NCBI GenBank assembly: GCA_017395105.1
Contig: JAFPWD010000006.1
Coordinates: 1-35,104, forward strand
Reading direction: 5' to 3'
From: Clostridia bacterium
GTDB taxonomy: Bacteria; Bacillota; Clostridia; Christensenellales; CAG-138
DNA length: 35,104 nt
Part shown: positions 1 through 35,104 of the stretch, piece after piece
Position numbering within the stretch: the first letter of the stretch is position 1
Layout of the letters: each line of letters begins with the position of its first letter
Position numbers and translations under genes: made by a program
Notes under the pieces: model-generated
The model's input: only the letters and a program-made list of their open reading frames with translations
What the model was told of the DNA's origin: nothing
Database searches by the model: none

Positions 1-204
1 ATGCTCGAAGGCGTAGATATTGATATAGCCGTTGCAGGCGTGTATCTCGCCGATAACGGCGCAGTCGTAGGTATCGAGCATATAGTCGTGGATGACCTTT
101 GAAAAGATGATAAGGCATTTATCGACTAAATGCTTCTTCGGACCGTAAAAATGCTCGGGTGAGATGATGGGTTCGGTTTGGTTGTCGAAATCGTGGATTA
201 TCAT
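1..204 (-). CDS. nucleoside phosphorylase-like protein, N-terminal part (runs off the left edge)
   Basis: The window holds only the first 68 codons. The ATG at 204 follows a strong TAAGGAGG site 5 bases upstream. The visible protein begins MIIHDFDNQTEPIISPEHFYG and continues with a KHLVDKC segment and an ACNGYINIY segment. This resembles, from memory, the N-terminus of Firmicute phosphorylase-superfamily proteins (PF01048) that cleave nucleosides with phosphate in the cytoplasm, but the catalytic and phosphate-binding parts lie outside the window. It is the last visible gene of the minus-strand run starting at lspA, 93 bases beyond the ParB-like gene. That gap holds a set of iterated octamers. 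The family call is tentative; the reading frame and start are firm. Confidence 0.55.
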   Translation of the reverse strand, partial: MIIHDFDNQTEPIISPEHFYGPKKHLVDKCLIIFSKVIHDYMLDTYDCAVIGEIHACNGYINIYAFEH

Positions 205-217
205 ATTGCCTCCTTAT

Positions 218-260
218 CTTGCGCATTAACTTACGCACAACTTACGCATTATCCTGCGCA
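218..260 (-). repeat. four iterated octamers upstream of the phosphorylase-like gene
   Basis: On the plus strand CTTGCGCA (218), CTTACGCA (230), CTTACGCA (241) and CCTGCGCA (253) recur every 11-12 bases, about one helical turn. They end about 10 bases before the ribosome-binding site of the gene that starts at 204. They could be an operator or simply a short sequence expansion; nothing in the window decides between these. Confidence 0.5.
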
Positions 261-297
261 TATCCTTCATCTTTTGCTCCTTTTAACTTCGGGAAGC

Positions 298-909
298 CTA
301 TTCGCTCTGCTGCTCGAAAAAGGAATCGCAGTATCCGTACCATTCGACGACGTATTTTTCATGGGGCACAAGAACCATATCCTTGGGCGCAAGAACGCCC
401 CTTCGCTCCGCTTCCCGAACGAATTGAAACACATATTCGTCGGTATCGCTTACGACCGCCCGAACCGAACTGAACCCGCTTTGGACCGCGTGATACAGCC
501 TCGTATGCCCATCGAGCGATATGAACCTTTCGCCGTAGGGCTTGACCTGGATGATGATATCCTCTTCGCCGCGAATAAAGCTTTTGACCGCCGCAAGCTT
601 GGTTTCATCTATGAAGAACTGCGATGGCTGAATATTTTCGAGCCTAACGCGCACAAGCTCGGGAGCGGGAAACTCCACTATCACAGCGCCGCCCTCATCG
701 AAGAAGCGGTGGATATGCGGCGCGTGAAAGCGAAAATACTCGATGAGCTCTTCATAAGCGGAAGGGTCCCTTCCGCGAACTGCGGCGGATCCGCTGTCCG
801 TTATCTCGACCTCATAGGGTTCGCCATCGATAAGATACGCGCCGTGCTGATCGAGCACGGTTTTTGAAAATCTATTGTCGTTATAGCCGTCTATTCGCTT
901 TATATCCAT
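298..909 (-). CDS. ParB-like conserved hypothetical protein
   Basis: The protein has 203 residues, starting MDIKRIDGYNDNRFSK. An upstream in-frame ATG at 948 would overlap the preceding gene, whereas the ATG at 909 sits 6 bases after GAGGAGG, so 909 is chosen. The central part carries ISLDGHTRLYHAV, the D-G-H-T-R signature of ParB/sulfiredoxin-like folds, followed by VRAVVSDTDEY and a C-terminal KYVVEWYGYCDSFF segment. Such stand-alone proteins occur in Paenibacillus and Clostridia, are sometimes labelled histone acetyltransferase or ParB-like, and have no established function. The DGHTR motif suggests nucleotide or nucleic-acid handling, but no DNA-binding HTH is seen, so chromosome partition is unlikely. 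The gene starts 10 bases after the metalloprotease-like gene and is probably co-transcribed with it. Confidence 0.75.
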   Translation of the reverse strand: MDIKRIDGYNDNRFSKTVLDQHGAYLIDGEPYEVEITDSGSAAVRGRDPSAYEELIEYFRFHAPHIHRFFDEGGAVIVEFPAPELVRVRLENIQPSQFFIDETKLAAVKSFIRGEEDIIIQVKPYGERFISLDGHTRLYHAVQSGFSSVRAVVSDTDEYVFQFVREAERRGVLAPKDMVLVPHEKYVVEWYGYCDSFFEQQSE

Positions 910-919
910 ATTTACCTCC

Positions 920-1777
920 TCAAAGCCTTTCGCGCATAAACTCATCAAACCCGCGCTTTATCTCGGGAAGCTCGAAGCAAACAAGCTCATCGAACTCGGC
1001 GCGGCGCATAAGGAACCGCACAAACCGTGCGCCGAGGTAGTAGCCCGTGTCGCCGCGCCCCTCAAAGAGCGCCCAATCGCCGAAATAGCGCTGGTTTTCA
1101 TTCGTCATACCGCTTAGATCATTGAAAAACGACTGCTTGATATGCTCGGCGTTTTCATCGCACCACGCCTTCCACTCGCCGTCGTACTGGTGGTAATACT
1201 CCGCGCCGCCCGCAAGCTCCTGCTCGAAAACCATCGCAACGCCCTCGGTAAAGAGCTGAAGGATGAAGCTGTCCGCGCCCGATTCGGGCTTGTTGAGCCA
1301 ACGTCCGTGCTGACGGTGGTAGAGATGTCCGAGCTCATGCAGAACGAGCCCGTTCATCGCATCCAAATTGCACCAGTCGAGCTCAATTATCTTCTCGATG
1401 CCGAAAAGCACGCTCTCGCGGCCGTTCACGGGCGTTACCCAGCCCGCGCCGTTTCCGAGGCCGAGATAGAGAATGAGGTCGGCATCAACGGTTTTGTGGA
1501 AGCGCTTTTTCAGCCGCGCATCGAGGTTTTTCGTAACGGCGTAAAACGAGCGAAGCGCCTCTTCGCGCTTTTCGGCGCACTCGAAAACGCCGTTCAAAAC
1601 GGGCAGAAAGTCCTTCTCCCACGAAAAGCCAGCCGCAAGCGTTTCGCGCATATCCTCAAGGCAGAGCTTTTTCGCGCCGGGGATGTGCGAAGCCATGTAA
1701 TCCTCCCATTTCGCAAGGCTGAAAGCGCCTGAATCGAAGCAGGAGAGCATGAATGGGGTGGTGTCGATGATATTCAT
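920..1777 (-). CDS. HELGH zinc-metalloprotease-like protein
   Basis: The protein has 285 residues. Residues 147-151 read HELGH, the HExxH zinc motif, and a TEGVAMVFEQEL segment about 27 residues later supplies a plausible third ligand at E178, as in gluzincin-type peptidases. There is no signal peptide or membrane segment, so it should be cytoplasmic. The layout (long helical N-terminus, HELGH in mid-protein, GARFVRFLM near the end) resembles the predicted Zn-dependent proteases related to DUF2268, but I cannot place it in a named family. Its start lies 19 bases after the flavoprotein gene and its ribosome-binding site is weak, so it probably depends on upstream translation. Substrate unknown. 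Confidence 0.7.
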   Translation of the reverse strand: MNIIDTTPFMLSCFDSGAFSLAKWEDYMASHIPGAKKLCLEDMRETLAAGFSWEKDFLPVLNGVFECAEKREEALRSFYAVTKNLDARLKKRFHKTVDADLILYLGLGNGAGWVTPVNGRESVLFGIEKIIELDWCNLDAMNGLVLHELGHLYHRQHGRWLNKPESGADSFILQLFTEGVAMVFEQELAGGAEYYHQYDGEWKAWCDENAEHIKQSFFNDLSGMTNENQRYFGDWALFEGRGDTGYYLGARFVRFLMRRAEFDELVCFELPEIKRGFDEFMRERL

Positions 1778-1796
1778 AAAGGTTTTACCCTACCTT

Positions 1797-2630
1797 TCAT
1801 TTGCCGATATCCGAAGCCTTTTTATTAAGCTCCGCAAGCGTTTCCTTATTAAGATAATGCGTTATATCCTCGGGCTTTTCTATCGAGGCGTTGCCGATGA
1901 GCTTCTTTGCAAGCGCGGTGAACTTTTCCCGCTCATCGTAGGTCTCAAACAGCGCGCTGCGCTCGATCGGGCGAATATCCATGCGCGGCCAGAGCGCCTT
2001 GGCGGTTTCGGCAAAATACATCAGCGCACCGTCGTAGAGCTTCTGCGAAAACAGCGCGGCTTCGCCCTCGGTTTCGGGCGGCTCGGCTTCGCGGCGCTCC
2101 ATAAGCTTTATAAGCCTGTCCCGCAGCTCCGTATCCTTTTTCAGCGTGATGCCGATAAGCGCGTTTTCGGGTGTTCCGGTGGAGATGGCTGCCCGTTCAT
2201 CGCCGAGCATGGAGGTGAAAACGGCCTCCGCATCCCGAATGAAGAACGCTATAAGAAGCTTTGTATCCTTGCCCCATCTTTTTTGAAGCGCGGCGCTTGC
2301 TTCAAGGCAGCGCTTGATGATGGCTTCATCCTCGGTGAACACCGCCTCGCCGCTCAGTGTAAGCACCTTCAGGCTCTTTCCGTCCGCGGCGCAGAGCATA
2401 ACATTCGGAAAAAGGCTCAATTCGCCGTAAAACGCCTCGCATTTGGGCAGAGCGAAATACAGCCCGCCGTCCTGCTCAAAAAGAAATTCGATCGGATGCA
2501 CCTTCGGAAGCTTGTCGAGCCCCTTTGTTGCCGCATAGAGGATGCGGTTTTCGCCGAGAAACTCGAGCAGCTCGCTTATGCCGCCGTTTTCGACTCCTTC
2601 AACTCTTTCAACTTTTTCGCCTTTTTTCAT
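1797..2630 (-). CDS. pyridoxamine 5'-phosphate oxidase-like flavin-binding protein with unknown C-terminal half
   Basis: The protein has 277 residues from the ATG at 2630, preceded by an AAGGAAGG site; the frame is open further upstream but would overlap the flavodoxin gene. Residues about 15-125 have the pattern of the PNPOx-like split barrel: ILYAATKGLDKLPKVHPIEF, then GGLYFALPKC, NVMLCAADGKSL and LSGEAVFTED. Small proteins of this type bind FMN or F420 and reduce or hydroxylate unknown substrates. The remaining 150 residues are helical, charged and unrecognised, and make the protein about twice the usual length. It follows the flavodoxin gene by 13 bases, so the two flavoproteins may act as an electron-transfer pair; that is inference. 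Confidence 0.7.
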   Translation of the reverse strand: MKKGEKVERVEGVENGGISELLEFLGENRILYAATKGLDKLPKVHPIEFLFEQDGGLYFALPKCEAFYGELSLFPNVMLCAADGKSLKVLTLSGEAVFTEDEAIIKRCLEASAALQKRWGKDTKLLIAFFIRDAEAVFTSMLGDERAAISTGTPENALIGITLKKDTELRDRLIKLMERREAEPPETEGEAALFSQKLYDGALMYFAETAKALWPRMDIRPIERSALFETYDEREKFTALAKKLIGNASIEKPEDITHYLNKETLAELNKKASDIGK

Positions 2631-2643
2631 GGGGTTTCCTTCC

Positions 2644-3288
2644 TTACTCGGCGTTTTCCGAGCAGAGCCTTGCGCCGAGCTTGAACGCCGCTTCGAGATC
2701 AAGCGGGAACTGCTTTTCATGCACTTGCTTCTTATGCGCCTCGTTGAAGCCCGCCATATTGTATTTCGAGTAATCGTCCACCTGCAGCGTATCGCAGCAG
2801 GGCAGAAGCTCGAAGCGCCCGTTCAGCGCACGGAAGGCGGCAAGCTGCCGTTCCATACCCTTTTCATACCATTTTTCGTAGATATCCATGCCCGCATTCA
2901 TCGTCAAAACCGCGCCGAAGTTGACCCTGCCTTTGAAATAGCTTGAATAATAGTCGTAGCTGAGCGCGCAGAAATGCAGGCGTTCCATCAGCGAAAATAC
3001 GCAGCTTGTAACGTTTCCAAGGTAGATGGGCGAGCCGATGATCAGCGCATCCGCCTCGAAAATGCGCTCTATAAGCGGCGAAAGATCGTCCTTTATATAG
3101 CATTTGCACCTCTCTGCGCCCTTGCGCTTGCAGGCAAGGCAGCTTTTGCAGCCGGTGAAGCTTAGATCGAAAAGGTCGATATACTCCACCTCCGAGCCTA
3201 CCGAGCGCGCGCCCTCCGCGCATGAGCGCAGCATTTCGGCGGTGCTGCGGTTCTTTCTTGGGCTTGCATTAAGAATTATCGTTTTCAT
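2644..3288 (-). CDS. flavodoxin-family NAD(P)H reductase with Isf-like cysteine cluster
   Basis: The protein has 214 residues. The N-terminus MKTIILNASPRKNRSTAEML is the FMN phosphate-binding loop of the NADPH-dependent FMN reductase/flavodoxin fold (PF03358). GSPIYLGNVTS, at about residue 85, is the second flavin-binding segment. Cys47, Cys50, Cys53 and Cys61 form a CX2CX2CX7C cluster, with another Cys at 63. This compact spacing is like that of archaeal and clostridial iron-sulfur flavoproteins (Isf), which hold a [4Fe-4S] cluster next to FMN. It probably passes electrons from ferredoxin or NAD(P)H to a small acceptor in the cytoplasm. It sits 26 bases after the pseudouridine synthase gene, with an AGGGAGA site before its ATG. 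The true electron partner is not known. Confidence 0.85.
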   Translation of the reverse strand: MKTIILNASPRKNRSTAEMLRSCAEGARSVGSEVEYIDLFDLSFTGCKSCLACKRKGAERCKCYIKDDLSPLIERIFEADALIIGSPIYLGNVTSCVFSLMERLHFCALSYDYYSSYFKGRVNFGAVLTMNAGMDIYEKWYEKGMERQLAAFRALNGRFELLPCCDTLQVDDYSKYNMAGFNEAHKKQVHEKQFPLDLEAAFKLGARLCSENAE

Positions 3289-3314
3289 ATCGGTTTCTCC
3301 CTGCTGTATCGATT

Positions 3315-4283
3315 TTATTCGGTTCGGCGCTTTCGTAGTTTCTCAAGCGCCCTTTCAAAGGTTTCGGGCAGCGGCGCATGGAAGGTCATCCTTTCGCCCG
3401 TGCGAGGGTGGGTGAGGCGCAGCTCGGCGGCATGGAGCGCCTGACCGTGAAAGCCCAGCTCGTTCTTCGCGCTGCCGTAAACATCATCGCCCACTATCGG
3501 GTGATTTATATACGCCATGTGTACCCTTATCTGATGCGTTCTGCCCGTTTCAAGCTCAACGCGCAAAAGCGTTCTGGTTCCAAAGCGTTCCTGCACCTGC
3601 CAATGCGTAACGGCGTTTCGCCCGCCCTGCACAACGGCCATGCGCTTTCGGTCGGTTTTGTGCCGCGCGATAGGCGCATCCACGGTGCCGCTGTCCTCGC
3701 GGATATTGCCCTCAACGAGCGCATAGTAAACGCGGCTGACGGCGTGCGTTTTCATTTCGTTTGCAAGAAAATTATGCGCCGCATCGTTTTTAGCTATGAC
3801 CAAAAGCCCCGAGGTGTTCTTGTCTATTCGGTGAACTATGCCGGGGCGTATCTCGCCGCCGATGCCCGAAAGATCCTTTATGTGAAACATTATCGCGTTC
3901 ACAAGCGTGCCGCTCGGGTTGCCCGCCGCTGGGTGAACCACCATGCCGACGGGCTTGTTTATGACCGCGATATCCGCATCCTGATAGACGATATCTATGG
4001 GGATATCCTCCGGCGCAAGCTCCACGGGCTCGGGCGGCGGGGGAGTGATGGAGATGAGCTGCCCAGCCTTGACGGTAAATTTCGGCTTTTTGATCTCGCC
4101 GTCCACCGTCACAGCGCCCGATTCGATAAGCCTTTGCGCGGCGGAGCGAGTAAAGTCGGTATGCTCCGCTATGTACGCATCAAGCCGCGAGCCGCCCGTG
4201 TCAACGGTTAGCTCGATCACCGCTTGCTCTGCGCCGTCCGTATCGTCAAGCTCATATTCGGTTTTTTTATCGAGTTCGCTCAT
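3315..4283 (-). CDS. rluD: RluA/RluD-family 23S rRNA pseudouridine synthase
   Basis: The protein has 322 residues. After a short acidic leader, residues about 31-80 form an S4 RNA-binding domain (GSRLDAYIAEH, then AAQRLIESGAVTVDG). The synthase domain starts near 98, and HRIDKNTSGLLV holds the catalytic aspartate D154. GRTHQIRVHM near the C-terminus is the second family signature. It converts specific uridines of large-subunit rRNA to pseudouridine, most likely the helix-69 sites if truly RluD. Placement shortly after lspA is the common Firmicute arrangement and supports the call, although here a methyltransferase gene separates them. The start lies 6 bases after that gene's stop with little ribosome-binding site of its own, implying coupling. 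The exact target uridines cannot be read from sequence. Confidence 0.95.
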   Translation of the reverse strand: MSELDKKTEYELDDTDGAEQAVIELTVDTGGSRLDAYIAEHTDFTRSAAQRLIESGAVTVDGEIKKPKFTVKAGQLISITPPPPEPVELAPEDIPIDIVYQDADIAVINKPVGMVVHPAAGNPSGTLVNAIMFHIKDLSGIGGEIRPGIVHRIDKNTSGLLVIAKNDAAHNFLANEMKTHAVSRVYYALVEGNIREDSGTVDAPIARHKTDRKRMAVVQGGRNAVTHWQVQERFGTRTLLRVELETGRTHQIRVHMAYINHPIVGDDVYGSAKNELGFHGQALHAAELRLTHPRTGERMTFHAPLPETFERALEKLRKRRTE

Positions 4284-4289
4284 TCGATT

Positions 4290-5078
4290 TTATTTCTTTT
4301 TGCATATATACAGCAGATGGGAATTGCAGCCGAGCAGCTCCCGTTTTTCGGCTAAAGCGAGATGCCATGCGGCGAATCTTTCAAAATCTTCATCCGAGAG
4401 CGCAAAATCCGCGCGCGGCTCAAGCGCTTCGAGCATTCCGTCCATTCCGGCGGTGGCGATATGCGAAACGGTCTTGGAGTTAAACAGCGCTTCGAATTCA
4501 GCTATATCGTAGCCTGTGAAAAGCTGCTCCTTGAAGTGCCGCACCGCGTATTCCTCGGTGAAATTCTCCTCCTGCCCCGCCGCCCAGTTGCCGGCAAGAT
4601 AGTTTGAATACATGATGGCATAGACGGAAAGAAACGCGAAAAGGAGCGTGCCGCCCGTTTTTGTAACGCGGATGGCCTCGTCTATCGCCTTTTGGATCTC
4701 ATCGCTCTCGTAAAGATGATACATCGGCCCGAAGGCGAGGGTGAGGTCGAAGGCATCGTCCTCAAAGCGGGAAAGATCAACCGCATCGCCCTGCATTGCG
4801 CGGATATTCTTCAGCTCGCGGCTGTTTTGCTTGAGCACGGCGAGATTGCTCTCGCTGAGCTCGAGCGCGGCAACCTCGAAACCCTCCTTGGCAAGCGCAA
4901 TAGAATACCGCCCCGTGCCCGCGCCTATCTCAAGCACCTTTGCGCCGGGGCTCAAAAAGCGGTGAATGTACGTCATGGTGGTTCGGTATTCAAGCCGACC
5001 GTGAAGCGAACGGTCAAGCCGCCCGTCCTCGTCGTACTGCCCGTAAAAGCCCTTGACTATGTCGTAACGATGCTCCAT
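4290..5078 (-). CDS. class I SAM-dependent methyltransferase
   Basis: The protein has 262 residues. VLEIGAGTGRY at residues 48-58 is motif I, which holds S-adenosylmethionine; VAALELSESNL (about 69) has the acidic end of strand 2; AMQGDAVDLSRFEDDAFDLTL supplies motifs II and III; VTKTGGTLLFAFLSVY is a typical motif-V strand. This is the Methyltransf_11/25 type of small-molecule methylase. No substrate can be named. It sits between lspA and the pseudouridine synthase, 38 bases after one and 6 before the other, with a GGAAAGGAAT site 8 bases before its ATG. RNA methylation is possible from that context but is not supported by any RNA-binding domain. Confidence 0.9.
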   Translation of the reverse strand: MEHRYDIVKGFYGQYDEDGRLDRSLHGRLEYRTTMTYIHRFLSPGAKVLEIGAGTGRYSIALAKEGFEVAALELSESNLAVLKQNSRELKNIRAMQGDAVDLSRFEDDAFDLTLAFGPMYHLYESDEIQKAIDEAIRVTKTGGTLLFAFLSVYAIMYSNYLAGNWAAGQEENFTEEYAVRHFKEQLFTGYDIAEFEALFNSKTVSHIATAGMDGMLEALEPRADFALSDEDFERFAAWHLALAEKRELLGCNSHLLYICKKK

Positions 5079-5116
5079 TGTTTATTCCTTTCCGCGCATT
5101 ATGCGCCCGAGTTCGC

Positions 5117-5662
5117 TCATTCGCCTTTTCCGTCCTCGGCGGGCGTTTTATCCGCTTTTTCCTTGGGTTTTCCCTCGAAAAGCTTCTCAAAATTCTTATA
5201 AAACTCTCTTCCGCCCTTGGTGAAGATAAGGGAAACTACCAGCAGTATGCCGCCAACGGTCACGCAGCTGTCCGCGAAGTTGAAGATCGGGAAGCTGACG
5301 AAATCAAACGCGATAAAATCGCGCACATAGCCGAGAAACGCGCGGTCAAATAGGTTGCCAGCCGCGCCCGCAAGTATCAGAAGCAGCGCAAGGCGGATGC
5401 TTGTGGGCATCTTCTTCTGCATTTTTATAATGAAAAAGCCGAGCGCGATGCAGGTAACGAACGAAATAAGCGTCAGTATCAGCGTGGAATTGCTGAGCAT
5501 TCCCCATGCCATGCCCGTATTTTTCGCGTATTCAAAGCGAATAAGCCCGGGAATGAACGGTATAAGGCCGCCCGCCTCGATAACGGCGGGGCAGATGGTG
5601 GCTTTGGTTATAAGATCTGCCGCAAAAAGCACGGCAAAGATCAGCATGGATGAGATAAGCAA
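5117..5662 (-). CDS. lspA: lipoprotein signal peptidase II (LspA), TTG start
   Basis: The membrane aspartyl protease that removes signal peptides from prolipoproteins. The catalytic pair is visible as D106 in GNLFDRAFLGYVRDF and D131 in FNFADSCVT; KNTGMAWGM is the other conserved segment. About four hydrophobic segments and a charged Lys-rich tail are seen. The frame is open to 5764, but the promoter -10 lies at 5722-5727, so transcription should begin near 5715. The first start with a ribosome-binding site is the TTG at 5662, 7 bases after GGAGG. This gives 181 residues, the usual family length, and a start directly before the first membrane helix. It leads the eight-gene minus-strand run. 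A lipoprotein substrate is encoded at 7919. Confidence 0.93.
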   Translation of the reverse strand: MLISSMLIFAVLFAADLITKATICPAVIEAGGLIPFIPGLIRFEYAKNTGMAWGMLSNSTLILTLISFVTCIALGFFIIKMQKKMPTSIRLALLLILAGAAGNLFDRAFLGYVRDFIAFDFVSFPIFNFADSCVTVGGILLVVSLIFTKGGREFYKNFEKLFEGKPKEKADKTPAEDGKGE

Positions 5663-5721
5663 GGTTTTTCCTCCGTTTTTTCGGGTTGAGGATGCGTTTT
5701 GAACAAACACACCCATTATAA

Positions 5722-5750
5722 ATAATACTATATTTTCACCCCAAATGCAA
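5722..5750 (-). promoter_or_regulatory. sigma-A-type promoter for lspA and the downstream minus-strand run
   Basis: On the minus strand, -35 TTGCAT (5750-5745), 17 bases, -10 TATTAT (5727-5722). The expected start near 5715 falls on the ATG at 5716 and about 53 bases before the TTG, which has its own GGAGG; this argues for the TTG as the real lspA start. Confidence 0.7.
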
Positions 5751-5843
5751 TAAAAACGAAACATTACGCATTTACATATTGATTGAACACTCGAAACAGG
5801 ACGATAGGGGCGTTCAAATCAACGCAAATATATGAAAAAACCC

Positions 5844-5872
5844 TTGAAAACGCAAGGTTTTTCTGATAAACT
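5844..5872 (+). promoter_or_regulatory. promoter for the Na/phosphate symporter gene
   Basis: -35 TTGAAA (5844-5849), 17 bases, -10 TAAACT (5867-5872). A small CCTTG/CAAGG hairpin followed by five Ts overlaps the -35 and the spacer. It could be a weak terminator or an operator. The leader ends with AGGAGG before the ATG at 5930, between two GGTTAAC copies. Confidence 0.55.
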
Positions 5873-5929
5873 GATATTTGTGGAAAAATGTGAAATGGTA
5901 AAAGAAGGTTAACAGGAGGTTAACAAAAA

Positions 5930-7552
5930 ATGACACTTGCCAATTGGACAGGCATTGCGGGAGGCATCGCGCTTTTCCTGTACGGAATAAGGCTGATGGG
6001 CGATGGCCTTCGCAGCCTTGCGGGCGCGAAGCTCAAAACGGTTCTTGAAAAGCTTACGCGCAACCGCCTTATGGGCGTGCTTATCGGCGTGCTCGTAACG
6101 GCGATAATCCAGTCCTCAAACGCTACCACCGCTATGACCGTGGGCTTCGTTGATGCGGGGCTGATGGCATTCACCCGCGCTTCGGGCGTTATAGTCGGCG
6201 CAAATATCGGTACCACCGTAACGGGTATACTTATCTCGCTCAAAATAGAGTCGTTCGCCTCGATAATCGCGTTCGCAGGCGTTGCGGCGATCGTTTTTAT
6301 CAAGAATAAAAGCGTGAATGACTGCGGAAGCATTCTCGCGGGTCTCGGCATACTCTTCATCGGCATGACACTTATGAAGGGCAATATGGAGCCGCTTGCG
6401 CGCGAGCCCGCGTTCACAAACGCGCTTCTGAGCTTCCAAAATAATTTCCTGCTCGCAATACTTGTGGGTGCGCTCTTCACCGGAGTGGTGCAGAGCGTTT
6501 CGGCCTCGGTCGGTATCCTTCAGGCGCTCGCGCTTGCGGGAGCGGTAACGAGCCTCGGGCAGGTCGTTTACCTCATTCTCGGCATGAACATCGGCTCCTG
6601 CGTAACGGCGGTCACAACCTCCATCGGCGGCAGCAAGGATGCAAAGCGCACCGCGGCAATACACGTTCTTTTCAACGTTTTTGCGGCGATATTCTTCGTT
6701 ATAACGTGGAAGCTGCTTCCTATCGAAAGCTGGTTCGAGGCGGCGTGGCCGGATATGGTCAGGCGTATAGCCATGTTTAATATGCTCGAGAAGGTGGCCG
6801 TTGCGATCATCGTTTTTCCGCTGCTGCCCCTGCTTGAAAAGCTCGCGCGCATTATCATTCGCGGAGAGGATAAGAATAAGGCAAACAGCCTCGTTCATAT
6901 CAATTCGAGCGATTTTGCAACGCTCTCCGTTGCAATAGCGCAGGCTCAGAAGGAGGTTTCGCGTATGTACGAGCTTGCGCAGCGCAATCTTGAGCTTTCA
7001 TGCAAGCTGCTCACTCAAGAGAAGGCGCCGTCGCACAGCGATCTGAGCGCAATAGAAAAAAACGAGGAAACCATCGACTATCTGAACCATGCCATAACCA
7101 ACGCGCTCATCAAGATCACCGCTGCGGGGCACGGCCTTGCGCCATCTGATGCGCGCATTGTGGATAGAATGCACCACGTTATCTGCGACTATGAGCGCAT
7201 TGGCGACCATGCGGACAATATCGCGGGCTACGTTCGCCATATCAGAGAGCAGGGGCTCGATTTCTCGGGCGGAGCAAGGGAAGAGCTCAAGCGCCTTGCC
7301 GATCAAGTTATCGATTTTGTTAAGCACACGCAGGAATTCTACGACGGCGAGACCGATTTCACCATAGAGCAGATCGAGGCGATGGAGGACGGCGTGGACG
7401 ACGAGGTGGATCGTATTCAGGAGATGCATATAAGAAGAATGGAAAAGGGCGAATGCACCCCCGAGATCGGCATGATGTTCGTTGAGATATTGACCGACCT
7501 TGAGCGCGTTTCCGACCATGCGCTGAATGTGGCGCAGGCCGCAACGAGATAA
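5930..7552 (+). CDS. Na+/phosphate cotransporter (NptA/PNaS family) with C-terminal PhoU-like domain
   Basis: The protein has 540 residues. The first 320 form the membrane part, with the inverted repeat typical of the family: IIQSSNATT (60-67) with VGANIGTTVTG (89-99), then VVQSVSASVG (186-195) with LGMNIGSCVTA. The QSS motifs line the Na+ and phosphate path. From about 325 the chain is cytosolic and helical, with two PhoU-type halves (DYERIGDHADNIAGY and DLERVSDHALNVAQ), which in other proteins bind metal and sense phosphate status. The probable role is Na+-driven phosphate uptake or efflux with built-in regulation. It has its own promoter and an AGGAGG site 10 bases before the ATG, and it ends at a strong terminator. 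It stands alone, next to no pst or pho genes. Confidence 0.93.
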   Translation: MTLANWTGIAGGIALFLYGIRLMGDGLRSLAGAKLKTVLEKLTRNRLMGVLIGVLVTAIIQSSNATTAMTVGFVDAGLMAFTRASGVIVGANIGTTVTGILISLKIESFASIIAFAGVAAIVFIKNKSVNDCGSILAGLGILFIGMTLMKGNMEPLAREPAFTNALLSFQNNFLLAILVGALFTGVVQSVSASVGILQALALAGAVTSLGQVVYLILGMNIGSCVTAVTTSIGGSKDAKRTAAIHVLFNVFAAIFFVITWKLLPIESWFEAAWPDMVRRIAMFNMLEKVAVAIIVFPLLPLLEKLARIIIRGEDKNKANSLVHINSSDFATLSVAIAQAQKEVSRMYELAQRNLELSCKLLTQEKAPSHSDLSAIEKNEETIDYLNHAITNALIKITAAGHGLAPSDARIVDRMHHVICDYERIGDHADNIAGYVRHIREQGLDFSGGAREELKRLADQVIDFVKHTQEFYDGETDFTIEQIEAMEDGVDDEVDRIQEMHIRRMEKGECTPEIGMMFVEILTDLERVSDHALNVAQAATR

Positions 7553-7569
7553 GGATTCAATTGATAAAA

Positions 7570-7609
7570 CTTCAAGCGGAGGAGCAAAACCCCTCCGCTT
7601 GAAGCTTTT
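7570..7609. terminator. intrinsic terminator after the symporter gene
   Basis: A 13-bp perfect stem, CTTCAAGCGGAGG (7570-7582) with CCTCCGCTTGAAG (7592-7604), 9-base loop, then CTTTT. It begins 17 bases after the symporter stop. It is also the first unit of the tandem array that follows. Confidence 0.9.
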
Positions 7610-7789
7610 AAAGCATCTTCCGGAGGAGCAAAGCCCCTCCGCTTGAAGCTTTTAAAGCATCTTCCGGAGAGCAAAGCCCCTCCGCTTGAAGCTTTTAAAG
7701 CATCTTCCGGAGAGCAAAGCCCCTCCGCTTGAAGCTTTTAAAGCATCTTCCGGAGAGCCAAGCCACTCCGCCTGAAGCCTTTAAAGCAT
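7570..7789. repeat. tandem array of a 43/44-bp terminator-derived unit, five copies
   Basis: After the full terminator, four more units begin at 7617, 7661, 7704 and 7747 (44, 43, 43 and 43 bases). Each starts CTTCCGGAG and ends CTTTTAAAGCAT, the last copy having diverged. The later units keep only a 5-6 bp version of the stem (CGGAG with CTCCG). The same TTAAAGCATCTTC tail is found at 8414-8426, next to the terminator at 8375, where it is the 3' end of the small minus-strand gene. The array therefore looks like amplified copies of a gene end plus terminator. Confidence 0.9.
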
Positions 7790-7817
7790 GGCGAAACAGT
7801 ATATATGTCGGTGTATA

Positions 7818-7846
7818 TTGTGATCCGCAAACTATTGTGGTATAAT
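7818..7846 (+). promoter_or_regulatory. promoter for the small lipoprotein gene
   Basis: -35 TTGTGA (7818-7823), 17 bases, -10 TATAAT (7841-7846), with a TGG extension before the -10. The transcript should start near 7853, leaving a leader of about 65 bases. Confidence 0.8.
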
Positions 7847-7918
7847 CTTAAGCCGATGCGTTTCGTATTCCGCAGATTTTCGATTTGCATCAAATAAATC
7901 CATAGAGAGGAAGACCTA

Positions 7919-8362
7919 ATGAGAAAACTTTTTTCGACCATTCTCGCCACGGTGCTCGTATTCGGCGCTGTTGCCTGCGGAGGTAAATCCGTAGAGCAAA
8001 CCCCCACTTCTGCACCGGATTCATCCGCCGAGCCTACGGCTGTTTCCGATCCCAACGCCGGAACCTACAACTGCGAAAAGTACAAGTGTGTAGGCGATGA
8101 TGAAAATGCTTGGGCAGAGTATGAGGGCGGCTTCGTGCTTGAACTCAAGGCGGACGGAACGGGCACGAGCAAGCGTAACGGCGACGAATACAAAATAGAG
8201 TGGAAGCTCGAAGGCGACGAATTCAGCATGGACGAGAGCATGGAGGGCGTTTCCCTCAAGCTTGATTACTCCGGCACTCTCAAGGACGGAGAGCTGCATA
8301 TATATGGCGGCGATCCCGAAAACGATTTCACGAGCGAATATATGTTTAAAAAAGCGAATTAA
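7919..8362 (+). CDS. small secreted lipoprotein of unknown function
   Basis: The protein has 147 residues. The N-terminus MRKLFSTILATVLVFGAVAC is a type II signal peptide; cleavage before Cys20 in GAVAC would leave a lipid-anchored protein on the outer face of the membrane, processed by LspA. A Ser/Thr/Pro/Glu-rich linker (about 25-45) leads to an acidic domain in which short strands alternate: GFVLELKADGTGTSKRNG, YKIEWKLEGDEFSM, LDYSGTLKDGELHIYGG. This strand pattern resembles the lipocalin-like or DUF-type beta barrels of many clostridial lipoproteins, but no family can be named. It has its own promoter, a GAGAGGAAG site and its own terminator. It is flanked by two related terminator sequences in the same orientation. 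Confidence 0.85.
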   Translation: MRKLFSTILATVLVFGAVACGGKSVEQTPTSAPDSSAEPTAVSDPNAGTYNCEKYKCVGDDENAWAEYEGGFVLELKADGTGTSKRNGDEYKIEWKLEGDEFSMDESMEGVSLKLDYSGTLKDGELHIYGGDPENDFTSEYMFKKAN

Positions 8363-8374
8363 CGGCAATGCCGC

Positions 8375-8407
8375 AAAAAGCGGAGGAGCGAAACTCCCCC
8401 GCTTTTT
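8375..8407. terminator. bidirectional terminator between the lipoprotein and small membrane protein genes
   Basis: AAAAAGCGGAGGAG (8375-8388) pairs with CTCCCCCGCTTTTT (8394-8407) with one mismatch and a 5-base loop. It is flanked by As and Ts, so it can end both converging genes. It closely resembles the units at 7570-7789. Confidence 0.9.
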
Positions 8408-8414
8408 GTTGCCC

Positions 8415-8558
8415 TTAAAGCATCTTCTTCGCCGTGCGCATGATATGCTTCGTATCGCGCTTAACGCGCCTGGGTACGTCCGGATACATCGCCGAAACGC
8501 TCGCCGCCGCGGCCGCCATGCCGAGCGCAAGTCCCGTTGCGAATCCGAAAAGCTTCAT
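8415..8558 (-). CDS. 47-residue single-helix membrane protein
   Basis: The frame is open to 8696, but the ATG at 8558 is the one preceded by AAGGAGG (8 bases away), and it opens directly onto a hydrophobic helix. The protein has 47 residues: MKLFGFATGLALGMAAAAA, then a basic tail VPRRVKRDTKHIMRTAKKML. This layout (one Ala/Gly-rich membrane helix followed by a basic amphipathic tail) recurs in tiny Clostridia proteins of unknown role. It converges on the lipoprotein gene and shares its terminator. Its last codons (GATGCTTTAA on the coding strand) are the sequence repeated in the tandem array at 7617-7789. Confidence 0.75.
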   Translation of the reverse strand: MKLFGFATGLALGMAAAAASVSAMYPDVPRRVKRDTKHIMRTAKKML

Positions 8559-8807
8559 ATTCCTCGCCTCCTTGCTTTCTCTGCTTCGCCTTTTCATCCG
8601 ATTGCATTTATAGCTTGCGCCAAAGAAGCGATCTTGATACGTTGAAGGAACGAAAAACGGCAAATAATCCGTCGGAAAAATTTGCAAAAGCTTCAAAAAG
8701 CAAATCGAAAACGCAAAGCGCGGCTCGCCTTATGCTTTTTTAGCCGCCGTTCTGTTTTATGCAGGGTTTTTGGAGATTCGATGCGCCGTTTTCGGCACTT
8801 TCCCGCG

Positions 8808-8836
8808 TTGAAAACGCGCTAAAGCGGTGCTATAAT
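8808..8836 (+). promoter_or_regulatory. promoter for the nitroreductase gene
   Basis: -35 TTGAAA (8808-8813), 17 bases, -10 TATAAT (8831-8836), with a TGC extension. The leader to the ATG at 8963 is about 120 bases. I see no clear riboswitch fold in it. Confidence 0.85.
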
Positions 8837-8962
8837 AGGATAAAACAATATGGTTGCGGCATCGGCGCAGACCTGCCTGCATAATATCTCAGCAGCAAGC
8901 CGCCTCAGAACCGCAAAAAATTCAAAGTGTTTAAAATTCTGTTTGAAACGGAGGAAAATAAA

Positions 8963-9520
8963 ATGAATTATCCCGTACTCGAAGCCATTCTCTCAAGAAG
9001 CTCCATCCGCGCCTATAAGGACAAGCCGCTCACCGAGGAGCAGCTTACCGCACTCAAAAAAGCGGCGCTTGCATCGCCCACCGCGATGAACAGGCAGGAG
9101 CAGCGCTTCCTTTTCGTAACGAATAAGGAAGCTATCGAAAGGATAAACGCCGCCGTGCTCGAGGGCGTTATCGCAAGCGGAAACGAAGCCTTTGCCGAGC
9201 GCATCCGCTCCCGTGGAGGCCGCATCCTCTACTCTCCGCCGCTCTTCGTGGGCATCTTCGCCGCCGAAGGCAACTATGCGGGTGTGGATGCGGGCATCGC
9301 CGTTGAGAACCTTGCGCTTGCCGCCAAGGAGATGGGGCTGGATACCGTTATTCTCGGAATGCCTGCCGCCGCGTTTGCGGGCGAAAGCGGAAAACAGCTT
9401 GCCGCTTCGCTCGGCGTTCCCGAGGGCTATGATTTCCGCATCGGCATCTCCATCGGCTATAAGGACACTGAGAAGGAGCCCCATGAGTGGGACGAGAGCC
9501 ATATTATCGAGGTGAAATAA
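8963..9520 (+). CDS. nitroreductase-family FMN oxidoreductase
   Basis: The protein has 185 residues, with the start chosen at MNYPVLEAILSRSSIRAYKD because GGAGG lies 9 bases upstream; the frame opens at 8927 without a good site. SRSSIRAYKDKPL is the N-terminal FMN-phosphate segment of the family, ASPTAMNRQEQRF is the second FMN contact, and AGVDAGIAVENLALAAKEMGLDTVILG is the conserved central helix and strand. Members are FMN dimers that use NAD(P)H to reduce nitro groups, quinones or enones. The short form with no Fe-S domain is common in gut Clostridia. The gene is monocistronic and is followed by a hairpin-type repeat that could act as its terminator. The physiological substrate is unknown. 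Confidence 0.9.
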   Translation: MNYPVLEAILSRSSIRAYKDKPLTEEQLTALKKAALASPTAMNRQEQRFLFVTNKEAIERINAAVLEGVIASGNEAFAERIRSRGGRILYSPPLFVGIFAAEGNYAGVDAGIAVENLALAAKEMGLDTVILGMPAAAFAGESGKQLAASLGVPEGYDFRIGISIGYKDTEKEPHEWDESHIIEVK

Positions 9521-9539
9521 ACGACACCGGCCATTAAAT

Positions 9540-9605
9540 GATGGAATTCCCCCTCGGGGGAATTCCATCCTCAACTCTTTATTCTTCACTCTTCACTATT
9601 CACTA
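9540..9605 (+). repeat. dispersed hairpin plus TTCACTATT repeat, copy 1
   Basis: A 14-bp perfect inverted repeat (GATGGAATTCCCCC at 9540-9553, its complement at 9556-9569, 2-base loop) is followed by CTCAAC and an imperfect run of ATTCTTCAC/ATTCACT words to 9605. Related copies lie at 24593-24660, 24751-24812 and 33242-33303, and a partial one at 10697-10723. Confidence 0.75.
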
Positions 9606-9623
9606 ATACCAATCGGGGTGTTT

Positions 9624-10679
9624 ATGAGCAAAAACCGTGTATATGTGGGCGGCGTGCCGATGGGCGCGGGCGCACCCGTAACCATTCAGTCCATGACCAA
9701 TACCGACACGAGGGATGCGGCGGCGACGATCGCGCAGATACTCGAGCTGGAAAGAGCCGGCTGCGAGATCGTGCGCTCCTCTGTGTATGATGAGCGCTGC
9801 GTTGAAGCGCTGCCCGAGATAATTAAAAATATCCATATCCCGCTCGTTGCGGATATCCATTTCGATCACCGCCTCGCCATCGGCGCGATGAAGGCGGGGG
9901 TCAGCAAGGTGCGCATAAATCCGGGCAATATCGGCTCGGAGGAGGGCGTTCGCGCGGTGGCGCTTTGCGCTAAGGAGCGCGGCATCCCGATAAGGATAGG
10001 TGTGAACGGCGGTTCGCTCGAAAAGGAGCTTTTAAAGGAATACGGCGTTTGCGCCGAGGCGATGGTAATAAGCGCCGTTCGGCATGCGGAAATGCTTGAA
10101 AAATACGGTTTTTCGGATATCATGGTGTCGCTCAAGGCATCCGACCCCAAGACCACCGTTGAGGCGTATCGCATGGCGCATCAAAAGCTGCCCTATCCGC
10201 TGCATCTCGGCGTTACCGAGGCGGGGCTCGGCGAGGATGCGCTCATAAAATCCGCCATCGGCATAGGCAGCCTGCTTCTGGACGGCATCGGCGACACCGT
10301 GCGCGTTTCTATGACGGGCGGCGTTGTGCAGGAGGTCGAGGCGGCAAAAAAGATACTCGAGGCGGCGGGCGTTCGCAAGAGCCGCGTTCGCATCGTAAGC
10401 TGCCCCACCTGCGGAAGAACCCGCGTGGAGCTTGAGCCGATAGCGGCAAGGGTTAAGACTGCGCTCGATTTTGAGGGCGCAAAACCTATAACCGTGGCCG
10501 TGATGGGCTGTGCGGTGAACGGCCCGGGCGAGGCGAAGGAGGCCGATATCGGCATAGCCTTCGGCTCGGTGAACGCCGCCGTGTTCAAAAACGGCGAGAT
10601 CGTTTATACCGATAAGCTGCCCGAGGTCATCGACAGATTCATTGAGGATGCAAGATCGCTCTGCATGGGGGCGGAATAA
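9624..10679 (+). CDS. ispG: 4-hydroxy-3-methylbut-2-enyl diphosphate synthase
   Basis: This enzyme carries out the penultimate step of the MEP isoprenoid pathway, reductively opening the cyclic diphosphate 2-C-methyl-D-erythritol 2,4-cyclodiphosphate to HMBPP. The protein has 351 residues. The TIM-barrel part has VTIQSMTNTDTRD at the N-terminus, VADIHFDHRLA and KVRINPGNIG. The C-terminal reductase part holds the [4Fe-4S] ligands C260 and C263 (CPTCGRT) and C296 (GCAVNGPGEA). A GTG two codons upstream (9618) is an alternative start; the site GGGGTG is unusually close to the ATG. The gene is 62 bases upstream of polC. The other pathway genes are not in the window. A partial dispersed repeat lies just after it. 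Confidence 0.96.
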   Translation: MSKNRVYVGGVPMGAGAPVTIQSMTNTDTRDAAATIAQILELERAGCEIVRSSVYDERCVEALPEIIKNIHIPLVADIHFDHRLAIGAMKAGVSKVRINPGNIGSEEGVRAVALCAKERGIPIRIGVNGGSLEKELLKEYGVCAEAMVISAVRHAEMLEKYGFSDIMVSLKASDPKTTVEAYRMAHQKLPYPLHLGVTEAGLGEDALIKSAIGIGSLLLDGIGDTVRVSMTGGVVQEVEAAKKILEAAGVRKSRVRIVSCPTCGRTRVELEPIAARVKTALDFEGAKPITVAVMGCAVNGPGEAKEADIGIAFGSVNAAVFKNGEIVYTDKLPEVIDRFIEDARSLCMGAE

Positions 10680-10696
10680 TGCGCCGCGGCCGCAGC

Positions 10697-10723
10697 AATT
10701 CACCATTGCTATTCATTATTAAC
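10697..10723 (+). repeat. partial dispersed TTCAC/ATTCATTATT repeat between ispG and polC
   Basis: ATTCACC, then CTATTCATTATTAAC, resembling the tail of the dispersed repeat but without its hairpin. It is followed directly by the polC ribosome-binding site. Confidence 0.4.
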
Positions 10724-10741
10724 TGAAAGACCGAGGTACGG

Positions 10742-13700
10742 ATGGTTTTCGGATTAAACAAGAAGCCGTTTGATGATGAGCTTGAGGGCTTCAGCGTCGG
10801 CGAATACATAAAAAAAGGAATAATAACGATAATCTCAGCTGTGCATAAAAAGGACGGCAGGGTGGAGGTGCGCCTTTCGGCTTCGCGCATCCTCAGCGAA
10901 TACGAGCTTCGCGCCATCGACAGGGAGATAGGCTATATGCTGCGCCCTGCGCCCGTGGAGTGCATATTCGATTTCAGCGATGCAGCCGATATCGGCGAGT
11001 ACGGAGCGGAAACGCTGCGCGAGCTTTGGTGCGAGTTTTCCCCGCAGCTTGAGCCGATACTTCGGCTCTGCCGCATAACGGGCGGGGGCGACAGCTTCGC
11101 CGTTTCGGTGCCGCCGCGCTATTTGCTTGCGCTGTCAACGGGGATAACGAATGATTTTCGCGCCCATCTTTCCTCGGTTTATTCGTGGAACACGCTTATA
11201 GCCGTGATTGCGGACGAGCACCTTTCGGACGGCATGGACGGCTCGGCAGAGCCCATAGTTACCAAGGATTGGGGCGGTCTGAAGGGTCCCGCAACGGATA
11301 GGCGGCGCAGAGCGGCAAAGGAGAAGCCCAAGCGCCTTGCGCCTGCGGACGTTATTCTCGGCAAGGAGATACTCAAGCCCGATATGGTGCTGATGAGCGA
11401 GCTTACCGACCGCTCGGGCAAGATAACGGTTAAGGGCGAGCTGCTCAGCATGGAGGTTTTCGTTTCCAAGCGAGGCACCACCGTTGTTACTCTAAGCATC
11501 ACCGACAAAACGAATACCGCGTTCGTTAAGCTGTTTTTGGACGACGTTTCAAAGGCGCGAACCGTGAATCTGCTTGAAAAGGCGCAGAAGGAGCCATGCC
11601 TTCTGATGGTGCGCGGGCGTTACAGCTTCGACAGCTACGCGCGCGATTACTGCATTTTTGCAGACGATATAAACAGGCTTCCCATGGAGGTGCGCGCCGA
11701 TACCGCCGAGGTCAAGCGCGTTGAGCTGCATCTGCACACCCAGATGAGCGCGATGGATGCTACCACCGGCGTTAAGGAGGTTATCGAGCGCGCCGCGAAA
11801 TGGGGGCATAAGGCTGTTGCGATCACCGATCACGGCGTTGTGCATTCCTTCCCGGAGGCGAAGAAGGCGGCAAAGAAGAACGGAATAAAGGTAATATTCG
11901 GCTGCGAGGGCTATCTTGTGCCGGATTGCGAGCTTGTGCCGATTACCGAGGGAGAAACCTATTGCGCACTCGGCTTCGTTCGCTCGGGCGACGGCACACA
12001 CTCAAGGTTTTTCGAGCTTGCGGCTGTAAAATTCGATGCAAACGGCGATAGGGAGTTTTTCCGCACCGCCGTAAATCCGGGCGTGGATCAGCCGGAGAGC
12101 GTCCGAGCCTTAACGGGCTTTTCGGATGAGCAGATAGAAAAAGCGCCCGCGCTTCAGGCGGCGGCGAAGATGCTTTCCGAGTTCATCGAAAAGGATGGCG
12201 GCTGCGGGAAGATATTCATTCACGAGCCCGCAGAGCTTGCGCTTATTCACGATCTTTTCGGCGAAGGCTGCCCGCTTCCATCGCTATGCGTTTCAAGCGG
12301 TATGCTGATGCAGTACCTGAGGCGCGATCTCAAGGCGGAAGAGCGGCTCCCCGAGGCGGGAAGCGGCGAGAGCATAGCAAAATGGACGGCAAACACCGTG
12401 CGCGAGCTGCTTGCGCGGCAAAGCGAGCTTGGGGCGAACACCCTGCCCGTGATAAGCTGCAGCGAAACGGATGCGGTGAAGAAAAAAAGCAATCATATCG
12501 TCATCCTTGCCGCCACGCAGGACGGCTTGAAGAACCTTTATAAGCTTGTTTCATACTCGAATCTCGAGCATTTTTACCGCACTCCGCGCATACCGAGAAG
12601 CCTTCTCAACATCCACCGCGAGGGGCTCATCCTCGGCAGCGCCTGCGAAGCGGGCGAGCTGTTCCGAGCGATGGTGGACGGCGCAAGCGAAGAGGAGCTT
12701 CAAAGGATCGCCGAATTCTACGATTATCTCGAGGTGCAGCCGATCGGCAACAACGCCTTCCTCGTTCGCGAAGGCTATGCCGATGACGACGAGGCGCTGC
12801 GCGAATACAACCGCCGCATAGTTAAGCTTGGCGAAAAAATGGGCAAGCTCGTTGTGGCAACGGGCGACGTGCATTTCATGGAGCCGGAGGATTCGGTTTT
12901 CCGTGCGATACTGATGAGCGCCGCAAACTTCAAGGATGCGATGCTCCAGCCTCCGCTCTATTTCAGAACCACCGAGGATATGCTCGAGGAATTCGCTTAT
13001 CTCGGCAAGAAAAAGGCGTATGAGATAGTGGTGGAAAACACAGGCAGGATCGCGGATATGTGCGGTGAGCTCCGCCCGTTCCTCGACGATAAGCAGACCT
13101 ATTCGCCCGAGCTTCCGAACGCGAAGGAGGATCTTGAGCGCATAGCGGATGAAACTGCGCACAGGCTATACGGCGAAGAGCTTCCCGAGGTGGTTCAAAA
13201 GCGGCTCGACAAAGAGAAGAATTCGATAATCAACAACGGCTATTCCTCGCTCTACATGGTGGCTCAGCAGCTCGTTTCAAAATCCCTTTCGGACGGGTAC
13301 TTGGTCGGCTCGCGCGGCTCTGTCGGCTCGAGCTTCGTTGCCTACCTTCTCGGCATAACCGAGGTGAACGCGCTTCCGCCGCATTACCGCTGCGAAAGCT
13401 GCCGATACAGCGAATTTCCGGACGTGGGCGACAGCTCGCGCTGCGGCATAGACCTTCCGCCTAAGGACTGCCCCGTTTGCGGCAAGCCCCTTCGCCGCGA
13501 CGGCTACGAGATCCCGTTTGAAACCTTCCTCGGCTTCAAGGGCGACAAGACCCCCGATATCGACCTGAATTTCTCGGGTGAATATCAGCCCGTTGCGCAT
13601 AAATTTACCGAAACGATGTTCGGCGAGGGGCACGCCTTCCGCGCCGGAACGATATCGGGTCTTCAGGAAAAGACGGCTTACGGCTACGTTCTGCACTACT

Positions 13701-14974
13701 GCGAGGAAAACGGGCTGAACCTTTCCGAGGCCGAAAAAACGCGCCTTGCCTCTGGCTGCGTGGGAACGCGCAAAACCACGGGTCAGCACCCGGGCGGCAT
13801 AGTTATAGTGCCGAAGGAGCTTGAAATTTTCGATTTCTGCCCCGTGCAGCGCCCCGCCGAAAAGGTGGATGCGGAGAGCATCACCACGCATTTCGATTTT
13901 CACGCGCTCGACGATAAGCTCGTTAAGCTCGATATCCTCGGCCATGACGACCCGACCGCGCTTCGTATGCTCTTCGACATAACGGGCATCGACCCCAAGA
14001 CCGTGCCTCTCGACGACCCCGAGACGATGGCGATATTCAAAACGGACGAGCCGCTCGGCGTTTCGCTCAAGGCGCTGGACTGCGATATCGGCAGCCTCGG
14101 TATATCGGAATTCGGAACGGGCTTCGTTCGCGGAATGCTCAAGCAAACGCGCCCCACCACGATGGAGGAGCTTGTGCGCATAGCGGGGCTTTCGCACGGA
14201 ACGGACGTTTGGCTCGGCAACGCGCAGGAGCTTGTTGAAAACGGCACGGCTAACCTTATGCAGGTTATCTGCACGCGTGACGACATTATGAACTACCTCA
14301 TCGCGCACGGCGGCGATCCCTCCCTTTCATTCAAAACGATGGAGAGCGTTCGCAAGGGCAGGGGACTTACCGAGGATATGGAGGCGGCGATGCATCAAAA
14401 CAACATCCCGCAGTGGTATATCGATTCCTGCAAGAAGATCAAGTATATGTTCCCGCGCGCCCATGCCGCAGCGTACGTTATGATGAGCTTCCGCGTGGCG
14501 TATTTCAAGGTGCATCATCCGCTTGCGTATTATGCGGTTTACTTCACCGTGCGCGCCGATACCTTCGATATTGAAAAGAGCCTCGGCGGAGCGGAGAAGG
14601 TGCTCAAGAATCTGAACGAGCTCAAAGCGCTGGACAGCCTGGACGTTAAGCAGAAGGAGCAGGTCATAATCCTTGAGCTTGTGTACGAGATGAACCTTCG
14701 CGGCATAGAGCTTCTGCCGATCGACCTTTATAAATCGAAGGCAACGAAGTTCACCATCGAGGACGGCAAGCTTCGTCCGCCGTTCAATTCGATAGCGGGT
14801 CTCGGCGACACGGCGGCGCGCCAGCTCGAGGAGGGCGGAAAGGCGGGCAAATACCTCTCGCGCGAGGAGCTTGTGAAGCGAACGAGGATAAACAACACCC
14901 TGCTTGAAAAGCTCGATGCGCTCGGCTGCCTCGGCGATCTTCCCAAGAGCGATCAGGTTTCGCTGCTGGATTGA
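10742..14974 (+). CDS. polC: DNA polymerase III alpha subunit, PolC type, with degenerate exonuclease domain
   Basis: The replicative polymerase of low-GC Gram-positives, 1410 residues. In order: N-terminal domains, OB fold (about 215-310), first half of PHP (VELHLHT, H330-T333; AITDHGVV), the inserted exonuclease-like domain (about 405-575), second half of PHP, then the palm with PDIDLNFSGEYQ (D939, D941) and KLDILGHDDPT (D1064) as catalytic aspartates, a CxxC zinc segment, the tandem helix-hairpin-helix region and the C-terminal beta-binding tail. The inserted domain keeps the fold (FELAAVKFDANG, VNPG, LTGFSDEQIEKAP), but the DxE motif is replaced by YCALGFVRSG, the HNxxFD motif by IHEPAELAL around H494, and no HRAxxD motif is seen. 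Polymerase function looks intact; proofreading does not. GAGGT precedes the ATG. Confidence 0.96.
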   Translation: MVFGLNKKPFDDELEGFSVGEYIKKGIITIISAVHKKDGRVEVRLSASRILSEYELRAIDREIGYMLRPAPVECIFDFSDAADIGEYGAETLRELWCEFSPQLEPILRLCRITGGGDSFAVSVPPRYLLALSTGITNDFRAHLSSVYSWNTLIAVIADEHLSDGMDGSAEPIVTKDWGGLKGPATDRRRRAAKEKPKRLAPADVILGKEILKPDMVLMSELTDRSGKITVKGELLSMEVFVSKRGTTVVTLSITDKTNTAFVKLFLDDVSKARTVNLLEKAQKEPCLLMVRGRYSFDSYARDYCIFADDINRLPMEVRADTAEVKRVELHLHTQMSAMDATTGVKEVIERAAKWGHKAVAITDHGVVHSFPEAKKAAKKNGIKVIFGCEGYLVPDCELVPITEGETYCALGFVRSGDGTHSRFFELAAVKFDANGDREFFRTAVNPGVDQPESVRALTGFSDEQIEKAPALQAAAKMLSEFIEKDGGCGKIFIHEPAELALIHDLFGEGCPLPSLCVSSGMLMQYLRRDLKAEERLPEAGSGESIAKWTANTVRELLARQSELGANTLPVISCSETDAVKKKSNHIVILAATQDGLKNLYKLVSYSNLEHFYRTPRIPRSLLNIHREGLILGSACEAGELFRAMVDGASEEELQRIAEFYDYLEVQPIGNNAFLVREGYADDDEALREYNRRIVKLGEKMGKLVVATGDVHFMEPEDSVFRAILMSAANFKDAMLQPPLYFRTTEDMLEEFAYLGKKKAYEIVVENTGRIADMCGELRPFLDDKQTYSPELPNAKEDLERIADETAHRLYGEELPEVVQKRLDKEKNSIINNGYSSLYMVAQQLVSKSLSDGYLVGSRGSVGSSFVAYLLGITEVNALPPHYRCESCRYSEFPDVGDSSRCGIDLPPKDCPVCGKPLRRDGYEIPFETFLGFKGDKTPDIDLNFSGEYQPVAHKFTETMFGEGHAFRAGTISGLQEKTAYGYVLHYCEENGLNLSEAEKTRLASGCVGTRKTTGQHPGGIVIVPKELEIFDFCPVQRPAEKVDAESITTHFDFHALDDKLVKLDILGHDDPTALRMLFDITGIDPKTVPLDDPETMAIFKTDEPLGVSLKALDCDIGSLGISEFGTGFVRGMLKQTRPTTMEELVRIAGLSHGTDVWLGNAQELVENGTANLMQVICTRDDIMNYLIAHGGDPSLSFKTMESVRKGRGLTEDMEAAMHQNNIPQWYIDSCKKIKYMFPRAHAAAYVMMSFRVAYFKVHHPLAYYAVYFTVRADTFDIEKSLGGAEKVLKNLNELKALDSLDVKQKEQVIILELVYEMNLRGIELLPIDLYKSKATKFTIEDGKLRPPFNSIAGLGDTAARQLEEGGKAGKYLSREELVKRTRINNTLLEKLDALGCLGDLPKSDQVSLLD

Positions 14975-15006
14975 TAAAAAAACACTCATGAACCGCTGTC
15001 AAATGC

Positions 15007-15035
15007 TTGACAATATGCGAAATTTACTATAATAT
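15007..15035 (+). promoter_or_regulatory. promoter for yajC
   Basis: -35 TTGACA (15007-15012) with -10 TAATAT (15030-15035) at 17 bases; an overlapping TATAAT (15028-15033) sits at 15 bases. This separates yajC from polC, which has no clear terminator after its stop. Confidence 0.75.
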
Positions 15036-15128
15036 TAGAGAGTTGACAGCGAATAAGGGTCGGGAAGCCGCTTTTCATAAGCAAGGCTTTGTTCCGATCC
15101 CGCAATACTATGGAAAGGTAATAGATTT

Positions 15129-15503
15129 ATGCATCCCAATTTTATCCTCCCCATGTCGGAAAGCACCGGTAACGCCATCGGCGGTTTCTTCAGCCAGTGG
15201 GGCTTCATGCTCATCATGCTTGCCGCGCTCGTTGCAATGCTGATCTTCTCCACCACGAGCAACAAGAAGCGCCAGAAGCAGTATAAGGACATGATCGATG
15301 CAATCAAGCCCGGCACCCGTGTGCGCACCATCGGCGGCATCTACGGCACCGTGACCAGCGTTAAGGACGATGTTATCTTCGTTTCCGTCGGCCCCGACAA
15401 GGCTCGCCTTGTTTTCGCGCGCCAGGCCATCGCCAGCATCGAGGACGGCCCCATCGAAGCCACCATCGACGGCGAGATCGTGGATAATTCCAAGAAATTA
15501 TGA
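15129..15503 (+). CDS. yajC: Sec translocon accessory subunit YajC
   Basis: The protein has 124 residues. A short outer segment and one membrane helix (about 20-42, WGFMLIMLAALVAMLIF) are followed by the family signature KKRQKQYKDMIDAIKPGTRVRTIGGIYGTV and a small cytosolic domain ending SKKL. YajC works with SecDF at the translocon to assist protein export, although it is dispensable in several species. It has its own promoter and a GGAAAGG site 10 bases before the ATG. No secD or secF follows, which is the usual arrangement; instead the frame continues after the TGA into the remnant of an unrelated secreted protein, which suggests that a rearrangement cut the cluster here. Confidence 0.93.
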   Translation: MHPNFILPMSESTGNAIGGFFSQWGFMLIMLAALVAMLIFSTTSNKKRQKQYKDMIDAIKPGTRVRTIGGIYGTVTSVKDDVIFVSVGPDKARLVFARQAIASIEDGPIEATIDGEIVDNSKKL

Positions 15504-15767
15504 TCGGGTAAAAAAATAAGTTCGGATTTTGCTAAGAGTTCGTCGAATGTGTTCGGCGAACTTTTCAGCAAGGTCGTTCCCGCAAGAAGCACTTCGGGTA
15601 GATTGGCTTATAACGACGATGGAAATGGCGGCGGAAATTTCAAAATAACCTACACTTTGAAGGCGGGGCAAACAGTTTACCTAAGAGTTAGGGGAGCCGA
15701 ATGGACTAACTCGGCATCTATTCCGTTCGAGTTTCAAAAGGCGCTTGATGATGTAATTGTGTTATGA
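15504..15767 (+). pseudogene. 3' remnant of a secreted-protein gene (PPC-like domain tail)
   Basis: An open frame in phase with yajC runs from its stop to 15767 with no ATG and no ribosome-binding site; the only candidate start is a GTG at 15549. The encoded tail contains FKITYTLKAGQTVYLRV, which closely matches the end of bacterial pre-peptidase C-terminal (PPC)-type beta-sandwich domains, and then ends. A complete domain would need several dozen more residues upstream, where yajC lies. The stop overlaps the next start as ATGA, as expected of the true 3' end of a gene in an operon. I read it as the surviving tail of a larger extracellular protein. The base composition is more AT-rich than polC or yajC. 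Confidence 0.6.
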
Positions 15768-16240
15768 TGGACAAAGAAATGATTAGAAAAACGTTGGATG
15801 CAAAAGCGCAAAAAACAGCGTTTACGATTAGGCTGTGCGCATATATTGCGCTGATGACGGTTCACACGGTATCGGCTGTCACACTGTTTCATGATTACCC
15901 TAATGAGCTGATAAAAGCTTTAGTGCCTTTCAACTTGATAGCTACGATATCAGGCGTTGGGTTATGTGCTTTCTCAGCAATAAGATACCGCCGGATACTG
16001 AAAAAAGCGCCGAAGTTCATACCCGTTGATTGCTATTGCAAGGAGTCGCGTGTGAAAGGATTCATGTCCTATTTCATCGTTGAGATAAAGCATGAGAATA
16101 AGAGCATCACGGGTGAAACAGCGCCTATCTTCGGGGAATACTCGATCCATGCCAATGTGGGCGAGTACATACATAAATGGGTAAAGGCGGCCTACGATCC
16201 AGAAACGGGCGAGGTGCTGGTTTTCCCAATAAATGAATGA
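15764..16240 (+). CDS. small two-helix membrane protein of unknown function
   Basis: The protein has 158 residues. Two hydrophobic segments (about 19-42, TIRLCAYIALMTVHTVSAVTLF, and 53-73, LVPFNLIATISGVGLCAFSAI) are followed by a soluble domain of about 80 residues with KGFMSYFIVEIKHENKS and ending EVLVFPINE, which looks like a small beta fold facing the cytoplasm. No family is recognised. The ATG overlaps the stop of the truncated gene by four bases (ATGA), so translation was probably coupled to it; without the upstream gene the expression is uncertain. Codon use is AT-richer than the neighbours, pointing to an origin separate from the yajC cluster. A strong terminator follows. Confidence 0.7.
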   Translation: MMDKEMIRKTLDAKAQKTAFTIRLCAYIALMTVHTVSAVTLFHDYPNELIKALVPFNLIATISGVGLCAFSAIRYRRILKKAPKFIPVDCYCKESRVKGFMSYFIVEIKHENKSITGETAPIFGEYSIHANVGEYIHKWVKAAYDPETGEVLVFPINE

Positions 16241-16250
16241 AAGCTATTGA

Positions 16251-16281
16251 AAAAGAGCGAGGCAGGGAGCTTCGCTCTTTT
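16251..16281. terminator. terminator between the small membrane protein and GNAT genes
   Basis: AAAAGAGCGA (16251-16260) and TCGCTCTTTT (16272-16281) form a 10-bp perfect stem with an 11-base loop, flanked by As and Ts; it can serve both converging genes. A run of eight Gs follows (near 16297-16304). Confidence 0.9.
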
Positions 16282-16307
16282 GCTGTTTTATAGGATGGGG
16301 GGGGCGA

Positions 16308-16883
16308 TCAGCCCTGCCTTGCGCCGAAATACTCTTCCCTCGTCAAAACGTTCACGATCGCCCGCTCAAGGGTTCCCATGCGCGTTTCATGCATGGTTTC
16401 GCCAACCTTGCGGAAGCCGATCTTTTCCTGCACGCGGGCGGACTGCGCGTTGTGCGTGAAATAACCGCAGAAGACCGCATCCGCATCAAGCTCGGTGAAG
16501 AGCCATTCGAGCGCGGCATCCACCGCCTCGGGCATCAGCCCCATGCCCCAATAGGGCTTGGCGAGAACGAAGCCCAGCTCGCGGCAGCGCAGCTCGGCAT
16601 ACTCGGGGAATTCGGCTTCCTTATACTTTTCAATGCCGAGCGAGCCAATGACCTTGCTGTTTTCGGCGTATTCGATCGCGAAGGTCTTTTTGCCCGCGAT
16701 GAACATATCGAGTATTTCCTTTGATTTTTCGATGCTCTCATGCGGTGTCCAGCCCGCCATCTGACCAACGCCGTCCACGCTCGCGTACTCGAAAAAGTCC
16801 TCAAGGTCGCTCTCGCGCCACGGGCGCAGGATAAGCCGCTCGGTCCTCAGCTCAACGCCGGTTATGTCTATCGGAATGATCAT
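16308..16883 (-). CDS. GNAT-family N-acetyltransferase (RimJ/RimL-like)
   Basis: The protein has 191 residues. ELRTERLILRPWRESDLEDFFEYA is the start typical of the RimJ/RimL-like Acetyltransf_3 group. LGFVLAKPYWGMGLMPEAVDAALEWLF is the acetyl-CoA-binding segment, and YFTHNAQSARVQEKIGFRKVGE is the conserved N-x-x-S-x-x-x-x-x-K-x-G-F end. It moves an acetyl group from acetyl-CoA to an amine, perhaps a protein N-terminus, an amino acid or a drug; the acceptor cannot be told from the sequence. It starts 3 bases after the flavoprotein gene, with GAGGTG before its ATG, so the two form a two-gene operon. Confidence 0.92.
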   Translation of the reverse strand: MIIPIDITGVELRTERLILRPWRESDLEDFFEYASVDGVGQMAGWTPHESIEKSKEILDMFIAGKKTFAIEYAENSKVIGSLGIEKYKEAEFPEYAELRCRELGFVLAKPYWGMGLMPEAVDAALEWLFTELDADAVFCGYFTHNAQSARVQEKIGFRKVGETMHETRMGTLERAIVNVLTREEYFGARQG

Positions 16884-16886
16884 TTT

Positions 16887-17447
16887 TTACACCTCGTTTT
16901 GTATTTTTTCGATGCATTCATCAAGTATCGCTTCCGCATCCGTGCCCACGATATCCAGCCCCTTCGCCATGAAAAGGCGCGTTTTCTCAATGCCGTAAAA
17001 GCTGTTTGCAAGCGCCTTAACGTAGCCATAGCCGAATTCTTCGGGGGTGAAAGCGCCGCCCGCCGTAGCAACGTAGAAAAGCTCCTTGGCGCGGCAGAGC
17101 CCCTGCGGAAAGCCCTCCGGCGTGTAGCGGAAGGTCACGCCGAGCGCGTTCACCTGCTCGAAATATTGCTTGAGCGCGGCGGGAAAAGAAAGATCCCAGT
17201 ACGGCGCGGCGATAACTATGCGCGTGGCTTCGGCAAACTGCCTTGCAAGATCGAACAAAGGCGCGGAGAATTCCTCGGCCGCGATAAGCCTGTCGCGCTC
17301 GTGAAGGAACGCTTCATCGACCTTGGGAAAGTCGATCTCCTCAAGGCGCAATTCCTCAAAGGGCTCGTTCAGCTTTTCAAGCAGAGCATCCGCAAGAAGC
17401 TTCGTTCTCGATTCGCCGCGAACGCAGGCATTTATAAAAAGAAGCAT
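16887..17447 (-). CDS. flavodoxin-fold NAD(P)H oxidoreductase (azoreductase/quinone reductase-like)
   Basis: The protein has 186 residues from MLLFINACVRGESRTKLLADALL, the start being fixed by GAGGT 5 bases upstream; an open frame extends to 17507 without a site and across the promoter. The N-terminal loop CVRGESRT binds the FMN phosphate, AAPYWDLSFPAALKQYFEQV is the PxWNxxxPxxLKxxxD-type flavin segment of the AzoR/NQO1-like group, and YVATAGGAF is the third conserved loop. Such enzymes reduce quinones or azo compounds by two electrons with NAD(P)H. It leads a two-gene operon with the GNAT gene from a clear promoter, divergent from the LRR-Roc-COR-HNH gene. The natural substrate is unknown. 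Confidence 0.88.
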   Translation of the reverse strand: MLLFINACVRGESRTKLLADALLEKLNEPFEELRLEEIDFPKVDEAFLHERDRLIAAEEFSAPLFDLARQFAEATRIVIAAPYWDLSFPAALKQYFEQVNALGVTFRYTPEGFPQGLCRAKELFYVATAGGAFTPEEFGYGYVKALANSFYGIEKTRLFMAKGLDIVGTDAEAILDECIEKIQNEV

Positions 17448-17478
17448 GGCATACCTCGCTTTTTGATACTTCGCTTTG

Positions 17479-17507
17479 ATTATAAACCAAATGAGGCACT
17501 TTTTCAA
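17479..17507 (-). promoter_or_regulatory. promoter for the flavoprotein-GNAT operon
   Basis: On the minus strand, -35 TTGAAA (17507-17502), 17 bases, -10 TATAAT (17484-17479), near consensus. Confidence 0.85.
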
Positions 17508-17511
17508 CGGG

Positions 17512-17610
17512 AAACCGCTTTTTTGCGCCCGCCCGCCGCACTTCCGCTCGCTTCGCGATACTTCCGCGCGGCGGCAACCGGCAGCGTTGAAGAAAGCTGC
17601 GAAGCGGTTT
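17512..17610. repeat. nested inverted repeats between divergent promoters
   Basis: AAACCGCTT (17512-17520) pairs with AAGCGGTTT (17602-17610), and inside it CCGCCGC (17533-17539) pairs with GCGGCGG (17568-17574). The enclosed DNA is GC-rich. The structure sits between the -35 elements of the flavoprotein and LRR-Roc-COR-HNH promoters and could be a cruciform or the remains of an insertion. Confidence 0.5.
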
Positions 17611-17644
17611 TAAGAAGAAAGCACCCACATATCCTGTCCGAAGC

Positions 17645-17673
17645 TTTACAGAAGAGGACGTATATTGTATAAT
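17645..17673 (+). promoter_or_regulatory. promoter for the LRR-Roc-COR-HNH gene
   Basis: -35 TTTACA (17645-17650), 17 bases, -10 TATAAT (17668-17673). The expected leader is about 47 bases. No operator is obvious. Confidence 0.85.
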
Positions 17674-17726
17674 GAAAAAGCATAACGCCGAGCGATAAAC
17701 GCAAAGGAGTAAAGGGGGCGCGGAGA

Positions 17727-20726
17727 ATGAAAAACTTGGGGCTCGAAAATCAAGTATTGAATTTGCTGCAGAGGATCGATAATGGCTATAAGCCGACCGA
17801 TGAGGAAAAGAGCGTGCTTGGATCATGCCCAGTACTTGATCTCAGCGGCACGAAAATCACCGAGCTGCCGGATTCGATCGGGCAGCTTGGCGCACTTGAA
17901 GAGCTTGATCTCAGCGACACGGAAATCACCGAGCTGCCGGATTCGATCGGGCAGCTTGGCGCACTTAAATGGCTTTATCTCAGCGACACGAAAATCACCG
18001 AGCTGCCAGATTCGATCGGGCAGCTTGGCGCACTTGAATGGCTTGATTTCAGCGGCACGAGTATCACCGAGCTGCCGGATTCGATCGGGCAGCTTGGCGC
18101 ACTTGAAGCGCTTTATCTCAGCGACACGAAAATCACTGAGCTGCCGGATTCGATCGGGCAGCTTAGCGCACTTAAAAGGCTTGATCTCAGCGACACGAAA
18201 ATCACCGAGCTGCCGGATTCGATCGGGCAGCTTGGCGCACTTGAAACGCTTTATCTCAGCGGCACGAAAATCACCGAGCTGCCGGATTCGATCGGGCAGC
18301 TTGGCGCACTTGAAACGCTTTATCTCAGCGGCACGAATATCACCGAGCTGCCGGATTCGATCGGGCAGCTTGGCGCACTTATATGGCTTGATCTCGCCGG
18401 CATGAGTATCACCGAGCTGCCGGATTCGATCGGGCAGCTTGGCGCACTTAAAGCGCTTGATCTCAGCGACACGAAAATCACCGAGCTGCCGGATTCGATT
18501 TGGCAGCTTAGCGCACTTATATGGCTTGATCTCGCCGGCATGAGTATCACCGAGCTGCCGGATTCGATCGGAAGCCTTTCAAAGCTGCAACTGCTTAATC
18601 TTTCGGATCTGAAGCTAAAGCGGATACCGGAATCGCTTACAAAGCTCGGTCTTAAATTCGTTGATTTTGGCTTTTTCTCTCTTGGGAATTCCGGCATCAA
18701 TCTTCATAATACGGTTCTTTTGGAGCAAAAAATTTCCGTCTTTCTTGAATCGCCGCATTTGATATCAAGTCTTTATAATAAATGCGAGGAAGAGGCCTGC
18801 CGCGAATGCAAGGTCATCTTTCTCGGCGATGGCGGCTGGGGCAAGAGCTTCACCATTGCCCGCCTTGAGAACGACGGCAAAAAGGAGAACTATAAAACGA
18901 ACACCACCCACGGCGTAAAGATATCCGATTATAAAGCCCCCGATAGGGATTACGCCATCCATTTCTGGGATTTCGGCGGGCAGGAGATACAGCATTCCAT
19001 GCACCGCTGCTTTCTGACCGATGATACCTGCTATGTGGTCACCATTCGATCAAGGGAAACGAACGGAACGGAAAGAGCGCGCTACTGGCTCAGAAATATC
19101 GCGGCATATGCGCCAAGCTGCCCCGTTCTGCTCTATATCAACTGCTGGGAAAACGACTTTGAAATGAGCGGGCTCGATAAAACGAAGCTCAAAAATGAAT
19201 TTCCGAATATCAGGGATATCGTTTTATGCTCCGCAATGGAGGCGGAAGCGGAGGAATTCAACGAAAAGGTTGCGGGAAGCATCGTCAAGATGGTGGATGC
19301 TTCCGGCTACTGCGCAAAGAAGGTTCCCTACCGCTGGATGTATGCGGCGAATGCGATCCGCGAGGAGAATGAAAAATACCTGACCAAGCAGCGCTATCAC
19401 GATATCTGCCGCCAAAAAGGCATAGAGGAGCATCTTGCTCCCGATCTATTGACCTTTTTCAACAATACCGGCGTTTGCTTCAGCTATCATATGGATGCAA
19501 ACAGGCAGGAGCTTGAAGATTATATGCTGCTTGATCCCGTTTGGCTCACAAACGCGGTCTATGCCGTTATATTAGAGGGCAGGCGAAGTGCGCAAAAAGG
19601 CTGGATAAATAAAGAAGAGATGGAGGATATCCTTTGCAATGAAACGAGGGAGGACAAGCTGAAGCTGCGAGTGGATGAGGGGCTGCTTTATGAGCCCGAC
19701 GAGCTTCCGTTCATTATCAGGGTCGCCGCCGCGCATGAGCTTTGCTTCCAACGTGATGAATCGAAAAAAGAGGTGTTCTTTCCGGCGCTTTGCGAAAACG
19801 ATTCCCCCGAAGAAGCGCTTGGAAATTTCGATGCCTACAGCGAGCATTCGGAGTATCGCTTCAAATATGAGTTTTTGCCGGACAGCGTTGTGCATAAGCT
19901 GATGATACGCTTCCTTAAAAAGGATATTGCGGTCAATGACTGCTGGCTGAAGGGCATGGTTTTGGGTGCGCTTGGCTATTATAAAGTAATAGTTTCAATA
20001 GAGGACGATAAGCTGCTAAAGCTCGATCTGTATTCCACTTCCGATCGCTCCGCAAGCGAGCTGTTTCAAATTATCAGGGACGAGATACTCTCCGTAAACG
20101 ATGACATGAGCCGAAGCGCCGAGGAATACATTGCGGCAGGCAAAAGCGAGCTTTCCGTGGCGGAATTGGTTGACGATTACCGTAAAAACGCGGCTAAAGC
20201 ATGCGCCAAGATCGGCGGAGCGAATGATCCCTTCGATCTTCTAAGCAGCTTTTTTGATATTTTTGAGCTTGCCCGCCTTTATACGGCTGACGGGAAGCTT
20301 AAAACGTATCGGAATAGATTTCATAAGTGTAGGCAGAATGAAAAACCTTTGAGGGATGCGCTGCATGAAGCCTATGGTGGCGAATGTAGATACTGCGGCA
20401 GTGCGCTTGATCGAAACACCATGGAGGTTGAGCATATAATCCTCAAAGAGTGGGAAGAAAGGCTCAAAATGACCGATGATGCAACAAAGCGATACTTGTA
20501 TCGCCTTGAGAAACAGGGCTTTGATTTGAACGATCCGGATTATATTGAAAACTATCTTATCGCATGCAAGCCCTGCAATATAAAGAAAAGCAATGAGATA
20601 CGCGATGCCATAATGCTGAATGAATACTTTGCTTATGCTCTGAAGCATACGCCTAAAGTGCTTGAATTGATGCCTAAATATAAAATGATGCGCAGTGGCA
20701 AGTCCTTTGATGATGCGAAGGAATGA
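17727..20726 (+). CDS. LRR-Roc-COR protein with C-terminal HNH nuclease domain
   Basis: The protein has 999 residues. Order: helical lead (1-36); eleven 23-residue leucine-rich repeats (37-289) plus a degenerate one; a Ras-like Roc GTPase with P-loop GDGGWGKS (367-374), THGV switch I and DFGGQE (415-420) switch II; the usual NKxD motif is replaced by NCWEND (472-477); then a COR-like region (about 530-800); then a helical link and an HNH endonuclease: CRYC (C887, C890), VEHI with H903, ENYL, and CKPCN (C947, C950) plus KKSN. Roco proteins are LRR-gated GTPase dimers; HNH domains cut nucleic acid with one metal ion. Inference: ligand binding by the LRRs switches Roc and frees the nuclease, as in a one-gene defence or abortive-infection device. 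It has its own promoter and terminator, no partner gene, and a poor GGAG site before the ATG. Cytoplasmic. Confidence 0.88.
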   Translation: MKNLGLENQVLNLLQRIDNGYKPTDEEKSVLGSCPVLDLSGTKITELPDSIGQLGALEELDLSDTEITELPDSIGQLGALKWLYLSDTKITELPDSIGQLGALEWLDFSGTSITELPDSIGQLGALEALYLSDTKITELPDSIGQLSALKRLDLSDTKITELPDSIGQLGALETLYLSGTKITELPDSIGQLGALETLYLSGTNITELPDSIGQLGALIWLDLAGMSITELPDSIGQLGALKALDLSDTKITELPDSIWQLSALIWLDLAGMSITELPDSIGSLSKLQLLNLSDLKLKRIPESLTKLGLKFVDFGFFSLGNSGINLHNTVLLEQKISVFLESPHLISSLYNKCEEEACRECKVIFLGDGGWGKSFTIARLENDGKKENYKTNTTHGVKISDYKAPDRDYAIHFWDFGGQEIQHSMHRCFLTDDTCYVVTIRSRETNGTERARYWLRNIAAYAPSCPVLLYINCWENDFEMSGLDKTKLKNEFPNIRDIVLCSAMEAEAEEFNEKVAGSIVKMVDASGYCAKKVPYRWMYAANAIREENEKYLTKQRYHDICRQKGIEEHLAPDLLTFFNNTGVCFSYHMDANRQELEDYMLLDPVWLTNAVYAVILEGRRSAQKGWINKEEMEDILCNETREDKLKLRVDEGLLYEPDELPFIIRVAAAHELCFQRDESKKEVFFPALCENDSPEEALGNFDAYSEHSEYRFKYEFLPDSVVHKLMIRFLKKDIAVNDCWLKGMVLGALGYYKVIVSIEDDKLLKLDLYSTSDRSASELFQIIRDEILSVNDDMSRSAEEYIAAGKSELSVAELVDDYRKNAAKACAKIGGANDPFDLLSSFFDIFELARLYTADGKLKTYRNRFHKCRQNEKPLRDALHEAYGGECRYCGSALDRNTMEVEHIILKEWEERLKMTDDATKRYLYRLEKQGFDLNDPDYIENYLIACKPCNIKKSNEIRDAIMLNEYFAYALKHTPKVLELMPKYKMMRSGKSFDDAKE
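17835..18593 (+). repeat. 69-bp tandem repeats encoding the LRR domain
   Basis: Eleven head-to-tail 69-bp units. The part coding ATCACCGAGCTGCCGGATTC and the following CGATCGGGCAGCTTGGCGCA is almost invariant, while the six to eight codons between one CTT and the next ATCACC vary (GAA/AAA/ATA, GAG/TGG/GCG/AGG/ACG, GAT/TAT, AGC/GCC, GAC/GGC, ACG/ATG, AAA/GAA/AGT/AAT). Identity at silent sites shows recent expansion or homogenisation. Confidence 0.95.
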
Positions 20727-20763
20727 GCCGAAATGAAGGTATCGGGCTTAAATGAATGAATAT

Positions 20764-20791
20764 GGGGTCGGCTTTCCCACCGACCCCTTTT
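20764..20791. terminator. terminator between the LRR-Roc-COR-HNH and alcohol dehydrogenase genes
   Basis: GGGGTCGG (20764-20771) with CCGACCCC (20780-20787), 8-base loop, then TTTT. It lies between two converging genes. Confidence 0.88.
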
Positions 20792-20819
20792 GATCATCCT
20801 TTTGCTGAACCGCCGCTTT

Positions 20820-21986
20820 TTACAGGCAAGCCTTGTAGATCTCCACCACGTCCTCGGTGGTGAGTGCAACGAAGGCGTGTGCAAGGAAGCCGCCTCGGTT
20901 GGCGTGCGCCGCCATCGCCTCGAAATGCTCGGTGCCGATACCAAGCTCGGTGAGTGTCATCGGGATGCCGCTTGCGCGGAAGAAATCCTCAAGCTTCTGA
21001 ATGCCCGCAAGCGCAAGCTCGGTTTCATTCTCGCCGTCCAGTCCCCAAACGTTCTTTGCAAAGCGCACGAAACGCCAGGTGCAGGTGGGGTCCTTTTTGA
21101 GGATATGCCTCATCCAGCGCGGAGTCAGTATCGCAAGACCCACGCCGTGCGTGATGTCGTAGTATGCGGAAAGCTCGTGCTCCATCGAGTGGCAGTCCCA
21201 GCAGGTGTCGCGCTTGCCGTAGGCGGGGATGCCCGAGCAGGCGATGGACGAGATGGACATAAGGTTCGCCCTCGCGGAGTAGTTATCGGGCTCGCGCAGC
21301 GCTGTCGGCAGGTTCTTTATCGCCGATTTGAGCACGGTTTCGCAGATGCCGTCCGCAAGGTCGCTGTCCTCGGTGCGGGAGAAGTAATCCTCGCAGATAT
21401 GGCTGATTATATCCGCCGTGCCCGCCGCGGTATGATACGCGGAAACCGTGAAGGTGTAGGTGGGATCGCAGATGGAAACGGCGGGGAAGGTGTACATATT
21501 GCCGAGCTTTTTATTCAGCTTCATATTGGAGATAACGCCGCCGCCATCGTACTCCGAGCCCGTGGCGCTGAGGGTCAGGATATCCACAAGCGGCAGGGCG
21601 GGAAGCACGCCATGACGGCTCTCCACCATCTGCCAAAGGTCGCCCTCGTAGTAAACGCCCGCCGCGATCGCCTTTGAGCAATCGATCGTGCTGCCGCCGC
21701 CCACGGCGAGAATAACGTTTATACCATGCTCCTTACAGAGCTGAACGCCTCTTTCGACCGATTCTATACGCGGATTCGGCTCGATGCCGCCGCATTCGAC
21801 CACCTTATAGCCGCCCTTGCTGAGTATATCCATCACCTGATCGTAGAGGCCGATCTTCTTGATCGAGCCGCCGCCGTAGGTGAGAAGCACGTTCTTTCCG
21901 AACGGGCGCAGGGATTCATCGAGCTTTTCGATAACGCCCTTGCCGAAATGGAGCTTGGTGGGTATAGCATGGGTAAAATTCTGCAT
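20820..21986 (-). CDS. iron-containing alcohol dehydrogenase (butanol dehydrogenase/YqhD type)
   Basis: The protein has 388 residues from MQNFTHAIPTKLHFGKGVI, fixed by GGAGG 6 bases before the ATG at 21986; the frame is open to 22112 but runs through the promoter. VLLTYGGGSIKKIGLYDQV and ILAVGGGSTIDCSKAIA form the nucleotide site; the G-rich first loop is the kind that accepts NADPH. The metal ligands are D192 and H196 (ADIISHICEDY), H266 (CHSMEHELSAYYD) and H280 (THGVGLAI). It reduces aldehydes to alcohols (butanal, or toxic short aldehydes) during fermentation, in the cytoplasm. It is monocistronic. The leader holds a 7-bp hairpin (AGCGGCA/TGCCGCT) between the promoter and the ribosome-binding site. 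Confidence 0.95.
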   Translation of the reverse strand: MQNFTHAIPTKLHFGKGVIEKLDESLRPFGKNVLLTYGGGSIKKIGLYDQVMDILSKGGYKVVECGGIEPNPRIESVERGVQLCKEHGINVILAVGGGSTIDCSKAIAAGVYYEGDLWQMVESRHGVLPALPLVDILTLSATGSEYDGGGVISNMKLNKKLGNMYTFPAVSICDPTYTFTVSAYHTAAGTADIISHICEDYFSRTEDSDLADGICETVLKSAIKNLPTALREPDNYSARANLMSISSIACSGIPAYGKRDTCWDCHSMEHELSAYYDITHGVGLAILTPRWMRHILKKDPTCTWRFVRFAKNVWGLDGENETELALAGIQKLEDFFRASGIPMTLTELGIGTEHFEAMAAHANRGGFLAHAFVALTTEDVVEIYKACL

Positions 21987-22035
21987 ATTTGCCTCCGTTT
22001 TCGAGCGGCAGCGCTTGCCGCTGTATTTTGATACC

Positions 22036-22064
22036 ATTTTAACACTTCGCGCATATAAATGCAA
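22036..22064 (-). promoter_or_regulatory. promoter for the alcohol dehydrogenase gene
   Basis: On the minus strand, -35 TTGCAT (22064-22059), 17 bases, -10 TAAAAT (22041-22036). Confidence 0.8.
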
Positions 22065-22200
22065 TCGTATTAATGCGAAAAAACCCGCGAAAACCGCAAA
22101 ACAAATATGCAAAATATTGGGGAAATCACGGGTATTTATTTATGATAAAAAAGAATAAATTAAGGGGTGAGCTTCCCGCGCCGAGGCCGAGTGCAGTTGG

Positions 22201-22428
22201 CTATATCCTGTGCGCCTTTTTACTGCTTCGCACGCGCTCCAAATCGTCCTTGTTCAGCCATTCCTCGGTATAGCAGCAATCGCAGCAGATATACGTGTTC
22301 TTCCTTACGGCTGAAAATGTTGTGCGTCCGACCATAATGCTGTTTCCAACGCCGTAGCTTCCAACGAAGCCTTCGACCATCCGGATGTCCGTGCCGCCGC
22401 ATTTGGGGCATTTTCGCGTGTTTTTCAT
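22201..22428 (-). CDS. small zinc-ribbon protein
   Basis: The protein has 75 residues. CPKCGG near the N-terminus and CCDCCYTEEWL in the second half give the two Cys pairs of a zinc ribbon (CxxC ... CxxC). Between them lies a Gly/Ser-rich segment with SIMVGRTTFSAVRKNTYIC. The C-terminus KDDLERVRSSKKAH is basic. Short ribbons of this type with a C-terminal W-L segment are common in Clostridia, with no proven role; binding to nucleic acid or to a protein partner are both possible. It starts 20 bases after the YitT gene with GGGAGGAAAT before the ATG and is probably the last gene of the tdk-YitT run. Confidence 0.8.
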   Translation of the reverse strand: MKNTRKCPKCGGTDIRMVEGFVGSYGVGNSIMVGRTTFSAVRKNTYICCDCCYTEEWLNKDDLERVRSSKKAHRI

Positions 22429-22448
22429 ATTTCCTCCCGTTGCTGCGC

Positions 22449-23387
22449 CTATCTCTCGGGGCTCCTTATAATATCCGAAACCTCCTGCAGGGATATGAAG
22501 GCGCTTTCGTCTATTTTATGAACTATCTGCTTGAGCTTATTTATCTGAAAATGGTTTATAACGAAATAGATTATCTCCTTGCTCTCGCCCGAGTAGCCGC
22601 CAACGGCGTTTACGATCGTGCCGTTCGAGCCGAATGCTTTTGAAATTTCCTTCGTTATCTCGCCCGCCTTGGTGGTTACTATCATAGCGCATTTGGAGCG
22701 GTTGAAGCCCTCCACGATGAAGTTGACCGTGTGCGAGCCAACGTAATAGGTAACTATCGAGTAAAGCGGCAGTATCCAGCTTTTCAGCACTATGCCGCAG
22801 ATGATGTAGAGCGTTGTGTTGAAAATCATCACGAACGCGCCGAGCGAGAGCCCGAGCTTTTTTGCAAACAGAACCGAGAGCACGTCTATTCCGTCTATCG
22901 CGCCGCCGAAGCGGATAGTAAGTCCGCTGCCGATGCCCGAGATAACGCCGCCGAACACCGCGCAAAGAAGCAGGTCGGAGCCTGCGAGCGGCGATATCAC
23001 CGAAACGTCTATCGGAAGAACGTCCATTATAAGATACGACATAAACGAGTAAACGCCGATCGTGAACGCGGAATAGACCGTGAACACGAAGCCCTGCTTT
23101 TTAATGCCGAGGATAAATATGGGCAAATTGAGAATGAGAAGAAAAATGGGGAGCGTTAAAAATGCGGGCGTGACTTGGTCAAGAAACATCGAGAGCCCCG
23201 AGATGCCGCTGTCGTAAAGCCGAACGGGGAAAAGAAAAACGGTAACGCCGAAGGCGTTTATGATGCCAGCCGCAAGAAGCGCAGCAAAGCTGAGGGGCTT
23301 CAGCTCTCTCAGAGCGCGGCGAAGCTTTTCAGCTCCGCGCCTTTTCTTTTTTATCTGTTTCTTTTTTGCTCTTTTTATGGAAGTCAT
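22449..23387 (-). CDS. YitT-family membrane protein (DUF161/DUF2179)
   Basis: The protein has 312 residues. A strongly basic N-terminus (KRAKKKQIKKKRRG) precedes five or six membrane segments. Landmarks are FPVRLYDSGISGLSMFL, GVISGIGSGLTIRFGGAIDGIDVLSVLFAKKLGLSLG and NTTLYIICG, which are the usual YitT motifs; the cytosolic C-terminus from about 225 (KCAMIVTTKAGEITKEIS ... GGYSGESKEIIYFVI) is the DUF2179 regulatory-type domain. The physiological function is unsettled; transport of a small solute has been suggested for the family. The gene begins 24 bases after the deoxyribosyltransferase-like gene with only a weak site, which suggests coupled translation. Confidence 0.93.
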   Translation of the reverse strand: MTSIKRAKKKQIKKKRRGAEKLRRALRELKPLSFAALLAAGIINAFGVTVFLFPVRLYDSGISGLSMFLDQVTPAFLTLPIFLLILNLPIFILGIKKQGFVFTVYSAFTIGVYSFMSYLIMDVLPIDVSVISPLAGSDLLLCAVFGGVISGIGSGLTIRFGGAIDGIDVLSVLFAKKLGLSLGAFVMIFNTTLYIICGIVLKSWILPLYSIVTYYVGSHTVNFIVEGFNRSKCAMIVTTKAGEITKEISKAFGSNGTIVNAVGGYSGESKEIIYFVINHFQINKLKQIVHKIDESAFISLQEVSDIIRSPER

Positions 23388-23411
23388 AACCTGTTCCCAA
23401 AGTAAACGCGT

Positions 23412-23843
23412 TTAAGCCCTGTATCTGTTTATCGCCTCATCCAGCCTGTCGGTATCGAAAAGCTCAAGCAACTCGTCAACCGAGCAGACGATGCGCTCAA
23501 CGGAGGGATGATGATAGAAAACGCAGGCGTTTTCGTCGTTTTTAAACTCCATGCCCGTTTCGCTCCATATTATTATGCGCTTGTTTGAGCGGGTCGCGAT
23601 CGCGTTTCCAAGCTCGGTATGCGTACCCTTGCCGCCGGGCAGAAGCACCACCACCAGCTCCGCATCGCGCACCGCCCGCGCCTCGTTGAAGGCGACCTCG
23701 CTCATGCGCGCATGCCCCTCGCGCCGCACGTCGCCGTGCGCCGTCCAGTCGTAGGTCAGCTCGTGGTTATGGTCGATAAATACGTTCGCAAGGCGAATGG
23801 CGAGCGCCGCGCCGTGCAGTCCGGTTGCGATGTAGAATCTCAT
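23412..23843 (-). CDS. nucleoside 2-deoxyribosyltransferase-like protein
   Basis: The protein has 143 residues. MRFYIATGLHGAALAIRLANVF opens a Rossmann-like fold; VRDAELVVVLLPGGKGTHTELGNAIA holds the D-x-V-V-x-L-P-G-x-x-G-T-x-x-E-x-G motif in which the glutamate (in HTELG) is the nucleophile of the family (PF05014). IIIWSETGMEF follows. Classical members swap the base on a deoxynucleoside; some distant relatives hydrolyse nucleotides. Lying next to thymidine kinase suggests nucleoside salvage. An AAGGAGG site precedes the ATG, and a terminator-like hairpin lies between it and tdk, so it may be expressed at a lower level. A proven substrate is lacking. Confidence 0.85.
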   Translation of the reverse strand: MRFYIATGLHGAALAIRLANVFIDHNHELTYDWTAHGDVRREGHARMSEVAFNEARAVRDAELVVVLLPGGKGTHTELGNAIATRSNKRIIIWSETGMEFKNDENACVFYHHPSVERIVCSVDELLELFDTDRLDEAINRYRA

Positions 23844-23884
23844 TTTATCCTCCTTGCTCTCAATGGGTGTGAATAACGATTTGA

Positions 23885-23903
23885 AAAATTCCGAAGGAAT
23901 TTT
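23885..23903 (-). terminator. terminator-like hairpin after tdk
   Basis: AAAATTCC (23885-23892) and GGAATTTT (23896-23903) form an 8-bp stem with a 3-base loop, T-rich on the minus strand. The same core recurs at 24754-24772 in the dispersed repeat. Confidence 0.65.
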
Positions 23904-23928
23904 ATCATAAATATGCCATGGGTATGCA

Positions 23929-24510
23929 TCATTCGGCGGAGCCGCGCTCCGGCCCGAGCTTGCCCTCCGACCAATGCTTGCGGCAGAGGCCGACGTATTT
24001 ATCGTCCGCGCCGAGCACGACCTGATCGCCCACCTTGGTTATGCCGCCCTTGCCGTCGAGCCTTGCGTTCATGATGGCTTTTTTGCCGCACCAGCATATA
24101 GTTTTTATCTCCTCGATCGTGTCAGCAAACGCCATAAGACAGCGGCTGCCTTCGAAGAAATTGCCCTGGAAATCGGCTCTCAAGCCGTAGCAGATAACGG
24201 GAACGCCGTGGCTGTCCACCGCATCGATAAGCCTTTCAACCTCTTCTTTTTTTAGAAACTGCGCCTCGTCAACTATAAGGCAGTCGTACTTATGCGCATA
24301 CACCTCATCCCACGGGATCTCGTGGAAGAGCACACATTCGTCCGTCAGCCCGCAGCGTGATCGAACGGTATGCACGCCGTCGCGCGTGTCCACGGCGGGC
24401 TTAACAAGAAGCGCAGACTGACCGCGCTCGTGATAATTGTATTTGACCATGATCGCCTGCGCGGTTTTTGAAGAGCTCATCGCGCCGTAGCGAAAATAAA
24501 GCTTTGCCAT
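23929..24510 (-). CDS. tdk: thymidine kinase (type II)
   Basis: The protein has 193 residues. It phosphorylates thymidine to dTMP for salvage. GAMSSSKT (9-16) is the P-loop; the usual second Gly is Ser here but the Lys and Thr are kept. DCLIVDEAQF (77-85) is the Walker B segment, VICYGLRADFQGNFFEGSRCL carries the nucleoside-binding arm, and the zinc-bound lid is built from C139 and C141 (CWC) with C177 and H180 (LCRKHW). Length and order match bacterial TK1-type tetramers. It has its own promoter and GGAGG site, and an imperfect palindrome covers the transcription start region. It is followed by the deoxyribosyltransferase-like gene. Confidence 0.95.
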   Translation of the reverse strand: MAKLYFRYGAMSSSKTAQAIMVKYNYHERGQSALLVKPAVDTRDGVHTVRSRCGLTDECVLFHEIPWDEVYAHKYDCLIVDEAQFLKKEEVERLIDAVDSHGVPVICYGLRADFQGNFFEGSRCLMAFADTIEEIKTICWCGKKAIMNARLDGKGGITKVGDQVVLGADDKYVGLCRKHWSEGKLGPERGSAE

Positions 24511-24521
24511 AATGCCTCCGA

Positions 24522-24545
24522 AACGGTTATATCCGATATACCGTT
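24522..24545. promoter_or_regulatory. imperfect palindrome over the tdk transcription start
   Basis: AACGGTTATAT, three bases, ATATACCGTT: two half-sites around 24533-24535, between the tdk -10 and its ribosome-binding site. The placement fits a repressor operator; no regulator is identified. Confidence 0.4.
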
Positions 24546-24574
24546 ATGATACCATAAATGAGGGAAAACGGCAA
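24546..24574 (-). promoter_or_regulatory. promoter for tdk
   Basis: On the minus strand, -35 TTGCCG (24574-24569), 17 bases, -10 TATCAT (24551-24546) with a TGG extension. Confidence 0.7.
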
Positions 24575-24592
24575 GAGCGGGAGAGGAGGATA

Positions 24593-24812
24593 ATCAATAG
24601 TAAAGAGTGAATGATGAATAGTGAATAATGAAAAAATGTGGTTGAAATTCACGCGGAATTTCTTAAATAGTATAATGGGTAAGGAGTAGGAAAAGCGCAC
24701 CGTGCGGAGTTTGCCCGTAAGTGCGCTTTTATTGAAGCAATAGTATGATCTTGAGAAATTCCGAAGGAATCTCATTCTAAACTATTCACCCTTCATTCTT
24801 CACAATTCACTT
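24593..24812. repeat. inverted pair of dispersed repeats enclosing a hairpin (MITE-like)
   Basis: The left arm (24593-24660, minus orientation) and right arm (24751-24812, plus orientation) each consist of a GAAATTCC-type hairpin facing inward and a TTCACTATTCATT-type tail facing outward. Between them AAAAGCGCAC (24691-24700) and GTGCGCTTTT (24721-24730) form a 10-bp perfect stem with a 20-base loop, which could terminate galE on the minus strand. The 220-bp unit has no gene. Confidence 0.65.
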
Positions 24813-24813
24813 T

Positions 24814-25803
24814 TTACTTCTCAAACCCGTTCGGGTGGTTCTTATGCCAATTCCAAGCATCGGAGATTATCTCATCAAGCCCTGCATGCTTGGGATCCCA
24901 GCCGAGCACCCTGCGCGCCTTCTCGCTTGAAGCAACGAGCCTTGCGGGGTCGCCCGCCCTTCGCTCCGATTCAACGGCGGGGATGGGGTGTCCCGTGACC
25001 TTACGCGCGGTTTCGATGACCTCGCGCACCGAGTAGCCAACGCCGTTTCCAAGGTTGAAAACATCGCTTTCGTTGCCGTTTGCAAGGTATTTGACAGCAA
25101 GGATATGCGCCTGCGCAAGATCGGTAACGTGGATATAGTCCCTGATGCAGGTGCCGTCCGGCGTGTCGTAATCCGTGCCGAAAATGGCGATGCTCTCGCG
25201 CCTGCCGTTCGGCACTTGAAGAATCAGCGGTATCAGATGGCTCTCGGGATCGTGCGCCTCGCCGATGCTGCCCGTGCCGTCCGCGCCGCAGGCGTTGAAA
25301 TAGCGGAGCGAAACGTAGCGCAGGCCGTGCGCAAGGCTCGTCCAGTAAAACATCTTCTCCATCGCGAGCTTCGTTTCGCCGTAGGGATTGGTCGGCAGGG
25401 TGCGGTCGGTCTCAAGAATCGGAATATTCTCGGGCTCGCCGTAGGTGGCGGCGGTGGAGGAGAAAACGATCTTATCCACGCCGTGCTCCACCATCGATTC
25501 AAGCAGAACCTTGGTGCCGCAAAGATTGTTGTCGTAGTACTTGAGGGGCTTAGCAACGCTTTCGCCAACCAGCGAGAACGCCGCAAAATGGATCACCGCA
25601 TCTATGCGCTCGGCCTTGAAAAGCTCATCAAGAAATGCTTTGTCGTGGATATCGCCCTTATAGAATTTGGCTTCCTTCGGCACGGCCTCGATATGGCCCG
25701 TGGAAAGATTATCCGCAACTATGACCTCTTCGCCCGCGCGAACGAGCTCCAAAACGGTGTGCGAGCCTATGTAGCCGGCTCCGCCAAGCACGAGTATTCT
25801 CAT
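24814..25803 (-). CDS. galE: UDP-glucose 4-epimerase
   Basis: The protein has 329 residues. It interconverts UDP-glucose and UDP-galactose with tightly bound NAD+, feeding the Leland pathway and the sugar supply for cell-surface polymers. GGAGYIGSHT (7-16) is the NAD+ loop, D51 in KGDIHD the ribose contact, SSTAATYG (115-122) and Y141-x-x-x-K145 (NPYGETK) the catalytic set. CIRDYIHVTDLA and NLGNGVGYSV are later family signatures. AAAAGGAGCG precedes the ATG. It has its own near-consensus promoter and no gal neighbour, so a housekeeping role in surface glycans is as likely as galactose use. Confidence 0.97.
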   Translation of the reverse strand: MRILVLGGAGYIGSHTVLELVRAGEEVIVADNLSTGHIEAVPKEAKFYKGDIHDKAFLDELFKAERIDAVIHFAAFSLVGESVAKPLKYYDNNLCGTKVLLESMVEHGVDKIVFSSTAATYGEPENIPILETDRTLPTNPYGETKLAMEKMFYWTSLAHGLRYVSLRYFNACGADGTGSIGEAHDPESHLIPLILQVPNGRRESIAIFGTDYDTPDGTCIRDYIHVTDLAQAHILAVKYLANGNESDVFNLGNGVGYSVREVIETARKVTGHPIPAVESERRAGDPARLVASSEKARRVLGWDPKHAGLDEIISDAWNWHKNHPNGFEK

Positions 25804-25863
25804 ATAAAACGCTCCTTTTTTATTGGATTTTCAGCGCCGATAAAATATCATTAGCACGGCTTT

Positions 25864-25892
25864 TTTATAGCATAGATTTAAGAAAATGTCAA
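25864..25892 (-). promoter_or_regulatory. promoter for galE
   Basis: On the minus strand, -35 TTGACA (25892-25887), 17 bases, -10 TATAAA (25869-25864) with a TGC extension; one of the best promoters in the window. Confidence 0.88.
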
Positions 25893-25935
25893 GGCGGAGC
25901 GCCTTTTCACTTTGCGCGGGGCTCATCCGAAAAAG

Positions 25936-25973
25936 AAGGATCGGCACTTCGTTTTTGCGGAATGCCGATCCTT
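25936..25973 (-). terminator. terminator after the XRE/TPR regulator gene
   Basis: AAGGATCGGCA (25936-25946) pairs perfectly with TGCCGATCCTT (25963-25973), 16-base loop, and CTTTTTC follows on the minus strand. Confidence 0.9.
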
Positions 25974-26002
25974 ATTATATACACTCGGGTTTTGCCGGAA
26001 GC

Positions 26003-27043
26003 TTATTTCAGCTTCTTTTTCAGCCGCTCGATCTTGCGAACAACGGAATCCCGTGTTTCGCCGCTCGTAACGCCCCAATCCTCCCTCAGGATCTCAAGCT
26101 CCGTTTCATGCGCGGCTATCGCGCCCTTAATATCGCCGTTCAGCTCAGAGAATTGAGCAAGGGTCATATAGCAGTCGGTGAAGCGCGGGCGCTTTCCGTC
26201 GTTGTTCTGAGCGGCGATGGCTTTTTTGGCATAGTCAATGGCTCTTGCGTAATCGCCGTCCATCGCGGCAAATTCGCCTATCGACAGCAGCGCCATCCAT
26301 TCATTCGGGAAATCGCGCTCAAGCTCACGGAGCGTTTCGCGGGCGGCCTCCCTTTCGCCATTGTACCAGTGAAGCTGCGCTTTGCAGAGCGGGGCGCGGA
26401 AGGTGCTGTCCGCCTTTTCAAGCCCCTTGAGCGCTTCATCGGCTTCCTTGAGGCGGTAGTCGTCCAGCAGGTTGTCGAGAAGCCACATCCAGCCGCGGCG
26501 ATCCTCGGGATGCTTCTCGGTGAAGTCCTTGAGATACTCTATCAGCATATAGTGGTTTCGCATGCACCAATCGGAAACGCGACCCTCCATGCCTTCGTTG
26601 AGCTCCTGAAGCGCACCGTCGCAGGTGTGGTCCGCTTCAAGCGCCGCTTTTGCGCTCTCCGCCGCCCTTTCGTGATACCTGCCTGCAAGGATATTATACA
26701 TTTCCGCCTTCAGCCTATGGCAATCCGCAACGCGGTAGGATGAGGCGATCTTGGCATCGATCCATTTCCCGGCGCGCTCGATATCCTGCTCGGTGAGATC
26801 GCGCTTTGCCCAGATCATGTTTTGGATGCGCTCGTATTCCTTGTCGTCGTTTATTGAGAAAAGCTCGTCGATGGTAACGCCGAAATAGACCGCAAGCTCG
26901 GGAAGCAGGCTGATATCGGGCAGCGCCGCGCCCGTTTCCCATTTGCTGACCGCCTGCGCGGAAACGCCCATCGCCTCCGCGAGCTTTTCCTGCTTAACGC
27001 CCTTTTGGGTGCGAAGCTGCTTTATCTTGTTTGAAAGTTCCAT
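26003..27043 (-). CDS. XRE-family transcriptional regulator with TPR-like C-terminal domain
   Basis: The protein has 346 residues. Residues 5-62 form a Cro/cI-type HTH (IKQLRTQKGVKQEKLAEAMGVSAQAVSKWETGAALPDISLL, read in two parts), with the SAQAVSKWE recognition helix well kept. From about 75 the chain is all helical, with tetratricopeptide-like units such as DDYRLKEADEALKGLEKA, GEREAARETLRELERDFP, GDYARAIDYAKKAI and GDIKGAIAAHETELEIL. This two-part layout is that of peptide-sensing or partner-sensing regulators (RRNPP-like) and of many Clostridia regulators of unknown ligand. GGAG precedes the ATG. The target is unknown; a CGGTACCG palindrome (near 27070) in its own upstream region may be an autoregulatory site. 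Confidence 0.88.
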   Translation of the reverse strand: MELSNKIKQLRTQKGVKQEKLAEAMGVSAQAVSKWETGAALPDISLLPELAVYFGVTIDELFSINDDKEYERIQNMIWAKRDLTEQDIERAGKWIDAKIASSYRVADCHRLKAEMYNILAGRYHERAAESAKAALEADHTCDGALQELNEGMEGRVSDWCMRNHYMLIEYLKDFTEKHPEDRRGWMWLLDNLLDDYRLKEADEALKGLEKADSTFRAPLCKAQLHWYNGEREAARETLRELERDFPNEWMALLSIGEFAAMDGDYARAIDYAKKAIAAQNNDGKRPRFTDCYMTLAQFSELNGDIKGAIAAHETELEILREDWGVTSGETRDSVVRKIERLKKKLK

Positions 27044-27219
27044 AGTCTTTCTCCGTTTTCAATAGTTTTTCGGTACCGATGAGCCTATCTTAAACCAAAA
27101 CCGCGCGAAAGTACAGCGCCTTGTTTTCGATTTTCAATCAACCGCCGGTTGTTTGGAACGGAAATTGCGGAAAAACCGATGACCTAACGCCTCGAAGCTC
27201 ACCTTTTGCTCAGTCTGCC
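27044..27219. other. non-coding start of a long gene-free tract
   Basis: Upstream region of the XRE regulator. It contains two short palindromes, CGGTACCG near 27070 and CAACCG-C-CGGTTG near 27139-27151. No convincing promoter with both elements is seen on the minus strand; a TAAGAT about 50 bases upstream of the ATG could be a -10. Nothing else is recognised. The following entries cover the rest of the gap up to the tRNA. Confidence 0.4.
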
Positions 27220-27513
27220 CTACCGAAAAAAGATTTTTTGGATTTTTACGGGTGGAGTTGAACCCTATCAAAGCCGCAAAAGTGTGGTAGTGCCGCGAAG
27301 CCGTTGTGAGCGCGTTTACAAGCGAACAGGCGCAGCAAACGAGGAATTTTGCGGAAAGGAGGAGCAGCGGAACGTGCGCGAGGTGATTTTTGTTGCAAAG
27401 CATAAAAAATCGCCGCAAGCAGAGAGAAGCTTGCGACGACATGGGTTATCCTACCGAAAAAGATTTTTCCGATTTTTACGGATGGAGTTGAACTCCCGCG
27501 AAGTCCGCAAAAG
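27220..27513. repeat. pair of 63-bp direct repeats, 231 bases apart
   Basis: 27220-27282 and 27451-27513 share CTACCGAAAAA, an A/T-rich GATTTTT block, TTTTTACGG, TGGAGTTGAAC and CCGCAAAAG, with about a dozen differences and no length change. Each holds a GAAAAA/TTTTTC dyad. I do not recognise the element. The segment between holds a minus-strand terminator. Confidence 0.75.
27403..27435 (-). terminator. minus-strand intrinsic terminator with no gene upstream
   Basis: On the minus strand GTCGCAAGC and GCTTGCGGC form a 9-bp stem (one G-U pair) with an 8-base loop, followed by GATTTTTTA. The nearest minus-strand gene upstream is the tRNA, which has its own terminator, so this may end an unannotated transcript covering the hairpin array at 27550-27720 or be a leftover. 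Confidence 0.6.
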
Positions 27514-27549
27514 CAAATCGCTTCAAGAATGAAGCTGGGCTTTGATCAA

Positions 27550-27720
27550 ATGATGCCGCCGCCATCGGCGGCTTATGATGCTTCTTCGCTTCGCTCGGGA
27601 ATGATGCTGCTCGCTTTGCTCGCAATGGTGCTATGTTTGCCAATGCGCCGAAGGGGTGCCTCATCGGCGAAGCGGCATCATGTCCGAAGGACGCATCATT
27701 TGCCCGACAGGGCAAACATA
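27550..27720. repeat. hairpin array A: short hairpins separated by ATGATGC, inverted in the second half
   Basis: The spacer word ATGATGC occurs at 27550, 27575 and 27601, with ATGGTGC at 27625; the inverted word follows as GCCTCAT (27658) and GCATCAT (27675, 27693). Between them lie hairpins: GCCGCCG/CGGCGGC (27555-27572), GTCC-gaa-GGAC (27682-27692), TTTGCCC-gaca-GGGCAAA (27699-27716) and weaker CGCTTCGCTCG-type ones. TATGTTTGCC (27632) also pairs perfectly with GGCAAACATA (27711). It lies directly after the tRNA terminator. No coding potential is believed. Confidence 0.75.
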
Positions 27721-27724
27721 ATTG

Positions 27725-27754
27725 AAAACAGCAAGTTTTACAACTTGCTGTTTT
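27725..27754. terminator. terminator of tRNA-Arg
   Basis: AAAACAGCAAGTT (27725-27737) and AACTTGCTGTTTT (27742-27754) form a 13-bp perfect stem with a 4-base loop, starting 2 bases after the encoded CCA on the minus strand. Confidence 0.92.
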
Positions 27755-27755
27755 C

Positions 27756-27831
27756 TGGCGCGCCCGGCAGGATTTGAACCTGCGACCTACCGGTTCGTAG
27801 CCGGGCACTCTATCCGCTGAGCTACGGGCGC
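27756..27831 (-). tRNA. tRNA-Arg (anticodon ACG)
   Basis: 76 bases on the minus strand. Acceptor GCGCCCG pairs with CGGGCGC, discriminator G, and CCA is encoded. The D-arm holds AGCTCAGCGGATAGAGT, the anticodon loop is CTACGAA with anticodon ACG (A34 should be edited to inosine to read CGU, CGC and CGA), and the T-arm is GCAGG-TTCAAAT-CCTGC. It has its own promoter and a perfect terminator, so it is a single-gene unit. It flanks the repeat-rich gap, and tRNA genes are common insertion points, but no integrase or attachment duplicate is seen. Confidence 0.96.
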
Positions 27832-27855
27832 ATCCACTATTCAAAGTGCCTTGCT

Positions 27856-27884
27856 ATTTTAGCGCAGAGAACGAATTTTGTCAA
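27856..27884 (-). promoter_or_regulatory. promoter for tRNA-Arg
   Basis: On the minus strand, -35 TTGACA (27884-27879), 17 bases, -10 TAAAAT (27861-27856). Confidence 0.85.
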
Positions 27885-27990
27885 GTCTTTTTTGATATAT
27901 TAGTTTTGAATTCTAAATTGCAACTTTAATCGGTAAATTTTCAAAAGTAAATACTGACACTTTTTCCTTTTCATGGTTAATGCAACTTCG

Positions 27991-28027
27991 TCTCAAAGTA
28001 AATTGCACTGTTGCATTTACTTTGAGA
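27991..28027. repeat. 16-bp-stem hairpin upstream of the CNNM/CorC operon
   Basis: TCTCAAAGTAAAT (27991-28003) pairs with ATTTACTTTGAGA (28015-28027), extended by GCA/TGC past one bulged T, with loop CTGT. The word AAAGTAAAT also occurs near 27943, and GAGAATTTACC follows at 28035. It lies before the promoter at 28082, so it is an operator, a terminator-like element or a small insertion rather than a leader structure. Confidence 0.6.
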
Positions 28028-28081
28028 ATTTACCTGAGAATTTACCCAATTGAGATGACACGATCCATGCGCCGCCAAAGC

Positions 28082-28110
28082 TTGCAAATCCTTCGAATTT
28101 ATGATAGAAT
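28082..28110 (+). promoter_or_regulatory. promoter for the CNNM/CorC gene pair
   Basis: -35 TTGCAA (28082-28087), 17 bases, -10 TAGAAT (28105-28110) with a TGA extension. The leader is about 35 bases. Confidence 0.75.
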
Positions 28111-28153
28111 AAGAAACTATAAGACTATTGTCCAAAAAGGAGTTGGTATTTTA

Positions 28154-29314
28154 GTGGACGACAGTAGTATATGGCGATGCCTGTCCGCGCAGGTCGGCTT
28201 GGCGGCCGAGACTGCTGAAAGCGGACTCAATTTCGGAACTATCGCTGTTTACCTTATTCTTATTGTTCTTCTCATCCTTGGCAGCGCGTATTTCTCATCG
28301 AGCGAAATTGCGCTTGCTTCGGTGAACAAAATGCGTATGAAGTCATACGCGGAGGACGGCAATAAGAAAGCGCAGTATGTTATGTACATACTGAACAATT
28401 TCGATAAAGCACTTTCGACTATCCTCATCGGAAACAATGTGATGAACATCGCCTGCGCGGCGATAACCACGCTTCTCACGCGTCAATTTTTCAAGGGAAG
28501 CGGTTTTCTTGATGTTGCGCTCGTGATATCCACCGTGATTGTTACGATGGTGGTGTTTTTTGCTGCCGAAATGATGCCCAAGTACCGCGCAAAGGCGGCA
28601 AGCGAGAGTACGGCGCTTCGCATAGGCAAATCGCTTTACGTTCTTATGAAGATACTTACGCCTTTATCGGCGGTGTTCACGTGGATAAGCTCGGGCATTC
28701 AAAAGCTCTTTTTCAAAAAAAGCGCGAATGAGCCGAGCGTTACCGAGGAGGATCTGACCGACATCATCGAGTCATTCAAGGATGAGCGCGAGGAGGACGA
28801 CGAGACCGAGACCGAGACCGCGAGGCTGATGGTCAGCGCGCTGCATTTCGGCGCGAGGACCGCGCGCGACTCGATGACGGCTTGGGAAAGCGTTCAAACG
28901 CTCGACACCTCTTTGGATGTTCCCGAGATTTATGAGCGCGTTCAGCAAACGAACCATTCCCGCTTCCCGATGCTCAATTCAAAGGGCAAGGTCATGGGCG
29001 TTATGAATATCCGATCCTTCCTCAAGGCGTATCTTAAGAGCGGGGAGGACACCGAGCTTATCGAGCTTATCGATACGCCGCTGTTCGTTCGCCCCGATAT
29101 GCCCGTGGACGAGCTGCTTTCGGAGATGAGCCACAGCAAGATCCATCTTGCCTTCGTTTCCGAGCAGGGCAGAGTGGAGGGCATAATAACCGTTGAGGAT
29201 ATCCTTGAAGAGCTTGTTGGCGAGATCTTCGACGAGGAGGATGCCGAGGAAAGCGGGCAGACTGCCCCGTTGCTCGATCGGGAGATTCTGAAAACGGGAG
29301 GTGCTGCGCTATGA
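28154..29314 (+). CDS. CNNM/CorC-family membrane protein with CBS domains, first of a pair
   Basis: The protein has 386 residues. The start is taken as the GTG at 28154, 11 bases after AAGGAG; the frame is open to 27980 but would cross the promoter. The membrane part (about 30-200) has FSSSEIALASVNKMRMK, LIGNNVMNIACA and AAEMMPKYRAK, the family positions that bind Mg2+/Na+ in CNNM/CorC transporters. A CBS pair follows (about 255-375: NHSRFPMLNSKGKVMGVMNI and HLAFVSEQGRVEGIITVEDILEEL). The C-terminal CorC_HlyC domain is missing. Compared with the second gene, the GE before PK is AE and the first CBS motif is looser. Likely role: divalent-cation export or control, perhaps as a heterodimer with the next product. 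The two genes overlap by 4 bases. Confidence 0.9.
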   Translation: MDDSSIWRCLSAQVGLAAETAESGLNFGTIAVYLILIVLLILGSAYFSSSEIALASVNKMRMKSYAEDGNKKAQYVMYILNNFDKALSTILIGNNVMNIACAAITTLLTRQFFKGSGFLDVALVISTVIVTMVVFFAAEMMPKYRAKAASESTALRIGKSLYVLMKILTPLSAVFTWISSGIQKLFFKKSANEPSVTEEDLTDIIESFKDEREEDDETETETARLMVSALHFGARTARDSMTAWESVQTLDTSLDVPEIYERVQQTNHSRFPMLNSKGKVMGVMNIRSFLKAYLKSGEDTELIELIDTPLFVRPDMPVDELLSEMSHSKIHLAFVSEQGRVEGIITVEDILEELVGEIFDEEDAEESGQTAPLLDREILKTGGAAL

Positions 29315-30654
29315 CATGGCTTATCTACGTGATCGCGCTCATCGTGCTCGTTTGCTTCTCCGCATTCTTTTCGGGCAGCGAGATAGCGTATTCATCGGCA
29401 AATCCGCTTCGATTAAAGCGAATCTTCAACGATACAAAGAACCAAAATGCGCGCCGCGCGCTATACATAACGGATAATTACGACAGGGCGCTTTCAAGCA
29501 TCCTTATCGGAAACAACCTTGTTAATTTTGCCTCATCCACGCTTTCCACGCAGCTTTTCATAACCCTGCTTGCGGAGCGCGGCATAGTCGGCGAAAACAC
29601 CGCCGCCGTCATCTCCACCGCAGCGATAACCGTTTTCGTTCTCATTTTCGGCGAAACCGTTCCCAAGCTTTCCGCAAAGGGCAATCCGGAGCGCTTCTCG
29701 ATGACCGTTTCACGCCCGCTGCGAGGCATAATGATTATCTTCTCGCCCATCGTTTTCGTGGTAATGAAGCTGATAGGTACGCTGAGCAGGCACTGGAAAA
29801 CCGAGGAGGACGACGACGCCGTGACGGAAGACGATCTCTCCGAGATCATCGACACGGTTGAGGATGAGGGTGTTATCGATGAGGAAACGAGCGAGCTGCT
29901 GCAGTCCGCGCTCGATTTCCCCGATATCTGCGCATACGAGATAATCACGCCGCGCGTGGATATGGTGGCGATCGATATAGAGGACAGCCAAGAGGAGATA
30001 ATGGAGGTTATCGAAAGCTCCGTTTATTCAAGGCTTCCGGTTTATGAGGACAGCATCGACAATATAATCGGCGTTCTGCATCTCAACCAGTTCCTCAAGG
30101 CGATGGCGGCGGGGGAGGAGTTTGACATAAGAAGCAAGCTTCTTCCGGTCGTTTTCCTTCATAAAACAACCATACTTCCGCAGGCGCTTCGCGAGCTTCG
30201 CGAAAAAAAGCTCCATCTTGCGATAGTTACCGATGAATACGGCGGCACGATGGGCCTTATCACGATGGAGGATATCCTCGAGCAGCTCGTTGGCGATATC
30301 TGGGATGAAACGGACGAGATCGAGGACGAGATGGTGGAGCTTGCGCCCGACCTTTTCGAGGTGGACGGCAGCATGCGCATCTACGACTTCCTTGAGGAGT
30401 TCGAGATAGACGACAGGGATTTTGACGATGATAACGCCACCGTTGGCGGCTTTGCGATAGAGCAGCTCGGCGGCTATCCCGCAAGGGGCGAAAGCTTCGA
30501 TTTCGAGCACCTGACGATAACCGTTAAGCAGCTTCAGAATCTGCGCGTAACAAGAGTGCTCGTCAAAGTCAATCCTAAGCCCGAGCCCGAGGACGATGAT
30601 GAGATCGACTGGGAAGGCAAGGGCGATGAGCTAAATTCGCCTGCGGCGAGCTAA
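29311..30654 (+). CDS. CNNM/CorC-family membrane protein with CBS and CorC_HlyC domains, second of a pair
   Basis: The protein has 447 residues. It starts inside the previous gene's stop (ATGA), so translation is coupled. The membrane region holds FFSGSEIAYSSANPLRLKR, LIGNNLVNFASSTL and FGETVPKLSAKGNPE; then a CBS pair (about 205-330: EIITPRVDMVAIDIEDS; HLAIVTDEYGGTMGLITMEDILEQLVGDIWDE) and a CorC_HlyC domain (about 345-425: GSMRIYDFLEEFEI ... TVGGFAIEQLGGYP). Members move Mg2+ out or Na+ in, gated by ATP-Mg on the CBS pair. The last eight residues, ELNSPAAS, and the stop codon are read from the first unit of the hairpin array that starts at 30629, so the original end has been replaced or extended. 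Confidence 0.93.
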   Translation: MTWLIYVIALIVLVCFSAFFSGSEIAYSSANPLRLKRIFNDTKNQNARRALYITDNYDRALSSILIGNNLVNFASSTLSTQLFITLLAERGIVGENTAAVISTAAITVFVLIFGETVPKLSAKGNPERFSMTVSRPLRGIMIIFSPIVFVVMKLIGTLSRHWKTEEDDDAVTEDDLSEIIDTVEDEGVIDEETSELLQSALDFPDICAYEIITPRVDMVAIDIEDSQEEIMEVIESSVYSRLPVYEDSIDNIIGVLHLNQFLKAMAAGEEFDIRSKLLPVVFLHKTTILPQALRELREKKLHLAIVTDEYGGTMGLITMEDILEQLVGDIWDETDEIEDEMVELAPDLFEVDGSMRIYDFLEEFEIDDRDFDDDNATVGGFAIEQLGGYPARGESFDFEHLTITVKQLQNLRVTRVLVKVNPKPEPEDDDEIDWEGKGDELNSPAAS

Positions 30655-30812
30655 ATTGTGCTTCGCACAGTTAAATTCGCTTCGCGAGCTAAATTCCGCT
30701 GCGCGGAGCTCAGCAGCTGAAAACCGAAGGTTTTCAATTTAGCCGGTTCGTCAGAACCGATTTAGCTTGCCCGAAAGGGCAAATTTCGCTATCCAGAAGG
30801 GATAATTTAGCT
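30629..30812. repeat. hairpin array B: hairpins separated by AGCTAAATT, inverted in the second half
   Basis: Spacer AGCTAAATT at 30629, 30649, 30669 (AGTTAAATT) and 30687; its complement AATTTAGC(T) at 30736, 30759 (one change), 30782 (one change) and 30804. Hairpins between them: CGCC-tgc-GGCG, GTGC-ttc-GCAC, CGC-ttc-GCG, CCGC-tgc-GCGG, a CAGCAGCTG centre, AAAACC-gaa-GGTTTT, CGGTTC-gtca-GAACCG, TTGCCC-gaaa-GGGCAA and TATCC-agaag-GGATA. Every spacer on the left can pair with one on the right, leaving opposed hairpins between. It begins inside the upstream coding sequence and ends 20 bases before the next gene. Confidence 0.88.
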
Positions 30813-30831
30813 ATATTTGAGGTGTTTTGCA

Positions 30832-31194
30832 ATGTCTGAAAGTATCATGCTTGAGAAGTCAAAGGATTTTGCTGTTGAGATAGTCAGGCTCTGCAAGGAG
30901 ATCAAGGAAACGAAGCGAGAATCCGTTATGACCAATCAACTGCTTCGCTCGGGCACATCTGTTGGTGCGAATATCCATGAATCGAAATATGCGCACGGAA
31001 CGGCTGATTTTATTGCAAAAATGCAGATCGCCCTCAAGGAATGCTACGAATCGGAGTATTGGCTTGAACTGCTGTTCAGGACGGAGTATATGAGCGAAGA
31101 AAAGTATGAAATGTTGAAAAAGCTTTGCGGTTCAATACGCAGGATGCTGGTTTCGTCAATAAACACTTCAAAAACAAACAGAGAAAAGCTCTAA
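30832..31194 (+). CDS. four-helix-bundle protein (23S rRNA intervening-sequence/Avd-like family)
   Basis: The protein has 120 residues, with the start set at MSESIMLEKSKDFAVEIVRL by GAGGTG 7 bases upstream; a TTG five codons earlier lacks a site. The family signature is clear: TNQLLRSGTSVGANIHESKYAHGTADFIAKMQIALKECYESEYWLELL (seen in pieces) covers helices 2 and 3, with the central R-S-G-T-S-V-G-A-N motif. Relatives are the protein encoded in 23S rRNA intervening sequences and the Avd protein of diversity-generating retroelements, both basic barrel-shaped oligomers that contact nucleic acid. No rRNA, reverse transcriptase or variable repeat is in the window. It lies 20 bases after hairpin array B; a link between the two is inferred from position. 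Confidence 0.92.
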   Translation: MSESIMLEKSKDFAVEIVRLCKEIKETKRESVMTNQLLRSGTSVGANIHESKYAHGTADFIAKMQIALKECYESEYWLELLFRTEYMSEEKYEMLKKLCGSIRRMLVSSINTSKTNREKL

Positions 31195-31206
31195 ATGCGA
31201 AAGGAT

Positions 31207-31241
31207 AATGCCGTGAGAAACTTTCAGTTCTTCACGGCATT
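31207..31241. terminator. terminator between the four-helix-bundle and M42 peptidase genes
   Basis: AATGCCGTGA (31207-31216) pairs perfectly with TCACGGCATT (31232-31241); the stem extends through GAA/TTC past a bulge. It can serve both converging genes. Confidence 0.85.
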
Positions 31242-31282
31242 TGATTTGATTAAAGAGCTTGCGGCTGTTATAAAACTTTTTA

Positions 31283-32350
31283 TCACGGCACTATCGGCCT
31301 GAAATCAAACCCCGCATCGATCTTCATAAGAAACTCCGCGATAAGCTCGATGCAGCCCTCAAGGTCGTGCCAATCGGCGATCTCGACCGAGGAATGCATA
31401 TAGCGAAGCGGTATGCTCACAAGCGCCATCGGAACGCCCCTCCCTGTCTCGAGCACGGTGTCGCCGTCCGTATAGGTGCGCGCACCCGCGACCTCGTACT
31501 GAAGCTCGATGCCCTTTTCCTTCGCTGCCTGCTCAAGCAGCGCATTCATATTCTTGCTGACCATGCCGCTGTGGCAGAGCACGGGGCCGCCGCCGAGCTT
31601 GATATCGCCCGAATCCTCGGCGCCGCGCTCGGGGCTGTCGCTCGCCCAGGTAACATCCACGATTATCGCACAGGTGGGCTCGATATTGCTTCCCGCAAAA
31701 AACGCGCCGCGCCCCGAGGTTTCCTCGCCAACGCTCGTATTGGCGTAGATGCCGCATTTCGCGCCCTTTTCGGCGGCTCTTCTCGCCGCCTCGAGGATAA
31801 CGAACGCGCCGGATTTATCGTCTAAAGCCCTTGAGCTTATGCGGTCGTTCAGAAGCTCGCGCCTGCCGCAGTCTGCGCAAACGGGATCGCCGATGGAAAC
31901 CACCGCCTCGGCCTCCTCACGGGTGTTCGCGCCGATGTCGATCATAAGGTCGGAAGCATCCACCTTGTCCTTTTTAAGCAGGCTCTCGGTGATAATGCCA
32001 ACGCCCGCAACCTTTTCGCGGATGGTTTTGCCGTTTTCCGTGCGTTCATGGATTATCTGCATCGGCGAACCGACGTACAGCCCCGCCTTAACGCCGCCCG
32101 CACGCTGAACGCGGATCAGCCCGTCGCCCGTGATATGGGTAACGCGGAAACCGATCTCGTCGATATGCCCGCAGAGAAGAACGCGGCAGTCCGCATCGGG
32201 ATTGACTATCGAAACGGCGTTGCCAACTGCATCCGTAAGCTGCTTTTCGGCGAAATCCTTGGCGTAATCGAGCGCAATGCGCTGGTTCGCCTCCTCGCAG
32301 CCGCTGACGGAAACGGTGTCCAGAAAATCGTATAAAAGCTTCTTGTTCAT
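31283..32350 (-). CDS. M42-family metallopeptidase (glutamyl/leucyl aminopeptidase type)
   Basis: The protein has 355 residues from MNKKLLYDFLDTVSVSGCEE; the ATG at 32350 follows GGGGGAAG. The two-zinc site is visible: H62 and D64 (CGHIDEIGF), D177 or D178 (ALDDKSG) as the bridging ligand, E209/E210 (SVGEETSGRG) as base and ligand, D232 (IVDVTWASD) and the histidine in YMHSSVE. An inserted dimer/tetramer domain (about 70-165) matches TET-type peptidases, which form dodecamers and trim short peptides in the cytoplasm. ADCGRRELLNDR is a Cys-containing stretch in the insert. It is monocistronic, with an extended -10 promoter upstream and paired CGGTAAAC words in the leader. The exact residue preference is not deducible. 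Confidence 0.95.
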   Translation of the reverse strand: MNKKLLYDFLDTVSVSGCEEANQRIALDYAKDFAEKQLTDAVGNAVSIVNPDADCRVLLCGHIDEIGFRVTHITGDGLIRVQRAGGVKAGLYVGSPMQIIHERTENGKTIREKVAGVGIITESLLKKDKVDASDLMIDIGANTREEAEAVVSIGDPVCADCGRRELLNDRISSRALDDKSGAFVILEAARRAAEKGAKCGIYANTSVGEETSGRGAFFAGSNIEPTCAIIVDVTWASDSPERGAEDSGDIKLGGGPVLCHSGMVSKNMNALLEQAAKEKGIELQYEVAGARTYTDGDTVLETGRGVPMALVSIPLRYMHSSVEIADWHDLEGCIELIAEFLMKIDAGFDFRPIVP

Positions 32351-32379
32351 TTTGCTTCCCCCTTGGTTGATTTTGGTAA

Positions 32380-32427
32380 ACATCGGTAAACGATCGGAAA
32401 AAGCTTTCCGTTTTCGGCTGTATTATA
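32380..32427 (-). promoter_or_regulatory. extended -10 promoter and paired words upstream of the M42 peptidase gene
   Basis: On the minus strand TGGTATAAT (-10 at 32427-32422) with only a poor -35. Just downstream on the plus strand CGGTAAAC occurs twice (about 32384 and 32389 onward, 11 bases apart counting the CAT between) and GGAAA/TTTCC forms a small hairpin; these may be an operator. Confidence 0.5.
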
Positions 32428-32440
32428 CCAAATTCGCGGA

Positions 32441-32470
32441 AAAAAGAAAAGGAGCGCGGCGAAGCGCTCC
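32441..32470 (-). terminator. terminator after the membrane-anchored unknown gene
   Basis: GGAGCGC (32451-32457) and GCGCTCC (32464-32470) form a 7-bp GC-rich stem with a 6-base loop, followed on the minus strand by TTTTCTTTTTT. Confidence 0.88.
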
Positions 32471-32516
32471 CGAAGTAAAAAGCATTTGTATTTATGAAGA
32501 CCTCCGCAAAGCGGCA

Positions 32517-33164
32517 TCACTTTGCCTTGACCTCCTCTAAGAGGGCGTTCATGTAATCGAGCATGATCTCGTGAACCTCGTCCTTGAGCGCGATGAGCGC
32601 ATTATTGTCGATCGGTGGTTTGCCCGAATCGGCAGGAGCGTGGTGGTACTGCGCTTCAAGGCCATAGAGATATCCATCGACACGGAAAAAAACATCCTCG
32701 CTGTAGGACTTTGTGTCAAGCTGCAGCTCGTGGTAGTTGTAAACTCTGCCCTGATCGTATTGGGCACGTGAAAGCCGGGTGCCCCAAGTTTTTTCGTACT
32801 CGGGAGTCTCGCAGCTCAAGATAAATCGAATGGTTTCGCCGGCGATCGTGCTGTTTCCGATCACGACGTAACGAAGGGGCTTTCTGCGAAAGTACGATGC
32901 GTAGGTGACCTCATAATCCGTAGTGCTTTCGTCGAGCTCGAGCGCGGAGAAATCGGGGAAAAGCACTTTCTTGTTGCGCGAGAACACGCTTTTGACTTCG
33001 TCGTAGGATTCGAGATATTCAAACGGAGTCGAATGCTTGTAGCAGGAATTCATAACGCACATATACGTGCCGAAGCCTATTCCGAAGACAATGCCGATCA
33101 GCACTATCGCCAAGAATAGGATAAGTATACCGCGCCGCAGCGCCTCGCCTTTGGTTAAGATCAT
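32517..33164 (-). CDS. membrane-anchored protein of unknown function
   Basis: The protein has 215 residues. A short basic N-terminus (ILTKGEALRRG) and one hydrophobic helix (about 13-37, ILILFLAIVLIGIVFGIGFGT) are followed by an extracellular-type domain with STPFEYLESYDEVKSVF, LFPDFSALELDESTTDYEVTYASYF, YVVIGNSTIAGETIRFIL and a helical end IALKDEVHEIMLDYMNALLEEVK. By the positive-inside rule the domain lies outside the cell. No family or catalytic motif is recognised. AGGAG lies 6 bases before the ATG. Its leader contains a C-rich stretch (G-rich on the plus strand). It is monocistronic, with its own terminator. Confidence 0.75.
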   Translation of the reverse strand: MILTKGEALRRGILILFLAIVLIGIVFGIGFGTYMCVMNSCYKHSTPFEYLESYDEVKSVFSRNKKVLFPDFSALELDESTTDYEVTYASYFRRKPLRYVVIGNSTIAGETIRFILSCETPEYEKTWGTRLSRAQYDQGRVYNYHELQLDTKSYSEDVFFRVDGYLYGLEAQYHHAPADSGKPPIDNNALIALKDEVHEIMLDYMNALLEEVKAK

Positions 33165-33453
33165 AATAAACTCCTATCGGTGTGGGGTGGGGTGGGGTTG
33201 GTTTACATATATATAACGGATGGGGAAGGGGAGCGGTTGATTGAATAATGAAGAGTGAATGGCGAATAGTGAATAGTTGAGGTTGAAATTCCGGAGAAAT
33301 TTCTTCATTATTTGTGTTTTGGTGCGTTAATGGGGAGCGGTGCGGGCGAAATAGGTAAAAAAGCGAGATATATTTTAAAATATGAAAAATGTTCTACTGC
33401 AGTACGTGTCTGATACCTGAATAAATTTTCTCGTTCTTTTACTCAAAAAGATA
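33165..33453. other. intergenic region with G-rich tract and dispersed repeat copy
   Basis: 33179-33201 has three GGGG runs separated by single Ts and flanked by GG, and more G runs follow at 33220-33235; this could form a G-quadruplex on the plus strand. 33242-33303 is a minus-orientation copy of the dispersed repeat (GAAATT/AAATTTC hairpin plus TTCACTATTC-type tail). An ATATTTTAAAATAT palindrome lies near 33368. No gene is seen. Confidence 0.6.
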
Positions 33454-33481
33454 TTGACAACGATAAAAAATATGATATAAC
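33454..33481 (+). promoter_or_regulatory. promoter for the secreted-protein gene pair
   Basis: -35 TTGACA (33454-33459), 16 bases, -10 TATAAC (33476-33481) with a TGA extension. Confidence 0.75.
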
Positions 33482-33533
33482 ATAAACAGTGTAAAGTGAA
33501 GCATCGAATATAATTGAAATTTGGAGGATAGTC

Positions 33534-34295
33534 ATGAAAGGGAAAAAAGGGATAGTGTTTGCCGTGATCGCGGCAGCAAGTATTCTTGTAATCGCTTTTG
33601 CAGTTGCTGTAGTAAGCGGCAGAAACACATGGTACAAAAAGGATACCGTTACCGATGCCTACCGTTTTCCAACGCATAAGAGCCTTGAAGGCAAAACATA
33701 CGAGCAAACCATCGAATGCTATCAGATACCCGAGGATGTGCTGAAAACCATGAGCACGGAGGGCTTGATAGAAAGCTGCCTCGACTATCCGTTGTTCTGG
33801 ACAGGAATGGTGTTTTCCAACGAGTCGGCTTATGCGGGCTTTATGCAGACACGCAATGAATTCAACGGATTGCAGGAGCTTTTCAGAAGGAAGGATGCGG
33901 CGGATAAGCTCGTTAGGGCGTATATCGATGCAACCCCCGAAAAGGTGAAAAAGGGCGACGACAGCCCAACGCTCAGGATGCGGTATTTCCAGTACATTTT
34001 GGCTCAGGAAGAAGTGCTGGAGGGTCTTTCTTCTGATGGAAGAAGGCTGCTGCTTGATGAGTGCGTAAAAAAGCTCGAGCAGTACAGCAAGGGATATCGC
34101 GATTCGTTTGCTTCCGATCCGGTGCTCATGGTTGCCGCAAGGATATGCCAAAGGGACAGCGAAGCTTTCCGCGAGCTGATGCTCGAAGAAACGTGGATAG
34201 AGGAGCTCGTTAGCAACGGCATGCTGCTTGCCGGTCATGAAGATGGCGTAAGGCGTGCCATAGATGCTGTAAAAGAGTATAGAAGAGGAGAATAA
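33534..34295 (+). CDS. membrane-anchored or secreted protein of unknown function
   Basis: The protein has 253 residues. MKGKKGIVFAVIAAASILVIAFAVAVVSG is a signal peptide or anchor. The rest is helical: YQIPEDVLKTMSTEGLIESCLDYPLF, NEFNGLQELFRRKDAADKLVRAYI, YILAQEEVLEGLSSDGRRLLLDECVKKLEQY and a C-terminal LVSNGMLLAGHEDGVRRAIDAVKEY. The IPEDVLKTMSTEGLIES segment with LFRRKDAADKL recurs, as far as I recall, in uncharacterised secreted proteins of Clostridia that often sit beside a Cys/His hydrolase-like partner, which fits the next gene. TTGGAGG precedes the ATG, and the next gene begins 7 bases after the stop, so the two form an operon. No enzymatic motif is visible. The DNA is more AT-rich than most of the window. 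Confidence 0.75.
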   Translation: MKGKKGIVFAVIAAASILVIAFAVAVVSGRNTWYKKDTVTDAYRFPTHKSLEGKTYEQTIECYQIPEDVLKTMSTEGLIESCLDYPLFWTGMVFSNESAYAGFMQTRNEFNGLQELFRRKDAADKLVRAYIDATPEKVKKGDDSPTLRMRYFQYILAQEEVLEGLSSDGRRLLLDECVKKLEQYSKGYRDSFASDPVLMVAARICQRDSEAFRELMLEETWIEELVSNGMLLAGHEDGVRRAIDAVKEYRRGE

Positions 34296-34302
34296 AGCTG
34301 CC

Positions 34303-34952
34303 ATGAAAAGAATTTTTGCGGGATGCGTAGCTGTTTGTGCCTTGCGGTTTGGCTGTACGGACTGTCTGCATGTAACGGAACAACTAATGAAGCTATTACG
34401 GAGTTCATCAACGATAACGGTCATACATTTACATTATCATCTGTCAGAACTCCGAAAAACAGCGTAATACAGACTTGCGTTTATGTTCCTTTGACTGCTG
34501 ACGAAATCAGCGATGCAAACACACAAATGGAGCAACTGATAGAGCTGATGAGGTGGCAGGGGAAGGTAACAAAACTCGCTGAGCCCACTCTCTCATACAA
34601 TTGCCATTCCTATGCATGGCACAAACAATCGCCATCACCGAATGAAAAAGCTTGGATAAACAGGTATAGGATCGATCCGAAGACCGGAAACACAACAAGC
34701 GTACTCAATCTTGATAAGTATTGGAATGACGGAAGCTATAAAAGTATAACGACGGTGACAGATGGTTCCATACCGAGCGGCATTCCAAACAACGCCAAGG
34801 TTTTTTACCCAGGAGGGGATCATTCGGCCATCAAAGTGTCGGGGACTGCATTTGTTTCCAAATGGGGATTGGCAGGATTGTACAGGCATGAGCCGATGGC
34901 GTGCCCAGACAAAAATAATAATTTGATTCAGTATTTCAAGAAAAATAATTAA
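34303..34952 (+). pseudogene. frameshifted lipoprotein with NCHSYAW Cys/His hydrolase-like domain
   Basis: The ATG at 34303 starts MKRIFAGCVAVCAL, a signal peptide, but this frame soon leaves the protein and stops. The long frame (from 34323) continues LAVWLYGLSACNGTTNEAI, the end of a lipoprotein signal peptide with lipobox LSAC. Adding one G near 34345 joins the two into a single signal peptide, so one base appears lost (real mutation, phase switch or assembly error). The mature part holds YNCHSYAWHKQSPS and GGDHSAIKVSGTAFVSKWGLAGLYRHEPMACP: a Cys and a His placed as in papain-like or NlpC/P60-type hydrolases. The 34323 frame's own ATG has no ribosome-binding site. It is partner to the upstream secreted protein. 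Function unproven. Confidence 0.65.
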
Positions 34953-34964
34953 TCATGTTGCAGA

Positions 34965-35007
34965 AGGGGCTGTTGCACAAGCAAGCAAATTGCGTGCAGC
35001 AGCCTCT
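34965..35007 (+). terminator. terminator after the frameshifted lipoprotein gene
   Basis: AGGGGCTGTTGCAC (34965-34978) pairs with GTGCAGCAGCCTCT (34994-35007) with two G-U pairs, followed by TTCTTTT. The last 95 bases of the window show nothing further. Confidence 0.85.
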
Positions 35008-35104
35008 TTCTTTTCGCGGTTTTTGAATTTGATTTGGAAAATTATCTTTCGGTGTGCGGAAATCAGCGGTATTTATAGGGTTGGATTGATTTTGGGTACA
35101 CTAA

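What the first reader, a model, noticed from the sequence alone, without database searches (positions are those of the whole stretch)
17727..20726. One-gene LRR sensor, Roc GTPase switch and HNH nuclease
Directly seen: eleven LRRs, a Roc-type P-loop and DFGGQE, a COR-length middle, and an HNH domain with both CxxC pairs, the VEHI histidine and ENYL. Known: Roco proteins are LRR-gated GTPases, and HNH domains are common effectors in phage-defence proteins. Inferred: the protein is a self-contained immune or suicide device in which the GTPase replaces the STAND ATPase used by Avs-type systems. The Roc NKxD motif is replaced by NCWEND, so guanine specificity may be altered. The gene has its own promoter and terminator and no partner.
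Basis: partly seen in the sequence, partly recalled or inferred. Interest (0 to 1): 0.88.

Follow-up and report, generated by a model that had tools for sequence, protein, structure and literature searches.

The report
LRR-GTPase receptor with nuclease tail
A single bacterial gene joins a repeat-built sensor, a molecular switch related to the human Parkinson's protein LRRK2, and a nuclease tail; it looks like an untested immune receptor whose sensing surface is evolving fast.

Summary
The 999-aa ORF 17727-20726 holds 11 near-identical 23-aa LRRs, Roc, COR-A, COR-B and a C-terminal HNH domain (PHROG HNH, E 6e-13). It stands alone, with promoter- and terminator-like sites. A same-genus genome with 95-96% identical flanking proteins has 52 bp where the window has 3,245. 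The class is not new: Kaur et al. 2021 predicted bacterial LRR-(AP-GTPase/Roc)-COR proteins with at least 24 C-terminal domains as counter-invader systems. HNH is not named in the text I read; figure and source data were unavailable. The own genome has three such proteins: two HNH-tailed, one with a sub-threshold TIR-like tail beside a SLATT gene. HNH tails were found in three genomes of one family and form one clade. New here: in four recently duplicated Roco LRR arrays, changes on the inferred concave strand are 52 non-synonymous to 2 synonymous, against 12 to 16 in the backbone, suggesting diversifying selection; over all six arrays the excess over neutrality is weaker (p 0.025). Best reading: an NLR-like immune receptor in which ligand binding to the LRR opens the GTP-bound Roco and releases a nuclease.

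The parts
17575..20819 (.). Presence/absence segment: 3,245 bp here, 52 bp of other sequence (L039 1431-1482) in a same-genus genome with 95-96% identical flanking proteins; ends read by eye from the aligned sequences
17645..17673 (+). sigma-70-type promoter-like site, TTTACA-17-TATAAT, 11 of 12
   Evidence: consensus match only
17703..17718 (+). purine-rich ribosome-binding-site-like stretch
   Evidence: read from sequence
17727..20726 (+). LRR-Roc-COR-HNH protein, 999 aa
17835..18571 (+). 69-bp tandem array (10.7 copies) encoding 23-aa LRRs; in the first 10 units the changes in codons 15-23 (inferred concave strand and turn) are 15 non-synonymous, 0 synonymous by the minimum tree
18810..19142 (+). 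Roc GTPase domain (362-472 by Pfam); P-loop 18825-18848, DFGGQE 18969-18986, NCWE from 19140
19326..19790 (+). COR-A domain (534-688)
19842..20123 (+). COR-B domain (706-799)
20322..20606 (+). HNH nuclease domain, about residues 866-960: C887, C890, H903, N942, C947, C950
20764..20787 (+). intrinsic-terminator-like stem-loop followed by TTTT
   Evidence: consensus match only

Best explanation
This is a single-gene, NLR-like bacterial immune receptor of the Roco (AP-GTPase-COR) class with an HNH nuclease effector. At rest the LRR folds back on Roc-COR, as in nucleotide-free CtRoco, and the C-terminal HNH is silent. An invader-derived ligand, probably a phage protein, binds the hypervariable concave face of the LRR. 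This drives Roco to its open GTP state and frees or re-assembles the HNH domain, which cuts nucleic acid (phage and/or host DNA, or tRNA, as I recall for retron-Ec78 PtuB) and stops infection or kills the cell. Shown by sequence: the domains, the conserved HNH signature, different C-terminal domains on the same core, patchiness and the clean indel, and an excess of non-synonymous change on the LRR strand. Inferred: immune role, ligand, direction of the switch, nuclease target.
For: (1) Anatomy; solved Roco chains match at 2e-31 to 1.4e-30 (3dpu, 6hlu, 8r4b) and 1.6e-34 (4wnr); HNH 6.1e-13. (2) Different C-terminal domains on one core: in the own genome HNH twice (window, L002) and a TIR-like tail (L003, TIR_2 E 0.0012, under cut-off) with a SLATT/DUF4231 gene directly upstream (1.3e-9 and 3.6e-16); in relatives TIR (L014, 1.1e-13) and others. 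(3) Sensor: in 4 homogeneous arrays, strand 52 N:2 S against backbone 12 N:16 S, Fisher 8e-8; against neutral expectation p 3e-4. (4) Patchy: 6 of 103 genomes of the family have any match; COR-A at E up to 0.001 in 2 of 398 genomes of the phylum sample, above cut-off in 1, the own genome with 3 copies. Empty site in G024. (5) Among PADLOC models the HNH tail is nearest to Septu PtuB in 4 of 4 members, best 8.7e-9 (that library holds defence proteins only). (6) Distant Roco genes on 11 plasmid records: beside BREX (H8), type I R-M genes (H10), inside a Tn7-like element with I-F CRISPR genes (H2), near NACHT genes (H6, H9). (7) In CtRoco a nanobody bound in the LRR horseshoe curvature stabilises the open GTP-state monomer, in which the LRR is rotated about 135 degrees (PMC11052575, passages read).
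Against: No functional data. No defence genes recognised near the window gene or, by eye, near L016 and L017. No match in 50,697 phage records and no relative in one pattern-limited scan of viral contigs. The two older LRR arrays (L002, L016) have strand pN/pS of 1.1 and 0.9, not above neutrality, and L003 alone is not significant; pooling all six arrays weakens the test against neutrality to p 0.025. The 0.85 identity split was made after seeing the data. The plasmid neighbourhoods have no control, and stretches of unequal length were looked at. NCBIfam puts IscB and Cas9d HNH models ahead of PtuB. The G4 motif is non-canonical, so GTP binding is not certain.
Confidence: 0.55

Rival explanations
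1. A selfish single-gene element: the HNH domain acts like a free-standing homing endonuclease that spread the gene, and the LRR-Roc part is a passenger or regulator.
For: Clean single-gene presence/absence between two genes; HNH is a common homing-endonuclease fold (recalled), and phage HNH families match the tail.
Against: The HNH is one of several tails on an LRR-Roc-COR core; the relatives L002, L016 and L017 sit beside other genes; selection seems to act on the LRR face.
Confidence: 0.08
2. A non-immune intracellular signalling Roco (for example a GTP-level or stress sensor) whose HNH tail acts on the cell's own nucleic acid.
For: The K_M of Roco proteins for GTP lies in the range of cellular GTP, so a GTP-sensor role has been proposed (PMC6337361, passages read); the gene sits among housekeeping-type genes.
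Against: Few genomes have it and a syntenic site lacks it, which does not fit a core regulator; concave-face diversification and different effectors fit conflict.
Confidence: 0.17
3. A regulated toxin for conflict with other mobile elements such as plasmids, rather than a phage sensor.
For: Solitary gene present or absent as a unit; HNH effector; distant relatives on plasmids, two near toxin-antitoxin genes (H1, H7).
Against: No partner or antitoxin-like gene next to it; the long LRR with diversified strand residues suggests a protein ligand.
Confidence: 0.15
4. A decaying or inactive gene kept by chance.
For: Non-canonical NCWE in place of NKxD; sub-threshold Pfam HNH in the window copy.
Against: Intact 999-aa frame with the repeat array in frame; HNH-signature residues invariant in the 4 aligned tails; LRR backbone codons under constraint (pN/pS 0.35).
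Confidence: 0.05

Closest known systems
Prokaryotic AP-GTPase (Roc)-COR counter-invader systems predicted by Kaur et al. 2021 (PMC8195603; section 15 and passages read)
   Same: Fast-evolving N-terminal LRRs, Roc-COR core, variable C-terminal domain, several paralogues with different tails in one genome
   Different: HNH is not among the C-terminal domains named in the text (GT4, TIR, DRHyd, caspase, trypsin, FGS, EADs are); the paper counts at least 24 and I could not see its figure or source data, so HNH may be among them
CtRoco (Chlorobaculum tepidum; PDB 6hlu per PMC11052575, passages read) and the Roco chain 4wnr (Methanosarcina, recalled)
   Same: LRR-Roc-COR order; sequence matches of 1e-30 and 1.6e-34
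   Different: The matches end before the HNH; [quoted passage not shown]
Septu / retron-Ec78 PtuB HNH nucleases
   Same: HNH domain; PADLOC PtuB models match 4 of 4 tails, NCBIfam PtuB 1 of 4
   Different: No PtuA-like ATPase gene beside it; the switch is a Roco GTPase in the same chain; IscB and Cas9d HNH models score better in NCBIfam
Bacterial NLR-like STAND systems (Avs, bNACHT; recalled)
   Same: Logic of repeat sensor, NTPase switch and effector in one chain
   Different: Ras/Roc-clade GTPase instead of a STAND ATPase; sensor N-terminal and effector C-terminal
Brown-algal ROCO candidate immune receptors (Teng et al. 2024, PMC11378527, passages read)
   Same: 23-aa LRR units in a ROCO protein, positive selection at concave-face positions
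   Different: There by exon shuffling and splicing; here one bacterial reading frame with a DNA tandem array

Membership tests
Roco (Roc-COR) proteins | Roc GTPase domain followed by COR | tested here: met
   Pfam Roc, COR-A, COR-B all above cut-off
Roco (Roc-COR) proteins | P-loop GxxxxGK[ST] and switch II DxxGQ | tested here: met
   GDGGWGKS and DFGGQE; columns invariant in 10 of 10 rows
Roco (Roc-COR) proteins | NKxD guanine motif | tested here: inconclusive
   NCWE here; NCW[ED] in the 3 HNH rows; NKxD in 5 of 10 rows
Kaur 2021 AP-GTPase counter-invader systems | Fast-evolving N-terminal LRRs | tested here: met
   between repeats: strand pN 0.27, pS 0.002; backbone pN/pS 0.35
Kaur 2021 AP-GTPase counter-invader systems | Variable C-terminal domain, different among paralogues of one genome | tested here: met
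   HNH, HNH and a sub-threshold TIR-like tail in the own genome
Kaur 2021 AP-GTPase counter-invader systems | Acts against invaders | not testable with these tools
   needs phage assays; no paper with such a test seen in the listings
HNH endonucleases | HNH signature with Cys pairs, His and Asn | tested here: met
   invariant in 4 of 4; phrog_2118 6.1e-13; Pfam under cut-off for the window copy
HNH endonucleases | beta-beta-alpha metal fold and nuclease activity | not testable with these tools
   structure prediction switched off
Septu (PtuAB) | PtuA ATPase gene beside the HNH gene | tested here: not met
   neighbours are azoreductase-like and Fe-ADH-like genes
STAND / Avs / bNACHT | STAND NTPase domain | tested here: not met
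   no STAND or NACHT model among the 21 Pfam families listed up to E 10
Diversity-generating retroelement target | adenine-directed variation with template repeat and reverse transcriptase | tested here: inconclusive
   10 invariant sites of the unit are A, and 11 of 18 polymorphic sites include A, which speaks against it; I ran no search for a reverse transcriptase

The most novel reading that the evidence does not exclude
A bacterial counterpart of NLR and VLR repertoires built on a LRRK2-like switch: single-gene Roco receptors whose LRR arrays are repeatedly regrown by tandem duplication and then diversified under positive selection at the concave recognition residues, while the C-terminal killing domain (HNH, TIR and others) differs between paralogues. 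The HNH form is a suicide nuclease gated by GTP-driven opening, which would give prokaryotic Roco proteins, kin of LRRK2 and DAPK, an immune function.
Probability: 0.42. Interest if true: 0.85.

Novelty: new variant of a known kind. Interest (0 to 1): 0.62.

Why it matters
The 2019 review of Roco proteins says very little is known about their role in bacteria and archaea (passage), although bacterial Roco proteins are structural models for LRRK2. An immune receptor role would fill that gap and tie LRRK2- and DAPK-type switches to prokaryotic conflict systems, as STAND ATPases already are. The diversified concave residues point to where ligands should bind, and the HNH form has a scorable output (nucleic-acid damage), so sensor, switch and effector can be tested separately.

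Tried and rejected
Structure prediction of Roc-COR-HNH: not accepted, switched off; the HNH was checked by family profiles instead. PDB search with the HNH profile gave 9 rows, all weak (best 8d2k, a Csn1-family CRISPR endonuclease, E 0.031); most are HNH proteins, and the chemosensory protein row looks like chance. Phage records: none. Genome contigs: 51 stretches matched, 2 relatives, whose ORFs are the same as those of G081 and G024 (with 22, 23, 47, 48); exact peptide patterns limit its reach. Class-level profile search: 12 of 391 genomes match; besides the own genome one matches in COR-B (L047, a Roco with another tail) and ten only in the HNH part; I opened three of these loci (L047, L048, L053).

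Diversity-generating retroelement as cause of the LRR variation: disfavoured. Type III effectors (XopAC etc.): LRR-only similarity far below cut-offs; rejected. HERV-K and plant resistance-protein Pfam rows: fall in the repeats, rejected. Defence genes near the window gene: 10 other window genes were scanned with PADLOC, and only one had matches, to regulators with a helix-turn-helix; the two immediate neighbours were scanned with NCBIfam only.

Control for repeat homogenisation: 3 of the 12 other LRR open frames of the own genome that one search lists were scanned with TRF (L090, L091, L092). L090 has no array, L091 only a 12-bp repeat, L092 two 63-bp arrays at 75-76% matches and an 18-bp one; the window array has 89%, L003 92%, L016 87% over 3.6 copies. 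I made no dN/dS control on non-Roco arrays.

Rows left out of the dN/dS test: the 11th, degenerate window unit (with it strand pN/pS is 2.65); L002 four of five units (five: 0.86); L016 the first five units; L003 six of about seven; L012 ten of about twelve; L008 seven of about nine. The pooled test used 4 of 6 arrays (mean identity above 0.85), a split made after seeing them; all six give Fisher 3e-9 and p 0.025 against neutrality. Window alone against neutrality: p 0.034; L003 alone: 0.54.
Full report
Observation. The ORF at 17727-20726 is intact and 999 aa long. Its first third is a 69-bp tandem array with 11 exactly spaced 23-aa LRRs. Then follow Roc (1.7e-18), COR-A (1.9e-24) and COR-B (8.7e-7), all above Pfam cut-offs; solved Roco chains match at 1.6e-34 to 1.4e-30. 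The C-terminal HNH is under Pfam's cut-off for the window copy, but the domain is real: the 4 HNH tails all match phrog_2118, HNH endonuclease (window 6.1e-13, best 4.3e-15), 2 of the 3 other tails pass Pfam's cut-off, and both CxxC pairs, H903 and N942 are invariant in the four.

Setting. The gene stands alone, with an 11-of-12 promoter-like site upstream and a terminator-like stem after it. Of ten other window genes scanned with NCBIfam, eight matched something: Na/Pi symporter-PhoU, IspG, PolC, an acetyltransferase, an azoreductase-like gene, an Fe-alcohol dehydrogenase, thymidine kinase, GalE (the acetyltransferase, azoreductase and alcohol dehydrogenase matches are under the models' cut-offs). 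PADLOC on ten window genes found matches, to helix-turn-helix regulators, in one. In genome G024 the flanking proteins are 95 and 96% identical and adjacent. The DNA matches up to window 17574 and again from 20820; between these G024 has 52 bp where the window has 3,245 bp. So the gene with its own signals is present or absent as one unit. This is one comparison: of the 11 genus genomes searched (own included), only the own one and G024 had both flanks on one contig.

Relatives. In the family, 6 of 103 genomes have any match to the Roc-to-HNH part; in an even sample of the order, 5 of 396, three of them the same genomes again. COR-A gives E up to 0.001 in 2 of 398 phylum genomes and exceeds its cut-off in 1, the own genome, with three copies. 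HNH-tailed members found: the window, L002 in the same genome (55%), G081/L016 (titled a sheep-rumen Clostridia MAG, 47%) and G024/L017 (an uncultured Clostridiales genome, 40%, cut by a contig end). On Roc-COR the three HNH members that hold this region form one group (100/99), next to the own genome's TIR-like protein with moderate support (83/85); 3 of 7 inner branches are unresolved and end branches are long. Other tails: TIR in L014 (1.1e-13), TIR-like in L003 (0.0012, under cut-off) with a SLATT/DUF4231 gene directly upstream, a tail in L047 that matches TIR_2 under cut-off (8.8e-6) and that I would call DUF4062-like from memory, coiled-coil or hydrophobic tails in L008 and L009 by my reading, and tails without a Pfam name in L010 and L015.

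Sensor evolution. In the window's first 10 units, codons 15-23 (the strand and following turn, concave face by general LRR structure) have pN 0.27 and pS 0.002; codons 1-14 have pN 0.018 and pS 0.052. Minimum changes are 15 N:0 S against 2 N:3 S, Fisher 0.009; against neutrality p 0.034. Three other arrays of high internal identity point the same way (L003 7:1 against 4:2, not significant alone; L012, whose own tail is unknown, 16:1 against 5:8; L008 14:0 against 1:3). Pooled: 52:2 against 12:16, Fisher 8e-8, and 2 of 54 synonymous against 0.21 expected, p 3e-4. The repeat consensus differs by eye from gene to gene while units within these four genes are 88-91% identical in DNA, which suggests regrowth of arrays within genes; I did not compute the between-gene figure. 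The two older arrays, L002 and L016, show strand ratios of 1.1 and 0.9 with backbone 0.33 and 0.27. All six pooled: Fisher 3e-9, p 0.025 against neutrality. The contrast of face and backbone is strong; selection beyond neutrality is moderately supported. An adenine-directed signature is not seen. Teng et al. 2024 report positive selection on concave positions of 23-aa LRRs in brown-algal ROCO proteins (passages).

Class context. Kaur et al. 2021 (section 15) describe prokaryotic AP-GTPase-COR proteins with fast-evolving N-terminal LRRs and at least 24 C-terminal domains, predicted as counter-invader systems, with several paralogues in some genomes. The text names GT4, TIR, DRHyd, caspase, trypsin, FGS and EADs, not HNH; I could not see the figure or source data. 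Searches for Roc-COR with HNH and LRR (0 papers), Roco with HNH (3 papers, of which I read passages of two and saw one only in the listing), Roco with anti-phage defence or immunity, Roc-COR with phage, AP-GTPase, prokaryotic Roco and COR domain with phage showed no experiment on a prokaryotic Roco in defence; most papers were seen as listings only, and preprints and most subscription journals are not held. Eleven plasmid records hold distant Roco genes. Five of 11 have, in the stretch I looked at (3 to 8 kb on each side, more for H8), BREX (H8), type I R-M genes (H10), a Tn7-like element with I-F CRISPR genes around the gene (H2), or a NACHT gene (H6, H9); two more have toxin-antitoxin genes (H1, H7); in the other four (H3, H4, H5, H11) I saw none of these. 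There is no control for how often plasmid genes have such neighbours.

Mechanism. In CtRoco the GTP-state opening rotates the LRR by about 135 degrees from Roc-COR, and a nanobody bound in the LRR curvature stabilises the open form (PMC11052575, passages). I infer the same logic: an invader ligand on the diversified concave face favours the GTP-bound open state and so frees the C-terminal HNH. Whether the HNH cuts phage DNA, host DNA or tRNA is open. In PADLOC the nearest models are PtuB (4 of 4 members, best 8.7e-9), but that library holds only defence proteins; in NCBIfam IscB and Cas9d HNH models come first (3 of 4 members each) and PtuB matches 1 of 4. So the tail is an HNH of the broad Cas9/PtuB-like kind, not shown to be a PtuB. 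NCW[ED] is shared by the three HNH members with the acidic position kept; nucleotide specificity needs a binding assay.

Verdict. The sequence observation is right in the details I checked. What is added is evidence that the sensor face is under diversifying selection and that the gene is present or absent as a unit.

Noticed in passing
L003 701-1285 and 1468-4311 (own genome, G000:C13): A third Roco of the same genome ends in a TIR-like domain (under cut-off) and has a SLATT/DUF4231 protein gene directly upstream on the same strand, a possible two-gene system.
   Followed up: partly
L062 3311-6049 (Photobacterium toruni plasmid): A COR-domain protein gene lies between the TniB and TniQ genes of a Tn7-like element with a type I-F Csy2 gene, apparently as cargo.
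   Followed up: no
L072 14611-20174 (Haliscomenobacter hydrossis pHALHY02): A COR-domain protein gene sits between a BREX gene set and a macro-domain plus DUF4433 pair (DarTG-like, recalled).
   Followed up: no
L048 34-1860: An HNH related to the Roco tail (profile E 3.6e-9) lies at the N-terminus of an unrelated 608-aa protein with a weak GmrSD_C match.
   Followed up: partly
L010 (G076:C7): A Roco relative with a long C-terminal extension holding an HD-like YHDIGY stretch (my reading); Pfam names nothing there above cut-off.
   Followed up: partly
window 7577-7789: A 43-bp tandem repeat, 4.9 copies at 96% matches, just after the Na/Pi symporter-PhoU gene; not identified.
   Followed up: no
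window 26003-27043: A minus-strand gene with an N-terminal helix-turn-helix and a weak TPR match in PADLOC regulator models.
   Followed up: no
L091 777-2351 (G000:C16): A secreted-looking LRR protein with a dockerin-like C-terminus (recalled motif) in the same genome.
   Followed up: no
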